From Alphaproteobacteria bacterium (GTDB lineage: Bacteria; Pseudomonadota; Alphaproteobacteria; Bin95): DNA of 40,739 nt. A program made the position numbers and the translations under genes. Under the pieces are notes generated by a model, which saw only the letters and a list, made by a program, of their open reading frames with translations, ran no database searches and was not told the DNA's origin. Shown here one piece after another: positions 1-40,739 of this stretch; positions within the stretch are counted from its first letter, which is position 1; each line of letters begins with the position of its first letter. The stretch is from contig JAJDVH010000206.1 of NCBI GenBank assembly GCA_022826185.1, positions 1 to 40,739 on the forward strand. The letters run 5' to 3'.

Positions 1-68
1 CCGGCGACCCGGCGACCCGGCGACCCGGCGACCCGGCGACCCGGCGACCCGGCGACCCGGCGACCCGG
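1..68. repeat. Tandem octamer repeat CCGGCGAC, 8 copies plus 4 bases
   Basis: The first 64 bases are eight perfect copies of CCGGCGAC, followed by a partial CCGG. The array touches the window edge, so the true copy number may be larger. Because 8 is not a multiple of 3, a gain or loss of one unit would shift any reading frame that crosses it. It is the same repeat class (octamer) as the one inside the autotransporter gene at 11973-12054, but with a different unit sequence. Confidence 0.95.
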
Positions 69-160
69 CCGGATAGATTGATTTTAATCAAGCAAAGCGC
101 GCGCAGCAAGCCGCGAAACGAAATCACACTCACCGTTAATCCCCTCTCGGCACATGTCAT
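1..160 (-). CDS. Possible 5' end of a leftward gene crossing the octamer repeat (partial, speculative)
   Basis: On the minus strand an ATG at 160-158 opens a frame that stays open for 53 codons to the window edge. An AGGAGG sequence lies about 12 nt upstream. The frame reads through an AT-rich segment and then through the octamer array, giving repeats of the eight residues VAGSPGRR. The other two minus-strand frames have stops in the AT-rich segment (TGA and TAA around 84-93), so this is the only frame open into the repeat. The gene body would lie outside the window. The organisation resembles the autotransporter start at 12127. The perfect FNR-type box at 78-91 would lie inside this reading frame, which argues that the segment could instead be a promoter region. 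Function cannot be stated. Confidence 0.25.
   Translation of the reverse strand, partial: MTCAERGLTVSVISFRGLLRALCLIKINLSGRVAGSPGRRVAGSPGRRVAGSP
78..91. promoter_or_regulatory. FNR/FixK/Anr-type binding box
   Basis: TTGAT-TTTA-ATCAA is an exact match to the FNR-family consensus TTGAT-N4-ATCAA, in an otherwise very GC-rich region. Sites of this kind usually lie about 41 bp upstream of transcription starts of oxygen-responsive genes. The controlled gene is not visible: either a leftward gene outside the window or an unrecognised transcript. Confidence 0.5.
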
Positions 161-447
161 ATCGTTAACAGCCGCCTCCTAAGCGAACCGAAACCGTTCC
201 GCAACACAATTTTTCACGCACGAGCATGCCGGGCAGGCAGGCAGGGCGCGGGCAGTCCCGGCCCGCATTCCACCGCCGCCGGAGGCCTCCCCCTGCATGG
301 GCATGGCGCCCCAACTGAAGACGCCTGCCGAAGAAACGTGCGCCCTCTCAACCGGCCCAGTCGTCCGGCGGGCAGGGCTGTCCTTGCCTGAGCATGTGCT
401 GGAGATTGAGCGTCTGCATGCCTGACCCGCCGGATCGGGACCGGCGC
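161..447. other. Gene-free stretch between window-edge repeat and the ribbon-helix-helix gene
   Basis: No coding region is convincing here. The ORFs on either strand are arginine/proline/cysteine-rich translations of GC-rich DNA without recognisable motifs. The interval is downstream of the leftward gene ending at 448. No clear terminator hairpin with a T-tract was seen. Confidence 0.5.
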
Positions 448-1245
448 TCAGAACAGCGCGCCCTGCTTCCGCGGTCCGGGTTCGGGCGGCGATACCGCCT
501 CGGCACGGCCCACCCGCTCCGGTCTCCCCGCAGCGCCGGGCGAATGCGAAGCCGGCGCGGTGGAGCCTGGCTCCGCAGGCTCCTCGCCGGACGAGTGTAC
601 AGTACAACTCTCCCTAGCATGGCCCGAGCCCTCAGGAGCCGGAGTTCCGGCATCGCGCGGCGCCGCAATCCATTCCCGCATTCCGGACAACGCGGCCCCG
701 CCATCCTGCGCACCGGAAAGCAAAGAACGCATATGCCGCGCCGCCTCCAGAAGCTCGCGCTGCTCCATGCCGTCGAGCGCCGGCAGCGGATCCCCATGCA
801 GACCCGTAGCGCCGCCGTCCGGCAGCACGAGGCCGACAAGGTATCGGGATACCGACAGCCCATGCCGCCGCGCCCGCTCCCGAACCGCAACCCACTCCTC
901 TTCCGTCGCCGAGACCGAAAGACGCACCCGCTCCGCCGGCAACCGGCCGCCTTCCTCCAGGTCTTCGCAGACAGCCGTGCCGTCCCCGGGACCGGCTCCA
1001 GGACCGCCGGCGTCCACCGCCTCGCCCTTCACCATGCGCATGAATGCCACGAGTACGCGGAACCCGCCGAGCAGTTCCGCCATCTCCTCCGCCGTCAGCG
1101 CCGCCCCGTCATGGCTGCCGGCTTCGGCGAAGGCGAGGTCGAGAACCAGGCGGGAAACCGGCACTCCCGCCGCCCTGGCCCGCGCCCGGATCGCGGCCCG
1201 CTCTTCAGGACTGCACCAGACGGTCCACGGACGCTTCAGCATCAT
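448..1245 (-). CDS. Tandem ribbon-helix-helix protein, MobC/relaxosome-accessory-like
   Basis: This 265-residue protein has two copies of a ribbon-helix-helix-like module. The first spans residues 4-40 (RPWTVWCSPEERAAIRARA then GVPVSRLVLDLAF). The second spans about 106-142 (VRLSVSATEEEWVAVRERA then GLSVSRYLVGLVL). Each has the alternating beta strand followed by two helices with a G-x-x-V-S-R turn, as in mobilisation accessory proteins that bind oriT next to a relaxase. The C-terminal third is low complexity, rich in Pro, Ala and Gly, and probably disordered. The ATG at 1245 (a second ATG follows at once) has a GAGGTG Shine-Dalgarno. No relaxase is in the window, but it could lie to the left. 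Upstream lies a cluster of CATAAR hexamers that may be its binding site. DNA binding is well supported; a role in mobilisation is inference. Confidence 0.65.
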   Translation of the reverse strand: MMLKRPWTVWCSPEERAAIRARARAAGVPVSRLVLDLAFAEAGSHDGAALTAEEMAELLGGFRVLVAFMRMVKGEAVDAGGPGAGPGDGTAVCEDLEEGGRLPAERVRLSVSATEEEWVAVRERARRHGLSVSRYLVGLVLPDGGATGLHGDPLPALDGMEQRELLEAARHMRSLLSGAQDGGAALSGMREWIAAPRDAGTPAPEGSGHARESCTVHSSGEEPAEPGSTAPASHSPGAAGRPERVGRAEAVSPPEPGPRKQGALF

Positions 1246-1390
1246 GGCACCTCATCTCCCCCAAGCCTGCTCCCCTCCGGCAAAGGCGCCGAAAGCTGCC
1301 GCCATCAACCTTGTGGCATGCTTATGGTGCGCCCGCTTCCCCAAGGCGGCCATCGCGGCGGGACCGGATCTTCCATCGGCACCCACACAC

Positions 1391-1485
1391 CATAAGAAAA
1401 GCATAAACACCGCAAGAATAACATAAGACGACTTGCCTGCCTCGACGCCACAAGATCACCCCAAGAAACATAATTTTACCATAAG
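1391..1485. promoter_or_regulatory. Cluster of CATAA(G/A/T) hexamers upstream of the ribbon-helix-helix gene
   Basis: Five same-orientation hexamers occur at 1391 (CATAAG), 1402 (CATAAA), 1422 (CATAAG), 1469 (CATAAT) and 1480 (CATAAG), in a short AT-rich patch starting about 145 bp upstream of the minus-strand gene start at 1245. Ribbon-helix-helix proteins commonly bind arrays of short direct repeats, so this is a candidate autoregulatory operator or oriT-like site. This is pattern-based inference only. Confidence 0.3.
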
Positions 1486-1783
1486 GACAGTTTCGACGTT
1501 CGAGCACCGGTCCAGGCCGTCGCTGACCGTCCCTCCGAGGGTAGCGCTGTCGCACCAGACGGGCCGTTTCGGGCTCGCGGCGCTTTCGTCAGAAGCCATG
1601 AAACCTATCGATAGTACATATGTATCAAAATATAGACATGTTCCAAATGCTGTCATGATCGTTGATTACAGCGATTTCAAGTCCAGCCTTGCCTTATATG
1701 ACCTGGAAATCCCCTATCTGCAAATTAATGCGACACAAGTTCTACATGCATACAGCCTGAATTTTCCACAGACCGGCCTTGTG
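1486..1783. other. AT-rich leader region ahead of the LysR gene
   Basis: From about 1598 to 1860 the base composition falls well below that of the rest of the window, and small palindromes occur (TATCGATA near 1604, ACATATGT near 1617). The LysR frame stays open upstream across all of this, to an ATG at 1598 and a start at 1433. A longer N-terminal extension is therefore possible, but the translation has no recognisable domain. It is more simply read as a regulatory region. Confidence 0.4.
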
Positions 1784-2734
1784 ATGCTAATAACCCTATG
1801 CTATACAGGACTTTCTTGCGAGGAAACGCATCGCTACCCAAAGTGCCTACAATCTGATTCAGCTTTCAGAGCTTGGCACACCAAGCTGTTTCGCACGTTT
1901 TTGGTCGTTGCGGCGGAACGCAGTTTTTCGGTGGGCGCGCACCGGATGGGATTTTCGCAGGCAACGATGTCGCTGCGCATCCAGGCGCTGGAGGAGAAGC
2001 TGGGCGTCCGGTTGCTCGACCGGGGCCCGCGCGATGTCAAGCTGACGGCCGAAGGACGCAGCCTGTTGCCGGAAATACAGGCTTTGGTCGACCTGCACGA
2101 CAGGACCGTGGGACATCTGCAGGCAACGCCGGTCGTCGCCACGGTCCGCCTGGGTATTGGGGAAGGCTGCGGCGCGTCGCTTCTGCCCGGACTCGTGACT
2201 GACATGCTGGAAGGCCCCTCCGTCGCGCGCCTCGACATATTGTGCCGGCGGAGCGGTTGCCTGCGCCGGTTGATCGAGGCGCGCAGTCTCGATCTCGCGG
2301 TCCTGGCCTTGCCGGGAAACGCGCCTTCCGGCCGCAACCTGCAACGGCTGACGCTGCACTGGGTAGCGTCTCCCCGCTTTGCGCTGGACCCGGAGACGCC
2401 GGTGCCGGTCGCCTGGTACGGGACGGATTGCCCGTTCCGGATCTCGGGCATTGCCGCGCTCGAAAGCATGTCTGTCGCCTATCGCGAGGTCCTGCCGGAC
2501 CCGGACGAGCGGGTCGTGCAGGAGGCCGTAGCGGCGGGGACTGCCGTAACCGTTATGGCCGAAGGCGCCGTTCCGGCGGCATTGAGCGTCCTCCCGCCCC
2601 ATTCGGGCCTGCCGCCGCTGGGCCGGGCCTCCGTCCGGCTTCTGGAAAGCGCAGGAGCGCAGTCCGAAGCGGCGGCTGCGGTGAAGCGGAAAATAATGAG
2701 CGCCTATGGAGTGTCGGAAGCGCCGACAGCCTGA
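1784..2734 (+). CDS. LysR-family transcriptional regulator
   Basis: Starting at ATG 1784 gives 316 residues, the usual LysR length (about 300). Residues ~35-95 form the winged helix-turn-helix (FRTFLVVAAERSFSVGAHRM, then SQATMSLRIQALEEKLGVRL and LLDRGPRDVKLTAEG). The rest is a substrate-binding-like effector domain, which is divergent. A DNA-binding regulator is clear; its effector and target are not. LysR proteins often control a divergent neighbour, which here would be the ribbon-helix-helix gene across the AT-rich intergenic region; this is inference. The start is uncertain because the frame is open upstream to 1598 and 1433, with AT-rich codon use unlike the GC-rich body. The mismatch suggests an acquired junction or a non-coding leader. 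The gene ends 16 bp before the convergent RdhA-like gene. Confidence 0.85.
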   Translation: MLITLCYTGLSCEETHRYPKCLQSDSAFRAWHTKLFRTFLVVAAERSFSVGAHRMGFSQATMSLRIQALEEKLGVRLLDRGPRDVKLTAEGRSLLPEIQALVDLHDRTVGHLQATPVVATVRLGIGEGCGASLLPGLVTDMLEGPSVARLDILCRRSGCLRRLIEARSLDLAVLALPGNAPSGRNLQRLTLHWVASPRFALDPETPVPVAWYGTDCPFRISGIAALESMSVAYREVLPDPDERVVQEAVAAGTAVTVMAEGAVPAALSVLPPHSGLPPLGRASVRLLESAGAQSEAAAAVKRKIMSAYGVSEAPTA

Positions 2735-2750
2735 CGGCCGCTCTCTCTCG

Positions 2751-3965
2751 TCACCGGCTGCCGGACCACCAGTCCCTGGGCCTGAGCCGCCTTGCCCGTC
2801 CGGACCGGTCGTCCAGCCAGAGCGCCAGCCGGCGCAGCGGCGAAAGCGCCAGGCGCAGCCACAGCCGGTTCGCCAGGCGCCGGAAGTCGCGGTTGAAAGG
2901 GCACACCCTGAGGCAGATGGCGCAGTCCGAGGCGAGCTTCGCCCAATAGCCGAAGCACTTCTCGGCATCGGAGGTCCATTTCACCACGCCCCGGATGGCG
3001 GACCGGTTGGGTTGCTCCGCGTCCGGGGCGCCGTAGGGCAGGGCCTTGGCCGGGCATGCGTCCGCGCAACGGGTGCAGATCGCGCAGAACCGGGCGACGC
3101 CGAACTTGCGCGGCCTGTCATGGGCGAGCGGCAGGTCCGTGAAGATCTTGGAGAAGCGCAGGCGCGGGCCCGTCTCCGGCGTAATCACCAGCTGGTTGCG
3201 GGCATATTCGCCGAGACCGGCCTTGAGGGCATAGGGAATGACGAGCGCCGTGTCGTTCATCGAGGCGACGGCCCGGTACCCCAGCGCCCGGATATAGGCG
3301 GCAAGCTGCATGACGATCGCCGCCTCATGGCTGTATTCCCGCCCGGTCGCCGCGCCGGCAAGCGCGGAGGGGTAGGTCGCGACCAGCCCTTCGTCCATCT
3401 CGTGCCCGAGCACGACCACATGGTCCAGCCCCTCGGGCAGGCCCACCGGCGCCTCGGTGAAGTCTCGCACATCCACGCGCGACTCATAGGTCCAGCGCTC
3501 ATCATATTCCGCGATGCCGCAGAGGCTTGCGCCGAAGAACCGGGCGACCTTCTTGATCTCGGCCGCCATCTCGGCAGGGTCCTCGACGGCGACCTTCTCG
3601 GCGACGACGGGCGTGTCGTCCGAAATCGCCGCCTGGAAGCCCTCGCGCCGGCCCTGCTCCAGATGGCGGTCGGTTATCAGGTCGGAGATCAGCCAGGAGG
3701 CGTTGCGGAGCGCGAAGTCCCTCTGGTTGAACCCGTCGCCCCGGCGGGCGGTGAAGTCCGCCCGGTAGGAATGGAAGAAGGCGTCCGTTTCCCTCGTCCG
3801 CACGCGCTCGTCCCAGAAGGCGCGCGTGAACACGTCGTCCATCTGCCGGAAGGGCGCGAAATCCCCGGTCGTCTCGATTCCGGCCGCTGCGTCGCTCTCG
3901 GCGTAGCGCTTTCGCCAGCGCGCGCGGCGCTCTTCGAGGCTTTCCTCGTTACCGGGCCAGCTCAT
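2751..3965 (-). CDS. Reductive-dehalogenase-like (RdhA family) iron-sulfur protein, cytoplasmic
   Basis: The 404-residue protein carries two 4Fe-4S motifs typical of RdhA. The first is C294-x2-C297-x2-C300-x3-C304-P. The second is C337-x10-C348-x2-C351-x3-C355-P. Upstream it has RdhA-family landmarks: DERWTY (~155-160), a Y-S-H-E-A helix followed by AAYIRALGY (~211-230), AGLGEYARNQLVITPE (~249-264) and the TDLPLAHD segment (~276-283). RdhA enzymes use a cobalamin and two iron-sulfur clusters to remove halogens from organic compounds; the related QueG reduces epoxyqueuosine. No twin-arginine signal is present and no RdhB membrane anchor is nearby, so a respiratory role is unlikely. A soluble catabolic or undescribed reductase is more plausible. 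The C-terminus (after ~365) is basic and helical. Substrate unknown. Start at ATG 3965. Confidence 0.8.
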   Translation of the reverse strand: MSWPGNEESLEERRARWRKRYAESDAAAGIETTGDFAPFRQMDDVFTRAFWDERVRTRETDAFFHSYRADFTARRGDGFNQRDFALRNASWLISDLITDRHLEQGRREGFQAAISDDTPVVAEKVAVEDPAEMAAEIKKVARFFGASLCGIAEYDERWTYESRVDVRDFTEAPVGLPEGLDHVVVLGHEMDEGLVATYPSALAGAATGREYSHEAAIVMQLAAYIRALGYRAVASMNDTALVIPYALKAGLGEYARNQLVITPETGPRLRFSKIFTDLPLAHDRPRKFGVARFCAICTRCADACPAKALPYGAPDAEQPNRSAIRGVVKWTSDAEKCFGYWAKLASDCAICLRVCPFNRDFRRLANRLWLRLALSPLRRLALWLDDRSGRARRLRPRDWWSGSR

Positions 3966-3997
3966 CGGGCGAGCCTACCGCTTTTCCCGCCTCGGCG

Positions 3998-4603
3998 TCA
4001 GTGTCCGGCCTTGCGGAAGCCCTTGCCTTCCTCGTCCAGCGCTTCCGCCGGCCGGCCGAGCCACCGGGCGGCGATTGCGCGCCAGACCGCCAGGCGGCTG
4101 AAATCCGGCGGCTCGGCGAGCGTGTCGTCATCGTTCAGGAACGGGCTCGGGAAGAACACCGATATGCCGTTCTCGCCCTTCCCGTTCCACAACTCGAAGC
4201 CCCAGGTGAGCGGCTTGGCGTCGCGGTCGAAGCCCCGGAATATCTCGGCCCGCGAGGGCCGGCGATGCGCGCGCAGCTCCGGGCCGGTCGGGTTCGCCGC
4301 CGGCCCCCGGTTCTCGCCGATGCACAGGTGGAAATGCCCGCCATTGCCGAACATGACCGTAAGGTAGCCGTCGAAGAGGCTTATCCGCTTCGGCGGGCCC
4401 GGGCACTTCCACTCCCAGGCGGCGCCCTGGATCATCGGGCCGAGGCGGATGCCGGCCCAGTGGTTCTCGAACAGGTCGCGCAGAAAGGCCTCCAGAAAGG
4501 CTTCCTCCAGCGGCAGCGCCCAGACCTCCCGGGCGAGCGTGCCGTCTTCGCGATGCTGCGTTCCGCTCGGTTGCGGCGGAATTCTCCAGCCCGTGCCGTT
4601 CAT
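3998..4603 (-). CDS. Conserved protein of unknown function (201 aa)
   Basis: The start chosen is ATG 4603, preceded by a strong GGAGGTGG Shine-Dalgarno 6 nt away. The open frame continues far upstream, but that part is the antisense of the AEC transporter gene. The 201-residue product is soluble with no signal peptide. It is aromatic-rich, with motifs GHFHLCIGENRG (~98-109), RRPSRAEIFRGFDRDAKP (~125-142), WGFELWNGKGE (~145-155) and SVFFPSPFL (~158-166). The many His, Asp and Glu residues and the look of conserved segments suggest an enzyme or ligand-binding fold, but I do not recognise it with certainty. It lies 32 bp upstream of the RdhA-like gene on the same strand, so co-transcription with it is likely. 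Confidence 0.75.
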   Translation of the reverse strand: MNGTGWRIPPQPSGTQHREDGTLAREVWALPLEEAFLEAFLRDLFENHWAGIRLGPMIQGAAWEWKCPGPPKRISLFDGYLTVMFGNGGHFHLCIGENRGPAANPTGPELRAHRRPSRAEIFRGFDRDAKPLTWGFELWNGKGENGISVFFPSPFLNDDDTLAEPPDFSRLAVWRAIAARWLGRPAEALDEEGKGFRKAGH

Positions 4604-4699
4604 GTCGTTCCACCTCCCCGCGCCTCGAGTCTGCGCCAGGGTTCCGCCTGCGGCAACGCTCCGGTTCCGTTGCCGGGCCGGCCGTGAAAGGGTGGGGCG

Positions 4700-5611
4700 A
4701 TGGGAGCATTTCTCGATGTGGCGCTGCCGGCTTTCCTGCTGGTGTTCGCCGGGGCGGCGGCGGCGCGCGCCGGATGGATCGACGAGGCGGGCGGCAAGGG
4801 GCTGAACGGCTTCGTCTATTACCTCGCCATGCCGGCGGCGCTCTTCCGCGCGGCCTCGGAGGGCGCCCTGCTCCAGGGTTTCGACTGGCGCCTCGTCGCG
4901 GCCTATTTCGGCCCGACGCTGGTGCTGCTGGCGGCCGTCGAGGCGCTCGGCCGCCGGACGCCGGCGGAGGAGCGCGCGCTCACCGGCATGGGCGCGTGCT
5001 TCTCCAACAATGTCTTTCTCGGGATGCCGGTGATCGTGGCGCATATGGGCGGGGCGGCCGCCGGCCCGATGACGGCGATCATCGCGCTCACCACCGTGTT
5101 GTTCATCGGCCTGCCGGTGCTGCGGATCGAGATGGCGAAGGGCTCCCGCGGGGCCGCGGCGGCCGCAGTGGGCGGCGTGCTCGCCAACCCGCTCCTGATT
5201 GCGATTGCGCTCGGCACTGTGTGGGCGCTGCTGCCCTGGCGCCTGCCGGGGCCGGCGGCAGTGGCGGTGGACCTGCTGGCGGCGGCCTCCTCGCCGGCGG
5301 CGCTCGCCGGCCTCGGCGCGGCGCTCGCGGGCTACCGCATCGCCGGGGACCTGCGGGACAGCGCGACGCTGTGCGGCCTCAAGCTGGTTGCGCATCCCGT
5401 CATGGTGTGGCTGGCGGCGGGCGCGGTCGGCCTCGGCGAGTTCGAGACGGCCGTGGCGGTGCTGGCCTCGGCCATGCCCGTCGGCGCCAACGTCTTCGTG
5501 CTGGCGCAGCATTACGGCATCTATGAGCGCCGGGCCTCCGCTGCGGTCGTGCTCTCGACCCTGGCCGCCATGCCGCTCGCGGCTCTGCTGATGACGGTAT
5601 TCCACCCCTGA
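4700..5611 (+). CDS. AEC-family (auxin efflux carrier-like) transporter
   Basis: This 303-residue inner-membrane protein has about ten hydrophobic segments in the 5+5 arrangement of the AEC/BART superfamily. It starts with ALPAFLLVFAGAAAARAGWI, and the second segment begins LNGFVYYLAMPAALF. A typical mid-protein S-N-N-V-F-L-G-M-P motif (~95-103) follows, and a final PVGANVFVLAQHYG segment (~262-275) corresponds to the second crossover. Family members export or import organic acids and related anions by secondary transport. It is divergent from the unknown gene at 3998-4603 (96 bp apart) and convergent with the EamA transporter (4 bp gap). Substrate cannot be assigned. Confidence 0.9.
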   Translation: MGAFLDVALPAFLLVFAGAAAARAGWIDEAGGKGLNGFVYYLAMPAALFRAASEGALLQGFDWRLVAAYFGPTLVLLAAVEALGRRTPAEERALTGMGACFSNNVFLGMPVIVAHMGGAAAGPMTAIIALTTVLFIGLPVLRIEMAKGSRGAAAAAVGGVLANPLLIAIALGTVWALLPWRLPGPAAVAVDLLAAASSPAALAGLGAALAGYRIAGDLRDSATLCGLKLVAHPVMVWLAAGAVGLGEFETAVAVLASAMPVGANVFVLAQHYGIYERRASAAVVLSTLAAMPLAALLMTVFHP

Positions 5612-5615
5612 TGCG

Positions 5616-6464
5616 TCAGGCCCGCCGGCGGATGAGCCAGACGCCGAGCATGGTGAGCGCGAAACCGGGCCACATGGCAGCGGGCAGGCTTTCTCCGAGG
5701 AAGGCCCAGGCGAGCAGCGCGGTCACGCCCGGCACAAGGTAGAAGTTGGACGCGACGCGCCCCGCCTCGCCCTGGCGCAGCATGAAGAGCAGCAGCGCCA
5801 TGGCGCCGAGCGAGACGCCGAAAGTCAGGTAGGCGAGCGCCGCGACCATGCCGGCCGTCCAGACCGCATGGGGCGTCTCGAACGCCCAGGTAAAGGCCCA
5901 TGCGGTGACGGCTGCGGCTGCGAGCTGCACGGTGTTGGCGCCGATGAGCGGCGCCTCCCGGCAGAAGCGCGCATGGTAGAGGGTGCCTGCTGTCAGCGCC
6001 GCGATGGAGCCGACGGCCCAGGCGATGCCGGCGGGCCGGCCGAGATCGAAGGCGCCGATGCCCGCGACCAGCGCGACGCCGCCTGCGCCCAGCAGGAAGC
6101 CCGCCCATTGCCGGCCCCGGAAGCGCTCCCCCAGCAACGGCCCCGAGACGAGTGCGGTCGCGATCGGGTGCAGCGCGCCGATCAGCGCCATGGTCGCGCC
6201 GCGGATTTCGGTCATGGCGAGATAGGCCGCGCCCAGATAGCAGGCGTTGATGACCGCGCCCGACAATGCGAGATGGGCGAGTTCGCGCGGAGCCGGCCGC
6301 CAGTCCTTCACCAGGAAGCCGGCTGCGGCCGCCAGCACGGCCGCCGCGATGGTGAAGCGGATCGCCAGGAAATAGAACGGCGTGATGTCCGGCAGGCCGG
6401 CGCGGACCGCGACGAAGGCGCCGCTCCAGATCAGGACGAAGAAGAGCGGGGCGAGACGGGTCAG
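5616..6464 (-). CDS. EamA/DMT-family transporter, probable CTG start
   Basis: The product (282 aa) has ten predicted membrane segments in two EamA repeats: from LAPLFFVLIWSGAFVAVRAG at the N-terminus, and again from about residue 145. This is the drug/metabolite transporter fold for export of amino acids or other metabolites. There is no ATG, GTG or TTG at the proper N-terminus. The frame is open further upstream, but that is the antisense or overlap of the CinA gene. The codon that fits family N-termini is CTG at 6464, which overlaps the TGA of the upstream gene as CTGA, a typical translational-coupling geometry. Cotranscribed with the CinA-type gene. Substrate unknown. Confidence 0.85.
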   Translation of the reverse strand: MTRLAPLFFVLIWSGAFVAVRAGLPDITPFYFLAIRFTIAAAVLAAAAGFLVKDWRPAPRELAHLALSGAVINACYLGAAYLAMTEIRGATMALIGALHPIATALVSGPLLGERFRGRQWAGFLLGAGGVALVAGIGAFDLGRPAGIAWAVGSIAALTAGTLYHARFCREAPLIGANTVQLAAAAVTAWAFTWAFETPHAVWTAGMVAALAYLTFGVSLGAMALLLFMLRQGEAGRVASNFYLVPGVTALLAWAFLGESLPAAMWPGFALTMLGVWLIRRRA

Positions 6465-7222
6465 CTTGCGCTGTCCTCGATCACCTCGCCGCCGAGTTCC
6501 TCGACGAAAGCGTAGATTTCCGTTGCCGCCGCATCGATACGCGCCCGGTCGGGCCCGCGCACGACCAGCGCCACGCCGGTGCCCTTGTCGGTGTTGTAGA
6601 AGGGGTAGGAGCCGAGATCGAGCTCCGGAAAGCGCTGCTGCACCGCGCCCAGCCCCTTCGCCAGCACGCCCTCCACCAGCCGGGTCGAGAGCGACCGGGA
6701 ATGGATCACCGTGCCGCGCCGGAGCGCGGGTTTGGCGGCCTCGAACATGGATTGCATGATCTGCGGCACGCCGGCGAAGACGAAGACGTTCTCCATGCGG
6801 AAGCCGGGCGCGATGGAGACCGAGTTGTCCACGAGCTCCGCGCCGACGGGGGTGATCGTCATGCGTTTGCGCGCTTCGGTGAACTCCTGCCCGCGCCGGT
6901 CGTACCATTCGGCCATCCGGCGGTAGCTGTCGGGATGGTAGTGCCAGTCCGTCCCGAAGGCGGCGGCAATGGACTCCGGCGTGATGTCGTCATGGGTCGG
7001 CCCGATGCCGCCGGTGGTGAAGACATAGTCGTAGCGCGCCCGGAGCGCGTTCACGGCCTCGACGATCTCGTCGCGGATATCGGGCACGATGCGCACTTCG
7101 GAAAGCTGGATGCCGATCTCGTTCAGGCCGTTGCCGAGAAAGGCGATGTTCCTGTCCTGGGTGCGCCCGGAGAGGATCTCGTTGCCGATGACGCAGAGCG
7201 CGGCGGTAACCGTGGGGGCCAT
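6461..7222 (-). CDS. CinA-type molybdopterin-binding domain protein
   Basis: The 253-residue protein is the N-terminal MoaB/Mog-like domain of CinA alone. It has the GNEILSGRTQDRN motif (~13-25), a TTGGIGPTHDDIT motif (~70-82) where molybdopterin or nucleotide binds in this fold, and no C-terminal PncC nicotinamide-nucleotide amidase domain. Stand-alone versions are common in alphaproteobacteria; the full-length CinA family hydrolyses ADP-ribose and deamidates NMN. The exact reaction of this short form is not known to me. It begins at ATG 7222, divergent from methionine aminopeptidase (135 bp), and overlaps the EamA gene by 4 bp. Confidence 0.9.
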   Translation of the reverse strand: MAPTVTAALCVIGNEILSGRTQDRNIAFLGNGLNEIGIQLSEVRIVPDIRDEIVEAVNALRARYDYVFTTGGIGPTHDDITPESIAAAFGTDWHYHPDSYRRMAEWYDRRGQEFTEARKRMTITPVGAELVDNSVSIAPGFRMENVFVFAGVPQIMQSMFEAAKPALRRGTVIHSRSLSTRLVEGVLAKGLGAVQQRFPELDLGSYPFYNTDKGTGVALVVRGPDRARIDAAATEIYAFVEELGGEVIEDSAS

Positions 7223-7310
7223 AGGGGGTTGTCCTCGGGCGGCGGAGCGGGCGGAGGATAGCCCCGCCGGGCCGGCTCTTGAAGACGGCGCGGCAACGAC
7301 TCCGAAATGC

Positions 7311-7334
7311 TATGCTGCGGGGAGAGTACTCTCC
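7311..7334. promoter_or_regulatory. Candidate extended -10 and 14-bp palindrome ahead of map
   Basis: TGC-TATGCT at 7308-7316 resembles an extended -10 box. GGAGAGTACTCTCC at 7321-7334 is a perfect 14-bp palindrome just downstream, 23 bp before the map ATG. It sits in the divergent region between cinA-like and map and could be an operator. No convincing -35 was found. Confidence 0.3.
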
Positions 7335-7357
7335 GCCAGCATCCAACGGGAGCCTAG

Positions 7358-8176
7358 ATGCAGCTCAAGCGCCAACAGACCCGTCGCCGTGAAGACGAGA
7401 TTCCGATCCATACGGAGGATGACCTTGCCGCCATGCGCAAGGCCGGCCGGCTTGCGGCGGAAGTGCTGGACCATGTGACGCCGCATGTCGTTCCCGGCGC
7501 AGCGACGGAGGAGCTCAACACGGTCTGCCACGATTTCATCCTTGCGCACGGGGCCGTGCCGGCGCCGCTCAACTACAAGGGCTTCCCGAAATCCATCTGC
7601 ACGTCCATCAACCATGTCGTCTGCCACGGCATCCCCGGCCCGCGGCGGCTGCGCGACGGCGACATCCTCAATATCGACATCACCGTCATTCTCGACGGCT
7701 GGTACGGCGATACGAGCCGCATGTTCCTGGTCGGCGACCGCGTCGGCGTGAAGGCGCGCCGGCTGGTCTCGGTGACGCACGAGGCGCTGATGCGCGGCAT
7801 CGAGGCCGTCCGTCCCGGCGCGCATCTCGGCGATATCGGCCACGCCATCCAGGCCTATGTCGAGCCGATGGGTTTCTCCGTGGTGCGGGATTTCTGCGGC
7901 CACGGCCTCGGGCGGGAGTTCCACCAGGCGCCGAGCGTGCTGCATTTCGGCCGGCTGGGCGACGGGCCGATGCTGCGCGAGGGCATGTTCTTCACCATCG
8001 AGCCGATGATCAATGCCGGCCGCTTCCATGTGAAGATCCTGGCCGACAACTGGACGGCCGTGACCAAGGACAAGTCGCTCTCGGCCCAATTCGAGCACAC
8101 GGTCGCCGTGGTGCCGGACGGAGTGGAGGTGCTGACCTATTCCCCGAAGGGGTGGGACCAGCCGCCCTATGCGTGA
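7358..8176 (+). CDS. map: Methionine aminopeptidase, type I
   Basis: MetAP removes the initiator methionine from nascent proteins in the cytosol. The 272-residue length fits a type I enzyme without a zinc-finger extension. Metal ligands are visible: the two Asp residues of DITVILDGWYGDTSRMF (~108-124), His in GHGLGREFHQAP (~181-192), Glu in FFTIEPMI (~211-218) and Glu in FEHTVAV (~245-251). The conserved active-site His lies in SINHVVCHGIPG (~84-95). Starts at ATG 7358 with GGGAG upstream, and its end overlaps radC by 8 bp, an arrangement common in alphaproteobacteria. Confidence 0.97.
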   Translation: MQLKRQQTRRREDEIPIHTEDDLAAMRKAGRLAAEVLDHVTPHVVPGAATEELNTVCHDFILAHGAVPAPLNYKGFPKSICTSINHVVCHGIPGPRRLRDGDILNIDITVILDGWYGDTSRMFLVGDRVGVKARRLVSVTHEALMRGIEAVRPGAHLGDIGHAIQAYVEPMGFSVVRDFCGHGLGREFHQAPSVLHFGRLGDGPMLREGMFFTIEPMINAGRFHVKILADNWTAVTKDKSLSAQFEHTVAVVPDGVEVLTYSPKGWDQPPYA

Positions 8177-8972
8177 CGACCCTCGGAACGGGGGCGACGG
8201 CAAGGTCGTTCCGCTCTTCGATATCGCGCCGTCCGCCGGGCGGAAACCTGCCCGCCCGAAGAACGCCGCGGACCCGGACGCCGAAGATCGGATCAGAAAA
8301 CAGCAAAAGGGGCACAGGGAGCGCCTGCGAAGCCATTTCCTGAAAAACTTGAACAATGAAGGCAGCATGAAGGACTACGAATTGCTGGAATTGCTGCTGT
8401 TCGGGGTCTTTCGCCAGGGCGATGTCCAGCAACTCGCAAGGGACCTGCTCGAAAAGTTCGGGTCGGTCGCCGGCGTGCTTGCCGCCGACCCGCAGGATCT
8501 GCGGGAGGTCCGGGGCGCGGGCGACGGAGTCGTCGTTATCCTCAAGACCGCCGAGAAGCTCGGTATCGAACTCGCCCGCGAGGGCGCGGTCAGCGGCGAG
8601 GTCCTGGGCAATTACGACGCCGTGATCGGCTATTGCCGCGCGCGGATGGGCCGGAGGCCGGTAGAGGAGTTCCGCATCCTTTTCCTGGACATCAGGAACC
8701 GCCTGCTTCGGGACGAACGCCAGACCAGCGGCACGATCAACCACGCGCCCGCCTATCCCCGCGAAGTCTGCAAGCGGGCGCTCGAAGTGGGGGCTGCATC
8801 CATCATTCTGGTCCACAACCATCCAAGCGGCGATCCGACTCCGTCCAGAGCGGATATCGAGATCACGCGGCGGATCGAGGCGGCTGCGAAGACCGTCGGC
8901 GTCTCCGTGCACGACCACCTGATCGTCACCCGCGGCGAGGCGTTGAGCTTCAAGGCGAAGGGCCTGCTCTGA
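8169..8972 (+). CDS. radC: RadC-family JAB/MPN domain protein
   Basis: This 267-residue protein has an N-terminal UPF0758/helix-hairpin-helix region (DYELLELLLFGVFRQGDVQ, then LREVRGAGDGVVVILKTAEK) and a C-terminal JAMM metalloprotease-like domain. The JAMM motif is HNHPSGDPTPSRAD (~217-230), with a downstream VHDHLIVT strand. RadC was named for DNA repair, but the family's molecular role remains unsettled; a link to recombination or natural transformation has been debated. The first ~60 residues are charged and variable. Overlaps map by 8 bp and is probably translated from the same mRNA. Confidence 0.93.
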   Translation: MRDDPRNGGDGKVVPLFDIAPSAGRKPARPKNAADPDAEDRIRKQQKGHRERLRSHFLKNLNNEGSMKDYELLELLLFGVFRQGDVQQLARDLLEKFGSVAGVLAADPQDLREVRGAGDGVVVILKTAEKLGIELAREGAVSGEVLGNYDAVIGYCRARMGRRPVEEFRILFLDIRNRLLRDERQTSGTINHAPAYPREVCKRALEVGAASIILVHNHPSGDPTPSRADIEITRRIEAAAKTVGVSVHDHLIVTRGEALSFKAKGLL

Positions 8973-9048
8973 CGCATTGCTGTGCGGTTTCGCTTTGTAT
9001 CCGGCGCGCCCGCCGATCTGGCTACACCCCGCTCCGCACCCTACTCGA

Positions 9049-9079
9049 CGCCCCGGCCCCCGCCTCGGGGGCCGGGGCG
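9049..9079. terminator. Perfect 13-bp GC stem between convergent radC and autotransporter genes
   Basis: CGCCCCGGCCCCC at 9049-9061 pairs exactly with 9067-9079 across a 5-nt loop. There is no T-tract, so it is a strong hairpin or bidirectional transcription block rather than a textbook intrinsic terminator. A related sequence occurs at 12448-12501, so it also belongs to a dispersed repeat family. Confidence 0.5.
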
Positions 9080-9190
9080 ACGGTTGGAGGCGTGCGTTGC
9101 GAAGTCACCGGACCGAGATGTGTGCATGCGGCAGCCCGCAAGCCGGGGAGGAGGTTCTCCGGCTGGTGGTATGGGTAATTGCCGCCGGCG

Positions 9191-12127
9191 TCAGAAGCCG
9201 ATGCGGAGGTCGAGGCGGACGGCGTGTTCGGGCTGTGCGGCGGTTTCGCGGCGTTCGCCGGCGAGTTCGAGCGCCAGCGCGCACCGCCGCGCCTCGAAGC
9301 GGGTCCCCAGCCTGAGCCTCGGGCCGTCGTCGCCGCCGGCGAGGCCCGCTTCCGCGAAGGGCGTCAGCAGCCCGCCGGCCCCGGGCGCCAGCGCGAAGCC
9401 GTAGCCGAGCCGCGCGTCCAGCGCCCCGCCGCCCGAGGCCCCGGACGCTTCCGGCGCCTCTTCCCGCCAGAGCGCCCCCGACCCGGCCGCGGGAGCGCCC
9501 CAGCGCGGCGTCAGCGCCAGCGACAGCCCGCGCCCGCCCGCCTCCGGGTCCAGCCGCACGGTCGCGCTCGCGCCCCGCTCCCGCGCGCCCTTCGCCGAAT
9601 GCGCCGCAAGCCAGCGCCCGCGCGCCTCCACGGATATGCCCGGCCCCGCATAGCGCACCCCGCCGGCAAGCTCGACGCCGCTGCCCGCAACGCCGTCGCC
9701 GCCGTCGCGCCGCGCCGCCAGTTCCGCGAAGGGCGACACCGACGCGCCGCCCTCCAGCGCAAAGCGCTTCGACGCCTCAAGCCCGCCCCTGAACCGCCAG
9801 GCGTCCGCCCTCAGGCCGTCAATCGCCTCCCCGCCCCCGCCGGTCTCCATCCGCGCGAAGCTGGCGTCCGCCCGCCCCGCAAGCTCGAACCCCTCCAGCG
9901 GCGCGAACGCCTGCCGCAGGCCGAGCGAGGCCGCCCGCATCGTCAGCCGGCTCTTCTCGCGCGCGCCCTCCCCGGGCGCATGGCGCGCCTCGCCCCGGCC
10001 CGCGCCCAGCAGGCCGCGCAACTCCAGCCCGTTGGCGAGGGTCCAGCGCCCATAGGGCCAGAGCGCCGTCAGCGCCGTCTCGACCTGGCCCGTCCCGCCT
10101 TCCAGCGCATAGTCCGTCTCGCTCGTCCCGCGCGAGACCGCCAGCCCCGCAACCCAGCGCCCGGCGCGCGCATCCGCGCCGAGCCAGCCGGTGCGCAGGT
10201 CGCCCCTGTAGCGCGCGCCCGCGCCGGCCCGGCCCTCGAAGGAGCCGAGATCGCCCCGGCCCCACACGCCCCAGCGCGGCGCCGCCGCATCGGAACCCGG
10301 CCCCCCTTCCGCCGCGCCCAGCGCCAGCGAGAACGCGCTCGAACCAAGAAGCTCGCCGGCCGCCATTCCCCGGCTCTCGCCGCCGCCGGACCGCCCGGCG
10401 TCCTCCGCGCCGCCCGCGCCGGACGGCATGGGCCGCCCCGCCAGCGCGAGGCCCGAGGACGGGACCGCCTCGCCCAGCCGCCCGCCGATATTGTCCAGAG
10501 CGCCCGAAACCGTCCGCGACGCCACCGACGCCAGCGCGCCCGCGAAGACCCGCTTCTGCGCCTCCGGCGCTCCGTGGACCGCCTGCCGGCCGGAGAAGGC
10601 CGCGACATCGTTGCCGGCGGCGTCCTGCAGCGGACTGGCGCCCGGCGTGTAGCTCACCGTTACGTCCGTCCCCGGCTCCACCGCCTCGGCAAGGCTCAGC
10701 GTCACCACCCTGCCGGAAAGGCCGACCGCCGACGGAGCCGCCGGGGCGCCGCCGTCCACCGTCACCTCGAAGTCGGTTGCAGCCGGAACCGAGGCCGGGT
10801 CCAGCCGCTCGTTGAAGCTCAGCCGCAGCCGGTCGCCGCTCACCGACGCGCGGACCAGCCGCGGCGGTGTCGTGTCCGGCGCCGCGCCGCCCGACCCGGC
10901 CAGCTGCTGGGCGCAGGTCTTCGTGGAGGCGGCCGGAGCGCCGCCGTTCACCCGGTGGCCCGTGTCCTGGGCCAGCCCGTCATGCGCGAGGGCCGCGGCG
11001 GTCGTGCCGTCCGACTTGGCCACGATCGTGCCGCCGTTCAACGCCAACGTGTTCTCGAGCACCGCGATGCCGTCATTCGAGCGGTTGAGGCCGGTCACCG
11101 TGTGGGAGAAGATCAGATTCGCCGTGCCGGAGCCGCTCTCATAGTCCGCCTGGAACGCGCCCCAGGTTTCCGCCGTGTTCATGTCGATCGTAATCTGCGG
11201 CGTGCCGGTGACGGTCACCGCCTCGTCGAAGGTCACCTGGACGCAGATATTCTCGCCGACCCCATAGAGGTTCAGCGGGTCGCCGGTGTTCCAGGTGAGC
11301 GAGGGGGTCGAAACCACCTCGACCGACGAGACCGCCGGCGGTTTCGCATAGCCGTGGACGGCAAGTTGGAAGGCGGCGTTGTTAAAAGTCTCCCACGAAT
11401 TCGAGATGGTGGAGAGAAATTGGCCGTTATTCGCAATGCTCCAACCCGCCCAGCCGCTATCCTCGTCATCTGATTGCGTGTCGCCCCAACGGGTGTGTTC
11501 GGTCCCGCCGGTGGCCTCGACCACCACGAAATATGTCGTGTCGGCGGCGAGGTCGATGCCGCCGTCGGGCGCGTTGAACCAGACATCGGCCCACGCGCCA
11601 CCCAGGGTGGTCGTGGTTGTCAGCGTGCCCAGACTGCTGTCCGGATTGCCGGACGACGAGGCCGAGTGGATGCTTACAGTGTAGGTCGGTTGGTCCCCTT
11701 GATTATGCCGGAGTTTGAGACTCACGGCAGTTACCCTGTAGCCTCTGGAAGAACTGCCAGTGGTGAACGCTTGGGCGTTATCCCAGCGAAAGTCGTGGTG
11801 CGAATTGTTCGTCCGGTCGAGGTTGCCGGTCAGTCTGCTTGCCGTCTGCGCCTGCGCCGCCCCGGCGACGAGCAGCAGAACCAGCGCCGCGGCGAGAGCG
11901 CGCGAAACGGAACGGATGAAGCAGGAAAGAGGCGGGCAGGGCCGGCGCCCGCCGGAACGCCTACTTAACTCGTCGGGCTGTCGGGCTGTCGGGCTGTCGG
12001 GCTGTCGGGCTGTCGGGCTGTCGGGCTGTCGGGCTGTCGGGCTGTCGGGCTGTCCCTCTTTCACGCTAGCACGAATCGAAACGCCAGTCGTCGCGAGCAC
12101 CGCGCCCGCTTCGAAGGTCCGGAACAT
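9191..12127 (-). CDS. Autotransporter adhesin-like protein with in-frame octamer repeat, phase-variable candidate
   Basis: The chosen start is ATG 12127, with GGGAGGGGGA close upstream; in-frame ATG 12148 and TTG 12160 are alternatives. The 978-residue product begins with a hydrophilic leader. Residues ~26-59 are the octamer-encoded PDSPTARQ repeat. A secretion signal follows (hydrophobic ALAAALVLLLVAGAAQA, cleavage near 101). Next comes a beta-sandwich passenger (~103-270, resembling choice-of-anchor domains), then Ig/cadherin-like and SwmB-like segments (~270-520), and a linker. The last ~280 residues form a C-terminal beta-barrel ending in aromatic F (DLRIGF), typical of outer-membrane proteins. 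It should be exported and displayed on the cell surface. No ATG, GTG or TTG lies in frame between repeat and signal peptide, so translation must cross the repeat. Both other frames stop at once after it (TAA, TAG). The copy number seen here is ON. Confidence 0.85.
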   Translation of the reverse strand: MFRTFEAGAVLATTGVSIRASVKEGQPDSPTARQPDSPTARQPDSPTARQPDELSRRSGGRRPCPPLSCFIRSVSRALAAALVLLLVAGAAQAQTASRLTGNLDRTNNSHHDFRWDNAQAFTTGSSSRGYRVTAVSLKLRHNQGDQPTYTVSIHSASSSGNPDSSLGTLTTTTTLGGAWADVWFNAPDGGIDLAADTTYFVVVEATGGTEHTRWGDTQSDDEDSGWAGWSIANNGQFLSTISNSWETFNNAAFQLAVHGYAKPPAVSSVEVVSTPSLTWNTGDPLNLYGVGENICVQVTFDEAVTVTGTPQITIDMNTAETWGAFQADYESGSGTANLIFSHTVTGLNRSNDGIAVLENTLALNGGTIVAKSDGTTAAALAHDGLAQDTGHRVNGGAPAASTKTCAQQLAGSGGAAPDTTPPRLVRASVSGDRLRLSFNERLDPASVPAATDFEVTVDGGAPAAPSAVGLSGRVVTLSLAEAVEPGTDVTVSYTPGASPLQDAAGNDVAAFSGRQAVHGAPEAQKRVFAGALASVASRTVSGALDNIGGRLGEAVPSSGLALAGRPMPSGAGGAEDAGRSGGGESRGMAAGELLGSSAFSLALGAAEGGPGSDAAAPRWGVWGRGDLGSFEGRAGAGARYRGDLRTGWLGADARAGRWVAGLAVSRGTSETDYALEGGTGQVETALTALWPYGRWTLANGLELRGLLGAGRGEARHAPGEGAREKSRLTMRAASLGLRQAFAPLEGFELAGRADASFARMETGGGGEAIDGLRADAWRFRGGLEASKRFALEGGASVSPFAELAARRDGGDGVAGSGVELAGGVRYAGPGISVEARGRWLAAHSAKGARERGASATVRLDPEAGGRGLSLALTPRWGAPAAGSGALWREEAPEASGASGGGALDARLGYGFALAPGAGGLLTPFAEAGLAGGDDGPRLRLGTRFEARRCALALELAGERRETAAQPEHAVRLDLRIGF
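11973..12054. repeat. Tandem octamer repeat TCGGGCTG, 10.25 copies, inside the autotransporter gene
   Basis: Ten perfect copies plus two bases. Three units (24 bp) encode the octapeptide PDSPTARQ on the minus strand. Immediately after the array the two other frames meet TAA and TAG within five codons, so a change of one or two units truncates the product before its signal peptide, while a change of three restores it. This is the signature of slipped-strand contingency loci. Confidence 0.95.
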
Positions 12128-12545
12128 CGTCCCCCTCCCGATCGCCATATTCGTCCACAAGGCGGTTCTTCAGATGAATACAATACCAAAAGAGGGGAAA
12201 TACCCACCATGAAAAGGGGTCATGCCAGGGATCATTGATCGGAACCCATGCTGCCAGCCGCCGGAAACCTCCTCCCCCGCTTGCGGGGGAGGCCGGGTGG
12301 GGGGCCGTTTTCGCGCCAGCGGAAACGGCGGGCAAAGCCCGGCAAAGGCCTGTACCCGCCCGCCGAGCGGGAGGGGAGAAAACCGGACGGCCTCGACATG
12401 AGTCCTGAATTACGCTCCCCGGTATAAATCCCGCTCCATGCCCCACTCGTCGCCCCGGCTTCCCCGCTCGGGGGCGAGGACAGGCGGGGGCCGGGGCGAC
12501 GGTGGAGGCGGCTCCGCCATCGGTTCCGGTCAACGACCGCTGGTA
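12128..12545. other. Intergenic region with dispersed repeat sequences
   Basis: No gene is seen. It contains the autotransporter ribosome-binding region (12128-12145), then GC-rich blocks shared with other intergenic regions. These are a TTGATCGGAACCC block near 12235 (cf. ATTGATCGAAACCCG near 24935), the sequence CCGAGCGGGAGGGGAGAAAA near 12363-12382 (cf. ~24974-24999), a 12-bp perfect stem (12448-12459 with 12490-12501), and GGTTCCGGTCAACGACCG near 12523 (cf. ~35038). These look like small palindromic intergenic repeats. Confidence 0.6.
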
Positions 12546-13301
12546 TCAGCCGAGCAGGTATCGGGCGGCGAGAATGGCGCCCAGCAGCATCAGCAGCGCG
12601 AGGACGGCCTTGCGGAAGGTCTCCGCCGGCAGGCGGCGGCGCAGCGCCTCGCCGAGCTTCACGCCCGCCCATACCGGCAAGAGGCCGAGCACGGAGATCA
12701 TGGCCGCCGGGCCGGTCAGGAAACCGGCTTGCGACAGCCCGACCGCCATGGCGAGGCTGGAGAAGGTGAACACGCAATTGATGGCCTGCACGAAGCGGTT
12801 CGGGTCCAGTTGCAGCGCCAGCAGGTAGGGCAGGAGCGGCATCACCTGCGAGCCGGTCAGGCCGTTGACGACGCCGTTGACGAGGCCGACCGGCCATTGC
12901 AACGGGCGTTCCAGCCGGGGTGGGAGCGCGAGCGGCGGGCGGGCGAGCGCAAAGGCGGCGTAGCCCGCCAGCACCGCCCCGAGCGCGGCCCCGGCGGCCA
13001 GCGGATCGACCCAGACCAGAAGCATGACGCCGAGCGCGATGCCCGGCAGCACCGCCAGGCAGAGCGGCCAGAAACGCCGCACCGTCTCGCGGAAATGCCC
13101 CGCGCCGCGCATGACCAGCAAATTGCTTGCGATCGACGGCGCCAGCACCAGCGGCAGCGCCTCGCGGATGCCGATGGCGAGCGCCAGCAGCGGCAGCGCG
13201 CAGGTCGAGAAGCCGAGCCCGGTCGCGCCCTTGACGAAAGCGGCGAACAGGAAGGCGGCGGCGACGGCGGCGAGCGTTTCCGCCGCCATCGCCTCAATCA
13301 T
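12546..13301 (-). CDS. TauE/SafE (TSUP) family sulfite/anion exporter
   Basis: This 251-residue protein has about eight hydrophobic helices. The family signature GATGLGFSTCALPLLALAIG lies near the N-terminus (~26-45), and a second repeat begins GLVNGVVNGLTGSQVMPLLP (~128-147). TSUP proteins move sulfite, sulfoacetate or other organosulfur anions across the inner membrane; the substrate here is not determined. The ATG at 13301 overlaps the thiL stop by 8 bp; an alternative ATG lies four codons further in. It is the last gene of the glyA-nrdR-rib-nusB-thiL run. Confidence 0.9.
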   Translation of the reverse strand: MIEAMAAETLAAVAAAFLFAAFVKGATGLGFSTCALPLLALAIGIREALPLVLAPSIASNLLVMRGAGHFRETVRRFWPLCLAVLPGIALGVMLLVWVDPLAAGAALGAVLAGYAAFALARPPLALPPRLERPLQWPVGLVNGVVNGLTGSQVMPLLPYLLALQLDPNRFVQAINCVFTFSSLAMAVGLSQAGFLTGPAAMISVLGLLPVWAGVKLGEALRRRLPAETFRKAVLALLMLLGAILAARYLLG

Positions 13302-14184
13302 GCCGGTAGCCCTGCCGCGCGAGCGGGACAGGCTGCCCGGCGCTGTCGACGACTGTCACGCCCTCGCCGGAAACGATCCGCCCGACGGGAATGGCCGGGC
13401 TCTCGCGCGCGGTCAGCACAAGCTCGTAATCGTCGCCGCCGGTCAAGGCCTCCAGCCGCGCTTCGGGCCCGAGCGCAGCCACTTCCGGCGACAGCGGCGC
13501 CGCTTCCAGGTCGATGACGGCGGCGACGCCGGACGCGCGGCAGATATGGCCGAGATCGGCCACGAGACCGTCGGAAATGTCGGCGGCGGCCGTCGCGCCC
13601 TCGGCCGCGCCGAACCGGGGCGACGGCAGCCAGTAGCGTTCCGCGAGCCGCGGCGCGTCGATTTCGCCCCGGACGGCCTTCAGCCCGAAACAGCCGTCGC
13701 CGATGGGACCCGTGACGAAGACGCGGTCGCCCGGCCTCGCGCCGGAGCGCCGCACGGGGGCCGATGCCGAGCCGAAGGCGGTGACCGTCAGCGTGAGCGC
13801 GCCCGGCGTCGCCACCGTGTCGCCGCCGAGCAACGAGACGGCGAATTCCTCCTGGTCTTCGGCGAGGCCGGTTGCGAATGCTTCCAGCCAAGGGTCGTCA
13901 ATGCGGCCGGGGAGCGCCAGGTTCAGCAGGTAGCCATCCGGCCGCGCGCCCATGGCCGCCAGATCGGAGAGGTTGCAGCGCAGCAACCGCCTTGCGATCA
14001 GGCCGGGCGGGCCGTCGCCGGGAAAATGGACCCCTTCGACCATCGTGTCGGTGGTGACGACCAGCCGCCCGTCACCGGGCGTGTCGAGCAAGGCGGCGTC
14101 GTCCTCGAGGCGGCCCGCTCCGGCGGCGGTTGCAAGCGGCGCGAGGAACCGGCGGATCAGCTCGAACTCGCCGGACCGTCTCAT
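13294..14184 (-). CDS. thiL: Thiamine-monophosphate kinase
   Basis: ThiL phosphorylates thiamine monophosphate to thiamine diphosphate with ATP. At 296 residues it is of normal length. Visible motifs are GEFELIRRFLAPLA at the N-terminus, DDAALLDTPGDGRLVVTTDT (~28-47) and VEGVHFP followed by PGLIARRLLRCNLSDLAAMG. The LLGGDTVATPGALTLTVTAF segment (~118-137) and the AAADISDGLVADLGH segment (~203-217) follow, carrying the acidic metal-binding residues of the PurM-like fold. It overlaps nusB by 4 bp (ATGA) upstream and tauE by 8 bp downstream, so coupled translation is likely. Confidence 0.96.
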   Translation of the reverse strand: MRRSGEFELIRRFLAPLATAAGAGRLEDDAALLDTPGDGRLVVTTDTMVEGVHFPGDGPPGLIARRLLRCNLSDLAAMGARPDGYLLNLALPGRIDDPWLEAFATGLAEDQEEFAVSLLGGDTVATPGALTLTVTAFGSASAPVRRSGARPGDRVFVTGPIGDGCFGLKAVRGEIDAPRLAERYWLPSPRFGAAEGATAAADISDGLVADLGHICRASGVAAVIDLEAAPLSPEVAALGPEARLEALTGGDDYELVLTARESPAIPVGRIVSGEGVTVVDSAGQPVPLARQGYRHD

Positions 14185-14696
14185 GCCGCCGGGCCGTCGA
14201 GCTCGCCGGGCCGCGCGCTGTGGGCGATACGGTCGAACACGGCGGTCGCGAACCGCGCCTGCGGCTCGTCGAAGAAATCGCCCACAAGGTCGGTATATTC
14301 GCGGATCGCCACGCGCGGCGGCACGTCCGGCTCGTAGAGCAGCTCGGCGGCGCCGAGCCTGAGCGCCGCCCGGAGAACGGGCTCCAGCCCGCCGAGGCCG
14401 CTGGACCTGTCGAGCGCCGCCGACACCGCGCCGTCGATGTCGCGCCGGTGGTCCGCCACCGCCCGCAGCAGGCGGTCGAAGAACCGGCGGTCCGCGTCGA
14501 GCCGGATTCCTTCCAGCTCCCGCCCCAGCCGGTAGCGCCGGAACTGGTCCGACACCGCTTCCGCGGTCTCGCGGTTCATTTCCGCCTGGTAAAGCGCCTG
14601 GAGGGCGGCGAGGCGCGCGAGGCGCCGCCGGCTCGGAGGCGCTTGGTCGGCGTCCCCGGCCTCCCGGCCTTCGGACTCGCGGTCGCCGGGCGTCAA
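14181..14696 (-). CDS. nusB: Transcription antitermination factor NusB
   Basis: NusB joins NusE (S10) on boxA RNA to support rRNA antitermination. The start is taken as TTG 14696, which overlaps the ribH TGA as TTGA. It gives 171 residues with a short charged N-terminal extension and then the all-helical domain: RRLARLAALQALYQAEM (~25-41), DRRFFDRLLRAVADHR (~73-88) and PVLRAALRLGAAELLYEPDV with RVAIREYTDLVGDFFDE towards the end. No ATG or GTG precedes the domain in frame near the gene boundary. Placement directly after ribH is typical of proteobacteria. Confidence 0.94.
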   Translation of the reverse strand: MTPGDRESEGREAGDADQAPPSRRRLARLAALQALYQAEMNRETAEAVSDQFRRYRLGRELEGIRLDADRRFFDRLLRAVADHRRDIDGAVSAALDRSSGLGGLEPVLRAALRLGAAELLYEPDVPPRVAIREYTDLVGDFFDEPQARFATAVFDRIAHSARPGELDGPAA

Positions 14697-15111
14697 TCCG
14701 CCCGCCCGAGCGACTGCTTCAGCACGATGGTCTTGAGGCAGGCATGGGCCGCCTCGGCGCCCTTGTTCTTGCCGGAGACGCTGGCGCGGACGCGCGCCTG
14801 GTCGCCGTTCTCGCAGGTGAGCAGGCCGAAGCCGAGCGCCAGCTTGCGCTCGACGGCGAGGGTCTGGAGCGCCCGGCTCACCTCGGCGCAGAGATGGTCG
14901 TAATGGGTCGTCTCGCCCCGGATAACACAGCCGATGGCGATGAAGCCGTCGAAGCGCTTCGGCGAATCGAGCGCAATCGAGATCGCGACCGGGAGCTCGA
15001 ACGCGCCGGCGACATCGTAGCGGTCCCAGCTGTGGCCGGCTTCCTCGATGACGGCCCCGGCCCCGGCGATCATCTCGTCGCAGATGTCCTGGTAGTAGGG
15101 CGCGACGACCA

Positions 15112-15127
<16 letters not shown>
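14693..15127 (-). CDS. ribH: 6,7-dimethyl-8-ribityllumazine synthase
   Basis: RibH condenses 5-amino-6-ribitylaminouracil with dihydroxybutanone phosphate to lumazine, the penultimate step of riboflavin synthesis. The 144-residue protein has the substrate-binding segments VAGAFELPVAISIAL (~39-53), AIGCVIRGETTHYDHLC (~64-80), with the catalytic His of the THYDH region, and the GLLTCENGDQARVRAS segment (~101-116). It begins at GTG 15127 with GGAGGAG upstream, overlapping the end of ribB by 16 bp. Several alphaproteobacteria have two RibH types; which type this is cannot be said here. Confidence 0.95.
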
Positions 15128-16285
<1,158 letters not shown>

Positions 16286-16296
<11 letters not shown>

Positions 16297-16885
16297 GGCC
16301 CAAACCCTCCAATTGACGGGCAAGGTAGCGCGCCAGCATGTCGATTTCCATGTTGACCGCATCTCCCGGCTGCAGGGCGCCCAGCGTGGTGTGCGAAAGG
16401 GTGTGCGGGATGATGTTGACGCCGAAGCGCGCGCCTTCGACCTCGTTGACGGTCAGCGACACGCCCTCGAGCGTGACCGAGCCCTTGGAGGCGACGAAGC
16501 TCGCGAGCGCTTCCGGGGCCTCGAAGGTGAAGCGCACGCTGTCCCCCTCCGGGCGGCGCGACACCGTCGCCGCCACGCCGTCCACATGGCCGGAGACGAT
16601 ATGCCCGCCGAGCTCGTCGCCGACGCGGAGCGCGCGTTCGAGATTGACCGGGGTCCCCTCGCGCCAGCCGCCGAGCGTGGTGCAGGCGAGCGTTTCGGCC
16701 GAGGCCTCGACGGCGAACGCGCCCGGCCGGACCGCGACCGCCGTCAGGCAGGCCCCGGAACAGGAGATCGAGGCGCCGAGCGCGATGTCCGAGGTGTCCC
16801 AGGCCGTCGCGATCTCGAACCGGGTGTCGCCGCGGCGTTCGACGGCCGCCACGCGCCCGATATCGGTGACTATTCCGGTGAACAT
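16286..16885 (-). CDS. ribE: Riboflavin synthase, alpha subunit
   Basis: RibE dismutates two lumazine molecules into riboflavin and the pyrimidine that RibH reuses. The 199-residue protein consists of two homologous lumazine-binding barrels. It opens with the diagnostic [12 protein letters not shown], and has SCSGACLTAVAV (~41-52), VNLERALRVGDELGGHIVSG and HVDGVA (~82-107), and the second-repeat VTLEGVSLTVNEVEGARFGV (~136-155). Overlaps ribD by 16 bp and ribB by 11 bp, so the rib genes are probably translated as a coupled block. Confidence 0.96.
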
Positions 16886-17982
16886 CGCCGCCAGACCTCC
16901 CAGATGTCGTCGCCGGCCCTCTGCCGCGCGTGAAGGCGGAAGCGCGGCGCTTCGCCGGGGCCGTCCGCGCCGAGCGCCCCTATGGCCGGCGCGCCGTCGC
17001 CGCCCATGACCGCGGGCGCGCGGAACCAGTGTATGCGGTCCACCAGGTCCGCCTTCAGCAGCGCCGCCGCCAGCACGCCGCCCCCCTCCACCAGCAGCCG
17101 GGTGAGACCGGCCTCGCCGAGCCGCCGGAGGCCGGCCGCCAGGTCCATCCGCCCGTCCTCGCCGGCAGGCAGGCGGATGAGGCGCACCCCGGCATCTTCC
17201 AGCGCCTTCGCCCGGTCGGCGTCCGCGTCCTCGAGGCAGAGCGCCCAGCAGGGCCGGCCGTCGGCGGCGAGGCGGTGCGTCGGGGGCAGGGTGAGGCGCC
17301 CGTCCGCCACGATGCGCAGCGGCGAGCGGTCCCGGAGCCCGTCCAGCCGGCAGTCGAGGCGCGGATTGTCCATGAGCGCGGTGCGCCCGCCCACCATGAT
17401 GGCGTCATGGCGGGCCCGCAGCCTGTGCCCGGCGGCGCGCGCGGCCGGGCCGGTGATCCAGCGGCTCTCGCCGCCCGGGGCCGCGATCCGCCCGTCCAGC
17501 GTCGTCGCCGTCTTGAGCGCGACCAGCGGCCGGCCCGTCCCGACCCGCGCCAGGAAGCCGGCATTGTCGAACCGCGCCTCCGCTTCGCCCAGCCCGCGCT
17601 CGACGGCGATGCCCGCCGCCTCCAGCCGCCGGAACCCCTCGCCCGAAACGCGCGGGTCCGGATCTCCCGTCGCGGCGACGACGCGCGCGACGCCGGCCCG
17701 GATCAGCGCCTCCGTGCAGGGCGGCGTCTGTCCCCGGTGGCTGCACGGCTCCAGCGTTACGTAGCAGGCCGCCCCCCTTGCGGCCCCGCCGGCGCGCGCC
17801 AGCGCCTCGGTTTCCGCATGGGGCCGCCCGCCCGGCTGCGTCCAGCCGCGCCCGACGACCCGGGTCCCGTGCGCCAGCACGCAGCCGACCGCGGGATTGG
17901 GCCAGACCCGGCCGAGGCCGCGCCGGCCGAGCGCCAGCGCCGCCGCCATATGCGCCGCGTCCGCGGGCGGGGCGTCAGTCAT
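16870..17982 (-). CDS. ribD: Bifunctional pyrimidine deaminase/reductase of riboflavin synthesis
   Basis: RibD carries out the deamination and side-chain reduction steps after GTP cyclohydrolase II. Start ATG 17982 overlaps the nrdR stop by 8 bp and gives 370 residues. The deaminase domain (~1-145) has the zinc site HAETEAL (~50-56) and [11 protein letters not shown] (~78-88), plus [13 protein letters not shown]. The reductase domain (from ~150) has [57 protein letters not shown] and the [18 protein letters not shown] segment that binds NADPH. The frame extends upstream, but that part overlaps nrdR. Confidence 0.96.
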
Positions 17983-18433
17983 CCCGGTCGCCGAGCTGCC
18001 CGACAAACTCCTCGAAATCCTTCGCCTCCCGGAAGTCCCGGTAAACCGAGGCGAAGCGCACATAGGCGACCTGGTCGAGGTCGGAGAGCATCTCCATCAC
18101 CATCTCGCCCAGCCGGTCGGAAGGGAACTCGGTCTGTCCGGAGGCCTCCAGCTGGCGCACGAGGCTGGAGATCATGCGCTCCAGCCGGTCGCCGTCCACG
18201 GGCCGCTTGCGCAGCGCGACCGCGACCGAGCGCTTCAGCTTCTCGCGGTCGAACGCCTCGCGCCTGCCGCTGGACTTGAGGATGGTGAGGTCGCGCAGCT
18301 GCACCCGCTCGAAGGTGGTGAAGCGCGCATTGCAGGCCGGGCAGGAGCGCCGGCGGCGGATGACGGCATTGTCCTCGGTCGGACGGCTGTCCTTCACCTG
18401 CGTGTCTTCATGGGCGCAGAAGGGACACCGCAT
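17975..18433 (-). CDS. nrdR: Transcriptional repressor NrdR
   Basis: NrdR senses ATP/dATP and represses ribonucleotide reductase genes. The 152-residue protein has the N-terminal zinc ribbon ([18 protein letters not shown], then the [18 protein letters not shown] segment, ~1-44), followed by the ATP-cone ([20 protein letters not shown] onwards, ~53-140). It starts at ATG 18433, four bases after the end of glyA, and overlaps ribD by 8 bp. The position between glyA and ribD is conserved in alphaproteobacteria. Confidence 0.97.
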
Positions 18434-18437
18434 CGCG

Positions 18438-19700
18438 CTAGCTCCCGCAGGCCGCCCCGTAGATCGGGAAGCGCCGGAGCAGCGCCTCGACCCGCTCGGC
18501 CGCGCGCGCCTCCGCCGCCTCGCCGCCCGTCAGCACCTCCACGATCAGCCGCCCCACCTCCCGGAACGCCTCCTCGTCGAAGCCGCGCGTGGTCGCCGCC
18601 GGCGAGCCGAGGCGCAGGCCCGAGGTGACGGTCGGCTTCTCCGGGTCGAAGGGGATGCCGTTCTTGTTGCAGGTGATGCGCGCGCGCTCCAGCGCCTTCT
18701 CGGCCACATCGCCGGTGAGGCCGAGCGGGCGCAGATCGACCAGCAGCAGGTGCGTGTCGGTGCCGCCGGAGACGATCTCCAGCCCGCCTTCCCGCAGTGT
18801 CTGGGCAAGCGCGCGGGCATTGGCGACCACGGCCTCGGCATAGTCGCGGAACCCGGGCTGCAGCGCCTCGCCGAAGGCGACCGCCTTGGCGGCGATGACA
18901 TGCATCAGCGGGCCGCCCTGCAGGCCGGGAAACACCGCCGAGTCGATGCGCCGGCCGAGCGTCTCGTCATTGGTGAGGACCATGCCGCCGCGCGGGCCCC
19001 GCAGCGTCTTGTGGGTGGTGGTGGTGACGATGTCGGCCCAGGGCAGCGGGCTCGGATGCACGCCGGCTGCCACCAGCCCGGCGAAATGCGCCATGTCCAC
19101 CATGAACTTCGCGCCGCACGAATCGGCGATCTCGCGGAAGGGCCGGAAGTCGATCTCGCGCGGATAGGCCGAGCCGCCGGCGATGATGAGCGCGGGCCGG
19201 CGCTCGTCGGCCAGCCGCGCGACCTCGTCGAAATCGATCCGGCTGTCCTGGCGGCGCACGCCGTATTGCGCGGCGTCGAACCACTTGCCGGAGAGGTTGG
19301 GCGCCGCGCCGTGGGTCAGGTGGCCGCCGGCGGCGAGCGACATGCCGAGCACCGTGTCGCCCGGCTTGCAGAGCGCCATGAAGGCCGCCTGGTTGGCCTG
19401 CGCGCCGGAATGCGGCTGGACATTGACATGCGCCGCGCCGAACAGGCGCTTCGCCCGGTCGATGGCGAGCCTCTCCGCCCGGTCCACCCATTCGCAGCCG
19501 CCATAGTAGCGCCGCCCCGGATAGCCCTCGGCATATTTGTTGGTCAGCACCGAGCCCTGCGCCTCCAGCACGGCGCGCGAGACGATGTTCTCCGAGGCGA
19601 TCAGCTCGATCTGGTCGCGCTGCCGGTCCAGCTCCCCGCCGATGGCGGCAGAGAGGTCGGGATCGGCGTCGGCCAGCGGCGTCCGGAAGAAATCGGCCAT
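18438..19700 (-). CDS. glyA: Serine hydroxymethyltransferase
   Basis: GlyA interconverts serine and glycine with tetrahydrofolate, the main one-carbon source. The start is ATG 19700, giving 420 residues, the family norm; the frame extends further upstream without conserved sequence. PLP enzyme motifs include the [20 protein letters not shown] segment (~30-49), [20 protein letters not shown] (~53-72), [14 protein letters not shown] and the PLP-lysine segment [20 protein letters not shown] (~224-243). It is the first gene of the long leftward operon. No riboswitch was recognised in its 5' region. Confidence 0.97.
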
Positions 19701-19827
19701 GAGGCAAGGGCTCCCGAGTCCAGCCCCCAGCCCATACCAAATCCCGGCCCTGGCCGCCATAGCGGGAGGCGGAACAGCGGCCGGGGCGCTATTGGCTGTC
19801 CACCGACCGCGGGACCCGCAGGCGCGG

Positions 19828-19992
19828 TCAGCCCGTCTCCCGCTTGGTGAAGCCCTCGAACAGCCCTTCCAGACGGGCCATGCGTTCGCGCAACTCGCCG
19901 ACGTCGCGGCGCACACGGTCGAGCTGGCTCCAGAGGAACGCAAAGCCCGCGATCAGGATGGCGGGCGTCAGCCACGGTTCGAGCGATTCCAC
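19828..19992 (-). CDS. Small single-pass membrane protein with coiled coil
   Basis: From GTG 19992 (AGAGG 6 nt upstream) this is a 54-residue protein. It has one transmembrane segment ([18 protein letters not shown], ~6-23) followed by a heptad-like helix ([20 protein letters not shown]). A longer form from ATG 20058 (76 aa) is possible; its extra N-terminus is basic and looks non-coding. Architecture resembles the 89-residue protein at 26928. Function unknown. It lies upstream of glyA on the same strand, 127 bp away. Confidence 0.55.
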
Positions 19993-20110
19993 CGGCGGCC
20001 TCTTGCTTGGTCGGCTGGCGATGACCCTCACACGCTCCTTCCCGCATCGCAAGCGCAAACCCGCAGGCTGACGCCGCGCCGTCCGCCATGGAGCGGTTGC
20101 GGGCCGGCTG

Positions 20111-20545
20111 TTAGACCTGCAAGTGAGACAGGCTGCGATTGACGGCCACTGCCGAGACGCGGTGTCGGAGCAGATCCATCAGGCTTTCCGCATCCGGAAA
20201 GTTCATCGGGTCCTGCCCGGACTCCAGACTGAGTTCCCACCGCGCATATTCCGCAAGCAGCACCCGCGCATGCTGGGGAACCCGATCTATGACCCCCTTT
20301 AGTATTGGCGAGAGCGTAGGGTCCCAAGCCGCCTCCAGGAGATCAAGCGGGCCTTCCTGAACCTCGTGACACCATTCATCCCAAAGGGTCCTGTAGCCGA
20401 GGCCGTCTCCATAGATTCCGGAAGCGGGGAATCGCTGCAAACGGTAGATCGTGCGGCGAACCAGACCCTGGAATTCGACTTCTCCGTATTTCTGAACGGC
20501 CTTGTGCGCGTCTTCCAGATACTTGAACCACTTGTCATCGGTCAT
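20111..20545 (-). CDS. Small protein downstream of the type IIG restriction-modification gene (unknown function)
   Basis: The 144-residue product starts at ATG 20545 (MTDDKWFKYLEDAHKAVQKY); a TTG ten codons upstream could add residues. It is acidic, soluble and mostly helical, with TIYRLQRFPASGIYGDGLGY (~32-51) and a Trp-rich middle (LWDEWCHEVQEGPLDLLEAA). No catalytic motif is recognised. It follows the restriction-modification gene by 31 bp on the same strand, so it could be a partner, a specificity or control component, or an unrelated passenger. Base composition is lower in GC than the surrounding operons, consistent with acquisition together with the large gene. Its conserved spacing in other genomes would decide this. 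Confidence 0.7.
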   Translation of the reverse strand: MTDDKWFKYLEDAHKAVQKYGEVEFQGLVRRTIYRLQRFPASGIYGDGLGYRTLWDEWCHEVQEGPLDLLEAAWDPTLSPILKGVIDRVPQHARVLLAEYARWELSLESGQDPMNFPDAESLMDLLRHRVSAVAVNRSLSHLQV

Positions 20546-20576
20546 GCGTGCGGCCCCGGCCTCGAAACCCTGCAAG

Positions 20577-23500
20577 TTAGTGCAAGCGCCAACTGCTGCT
20601 CGACCGCATCGTGCGAAGGTGGCCGATCAGGGGCTCCCATGGCAGGTCGAGCGATGCGATTTGCAAGCGGTCGAGTTCCTCCACCAGTTCCGGTACGCCA
20701 GAGAAGAAATCTACATTACGCCATTGCGTCTTCGCGTTGAGCTTTCCGGTGATGCAAGCCGGGATCGCTTCGATCAGCCGTTCTGCAAGGGCCAGTGCCT
20801 CTCGCCGTTCCGGCCCGTCCCGGCGCCATGAGTCAGGGACGCCCATAGCCTCCGCAATGTCGGGGTTCACATGAAATCCGTCATCGACCATCAGCCACCA
20901 TGCGTAAAAGACATGGCCATTCAGCGCCGCCAATGCGAGCCGGCGGTCTTCTTCGTTGCGAAAATGCAGCAGGCTTTCGATCCGCGGCGTTACAATGCCG
21001 GCCGGCAGCGCGGTCACATATTGGTAAGCAGATTGTGGCAAGCCGATAGACATCTTCCGATCACCATTGACTGACGCTAGGCCCCCGACCGAAACGCGCT
21101 GGCCGACCAGGGCCGCAGCCAGCGCTTGCGCCTCAGGTGTAGGGATGCGGAGCCATTGGCCTGCAATCCGGCCGTCGAGGGAGCCGTTGGCAAGCGGCCG
21201 GAAGGGCAGCAGGCTCCGGTTGGCTAGGCAAGCCGCGCGCTCATGCCTTCCGGGCATCTCGAACCAGCGGCGCAGGCCCGTCGTGCGCACATGGCCGCCG
21301 GTCCCGCGACGGGCGGTGAACAGGGTGGCGCGCTGTTTGTTCGGCCAACTCTTGGCGGTCGGCTCCGTGTTGAAGATGCGCCCCGGCGTCATGTCGTAAT
21401 GGCGCAGATCGATCTGCGCAGACAATCCGGCGACCGCCTTGCGCAGCTTTGCATGGTCTTTTCGGAAGGACACGCCGAGCGGCAGCACCAGTTCCACCAC
21501 GCCGCGGTCGGGTTTCGCCAGAACCATGGTGAGTTCGACGAACAGCGCCTCGGTCCGCCCGGAACCGCTCGTCCGATAGCCGCGCGCTTCGGCCTGTTTG
21601 CGTTGCTTCCCGATCAGATCGCCATAGGGCGGATTGCCGATCACAATGTCGAAACCGTCGGACGTATCGCGGCCGAAAATCAGCCGCGGATCGGTTGTTG
21701 CAACGGTATCATCGCGGTCCAGCGGAGACCATGCGGCGAAAGAACGGTATTCGTCCGATACCGGGAGGCTGACGAGATATTCCGCGAAAGCGGCTCGCAA
21801 CCTGCCGTCCTCGGTCAACAGGCGTTCCTTCTGGACTTCATCGTGGGCGTCGAACCAGCGCCGCCGGTTCAACATGATGGCGGCGAGCAGGCGCGGAAAT
21901 TCGGGGTCCGTGTCCAGCAATGTGCCTGCGGTTCCCGGCCGCCATGCGGGATCGGGCACCGTGCCCAGCGCGTCGGCGTTGACGATGCGGGCCTCCAGAT
22001 TGGGCAGGGGCTCCACGCCCGCGCCCTCCGCCGCCTCGATCGCCAGAAAGAGGCGCAACCGCGCAATCTGGGCCGCGAGCGGCTGGATGTCGCCGCCGTG
22101 CAACTGGTCGCGGATAATCGCCCGGACGGTCTGTCCTTTCGTCTGTCGGCTGTCCGTACCGGCCTCGAGCTTGGCGAAAGCCGTCATCAGCGTGTCGATT
22201 ATCCCCAGCAGGAACACGCCGGATCCCACCGCAGGGTCGAAAACCGTAAGCCTGCGAAGCCTGCCGCGAATCTCCTCGCGCATATCGGCCGGCCAATCGG
22301 GAACCGCATCGTCGGTTTCAGAGAAAAGCTGCCGCAATTCGGGTTCCGATACCGGCAATCCATCGTCCCGCAGCAACCGGGCGACCAGGGCGTCCGACAC
22401 CATCGCCGCCACCACGTCGCGGGGCGTGTAGTAGGTGCCTTTGGGCTTTCTGCGGGGCGGCGGCCGGGAGTGATCGACCAGACTCACCAGACGCTCGAAC
22501 AGTGCGCCAAGCAATTCGGGATCGAGAGCCAGGTCGTCCGTGCGGGCCGAATGTTCGTCGAGGGTCCACTCGAACGCCTCCAGAATGTCGAAAAGGCCGG
22601 GGTTGTCCCGGTCGGCGTTCCAATAGGCTTTGTCCGGCAGGTCGATTTCCCTGTCGCCCGGATGCGGCGCGAAGATCGAGCCGTTCAGGAACGGCGTCTC
22701 CCGAAGCAGGGCGTCGATTCCGGCCGACGGGTGCGGGCTGCGCTCATTCTCCGGCCGGTTCAGCGCGTCGTGAAACAGGACCGACAACACCATATTGTGA
22801 TAGCCGGCGTCGTGCTTCGGCGCCGTTCCGAGCGCCTTGCGGATATAGTCGCTGTCGAAGAGCGGCCTCGGAACGAAGCTGTGTTCCTTCAAAATCCATG
22901 CGAACAACACCCGGATCAAATGGCGCACCATGGCCATGTCGTGCGCGCCGCCGGCCTTCCGCTTCATTCTGCCGCCAAGCCACAACTCGATCCGGGCGTA
23001 GAAGTCGCGTTGGAGCGGCCGAATATCGAAAGCCGCCTGCAGCGCCGACAATGTCCGCCGGCTGGCCGACCCGCGCAGGAGTCCTACAACCTTGTCGATG
23101 GTCGCCAATACGCTGGCCGGAGGCATATCGGGGTCGAATTCCGGCGTCATCGAAGTACGGCCTTCGGCATGAAGCGCAAAACGCATTCCCGGTCCCGACC
23201 ATACGGTCAGAAGCAGCGGCCCGCCGGCCCTACCGAAGCCGCGCGCGCCCAGCGCGACATCCCCCTTGCGCAGACGTTGCGCGCCGGTGTCGTCCCGGTC
23301 CCTGAACGCAATTGCAGCCAGACGAAGGCGCGGCCCGACCTGCGGAAGCGGAAGCTCCGATGCTGTTTTGGGCGGCGTGTATTCCGGTCCGAGGGCGCAA
23401 ACAAAACCGGGCTCCCAGTCATGCCTGCGGGCGTCCGCTATCAACCCAGCGACGGGAAGGGAGGCATCGACAAAGTCCGCTTTTCCGCCGGCAAGGGCGT

Positions 23501-24182
23501 TAACAGCGAGGCGCGGTTGCCCGGCGTCTCTGGCGGAGACGACCTCCTTGAGGAATGCCCGCGCAAGAGGGAAACGCGCGGGACGACTGTCGTGCGGAAC
23601 GAAAGAGGCTGCCGCAAGGCGCTGCACGAACTCCAGCACATTGTCAGCGTCGATAAAACTGTCGCCGATTGTATATTCGGCGGTTTGCCGCGCTGAAACG
23701 GTCCCGTTCTGCGAATCGGTGCGACGCTCGTAGAGACGCCAGACCCGGCCGTCGGTCAGGATTCCGACCGTCGAGTCGTCGGCGAGGCGGTGTTGCTCCA
23801 GATAGCGTTGAATCTGCCGGGACGGCGTATCGGCGCGACTGGCGCGGGGACGTTCGAAATCGGCGCCGAGCGGTTTTTCCTCGACAACGAACCGGGCCGG
23901 CAGGCCGCGCGCTTCGGCCTCGGCGAGAGGGACGGCCCAAACGATGCGGTCGGGGGCATTGCCCCTGTCTGCAACCTCCCGGCGCGTATGCGACCGGGGA
24001 TAGCCGAGCGCTTCCAGAATTGGCGCGACAAGATGGTCCTGCGTGTCCGCCTCGGAAGGCTCGGAAAGCGCCTCCAGAATCTTTACACCAGCCGCATAAA
24101 TGCGCCGGACTTCAGCTTCGAGACCGGACAATACGCCCTCGCGGGTCCGGTCGCGGGCGTCTCCATGCCGGGACTGTCTCAT
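20577..24182 (-). CDS. Type IIG-like (Eco57I family) restriction-modification protein
   Basis: This single chain of 1201 residues combines nuclease and adenine-N6 methyltransferase. The N-terminal domain has PDRIVW then FVVEEKPLGADFERP around residue ~100, resembling a PD-(D/E)xK active site. A helical connector follows. The methylase begins near ~580 (KGTYYTPRDVVAAMVSDALV), with SAM motif I at ~649 (FDPAVGSGVFLLGIID) and catalytic motif IV at ~847 (VIGNPPYGDLIG). The last ~250 residues are the likely DNA-recognition domain. Such proteins cleave unmodified foreign DNA at a distance from an asymmetric site while methylating the host's own. The start is ATG 24182 with GGAG 6 nt upstream; a TTG eight codons earlier is possible. 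No separate methylase is nearby. The recognition site cannot be deduced. Confidence 0.88.
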   Translation of the reverse strand: MRQSRHGDARDRTREGVLSGLEAEVRRIYAAGVKILEALSEPSEADTQDHLVAPILEALGYPRSHTRREVADRGNAPDRIVWAVPLAEAEARGLPARFVVEEKPLGADFERPRASRADTPSRQIQRYLEQHRLADDSTVGILTDGRVWRLYERRTDSQNGTVSARQTAEYTIGDSFIDADNVLEFVQRLAAASFVPHDSRPARFPLARAFLKEVVSARDAGQPRLAVNALAGGKADFVDASLPVAGLIADARRHDWEPGFVCALGPEYTPPKTASELPLPQVGPRLRLAAIAFRDRDDTGAQRLRKGDVALGARGFGRAGGPLLLTVWSGPGMRFALHAEGRTSMTPEFDPDMPPASVLATIDKVVGLLRGSASRRTLSALQAAFDIRPLQRDFYARIELWLGGRMKRKAGGAHDMAMVRHLIRVLFAWILKEHSFVPRPLFDSDYIRKALGTAPKHDAGYHNMVLSVLFHDALNRPENERSPHPSAGIDALLRETPFLNGSIFAPHPGDREIDLPDKAYWNADRDNPGLFDILEAFEWTLDEHSARTDDLALDPELLGALFERLVSLVDHSRPPPRRKPKGTYYTPRDVVAAMVSDALVARLLRDDGLPVSEPELRQLFSETDDAVPDWPADMREEIRGRLRRLTVFDPAVGSGVFLLGIIDTLMTAFAKLEAGTDSRQTKGQTVRAIIRDQLHGGDIQPLAAQIARLRLFLAIEAAEGAGVEPLPNLEARIVNADALGTVPDPAWRPGTAGTLLDTDPEFPRLLAAIMLNRRRWFDAHDEVQKERLLTEDGRLRAAFAEYLVSLPVSDEYRSFAAWSPLDRDDTVATTDPRLIFGRDTSDGFDIVIGNPPYGDLIGKQRKQAEARGYRTSGSGRTEALFVELTMVLAKPDRGVVELVLPLGVSFRKDHAKLRKAVAGLSAQIDLRHYDMTPGRIFNTEPTAKSWPNKQRATLFTARRGTGGHVRTTGLRRWFEMPGRHERAACLANRSLLPFRPLANGSLDGRIAGQWLRIPTPEAQALAAALVGQRVSVGGLASVNGDRKMSIGLPQSAYQYVTALPAGIVTPRIESLLHFRNEEDRRLALAALNGHVFYAWWLMVDDGFHVNPDIAEAMGVPDSWRRDGPERREALALAERLIEAIPACITGKLNAKTQWRNVDFFSGVPELVEELDRLQIASLDLPWEPLIGHLRTMRSSSSWRLH

Positions 24183-24329
24183 GCGCCTCTCCGAGGAATC
24201 TCCCAATTCCTACCCCCGCAGCCGTTTTCGCTCAAACCGCAAACGAAAACCACCTGCAAGGCCGCCATCGATAAAGCCGATACAGCCCCGGCCTTTGGCG
24301 GCTCGGCTCCGAGAAAAAGTCAAGAAGTG

Positions 24330-24349
24330 GAAATTTGTTCACAAATTTC
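24330..24349. promoter_or_regulatory. 20-bp AT-rich palindrome upstream of the restriction-modification gene
   Basis: GAAATTTG-TTCA-CAAATTTC is a perfect inverted repeat with 8-bp arms, 148 bp upstream of the restriction-modification start and about 24 bp before the -35-like box of the rightward promoter-hairpin element. AT-rich symmetric sites of this type are usual for dimeric repressors. No controller-protein gene is visible beside it. Confidence 0.5.
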
Positions 24350-24653
24350 AGAAATAATTCCGATTCAGGGGCTTGCGCCTCAGCAAACTGTGCTACTATG
24401 TAAGTAGAAGGAGGCGGCTTCCGCGGGGCCGCTTCGTTTCGCGCCGGCGCGAAAAAGAACCCAACGGAACGGACGGGAGACGTGCGCCCTGCGCCTGGCT
24501 CGCGCGCGGGCAATCAGGCGCGCGAACCGCGCCGGCGCCGACACCCGCCCGCGCCCGCGCGCAGGCGGCCACGCGATACGCGCGGCAAAGGGTCCCGCTC
24601 CGGTGGGGCCGGCGGCGGGAACGGAGCGGAACGGAACGCGAAGGAGGAGCGGC

Positions 24654-24704
24654 ATGGGGGATACGGACGGGCAGCAACGGGGCCGGAGGCGCGGCGGACC
24701 ATGA
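24654..24704 (+). CDS. Tiny ORF ending at the first CATGACA unit (speculative)
   Basis: A 16-codon frame (MGDTDGQQRGRRRGGP) begins at ATG 24654 behind AAGGAGGAG, and its TGA is the TGA of the first CATGACA repeat. Analogous tiny frames end in the same way at 34782-34835 and 35158-35223. Whether they are translated is unknown; the peptides are not similar. Confidence 0.2.
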   Translation: MGDTDGQQRGRRRGGP

Positions 24705-24757
24705 CATCGCATGACATTTCCGGCGGCGCGCATGACGGAACATGACAATTCATGACA
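24700..24757. repeat. CATGACA array with 10-bp period (five units)
   Basis: Units start at 24700, 24710, 24731 (CATGACG), 24741 and 24751. The spacing is 10, 21, 10 and 10 bp, so all units fall on about the same face of the helix. Related arrays are at 34831 and 35219. Confidence 0.85.
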
Positions 24758-25064
24758 CATTGCGGGGGGGTCCCCTGCCGCCGCCCGGCGCGCGCCTGTC
24801 CCCGCCCCGGATGCCCCCTTTCGTCATGGCCGGACTTGTTCCGGCCATCCATTTCCGCCGCCGCAATGGCCCCGGAGGAGATGCCCGGAACGAGTCCGGG
24901 CATGACGATATGAGGGCATGGAGACCTGCGGTCATTGATCGAAACCCGAACGGACTGCGGCCGGAAAACTCCCCTCCCGCCGAGCGGGAGGGGAGAAAAA
25001 GGGGCAGTCGCCCGCCGGGCGGAAGCGACGCGCAGAGGAGTGCCCGTCCGCCCCGGCCCCCGCC
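24758..25064. other. Intergenic region with long imperfect inverted repeat
   Basis: No gene. An inverted repeat (24822-24848 with 24881-24907, ATGCCCGGAACGAGTCCGGG type) is a degenerate relative of the perfect one at 34907-34999. Blocks near 24935 (ATTGATCGAAACCCG) and 24974-24999 (CTCCCGCCGAGCGGGAGGGG) recur at 12.2-12.4 kb. These are dispersed palindromic repeats, downstream of metY. Confidence 0.6.
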
Positions 25065-26348
25065 TCAGCCGAGCGCCTGCTCCAGGTCGGCGATGATGTC
25101 GGCGGCGGTCTCCAGGCCGACGGAGAGGCGCACCACCTCGTCGCCCGCGCCGGCCGCCGCCGCCTGCTCCTCGGAAAGCTGGCGGTGGGTGGTGGAGCGG
25201 GGGTGGATGATGAGCGAGCGCGTGTCGCCGATATTGGCGAGGTGGCTCAGCAGCTCGACGCCCTCCACCAGCTTCACGCCCGCCTCGTAGCCGCCCTTGA
25301 GGCCGAAGGTGAACACGGAGCCGCCCGAGCCCTTCAGATACTTGTCGGCGAGCGGCTTGTAGGGGTTGTCGTCCAGCCCCGCATAGGAGACCCAGGCGAC
25401 CGCGGGATGGCCGGAGAGGTAGCGCGCCACTTCCAGCCCGTTCTCGCTGTGCCGGGCCATGCGCAGCGGCAGGGTCTCGATGCCGGTGATGGCGAGGAAG
25501 GCGTTGAGCGGGGCCATGGTTGCGCCGAGGTCGCGCAGGCCGACGGCGTGGCAGTGCACGGTGTAGCCGAGGTCGCCGAAGGTCTCCCAGAAGCGCAGGC
25601 CGTGATAGGCGCCCTCCGGCTCCGTCATGGAGGGGAACTTGTCGTTCTGCCCCCAGTCGAAGCCGCCGCTGTCCACCACCATGCCGCCCATGGCGTTGCC
25701 GTGGCCGGAGAGGAACTTGGTCATGGAATGGACGATGAGGTCCGCGCCCCACTCGAACGGGCGGCAGAGGAAGGGCGTGGCCATGGTGTTGTCCACCATC
25801 AGCGGGATGCCCGCCTCATGCGCGATGTCCGCAAGCGCCTCCATGTCGCTGACGATCCCGCCCGGATTGGCGAGCGACTCGCAGAACAGGACGCGCGTCT
25901 CGGGCCGGATCGCCGCGCGCACCCCGTCGAGGTCGTCGAAATCGATCAGCGAGGCCTGCCAGCCGAACTTGGCGAAGGTGCGCGTGAACTGGGTGACGGA
26001 GCCGCCATAGAGCTTGTTCGACGCCAGCAGGTGCGAGCCCGGCTGCATGAGCGGGAAGAGCGCCAGCATCTGCGCGGCATGGCCGGACGCCGTCGCCGTG
26101 CCGCCCTTGCCGGCTTCGAGCGCCGCCACCCGCTCCTCCAGCACGGAGACGGTCGGGTTGGTCAGGCGGGAGTAGATGAAGCCGTAGGTCTGGAGGTTGA
26201 ACAGCGAGGCGGCGTGGTCCACGTCGTCGAAGACGTAGGAGGTCGTCTGGTAGATCGGCGTCGAGCGCGCGCCCGTCGCGGGGTCGGGGCCGGCGCCGGC
26301 GTGGATGGCCAGGGTCTCGAAGCCGAAGGGCGCTTCGTTGTCGCTCAT
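25065..26348 (-). CDS. metY: O-acetylhomoserine sulfhydrylase / aminocarboxypropyltransferase
   Basis: This PLP enzyme of the Cys/Met metabolism family makes homocysteine (or methionine with methanethiol) from O-acetylhomoserine. From ATG 26348 it has 427 residues. It shows FETLAIHAGAGPDPATGARS (~9-28), TPIYQTTSYVF, YSRLTNPTVSVLEERVAALE (~58-77), and the PLP lysine in HSMTKFLSGHGNAMGGMVVD (~205-224). The long insertion typical of MetY (relative to MetB/MetZ) between ~225 and ~270 supports the O-acetylhomoserine assignment. It starts 1 bp after the stop of the CoA-binding protein gene, so the two are co-translated. The upstream in-frame extension overlaps that gene and is not used. Confidence 0.95.
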   Translation of the reverse strand: MSDNEAPFGFETLAIHAGAGPDPATGARSTPIYQTTSYVFDDVDHAASLFNLQTYGFIYSRLTNPTVSVLEERVAALEAGKGGTATASGHAAQMLALFPLMQPGSHLLASNKLYGGSVTQFTRTFAKFGWQASLIDFDDLDGVRAAIRPETRVLFCESLANPGGIVSDMEALADIAHEAGIPLMVDNTMATPFLCRPFEWGADLIVHSMTKFLSGHGNAMGGMVVDSGGFDWGQNDKFPSMTEPEGAYHGLRFWETFGDLGYTVHCHAVGLRDLGATMAPLNAFLAITGIETLPLRMARHSENGLEVARYLSGHPAVAWVSYAGLDDNPYKPLADKYLKGSGGSVFTFGLKGGYEAGVKLVEGVELLSHLANIGDTRSLIIHPRSTTHRQLSEEQAAAAGAGDEVVRLSVGLETAADIIADLEQALG

Positions 26349-26349
26349 G

Positions 26350-26832
26350 TCAGTTGATCCGGCGGCGCTTCGAGGAGATGCGCCGCGAGTTGAAGCCGTT
26401 CCAGGAAAGCTCGCCGAAGAGGCGCGCATATTCGATCTTGGGGCAGCGGTTCATCACCACGTTGAGCCCCGCCGCCTCGGCGCGCCCGGCGGCGGCGTCG
26501 TTGCGCACGGTCAGCTGCATCCAGACGGTCCTCGCGCCGATCTCGACCGCCTGGTCGGCAAGCGGGCCGGCGGCCTCGGAATTGCGGAAGATATCGACCA
26601 TGTCGACCGGCTCCGGCAGGTCGCCGAGGTCGGCGAAGCAGGTCTCGCCCAGGATCGTCTCGCCGGCCGCGACCGGGTTGACGGGGCGGACGCGGAAGCC
26701 CTTCGCCTGGAGGTATTTCATGACGAAATAGCTGGGCCGGTTCCAGTAGGGGCTGGCGCCCACCATCGCGATGGCGCGCACGCTCTCCAGCACGCCCTTC
26801 AGATAGGCGTCGGTATAGCTGTCATGGTTCAT
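26350..26832 (-). CDS. CoA-binding (YccU-like) protein
   Basis: The 160-residue protein is a lone Rossmann-like CoA-binding domain: RAIAMVGASPYWNRPSYFVM (~19-38), YLQAKGFRVRPVNP (~40-53), then PEPVDMVDIFRNSEAAGPLA (~74-93) and a late VVMNRCPKIEYARL (~124-137). It is related to the CoA-ligase domain of succinyl-CoA synthetase alpha. Family members bind CoA or NAD-like ligands, but no reaction is established. The pairing with metY in one operon is frequent in alphaproteobacteria. Confidence 0.92.
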   Translation of the reverse strand: MNHDSYTDAYLKGVLESVRAIAMVGASPYWNRPSYFVMKYLQAKGFRVRPVNPVAAGETILGETCFADLGDLPEPVDMVDIFRNSEAAGPLADQAVEIGARTVWMQLTVRNDAAAGRAEAAGLNVVMNRCPKIEYARLFGELSWNGFNSRRISSKRRRIN

Positions 26833-26927
26833 GGCAGGGCTTGGCTACACCAAGGGGGGCCGCCCGGCAATCCCGTTGCGCCCGGGAACCGCGTGACCCC
26901 GACGCCGGGATTTGCTAGGTTCCGGAC

Positions 26928-27197
26928 ATGAGCCCCGAACTGATCGCCATACTCGCCGTCGGCGTCGCGCTGGCCGGCCTGATCCTCAACGGGCTGAAGG
27001 GCGTCAACAAGCGTCTGGATGGCGTCGACAAACGCATGGACAGCATCGACAGGCGCATGGACAGCATCGACGAACGCCTGCGCGCCGTCGAGACGGGCCT
27101 TGCCGAGGTCAAGGGCCAGCTCACCATCGTCCGCGACTACATCTCGGGCCGAAACGCGCGGGGCCGGGGACCCGCCGAAGCCGGCGCCGACGACTGA
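26928..27197 (+). CDS. Small membrane-anchored coiled-coil protein
   Basis: The 89-residue protein has one N-terminal transmembrane helix (LIAILAVGVALAGLILNG, ~5-22), then near-perfect heptads (KRLDGVDKRMDSIDRRMDSI, ~29-48, continuing DERLRAVETGLAEVKGQL). It should be a membrane-tethered oligomer. The 7-residue unit (DKRMDSI / DRRMDSI / DERLRAV) is an internal repeat. Architecture resembles the 54-residue protein at 19828. Function unknown. Starts at ATG 26928, convergent with the ABC-2 permease gene. Confidence 0.7.
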   Translation: MSPELIAILAVGVALAGLILNGLKGVNKRLDGVDKRMDSIDRRMDSIDERLRAVETGLAEVKGQLTIVRDYISGRNARGRGPAEAGADD

Positions 27198-27224
27198 CCT
27201 GCGCGCGCCCCGGCAATCGCCTTC

Positions 27225-28031
27225 TCACTCGCCCGATTGCAGGATGAGGCCGCGCCGGCGCGCGATCTCGAAGGCGTAGCGGAAGAGCGCCGCGCCGCCG
27301 GCGATATAGAGGACGTTCAGCCCGGCGGCCCAGAGGAACAGGTCGGTGCGGAAGACGCCCTCGATCATCACCGCGCGCATGCCCTCGAAAACATGCGCGG
27401 AGGGCAGCACCGCCGCAATCGCCTGCGCCGCCTCCGGCAGCACGTCGACCGGGTAATAGACGGCGCTCAGGGGCGCCAGGATGAAGATCGACGCCCAGGC
27501 GAAGCTCTCGGCCGCGAGCCCGTAGCGGATGAGCAGCGCGCAGACGGCGAGCCCGATGGCCCAGCCGAACACCATCAGGTTGGCGAAGAAGGCGATCAGC
27601 GGCAGGCCCAGCGAATAGATCGAATATTCGTGCAGCAGCCAGGCGACGAGGGTCGCCGGCGCGAGGCCGAGCGAGGTGCGCAGCAGGCTGCCCAGCATCA
27701 TCGCGGCCATGAGCTCGCCCGGCCGGAGCGGGCTCGCGAACAGCTGGCCCAGATTGCGCGCCCACATCTCCTCCAGGAAGGAGATGCTGAGCCCGAGCTG
27801 GCCGCGAAACAGCACGTCCCAGAGCAGCACGCCCGCCAGCAGCGCGCCGGCGGCGTTCACCAGCCAGCTGCTGTGCTCCAGGAAGAACTTGGTGATGAAG
27901 CCCCAGAGCGCGACCTGCACGATGGGCCAGTAGGCGAGCTCGATCATGCGCGGCACCGAGCCCCGGAACAGGTAGTAGTAGCGGCCCAGCATGGCCCCGA
28001 TGCGCCCGGGGCTCATGCCCGGCAGCATCAT
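27225..28031 (-). CDS. ABC-2 type transporter permease
   Basis: The 268-residue protein has six predicted membrane helices and the ABC-2 loop signature near the middle (SISFLEEMWARNLGQLFASP, ~81-100). The C-terminal part has APLSAVYYPVDVLPEAAQAI (~186-205), matching family members that export polysaccharides, lipids or drugs. The ATPase subunit is not in the window; the gene to its left is convergent, so the partner must be elsewhere. Its ATG overlaps the end of the TPR gene by 4 bp (ATGA), indicating coupled translation with that periplasmic or membrane-associated partner. Confidence 0.85.
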   Translation of the reverse strand: MMLPGMSPGRIGAMLGRYYYLFRGSVPRMIELAYWPIVQVALWGFITKFFLEHSSWLVNAAGALLAGVLLWDVLFRGQLGLSISFLEEMWARNLGQLFASPLRPGELMAAMMLGSLLRTSLGLAPATLVAWLLHEYSIYSLGLPLIAFFANLMVFGWAIGLAVCALLIRYGLAAESFAWASIFILAPLSAVYYPVDVLPEAAQAIAAVLPSAHVFEGMRAVMIEGVFRTDLFLWAAGLNVLYIAGGAALFRYAFEIARRRGLILQSGE

Positions 28032-28489
28032 TTGGCGTTCGCCTTTTTCCAGGCGGCGATTTCCGCCTTCAGCTCGTCATATTCCTCGCAGCCGAGCAGG
28101 CAGATGCGGTCCAGCTCCGCAAGGTGCCGCTCCGCGCCCGCAAGGTCTCCGAGCTGCAGGCGGAGCTCGCCCGCATATTCGTGCGCGCCCTTGTGGTCGG
28201 GGTCGAGGAAGAGCGCGCGGGCGTAGGCCTTCTGCGCCTTTTCGTAGCGGCCGAGCTTGCGGTTGGCGTAGCCGAGCCAGTTGAAGGCGTCCGCGCTGGT
28301 GCGGTTCTTCTCGATATGGACCTCGAGGTCGGCGAGCGCTGCCTCGTACTCGCCGGCCTCGATCTTCTTCTCGATGGCGGCGAGCGGGCCGGACTTGCCC
28401 TCGTCTCCGCTGCTGCCGCCGCTGCCGAGCGCCGCCGCCGTTCCCGCCATGCACACGACCGCGGCCGCCAGTGCCCATTTGCCCAACAT
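28028..28489 (-). CDS. Secreted TPR-repeat protein
   Basis: ATG 28489 is chosen because GGAGG lies 7 nt upstream; it gives 153 residues with an N-terminal signal sequence (LGKWALAAAVVCMAGTAAAL). The mature part has about two tetratricopeptide repeats (ADAFNWLGYANRKLGRYEKA, then FLDPDHKGAHEYAGELRLQL) and a C-terminal helix with a Cys pair (CLLGCEEY, ~130-137). TPRs mediate protein contacts. The 4-bp overlap with the ABC-2 permease suggests a shared complex or process, which is inference. Confidence 0.85.
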   Translation of the reverse strand: MLGKWALAAAVVCMAGTAAALGSGGSSGDEGKSGPLAAIEKKIEAGEYEAALADLEVHIEKNRTSADAFNWLGYANRKLGRYEKAQKAYARALFLDPDHKGAHEYAGELRLQLGDLAGAERHLAELDRICLLGCEEYDELKAEIAAWKKANAK

Positions 28490-28601
28490 GCGCGCCCTCC
28501 CCGGATGTGCCATCCTCTGTCGCGCTAGAGTTAGGCGGCCGGCGGCCCTGCATCAAGCGGCGCGTGCGCCGGCCGGCCTCGGAACGAAGGGGGGATGGCG
28601 G

Positions 28602-29741
28602 ATGCCGCTCTCAGGCGTGCGCGTCGTCGAACTCGCGCAGATCATCGCCGGCCCGGTCGTCGGGCAGGTGCTCGCGGAGCTCGGGGCCGACGTCATCAAG
28701 GTCGAGCGCCCGGAAGGCGACGAGTCGCGCCGCTGGACGCCGCCGGTCTGGTTCGGCGCCGCGCCCACCTTCCACGGCGTCAACCGCTCCAAGCGGTCCG
28801 TGTCGCTCGACCTGACGACGGAGGAGGGCCGCGCGGGCCTGATGAAACTGGTGCGCGGCGCGGACGTGTTCGTCCAGAACCTCCGCCCCGGCGTCACGGC
28901 GAAGCTCGGCCTCGGCCCCGACACGCTGCTCCGCGAGAACCCGCGCCTCGTCTATTGCGACATGGGCGCCTTCGGCCACAAGGGGCCGAAGCGGCTCGAC
29001 CCCGGTTTCGAGGTCCTGTTCCAGGCCTTCTCGGGGCTGATGGACAATACCGGCGACCCGGACGGGCTGCCGATGCGGATGGGGGCGGCGGTCTGCGACA
29101 TGAGCACCGGCCTCTGGACGGCGCTCGGCGCGCTGGCCGGCCTGCGCCAGCGGGAGAAGACGGGGAAAGGCGTCGTCGTCAACACCTCGCTGCTCGAAAC
29201 CGCCATGTTCCTGCTGACCACCCAGTTCGTCTCCCACAAGGCGACGGGCAAGCGGCCCGTGCGCCACCCGACCGGCAGCCCCCGCGTGGTCGTGTTCGAA
29301 GCGTTCGACGCGGCCGACGGGCGCATCCTGATTACCGCGGCCACGGACCGCCTCTTCAAGCGGCTCGGGCTGGCGCTCGGCCGCAGCGACTGGGCCGAGA
29401 GCCCGGCCTTCGAGGGCAATGCCGCGCGCATGGAGCGGCACGGCGAGATCGTGCGCGACCTCCAGGCCGTGCTGGCGGAAGGCCGCGTGCGGGAGTGGAT
29501 GGAGGTCTTCGAGGCGGCCGGCGTGCCGGCTTCGCCGATCAACAATCTGGCGGACGCGCTCGAGGAGCCGCAGATCCGGGCGCTCGGCATGGTCGTGGAC
29601 GTGCCGGACCGCGAGGGCATGCAGGCGCTGGCGCTGCCGATTTCCTTCGACGGCCGCCGCCCGGCGGTGCGCGCGCCCGCGCCCGGCCTCGGCGCCGACA
29701 ACGCGCTGCTCGACCTCGACGATCCCTGGGCCGGCGCTTGA
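28602..29741 (+). CDS. CaiB/BaiF CoA-transferase family protein
   Basis: Family III CoA-transferases move CoA between carboxylic acids. The 379-residue protein has the N-terminal motif GVRVVELAQIIAGPVVGQVL (~5-24), LGADVIKVERPEGDESR (~27-43), DVFVQNLRPGVTAKLGLG (~88-105) and the catalytic-Asp region around GAAVCDMSTGLWTALGAL (~164-181). ATG 28602 is the start used, behind a G-rich stretch; the frame is open upstream to 28281 but antisense to the TPR gene. No partner gene reveals the substrate; it precedes tRNA-Val. Confidence 0.92.
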   Translation: MPLSGVRVVELAQIIAGPVVGQVLAELGADVIKVERPEGDESRRWTPPVWFGAAPTFHGVNRSKRSVSLDLTTEEGRAGLMKLVRGADVFVQNLRPGVTAKLGLGPDTLLRENPRLVYCDMGAFGHKGPKRLDPGFEVLFQAFSGLMDNTGDPDGLPMRMGAAVCDMSTGLWTALGALAGLRQREKTGKGVVVNTSLLETAMFLLTTQFVSHKATGKRPVRHPTGSPRVVVFEAFDAADGRILITAATDRLFKRLGLALGRSDWAESPAFEGNAARMERHGEIVRDLQAVLAEGRVREWMEVFEAAGVPASPINNLADALEEPQIRALGMVVDVPDREGMQALALPISFDGRRPAVRAPAPGLGADNALLDLDDPWAGA

Positions 29742-29778
29742 CAGCGGCGGGAGGCGCGCTTAGACGACCCGTCTTTCC

Positions 29779-29853
29779 GGGCGCGTAGCTCAGCGGGAGA
29801 GCACTGTCTTCACACGGCAGGGGTCGCTGGTTCAAACCCAGCCGCGCCCACCA
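29779..29853 (+). tRNA. tRNA-Val (CAC)
   Basis: It folds as a full cloverleaf: 7-bp acceptor GGGCGCG/CGCGCCC, D arm GCTC...GAGC, anticodon stem CTGTC/GGCAG with loop TTCACAC (anticodon CAC), T arm GCTGG-TTCAAAC-CCAGC, discriminator A and an encoded CCA (29851-29853). It reads GUG valine codons, which are abundant in this GC-rich genome. No intron. A small basic ORF starts 26 bp after its 3' end. Confidence 0.97.
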
Positions 29854-29879
29854 TTTCTTGCATTGCAGGACCGGGAGCC

Positions 29880-30035
29880 ATGCGCAAGCGGAGGCCGCCG
29901 CCGAAACGGCGCAACCCGATGGCCCGCGCCGTGCGCGCGCTGCGCCCGCAACGGGTCCGGAACCGCAAGGCCTATACACGCAAGGGGCGCCGCAAGGCGC
30001 CCGATTTCGTTCCGGACCCCTCCGAAGCGCAGTGA
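29880..30035 (+). CDS. Small basic protein, ArfA-like (candidate ribosome rescue factor)
   Basis: The 51-residue frame starts at ATG 29880 with GGGAG just upstream and is too short to be flagged by length filters. The sequence is strongly basic (MRKRRPPPKRR start). The core NPMARAVRALRPQRVRNRK followed by AYTRKGRRKAP matches the pattern of ArfA (E. coli ...[24 protein letters not shown]): R-Q-R-V, spaced Lys, then Y-x-R-K-G. ArfA recruits release factor 2 to ribosomes stalled without a stop codon. The resemblance is from memory of the family and is short, so another basic rRNA-binding peptide is possible. Unlike E. coli ArfA, no hairpin is obvious at the 3' end. It may be cotranscribed with tRNA-Val. 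Confidence 0.6.
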   Translation: MRKRRPPPKRRNPMARAVRALRPQRVRNRKAYTRKGRRKAPDFVPDPSEAQ

Positions 30036-30104
30036 CGGCGCGGGGCGCCTCTGCGGCGTTCGGGGCATGGCGCCCGCCTCCGCTTTGGGCCAAGCTGGCG
30101 CGCC

Positions 30105-31145
30105 ATGGACCTGCACCTCTTCATCGGCAACGAGCATCCCCCGGACGCCCATATGGGCCGGAAGATGGCCGAGCATGTCGAGCAGCTCCGCCTCGCCCGC
30201 CAGGGCGGCTTCGACGGCGTGGCCATCGGCAACCACCTGTCCTACGGCGACACCGCCTGGTTCCCGCCGCTGGAGACGCTGCTGCACCTCGCGCCCGAAG
30301 CCGAGGGCATGCAGATCGCCACCTGCATGCTCATCCTGCCGCTCTACCACCCCTTCCAGATCGCCGAGCAGTCGGCGCTGCTCGATGCCGTCTCCGGCGG
30401 CAGGTTCACGCTGGGCGTCGCGCCCGGCTGGCAGCGGGACGAGTTCGAGCTGATGGGCCTCGATTTCGGCCGCCGGATCGGCCGCTACCTCGAAGGCGTG
30501 GACCTGGTCCGCCGGCTGTTCACCGAGGAGGCCGTGAACTTCGCCGGCCGCCACTTCACCGCCGAAGGGCTGACCTTGGCGCTCAAGCCGGCGCGCCGGC
30601 CGCGGCCGCCCATGTGGTTCGGCGGCAGCGTCGATGCCGCGGTCGAACGCGCGGGCCGGTTGGCCGACACGAACCTCGGCGACAGCTGGGTCGCCTCCTC
30701 GCACCTTGTCGGCGACGTGGTCAGGCGCCAGGCGCAATCTTTCCTCGAAACCCTCGATGCGCTCGGCAAGCCTCCGCCCGCCCGCTTCCCCATGCTGCGC
30801 AACATCGTCGTCGCGCCGGACCGGAAGACGGCCATCCGCGAGGCGGGGCCGTTCCTGGAAGCGAGCTACCGGGTGTTCGGCCAGTGGGGCCTGTTCGAGA
30901 CCATTGGCGGGGCGGAGAAGGGCCAGCCGGACCTCGACGAGCTGCTTGCCGGGCGGGTCGTGATCGGCTCCCCGGAGGAGGTCGCGGACGAGCTGCTCTC
31001 GCTTGCAGAGGCCACGGGCTGCAACCGCATCGTGACGCGCATCCAGTGGCTCGGCATGGACCAGCGGCTCGTGCTGCGCAGCATCGACTTGCTTGCGGAC
31101 CGGGTTCTGCCGATGCTCCGCAGGGAAACGCGCGGCGAAGCCTGA
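30105..31145 (+). CDS. LLM-class flavin-dependent oxidoreductase
   Basis: This 346-residue TIM-barrel protein is related to luciferase-like monooxygenases and F420-dependent reductases. Motifs include ARQGGFDGVAIGNHLSYGD (~32-50), MLILPLYHPFQIAEQSALLD (~76-95), SGGRFTLGVAPGWQRDEFEL (~98-117) and RPRPPMWFGGSVDAAVERAG (~165-184), all typical of this family, plus a C-terminal EEVADELLSLAEATGCNRIV helix. It should use FMN or F420 to oxidise or reduce an organic substrate, not identified. It forms a run with the GFA, dipeptidase and membrane-protein genes downstream. Confidence 0.93.
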   Translation: MDLHLFIGNEHPPDAHMGRKMAEHVEQLRLARQGGFDGVAIGNHLSYGDTAWFPPLETLLHLAPEAEGMQIATCMLILPLYHPFQIAEQSALLDAVSGGRFTLGVAPGWQRDEFELMGLDFGRRIGRYLEGVDLVRRLFTEEAVNFAGRHFTAEGLTLALKPARRPRPPMWFGGSVDAAVERAGRLADTNLGDSWVASSHLVGDVVRRQAQSFLETLDALGKPPPARFPMLRNIVVAPDRKTAIREAGPFLEASYRVFGQWGLFETIGGAEKGQPDLDELLAGRVVIGSPEEVADELLSLAEATGCNRIVTRIQWLGMDQRLVLRSIDLLADRVLPMLRRETRGEA

Positions 31146-31158
31146 AGAAGAGGACGCC

Positions 31159-31599
31159 ATGACGGAGATTCACAGGGGCGGCTGCCATTGCGGCAATATC
31201 CGCGTGGCCTACCTGACGGCAAAGCCCGTCGCCGAATGGCCGATCCGGGCCTGCCAGTGCAGCTTCTGCCGCAAGCACGGCGTGCGCGCCACGGGCGACC
31301 CGGAAGGGCGGCTCGAGATCGCGATTGCGGACGAGGCGAAGGTGGACCGCTACCGCTTCGGCTTGCGTATCACCGACTTCCTCATCTGCCGGGCCTGCGG
31401 CGTCTATGTCTCGGCGCTGGTGGAGGAGCCCGGCGGCCTGCTGGCGACCCTGATCGTCAACACGCTCGACCTGCCGCAGGACGGGTTTCCCGACCCGGCC
31501 CCGGCGCATTACGACGACGAGACCGAAGAGCAGCGCTTCGCGCGCCGCCGCCTGCGCTGGACGCCTGCGGTCATGGTGCCGCCGCCGGCGCTCGCCTGA
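31159..31599 (+). CDS. GFA-family (glutathione-dependent formaldehyde-activating type) protein
   Basis: The 146-residue zinc-binding protein starts at ATG 31159. Its cysteine pairs are C-H-C in GGCHCGNIRV (~7-16), CQCSFCRKHG (~32-41) and CRACGVYVSA (~75-84), the Mss4-like fold seen in GFA and CENP-V proteins. The founding member adds glutathione to formaldehyde, but most family members have not been tested. Thirteen bases separate it from the LLM oxidoreductase and 35 from the dipeptidase-like gene. Confidence 0.92.
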   Translation: MTEIHRGGCHCGNIRVAYLTAKPVAEWPIRACQCSFCRKHGVRATGDPEGRLEIAIADEAKVDRYRFGLRITDFLICRACGVYVSALVEEPGGLLATLIVNTLDLPQDGFPDPAPAHYDDETEEQRFARRRLRWTPAVMVPPPALA

Positions 31600-31634
31600 C
31601 GACACACGAATTTGCTTTCCGGGAGGGTAGTCCC

Positions 31635-32609
31635 ATGCCGCTCGACAACCCCGTCATCGTGGACGGCCTGATCGTTTCCGACTGGAGCCGCGAGGTCTTC
31701 GAGGAGATGCGCGACGGCGGCCTCACCGCCGCCAATTGCACCTGCGCGGTCTGGCACAATTTCCGCGAGACGATGGACAATATCGCCGCCTGGCAGGGGT
31801 GGTTCCGCGAGCATGACGACATCCTGGCCCAGGCGCGCTCGGTCGCCGACATCCGCGCGGCGCGGGAGGCGGGCAAGGTCGCCATCTTCCTCGGCTGGCA
31901 GAACAGCTATCCGATCGAGGACCGGGTGGACTACCTGCCGCTCTTCCACGATCTCGGCGTGCGCGTGATCCAGCTCACCTACAACACGCAGAACCTGGTC
32001 GGTTCCGGCTGCTGGGAAAGCCGGGACAGCGGCCTCTCGGATTTCGGGCGCGACGTGATCGACGAGATGAACCGCCTCGGCATCCTGGTCGATCTCAGCC
32101 ATGTCGGCGACGGCACCAGCCGCGACGCCATCCTGCATTCGAAGCAGCCCGTGGCCTACACGCACTGCGCCCCCAACGCGCTCTACGACCACCCGCGCAA
32201 CAAGCCGGACGAGATGCTGAAGCTCATCTCCGACCGGGGCGGCTTCACCGGCGTGGTCGCCTACACGCCCTTCATGGCCCAGCAGGGCGAGGCCACGGTG
32301 GACGATGTGGTGGCGCTGCTCGACCACACCATCTCCGTGGCGGGCGAGGAGAATGTCGGCATCGGCACCGATTTCACTCAGGGCCACGGCGTCGGCTTCT
32401 TCGAATATCTGCGCTCCGACAAGGGCCGCGGCCGCGCGCTCTCCGCGCCGATGGCCAACCGCCCGCCCAACCCCAAGGGCCTCGACGGCATGCGCGACTA
32501 CCCGAACCTCATCGCCGCCATGGACCGCGCCGGCTGGACCGGTGCGCGCATCGAAAAGGTCGCCGGCGAAAACTGGCTGCGTTTCCTCGGCGAAGTGTGG
32601 CGGGGGTAG
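31635..32609 (+). CDS. M19 (membrane dipeptidase) family protein with altered metal site
   Basis: This 324-residue TIM-barrel amidohydrolase belongs to the renal dipeptidase family. Conserved features are DLSHVGDGTS and AYTHCAPNAL (metal-binding His residues, ~154-180), GIGTDFTQGHGVGFFEYL (~246-263) and the C-terminal IEKVAGENWLRFLGEVW. The canonical N-terminal D-G-H-x-D is replaced by VDGLIVSDWS, so the first His ligand is missing; the usual I-E-G is I-E-D here. A subfamily with this feature exists in alphaproteobacteria. Catalysis on dipeptides is therefore uncertain, and another substrate or a mononuclear metal is possible. Confidence 0.87.
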   Translation: MPLDNPVIVDGLIVSDWSREVFEEMRDGGLTAANCTCAVWHNFRETMDNIAAWQGWFREHDDILAQARSVADIRAAREAGKVAIFLGWQNSYPIEDRVDYLPLFHDLGVRVIQLTYNTQNLVGSGCWESRDSGLSDFGRDVIDEMNRLGILVDLSHVGDGTSRDAILHSKQPVAYTHCAPNALYDHPRNKPDEMLKLISDRGGFTGVVAYTPFMAQQGEATVDDVVALLDHTISVAGEENVGIGTDFTQGHGVGFFEYLRSDKGRGRALSAPMANRPPNPKGLDGMRDYPNLIAAMDRAGWTGARIEKVAGENWLRFLGEVWRG

Positions 32610-32642
32610 GGCGAGTGACCGCAACGATGAAGGACAGCAGGA

Positions 32643-33119
32643 ATGACTGAAGCCGTGCTCATCAAGCTCGGTTGGGTGCTCGCGGCCGTGGTCGCCTACG
32701 GGTTGCTCCGATGGCGCCTGATGGACGCGACCCACGGGTTCCGCGTGCGCGCCGGTCGCGAGGCCGACTCGTGGGCCGGCGACTCGCGTGTGCCTGAACA
32801 TGAGCAGCGCGCCTTGCAGGGCATGGCGGACAGGATGTACCGCTGGTCAACCCCGTGGCTCGTGGTCATGGCTACTGTGGTCGTAATGTTGAAGCCCTCG
32901 GGCAAATTCAGTGCTTTGACGCAGCTTTTGGACCCGGAGATTCGGGGCGACATAACGCGCCTGAATGCCAGGCTGGTCTTTGCAGCGGTTGCGACCAGCC
33001 CCCTGGCCTGTCTGGTTGCCGGGTTCGTCCTGTTGGCCGGATTGCTGGTGAGGAACTCCGTTACGGCGTTGGGAGAAAGGCTCGCGGCTGTCGGGGAGGC
33101 GTTCCCAAGGCAGGCGTGA
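32643..33119 (+). CDS. Small integral membrane protein of unknown function
   Basis: The 158-residue protein has three likely transmembrane helices: an N-terminal one (LGWVLAAVVAYGLLRWRL, ~9-26), one in the middle (WLVVMATVVVMLKP, ~72-85) and one towards the end (CLVAGFVLLAGLLVR, ~123-137), separated by a charged loop (~27-68). No family is recognised. It lies 33 bp after the dipeptidase-like gene on the same strand and is convergent with kynureninase (3 bp gap). Confidence 0.65.
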   Translation: MTEAVLIKLGWVLAAVVAYGLLRWRLMDATHGFRVRAGREADSWAGDSRVPEHEQRALQGMADRMYRWSTPWLVVMATVVVMLKPSGKFSALTQLLDPEIRGDITRLNARLVFAAVATSPLACLVAGFVLLAGLLVRNSVTALGERLAAVGEAFPRQA

Positions 33120-33122
33120 ATT

Positions 33123-34316
33123 TCATGTCACCCGCGCGCGGGTCCGGTATTTCGGGTCGCGCCAGAGCTCCTGCGCGATCACGGTTTCGAGGGTTTCGGC
33201 GGCTGCGAGCACGTCCGCCTCGTCGATATAGAGGGGCGTGAAGCCGAAGCGCATGATGTCCGGCGCGCGGAAGTCCCCGATCACGCCCCGGTCGATCAGC
33301 GCCTGCATGGCCGGATAGCCGTGCTGGAAGGCGAAGGAGACCTGCGAGCCCCGTTCGGCCGGGTTGCGCGGCGAGGCGAGCGCGAGGCCGGGGCAGCGGG
33401 CCTCGACCTCGGCGATGAACAGCTCCGAGAGCGCAATCGAGGCCGCGCGAATGTCGGCCATGTCCACATCGTCCCAGAGGTCCAGCGCCCGGTCGAGGAT
33501 GGCCAGCTGCACGACGGGCGGCGTGCCGACCCTGAGCCGTTCGGCGGACATGGCCGGGCGGTAGGAAGGCTCCATGGCGAAGGGCGCGTCGTGGCCGAGC
33601 CACCCGGCCAGCGCCGGCTCGACCGCCTCGACGATATCCGGGCGGACATGGATGAAGGCCGGGGCGCCGGGGCCGCCGTTCAGATATTTGTAGGTGCAGC
33701 CGACGGCGAACTCGGCCCGGCACCCGGCCATATCTATCGGCACCGCGCCGGCGCTGTGGGCGAGGTCCCAGATCATCACCGCGCCTGCGGCGTGGGCGGC
33801 CCGCGTGACCGCGTCCATGTCGTGCATCCGCCCGGTGCGGTAATCGACCTGCGTCAGCATCACCGCCGCCACATCCTCGTCGATCCGGTCGAGGACGTCT
33901 TCCGGCGCCGGCGTGCGCAGCGCGTAATCCTTGCCGATCGTGCGGATCAGTCCCTCGGCCATGTAGAGGTCGGAGGGGAAGTTGCCGGAGTCGGAGAGGA
34001 TCACGCTGCGTCCGGGGCGCAATTTCAGGGCGGCCACAAGCGCCTGGTAGACCTTGATCGACAGCGTGTCGCCGGTCGCGACGGAGCCTTGCGCCGCGCC
34101 GATCAGCCGGGCGATCCGGTCGCCCACATGCTGCGGCAGGGCCATCCAGCCGGCCGTGTTCCACGCCCGGATGAGCTGCTGCCCCCATTCCCCGCCGATG
34201 ACCGTGCGGGCGCGCTCAAGGGCGCCCTTCGGCAGCGGCCCGAGCGAGTTGCCGTCAAGGTAGATCACCCCGTCCGGAAGATCGAAAAGCTCTTTTCTCG
34301 GAAGCGTTCGGGCCAT
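33123..34316 (-). CDS. kynU: Kynureninase
   Basis: KynU cleaves kynurenine to anthranilate and alanine in tryptophan breakdown. From ATG 34316 it has 397 residues. It shows VIYLDGNSLGPLPKG (~16-30), the VATGDTLSIKVYQALVAALK segment, WDLAHSAGAVPIDM (~186-199), the PLP lysine segment AVGCTYKYLNGGPGAPAFIH (~206-225), and a C-terminal FRAPDIMRFGFTPLYIDEAD (~350-369). No tryptophan dioxygenase or formamidase is in the window, so the pathway must be completed elsewhere. The upstream in-frame extension to 34838 lies in repeat-rich intergenic DNA and is not coding. Confidence 0.96.
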   Translation of the reverse strand: MARTLPRKELFDLPDGVIYLDGNSLGPLPKGALERARTVIGGEWGQQLIRAWNTAGWMALPQHVGDRIARLIGAAQGSVATGDTLSIKVYQALVAALKLRPGRSVILSDSGNFPSDLYMAEGLIRTIGKDYALRTPAPEDVLDRIDEDVAAVMLTQVDYRTGRMHDMDAVTRAAHAAGAVMIWDLAHSAGAVPIDMAGCRAEFAVGCTYKYLNGGPGAPAFIHVRPDIVEAVEPALAGWLGHDAPFAMEPSYRPAMSAERLRVGTPPVVQLAILDRALDLWDDVDMADIRAASIALSELFIAEVEARCPGLALASPRNPAERGSQVSFAFQHGYPAMQALIDRGVIGDFRAPDIMRFGFTPLYIDEADVLAAAETLETVIAQELWRDPKYRTRARVT

Positions 34317-34473
34317 GGGTGGGAGATCCTCGCGCAGATGCCGGAGTTCTGAGTGATCGGATTGGACCCGCTTGCGGAGAAGAAGCCAAGCGCGGCATCG
34401 ATCTGGCCGGCCCGGAGGCGGGTTCCCTTCGCTCTGTGGAGAACATATCTGGAATTTAATCCCCGCAGGGGGC
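34317..34473. other. Leader region of kynU (no gene)
   Basis: No gene is recognised in this 157-bp segment between kynU and the dispersed element copy B. The kynU promoter (minus strand) should lie here, but no clear -35/-10 pair was identified. Confidence 0.4.
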
Positions 34474-34545
34474 TTGACTCCGGGCGGACCGGGTGTATGA
34501 TGACAATAGAGAGAGGCGGCTTCCGGGGCCGCCTTTCGGCTTTTC
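34474..34545 (+). ncRNA. Promoter plus immediate hairpin: possible very short RNA
   Basis: TTGACT (34474-34479) and TATGAT (34496-34501) with a 16-bp spacer form the best sigma70-type promoter in the window. About 14 bases downstream lies the stem GGCGGC/GCCGCC (34515-34520 with 34528-34533), then TTTCGGCTTTTC, resembling an intrinsic terminator. Transcription would give an RNA of about 40 nt, or the hairpin could be an attenuator. The related arrangement in copy A (24373-24432) supports function. Confidence 0.45.
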
Positions 34546-34781
34546 TGCGCAGGGAAGCGATGGCTGGGGGCCGCGAAAAAGACCCCGGCGCGGGCCGACG
34601 GGGAAGGTGCGCCCTCCGTCTCGCGCGCGCAATCAGGCGCGTGAACCGCGCCGGCGCCGACACCCGCCCGCGCCCGCCCGCGATACGCGCGAAACAGGGA
34701 CGCTCTCCGGACCTGTCCCGGCCTTGAGCCGGGGCTCCGGGAAGCATCCGGGACCGTTGACCGAAAGGAGACCGATGCCCC

Positions 34782-34835
34782 ATGAACGAACGACCCGGAC
34801 CGGCGGAAACGGCCGAAGCGGACGCCGGACCATGA
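34782..34835 (+). CDS. Tiny ORF ending at the first CATGACA unit of copy B (speculative)
   Basis: A 17-codon frame (MNERPGPAETAEADAGP) starts at ATG 34782, behind AAGGAG (shared with an ATG at 34775 in another frame). It ends on the TGA inside the first CATGACA, as at 24654-24704 and 35158-35223. No homology to the other two peptides. Confidence 0.15.
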   Translation: MNERPGPAETAEADAGP

Positions 34836-34847
34836 CATTTCATGACA
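34831..34847. repeat. CATGACA pair with 10-bp period
   Basis: CATGACATTT-CATGACA at 34831 and 34841, in the same orientation and preceded by GCCGGAC as in copy A (GGCGGAC). Confidence 0.8.
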
Positions 34848-34906
34848 TCCCGGGCGCTCCCGCCGCTAATACCAACGGCATCGACTTCGGACTCATGTTT
34901 TCTTCT

Positions 34907-34999
34907 CGTCATGCCCGGACTTGTTCCGGGCATCTCCCTCAACCGTTTCCGTCCGGCCAAGCGGCCGCATGGATGCCCGGAACAAGTCCGGGCATGACG
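34907..34999. repeat. Perfect 27-bp inverted repeat (dispersed palindromic element)
   Basis: Arms 34907-34933 and 34973-34999 are exact reverse complements (ATGCCCGGACTTGTTCCGGG core), and each arm is itself partly palindromic. A diverged relative is at 24822-24907. It resembles the widespread small palindromic intergenic repeats of alphaproteobacteria. Confidence 0.9.
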
Positions 35000-35157
35000 G
35001 AAGGGGCGATCGGGCGGCGGGCGTCGAAGCCGTCATGGGTTCCGGTCAACGACCGTTGGCATAACGCCTCGCTCGCGCCTCCGCACGCGCCAAACGCGCG
35101 GAACAGGGACGCTACCGGACTTCCGGGGAAGCGCCGCAGACCGGCGAACGGAAGGAC

Positions 35158-35223
35158 ATGCGACGCCGCGCGAACGACCGCCGCAAGTGGCGCAAGGGGC
35201 CTGAGTACAAACCAGAAACATGA
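35158..35223 (+). CDS. Tiny ORF ending at the first CATGACA unit before cysS (speculative)
   Basis: A 21-codon basic frame (MRRRANDRRKWRKGPEYKPE plus T) starts at ATG 35158, with AAGGA close upstream, and stops on the TGA of the first CATGACA repeat. It could be a leader peptide ahead of cysS, but translation is unproven and no cysteine codon run is present. Confidence 0.2.
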   Translation: MRRRANDRRKWRKGPEYKPET

Positions 35224-35245
35224 CAGAACATGACATATCATGACA
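35219..35245. repeat. CATGACA triplet with 10-bp period upstream of cysS
   Basis: Three units at 35219, 35229 and 35239 lie 110-137 bp upstream of the cysS start codon. The phasing and orientation match the arrays at 24700 and 34831. A role as a regulator-binding array is inference. Confidence 0.85.
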
Positions 35246-35355
35246 TTTTCCGGAGCCTCCCCTTTCCCGCCTGGCAGGGAGATATACGCGGGCGTCCGCT
35301 TGGCCTATATCCCGCTGCCGAAACGACACGACCGCATGGAGCCGGAGACAGTCCC

Positions 35356-36714
35356 GTGACCCTCATCGTCCACAACACGCTGGCGCGCGCCAGAGAGCCT
35401 TTCGAGCCGCTCGACCCCGAGCATGTGCGCCTCTATGTGTGCGGGCCGACGGTCTATGACCTCGCGCATATCGGCAATGCGCGCCCCGTCGTCGTGTTCG
35501 ACGTGCTCTACCGGCTGCTGAAGCGGCTCTATCCGCGCGTGACCTATGTGCGCAACATCACGGACGTGGACGACAAGATCAATGCCCGCGCGAAGGAGAC
35601 GGGCGAGGCCATCGAGCGCATCACGGCGCGGACGACGGAGGCCTTCCATGCCGACATGGCGGCGCTCGGCGCGCTCACGCCCGATGTCGAGCCGCGCGCC
35701 ACCGGGCATATCGAGCAGATGGTCGAGATGATCGGGAAGCTGGTCGCGGACGGCCACGCCTACGAGGCGGACGGGCATGTGCTCTTCCACGTGCCCTCCA
35801 TGCCGGATTACGGGCGGCTCTCGCGCCATTCCCGCGAGGAGCTGATCGCGGGCGCGCGCGTCGATGTGGCGCCCTACAAGCGCGACCCGGCGGACTTCGT
35901 GCTCTGGAAGCCGAGCACGGACGACCTGCCCGGCTGGCCGAGCCCCTGGGGCCGGGGCCGGCCCGGCTGGCATATCGAGTGCTCGGCCATGTCGCGCGCC
36001 TATCTGGGCGACGCCTTCGACATTCACGGCGGCGGGGCGGACCTGATCTTCCCGCACCATGAGAACGAGCTGGCGCAGAGCGTCTGCGCGCACGGGGGCC
36101 CCTTCGTGCGCTACTGGATGCACAACGGCTATCTGGTCGTGAAGGGCGACAAGATGTCGAAATCGCTCGGCAACGTGCTGACGGTGCGCGAACTGCTGGC
36201 CGACACGCCGGGCGAGGCGGTGCGCCTGGCCCTGCTGCAGGCGCATTACCGCGCGCCGCTCGAATTCGGCCCCGACACGCTGGCGGAGGCGAAGGCCGGC
36301 CTCGACAGGCTCTACCGGGCGCTCAGGGATGCGGGCGGCTCAGAGCCGGGCGAACCCCCGCCGGCCGTGCTGGAAGCGCTGCTCGACGACCTCAACACGC
36401 CGGCCGCCATCGCCGCCATGCACGAGGCCGCGACGGCGCTCAACAGGGCCGAGGATGCCGGGGAGAAGGCGGCGCTTGCGGGCGCGCTGCTGGGCGCGGG
36501 CGAATTGCTGGGCCTGCTCCGCGAGGACCCGACGGCCTGGCTCCACGGCGAGGGCGACGACGCGGAGGAGATCGAGGCGCTGGTTGCGGAACGGTTTGCG
36601 GCGCGGCGCTCGCGGGACTTTGCGCGGGCGGACGCGATCCGTGACGATCTGGCCGCGCGCGGCATCGCGCTCGAGGACGGGCCGGACGGCACCGCCTGGC
36701 GGCGAACGGCCTGA
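35356..36714 (+). CDS. cysS: Cysteinyl-tRNA synthetase
   Basis: CysRS charges tRNA-Cys with cysteine. The start is GTG 35356 with GGAGA 8 nt upstream, giving 452 residues; upstream in-frame sequence lies in the repeat region. Class I signatures are the HIGH box in [19 protein letters not shown] (~22-40) and KMSKS in [13 protein letters not shown] (~262-274). Zinc ligands are the Cys of [15 protein letters not shown] (~202-209) and HHENELAQS (~228-236). The C-terminal anticodon-binding helices ([20 protein letters not shown]) are intact. It is followed 11 bp later by a DUF2848 gene. Confidence 0.97.
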
Positions 36715-36725
36715 GGAGGAAAGCG

Positions 36726-37397
36726 ATGCGGTTCCGGCTTCACCATGCGGACGGCGTCGAGGACATAGAAGTCCCGGTCTCCGTCATCGTCATCGCCGGC
36801 TGGTCGGGGCGCGACGAGGCGGCGGTGCAGGAGCATATCGACGAGCTGAAGGAGATCGGCGTGGCGCCGCCCTCGCAAACGCCGCTCTACTACCGGGTCG
36901 GCGCATCGCTCGCGACGCAGGCCGGGCGCATCCAGGTGCTGGGCGAAGGAAGCTCCGGCGAGGCGGAGGCGGTGCTGATCGGCTCCGCCCGGCACGGGAT
37001 GCTGGTGGCCGTCGGCTCCGACCACACGGACCGCGACTTCGAGGCGCAGTCGGTCGCCGTCTCCAAGCAGATGTGCCCGAAGCCGCTCGGACGCGATGTC
37101 TGGCGCTATGACGATGTGGCGGAGCGGTGGGACGCGCTCAGGCTGGAGAGCGACATGGACGGCGGGCCCTACCAGCGCGGCACGATGGCGGCGGTTCGCG
37201 AGCCGGTGGAGCTGATCGCCGACTATTTCCACGGCTACAAGGCGGTGCCGCCGGAATTCGCCATGTTCCTCGGCACCATCCCGGCGCTCGGCGGCGTGAG
37301 GCCCGGCAGGAATTTCAGCGCCCGCCTCGCCGACGACGGCACGGGCCGCGCGCTCACCCTCGACTACGAGGCGGTGACCTTGCCGATCGTTTCGTAG
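36726..37397 (+). CDS. DUF2848 family protein
   Basis: The 223-residue soluble protein matches the DUF2848 family pattern: VIVIAGWSGRDEAAVQEHID (~19-38), an ELKEIGVAPPSQTPLYYRVG segment (~39-58), SDHTDRDFEAQSVAVSKQMC (~98-117) and a C-terminal AMFLGTIPALGGVRPGRNFS (~179-198). The fold is reminiscent of fumarylacetoacetate hydrolase-like enzymes, with conserved Asp and His residues, but no reaction is established. It is 11 bp downstream of cysS and convergent with the CaiB gene (13-bp gap). Confidence 0.88.
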   Translation: MRFRLHHADGVEDIEVPVSVIVIAGWSGRDEAAVQEHIDELKEIGVAPPSQTPLYYRVGASLATQAGRIQVLGEGSSGEAEAVLIGSARHGMLVAVGSDHTDRDFEAQSVAVSKQMCPKPLGRDVWRYDDVAERWDALRLESDMDGGPYQRGTMAAVREPVELIADYFHGYKAVPPEFAMFLGTIPALGGVRPGRNFSARLADDGTGRALTLDYEAVTLPIVS

Positions 37398-37410
37398 GCG
37401 GCCGGTTTAC

Positions 37411-38607
37411 TCAGGCGGCGACGCCGTCGGCGTGGAAGCGGGCGATCTCCTCCGCGTCGTAGCCGAAGGCGGCCAGCACCTCGTCCGTATGCTGGCCGAG
37501 CGTCGGCGCGGCGACGGGCGCGGCGGTCGGGGTGGCGGAGAGATGGACCGGCGAGGCGACCGCCTCGAACCGCCCGGCCTTCGGGTGGTCCACCGGTTGC
37601 ACCATGCCGCGGGCGCGCACTTCCGGCGCGGCGAGCGCCTCCGAGATGCTCCGGACCGCGCCTGCGGGGACGCCGGCGGCGCGGAACTTCGCCATCCAGC
37701 CGGCGCGGGTATCGGCGGCGAAAATCTCCGCGAGCAGCGCGCGGTTCGCGTCGCGGTTGGCGAGGCGGGCGGCGTTGTCGCGGAAATGCGGGTGGTCCAC
37801 CAGGTCCGGACGTCCGATCACGTCCCGGCAGAAGCGCTCCCACTGGCGGTCATTGCCGATGACGAGATAGAGCGGCCCGTCGGCGGTCTCGACCACACCG
37901 AACGGCTCCAGGAACGGATGGTCGTTGCCGTAGCGCCCGGTGTCCCGGCCGGTGACGAGCGTCACCTGCGCCTGGTTGGCGAGCGAGGCCACCGCGCCGT
38001 CCAGCAGCGCGATGTCGATGGCCTGGCCCTCGCCGGTCCGCTCGCGGTGGTAGAGCGCGGCAAGAATGCCCTGCAGGGCGTTGTAGCCGCTGAATATGTC
38101 GGCATAGGAGATGCCCGTGCGCAGCGGCCCGCCATCCGCCTCGCCGGTAATCGCCATCATGCCGCCCTCGGCCTGCGCCACCGGGTCGTAGCCGGCGACT
38201 TCCCGCAAGGGGCTCGCATGGCCGTAGCCGGAGATCGAGCAATAGACGAGGCCCGGATTGGCCTCGCGCAGGCTCTCGAAATCGAGCCCGAGCCTCGCCA
38301 TCACGCCGGGGCGGAAGTTCTCGACCAGGATATCGGCGCGGGCGGCGATCCGCCGTGCGACCTCCCGGCCTTCAGGCGCGGCGATATTGAGCGCGAGGCT
38401 CTTCTTGTTGCGGTTGGCGAAGACGAAATAGGCGCTCTCGCCCGCCAACTCCTCGCGCACGTCGAAACGGCGCGTGTCGTCGCCGCCCTTCGGGTTCTCG
38501 ATCTTGATGACCTCGGCGCCGAGATCGGCCAGCGCCAGCGTGCACCAGGGGCCGGCGAGCACGCGGGTGAAATCGAGCACCGTGACGCCGGCAAGCGGAC
38601 CGGTCAT
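37411..38607 (-). CDS. CaiB/BaiF CoA-transferase family protein
   Basis: The 398-residue family III CoA-transferase has GVTVLDFTRVLAGPWCTLAL (~7-26), LGAEVIKIENPKGGDDTR (~29-46), the DILVENFRPGVMARLGLDFE segment (~92-111) and GISYADIFSGYNALQGILAA (~168-187), with the catalytic-Asp position. SISGYGHASPLREVAGYDPV (~129-148) is highly conserved in the family. It is the last gene of a leftward ECH-CaiB-CaiB set, so it probably activates a carboxylic acid as its CoA ester for that pathway. Substrate unknown. Confidence 0.94.
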   Translation of the reverse strand: MTGPLAGVTVLDFTRVLAGPWCTLALADLGAEVIKIENPKGGDDTRRFDVREELAGESAYFVFANRNKKSLALNIAAPEGREVARRIAARADILVENFRPGVMARLGLDFESLREANPGLVYCSISGYGHASPLREVAGYDPVAQAEGGMMAITGEADGGPLRTGISYADIFSGYNALQGILAALYHRERTGEGQAIDIALLDGAVASLANQAQVTLVTGRDTGRYGNDHPFLEPFGVVETADGPLYLVIGNDRQWERFCRDVIGRPDLVDHPHFRDNAARLANRDANRALLAEIFAADTRAGWMAKFRAAGVPAGAVRSISEALAAPEVRARGMVQPVDHPKAGRFEAVASPVHLSATPTAAPVAAPTLGQHTDEVLAAFGYDAEEIARFHADGVAA

Positions 38608-38643
38608 GGAATGCCCCCGGTTCTTTCGGGAAGGGAAGAGGTC

Positions 38644-39855
38644 TCAGATGATCTTGCGTTCGCTGAGGCAGGCGAGAGCGGCCTCGTCATAGCCGAGGCG
38701 GCCGAGAATTTCGGCATTGTGCTCGCCGAGCTTCGGCGCGACGCCGATCTGCGCCGGGGTTTCCGAGAACCGCCAGGGCGTGCCGTGGACCTTCAGCGTC
38801 TCGTCGATTTCCGGATAGTGCTTCTCGGCCACATAGCCGTTCGCCAGCACATCGGCATCGTTGGACGCTTCCAGCAGGGTGTTGATCGGCGCGGAGACGA
38901 TATCGGCGGCGCGCAGCAGTTCCACCCAGCGGTCGCGGCTGCCGGTCGCGAACAGTTCGGCGAGCGTGGAGAGGATCAGGTCCTTCTTCTCTTCCGACAC
39001 GATCGCGAGCCCCAGGTCTTCGGCGCCGCGCTCCTCCAGCACCGCGTAGAAGCCGAGCGCTTCCATGGCGCGCTTCCAGTCCCGGTGGCCGAGCTGGAAG
39101 ACGAGCGGGCGCCCGTCGATATCGTTGAAGCTGGCGGCGATGCCGGGGCGCTCGCGGGTGCCGTTGATCCGCGTGCCGGTGATCGGGTTGCGGTTCCGCC
39201 ACATCGTCGTCGTGAGGGTCCAGCCCATCAGGCGGACGACGCCGGCCACCAGCGAGGTTTCGACCTTCTGGCCGACGCCGGTCGCCTTCGCGTGATGCAG
39301 CGCCGCCAGGAGGCCCCCGAAGGCCAGCAGCGCACAGGATTCGTCCGCGACGGAGACGATGCCGGTCCGCATGGATTCACCGGGCCCCGCATAGGCCTCC
39401 GTCACGCCGCCGAGCGCCTGCCCGACCGCGTCCGTGCCCGGCAGGTCCGCATGCGGGCCCGCCTGCCCGTAGCCGGATATGGACACATAGACGAGCGCGG
39501 GATTGATCGCCTTCAGCGTCTCGTAGTCGAAGCCGTTCTTCTTGGCGACGCCCGGGCGGAAGTTCTGCCCGAAGACATCGGCCTCCGCGACCAGCCTGTG
39601 CAGGATCGCGCGGCCTTCGTCGGACTTGAGGTTGAGCGTCAGGCTCTTCACGCCCCGGTTGTTGGTCTCGAAGAAGGAGCTGACGCGGCCCTTGAGTTCG
39701 CCGGCCACGCGCGACCCGTCGCCGGCGCCGGGCACTTCGATCTTGATGACCTCGGCGCCCAGGTCGGCCATCAGCATGTAGGGCACCGTGCCCGCCTGCG
39801 CGGTCGAGCAGGCGACGGCCTTGACGCCCGCAAGCGGGCCCGGGCGACCGGTCAT
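38644..39855 (-). CDS. CaiB/BaiF CoA-transferase family protein
   Basis: From ATG 39855 this is 403 residues. The N-terminus has a divergent first strand (GVKAVACSTAQAGTVPYMLM) before LGAEVIKIEVPGAGDGSR (~33-50). It continues with ADVFGQNFRPGVAKKNGFDY (~90-109), the SISGYGQAGPHADLPGTDAV segment (~124-143) and GIVSVADESCALLAFGGLLA (~161-180). It is diverged from its downstream neighbour (36 bp apart), so the two may work as a heteromer or on successive substrates, as some CaiB pairs do. Upstream in-frame sequence overlaps the enoyl-CoA hydratase gene and is not used. Confidence 0.93.
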   Translation of the reverse strand: MTGRPGPLAGVKAVACSTAQAGTVPYMLMADLGAEVIKIEVPGAGDGSRVAGELKGRVSSFFETNNRGVKSLTLNLKSDEGRAILHRLVAEADVFGQNFRPGVAKKNGFDYETLKAINPALVYVSISGYGQAGPHADLPGTDAVGQALGGVTEAYAGPGESMRTGIVSVADESCALLAFGGLLAALHHAKATGVGQKVETSLVAGVVRLMGWTLTTTMWRNRNPITGTRINGTRERPGIAASFNDIDGRPLVFQLGHRDWKRAMEALGFYAVLEERGAEDLGLAIVSEEKKDLILSTLAELFATGSRDRWVELLRAADIVSAPINTLLEASNDADVLANGYVAEKHYPEIDETLKVHGTPWRFSETPAQIGVAPKLGEHNAEILGRLGYDEAALACLSERKII

Positions 39856-39901
39856 GGAAGCAGCTCCTTGGGTTGATGTCGTTCTGCGCTGGCGGGAGAC
39901 C

Positions 39902-40714
39902 TCAGTCGTCACCCGCCATGACGGATTCCAGCGTCGGCATCCGGTAGCGGTCCGCCGGGTCGTTCCAGCCCTTGAACTCGGGCTTGCGCTTCTCCGCGAA
40001 GGCGCGGCGGGATTCCATCCGGTCCTCAAGGCACCCGTGCTCGTGCAGCGCGGCGGCCAGACGCTCGTGCGGCGGCGTCACCTTCGGGCGCATCTGGCGC
40101 ATCATGTAAAGCGTGTTGACGCGCGAGGCCGGCGGCAGGCTGAGCAGATGGTCGGCCATCTCCATCGCCGTCGGCATCAGCTCCTCCGGTTCGACCAGCC
40201 GGTTGACGAAGCCGAGCTCGTGGAAGCGCTCGGCCGTGAAGCGGAAGCCGAAAGCCATCTCCATCGCGACCGGATAGGGCAGGTTGGCGATGAAGCCGTG
40301 ATTGTAGCCGCCGAGCAGCCAGCGCTTCGCTTCCGAAATCTCGAAGAGCGCGCCCTTGACCGCGACACGCAGATCCGTGCGCTCGACCAGCATGAAGCCG
40401 CCGCCCATCGCGAAGCCGTTGACGGCGGCGATGACGGGCTTTTGCAGCGTCCCGTTCGCGAACGGATCGTCGAGCTCGTCGTCGGGGGATCCGACGTCGC
40501 CGCGCTCGACGGATTCCTTCATGTCCTCCCCGGCGCAGAAGCCTCTGCCCGTCCCGGTCAGGATTGCGACTTCGAGACCGTCATTGTCGCGGAACTCCGA
40601 GAACGCCTCCGCCATGCCCTGGCGGATCACCGTGCTGAGCGCATTCAGGCGCTCCGGCCGGTTGAGCCGGACGACCATGGTCTGGCCGTGGATTTCCGTT
40701 TCGACAAACGCCAT
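39902..40714 (-). CDS. Enoyl-CoA hydratase/isomerase family protein
   Basis: The 270-residue crotonase-fold protein has the oxyanion-hole segments TGTGRGFCAGEDMKESVERG (~53-72) and AAVNGFAMGGGFMLVERTDL (~95-114). The position of the second catalytic Glu is near FEISEAKRWLLGGY (~123-136), and ERFHELGFVNRLVEPEEL (~162-179) follows. Family reactions include hydration, isomerisation or hydrolysis of acyl-CoA esters. With two CaiB genes just downstream it probably acts on a CoA ester they form. Starts at ATG 40714; the region right of it leaves the window. Confidence 0.93.
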   Translation of the reverse strand: MAFVETEIHGQTMVVRLNRPERLNALSTVIRQGMAEAFSEFRDNDGLEVAILTGTGRGFCAGEDMKESVERGDVGSPDDELDDPFANGTLQKPVIAAVNGFAMGGGFMLVERTDLRVAVKGALFEISEAKRWLLGGYNHGFIANLPYPVAMEMAFGFRFTAERFHELGFVNRLVEPEELMPTAMEMADHLLSLPPASRVNTLYMMRQMRPKVTPPHERLAAALHEHGCLEDRMESRRAFAEKRKPEFKGWNDPADRYRMPTLESVMAGDD

Positions 40715-40739
40715 GACTTAGCCTCGCAATGCTGTGGAG

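Follow-up and report, generated by a model that had tools for sequence, protein, structure and literature searches.

Phase variation by simple sequence repeats (SSRs) has been described mostly from vertebrate host-adapted pathogens and commensals. In Haemophilus influenzae, the autotransporter gene lav carries a (GCAA)n switch that has been demonstrated by experiment (PMC9022572), and GCAA repeats also lie in the coding sequence in the TabA/TahA family of trimeric autotransporter adhesins (PMC3309571). In H. influenzae biogroup aegyptius, hmw is associated with an octamer, (GCATCATC)12-15, the copy number of which differs between strains (PMC3309571, PMC2651432). The locus analyzed here, located on a stretch of 40,739 nucleotides from an uncultured alphaproteobacterium (the window), resembles lav in that an SSR lies in the 5' part of an autotransporter ORF, with one-third of the tract lengths being ON and the others running into early stops. 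It differs in that lav harbors a tetramer, belongs to a gammaproteobacterial pathogen, and is backed by experiments, whereas the window locus harbors an octamer, belongs to an uncultured alphaproteobacterium, and is known from its sequence only; moreover, the window cassette occurs on different passengers. With hmw it has in common that an octamer array is associated with the gene for a large adhesin, but the hmw octamer sits some 200 nt upstream, in the promoter region, where it would tune transcription and not the reading frame. The likeness to TabA/TahA is that of an autotransporter family in which several members are frameshifted by a repeat, although the units there are short (mono- to tetranucleotide), in contrast to the 5-, 7-, or 8-bp units of the family found in this genus. 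New aspects are the uncultured alphaproteobacterial genus, the octamer in the coding start of an autotransporter gene, the mixed unit sizes per gene family, and the presence of one cassette on two unrelated passengers. In the literature available to us (open-licence papers only), we found no report of this kind for sponge symbionts and none of octamer contingency loci in alphaproteobacteria.

The window gene (positions 9191 to 12127, minus strand, as are all features of this locus) is ON at its present copy number and encodes a protein of 978 amino acids with the features of a classical (type Va) autotransporter. These are a signal peptide with n, h, and c regions (RSVSRALAAALVLLLVAGAAQA; 11849 to 11914), assigned by sequence and hydropathy without a signal-peptide predictor; a passenger with a choice-of-anchor R domain (NCBIfam NF041539, 1.5e-25; 11351 to 11818); a C-terminal autotransporter beta-domain (Pfam PF03797, 1.9e-11; 9686 to 10267); and F as the last residue. 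The protein also has an SWM/Ig-like repeat, and a plasmid search returned only short matches, to Azospirillum passenger domains.

The octamer array covers positions 11972 to 12054, i.e., 83 nt or 10.375 (10.4) perfect copies of GACAGCCC (GTCGGGCT on the plus strand); an earlier sequence-only reading of the window had recognized the array and its position correctly but counted 10.25 copies. In 100 first-order Markov surrogates of the window, period-8 runs reached at most 21 nt (mean, 16 nt), versus the 83 nt of the real sequence. The array is located in frame between a ribosome-binding site (GGGAGGGGG; 12131 to 12139; conserved in four loci) with an ATG at 12127 on one side and the signal peptide on the other; the leader codons 5' of the array (MFRTFEA...VKE) span 12055 to 12127, and the 978-amino-acid ORF reads through the repeat. 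Directly 3' of the array (11961 to 11967), both alternative frames are closed, the +1 frame after one codon by TAA (11965 to 11967) and the +2 frame after two codons by TAG (11961 to 11963). In the open frame, the first ATG, GTG, or TTG appears only 82 codons 3' of the array, well past the signal peptide. The earlier description of an in-frame repeat that is followed by stops in both other frames and by no usable start codon is thus accurate, and a unit whose length is not a multiple of three lies inside the ORF near its 5' end, as a frame switch demands.

When the copy number was varied in silico, 7, 10, and 13 units yielded ON products of 970, 978, and 986 amino acids, and the remaining copy numbers gave only 44 to 64 amino acids. 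Because 8 cannot be divided by 3, the full autotransporter results at every third copy number only, and a change by one unit toggles the gene between the full ORF and an early stop. Both the proposed rule that 3n+1 units are ON and the assignment of the present copy number to the ON state hold in this simulation, the 978-amino-acid ORF corresponding to the 10 assembled units. Judged by its anatomy, the locus would, like Haemophilus lav, vary its phase at the level of translation through slipped-strand mispairing at an SSR. We consider it very probable that it is a translational phase-variation (contingency) locus, with the reservation that there are no expression data and that a change in copy number within one population has not been shown. 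According to this explanation, ribosomes would initiate at ATG 12127 and translate the GACAGCCC array before reaching the signal peptide, translation of the leader being an inference. Slipped-strand mispairing would add or remove whole 8-bp units, so that 3n+1 units would lead to the full autotransporter and any other count to termination at TAA or TAG no more than two codons past the array. Changes of array length in living cells, the rate of such changes, and a reversible switching of expression are likewise inferred.

The same arrangement is found in a second species of the same genus, on contig JAJEAZ010000689.1 (G003:C129) of MAG jk18x7bins.95. The prefix jk18x7 has been used for MAGs from Ircinia cf. 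reteplana (PMC9531527), and from this part of the isolate name we infer that G003 originates from an Ircinia sponge. The shared cassette (11885 to 12231) comprises the promoter/leader region, ribosome-binding site, ATG, array, stop-bearing spacer, and signal-peptide start, and aligns by blastn with 88% identity over 12231 to 11972 and 93% over 12054 to 11885. Outside these approximately 345 bp, blastn found no homology between the window and the stretch surveyed around the second copy, except for one dispersed repeat. The ATG is kept, and the second copy has 9 nt more in the leader and 24 nt more in the array than the window (13.375 units, or 13.4, versus 10.375), so that the reading frame is preserved and both copies are ON. 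The first 31 nt 3' of the array, including TAA and TAG, are identical, and frame and stops are therefore conserved in both species. The passenger is an unrelated protein of 1117 amino acids ending in ...LRVAF, for which neither Pfam nor profile searches matched a PF03797-like beta-domain (pLDDT of the AlphaFold model of its end, 31). Furthermore, one additional G lies in the ribosome-binding region of G003, between an upstream ATG (12148) and ATG 12127, so that only the latter is in frame in both species; comparison of the two frames favors translation from ATG 12127. Two other candidates were rejected: position 12148 as a common start, since the extra G breaks its frame in G003, and a non-canonical ATC start in the stretch behind the array, which is not conserved in G003. 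The comparison set contains one genome per species and no reads; the difference between 10 and 13 units is thus one between species, and OFF alleles are found only in related genes.

The upstream leader with the ribosome-binding site and first codons (12102 to 12217) is shared beyond the array-bearing copies, namely with an array-less paralogue in the window genome (G000:C45) and its counterpart G003:C558. In G000:C45, a stop closes the leader frame, and the protein begins further downstream. This would fit an array situated in a leader that is not translated, where it would influence transcription or mRNA structure, with translation beginning downstream, as would two genes of the genus in which tetramer arrays lie about 300 bp or more upstream, one of them with its own ribosome-binding site and ATG. 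Such a role is very improbable for the window gene: neither there nor in G004:C200, G003:C476, or G003:C210 is any ATG, GTG, or TTG found between array and signal peptide, G003:C129 offers just a GTG inside the hydrophobic core, and the frame is conserved across species. Four exact GACAGCCC units were absent from all others of the 385 genomes of the class that were scanned, and the leader gave only tiny matches in the other genomes of this draw (which did not include G003), so that the cassette looks restricted to the genus. The junction of array and flank matched only one record in a genome collection of 84,980 species. Directly 5' of the cassette, positions 12220 to 12300 hold a hairpin-forming dispersed repeat that matches about 28 other places in the genome.

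Seven further surface genes, distributed over four genomes of the genus, carry arrays of 4-, 5-, 7-, or 8-bp units at their 5' ends, and all relatives found in G000 and G003 with the signal-peptide region of G004:C200 as the query have such an array. G004:C200 itself (octamer, 5.4 copies) is OFF, encoding 53 amino acids now, 1788 with one more unit, and in general a long ORF of about 1780 at other copy numbers. G003:C476 (octamer, 4.9 copies) and G003:C210 (5-mer, 24 copies) are OFF as assembled, with ORFs at other copy numbers of approximately 520 amino acids (cut by the contig end) and approximately 1360 amino acids, respectively. In these three genes, the long downstream ORFs are intact, the first start codons behind the array lie only in or past the signal peptide, and the signal peptides can be reached only via the array. 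G003:C467 (7-mer, 14.6 copies, followed by 8-mer, 4 copies) is not in frame with its upstream ATGs but has a possible ATG behind the arrays. G000:C273 has at least 27 copies of a 5-mer at the contig start, in frame with an autotransporter ORF of 1518 amino acids, and cannot be scored as ON or OFF because the gene start is missing. Calx-beta repeats are present in C200, C467, and C273, and the autotransporter barrel profile can be aligned with the latter two; no such barrel was placed on G003:C129 or G003:C210 by profile comparison. Finally, GCCT tetramer arrays lie upstream of the signal-peptide ORFs of G000:C102 (14.25 copies) and G005:C77 (17.75 copies), at the distance of about 300 bp or more given above; since a separate ribosome-binding site and ATG follow the array in G000:C102, that gene does not demonstrate a plain frame switch. 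Two unit sizes back to back ahead of one surface gene are seen at G003:C467 (2528 to 2654; L200), and a recombinase-like ORF adjoins the GCCT arrays of G000:C102 (11670 to 11726; L121) and G005:C77 (L131, 4397 to 4467) on the other strand, as judged by eye.

These alleles bear on whether the array might merely be a coding repeat that tunes the N-terminal extension or export (8 amino acids per three units), with off-frame changes being rare deleterious mutants. Both cassette copies are in frame, ON, and exactly three units apart, which an invariant coding repeat would fit as well, and the signal peptide of the array-less relative G005:C142 is likewise preceded by a long extension. The hydrophilic stretch that the sequence-only reading had called odd is hence present in the window protein but not unique to it. 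However, one would expect a tuning repeat to preserve the frame, whereas the units measure 4, 5, 7, and 8 bp, lengths that three does not divide; the stops that close both other frames immediately past the array are conserved; and related genes provide three clear OFF alleles with intact downstream ORFs, plus a fourth that is out of frame. We therefore regard a coding repeat of this kind as very unlikely. The phase switch proposed from the sequence alone, in turn, gains support from the frame simulation, from the frame and stops kept in G003, and from the OFF relatives. Neither of the outcomes named beforehand as speaking against it, a fixed copy number across isolates or translation that begins 3' of the repeat, was encountered, although variation within a species has not been shown.

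In the mechanism proposed, the window gene would be one of several switches of the genus on surface or autotransporter genes, with 5-, 7-, or 8-bp units in the same place and the 4-bp arrays upstream of two other surface genes as part of the set. It is tempting to speculate that a mobile cassette, made up of the promoter leader, the start codon, the octamer array, the spacer with its two stops, and the beginning of the signal peptide, is recombined onto different surface passengers. The array would then be both a switch and a site of passenger exchange, its units evolving freely among 4-, 5-, 7-, and 8-mers in a probably sponge-associated genus; we hold this only tentatively, as a possibility on the doubtful side. 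A benefit of such a surface switch for living in a host or for withstanding phage is a further inference. The presence of surface switches at several loci in uncultured alphaproteobacteria, including one genome from a sponge MAG set, suggests that surface bet-hedging matters in invertebrate symbioses or versus phage, and similar repeats on surface genes of relatives point to unreported random surface switches beyond the known pathogens. This idea is directly testable by repeat counts in existing sponge metagenome reads.

Arrays also occur at contig ends. At the start of the window (1 to 69, minus strand), 8.6 copies of the octamer GTCGCCGG are read through by a leader ORF that runs off the contig. 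This leader is homologous to that of the OFF gene G004:C200, with 93% identity over 83 bp of leader and array. The possibility of an assembly or binning artefact, to which the several arrays at contig ends might point, is scarcely conceivable given that this third genome has a homologous leader and array for the window-end locus and that the array of the window gene is found with identical flanks in two separate species-level genomes. As the genomes are fragmented (probably all MAGs), array lengths may nevertheless have been chosen by the assembler. We surveyed approximately 1.25 Mb of the window genome, in stretches partly picked for autotransporter genes, and of all seven arrays of 4- to 8-bp units therein, three lie 5' of an autotransporter gene and the other four sit at contig ends and have an open leader. 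Because sampling was partly directed at autotransporter contigs, array location does not represent an unbiased rate. Among the eight autotransporter-related genes of this genome whose 5' region is at least partly readable, three have arrays (C168, C102, and C273) and five have none. No partner contigs were found for the contig-end arrays, three or more GTCGCCGG units being present only in C8 and C168 of the window genome. Positions 1 to 69 of the window and 1 to 61 of G000:C8 hold an octamer array with nearly identical leaders, the downstream genes being absent from the assembly or unlinked. The relative of the window passenger without an array, G005:C142 (190 to 663; L190, L133), has an ORF that is cut short, with transposase-like sequence adjoining (by eye). 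Two further arrays are located at contig ends of the window genome, an 8-mer, CGGCCCAG, with 9.5 copies (G000:C32, 3854 to 3929; L146) and a 7-mer, GGCGCTC, with 10.9 copies (G000:C4, 1 to 76; L087).
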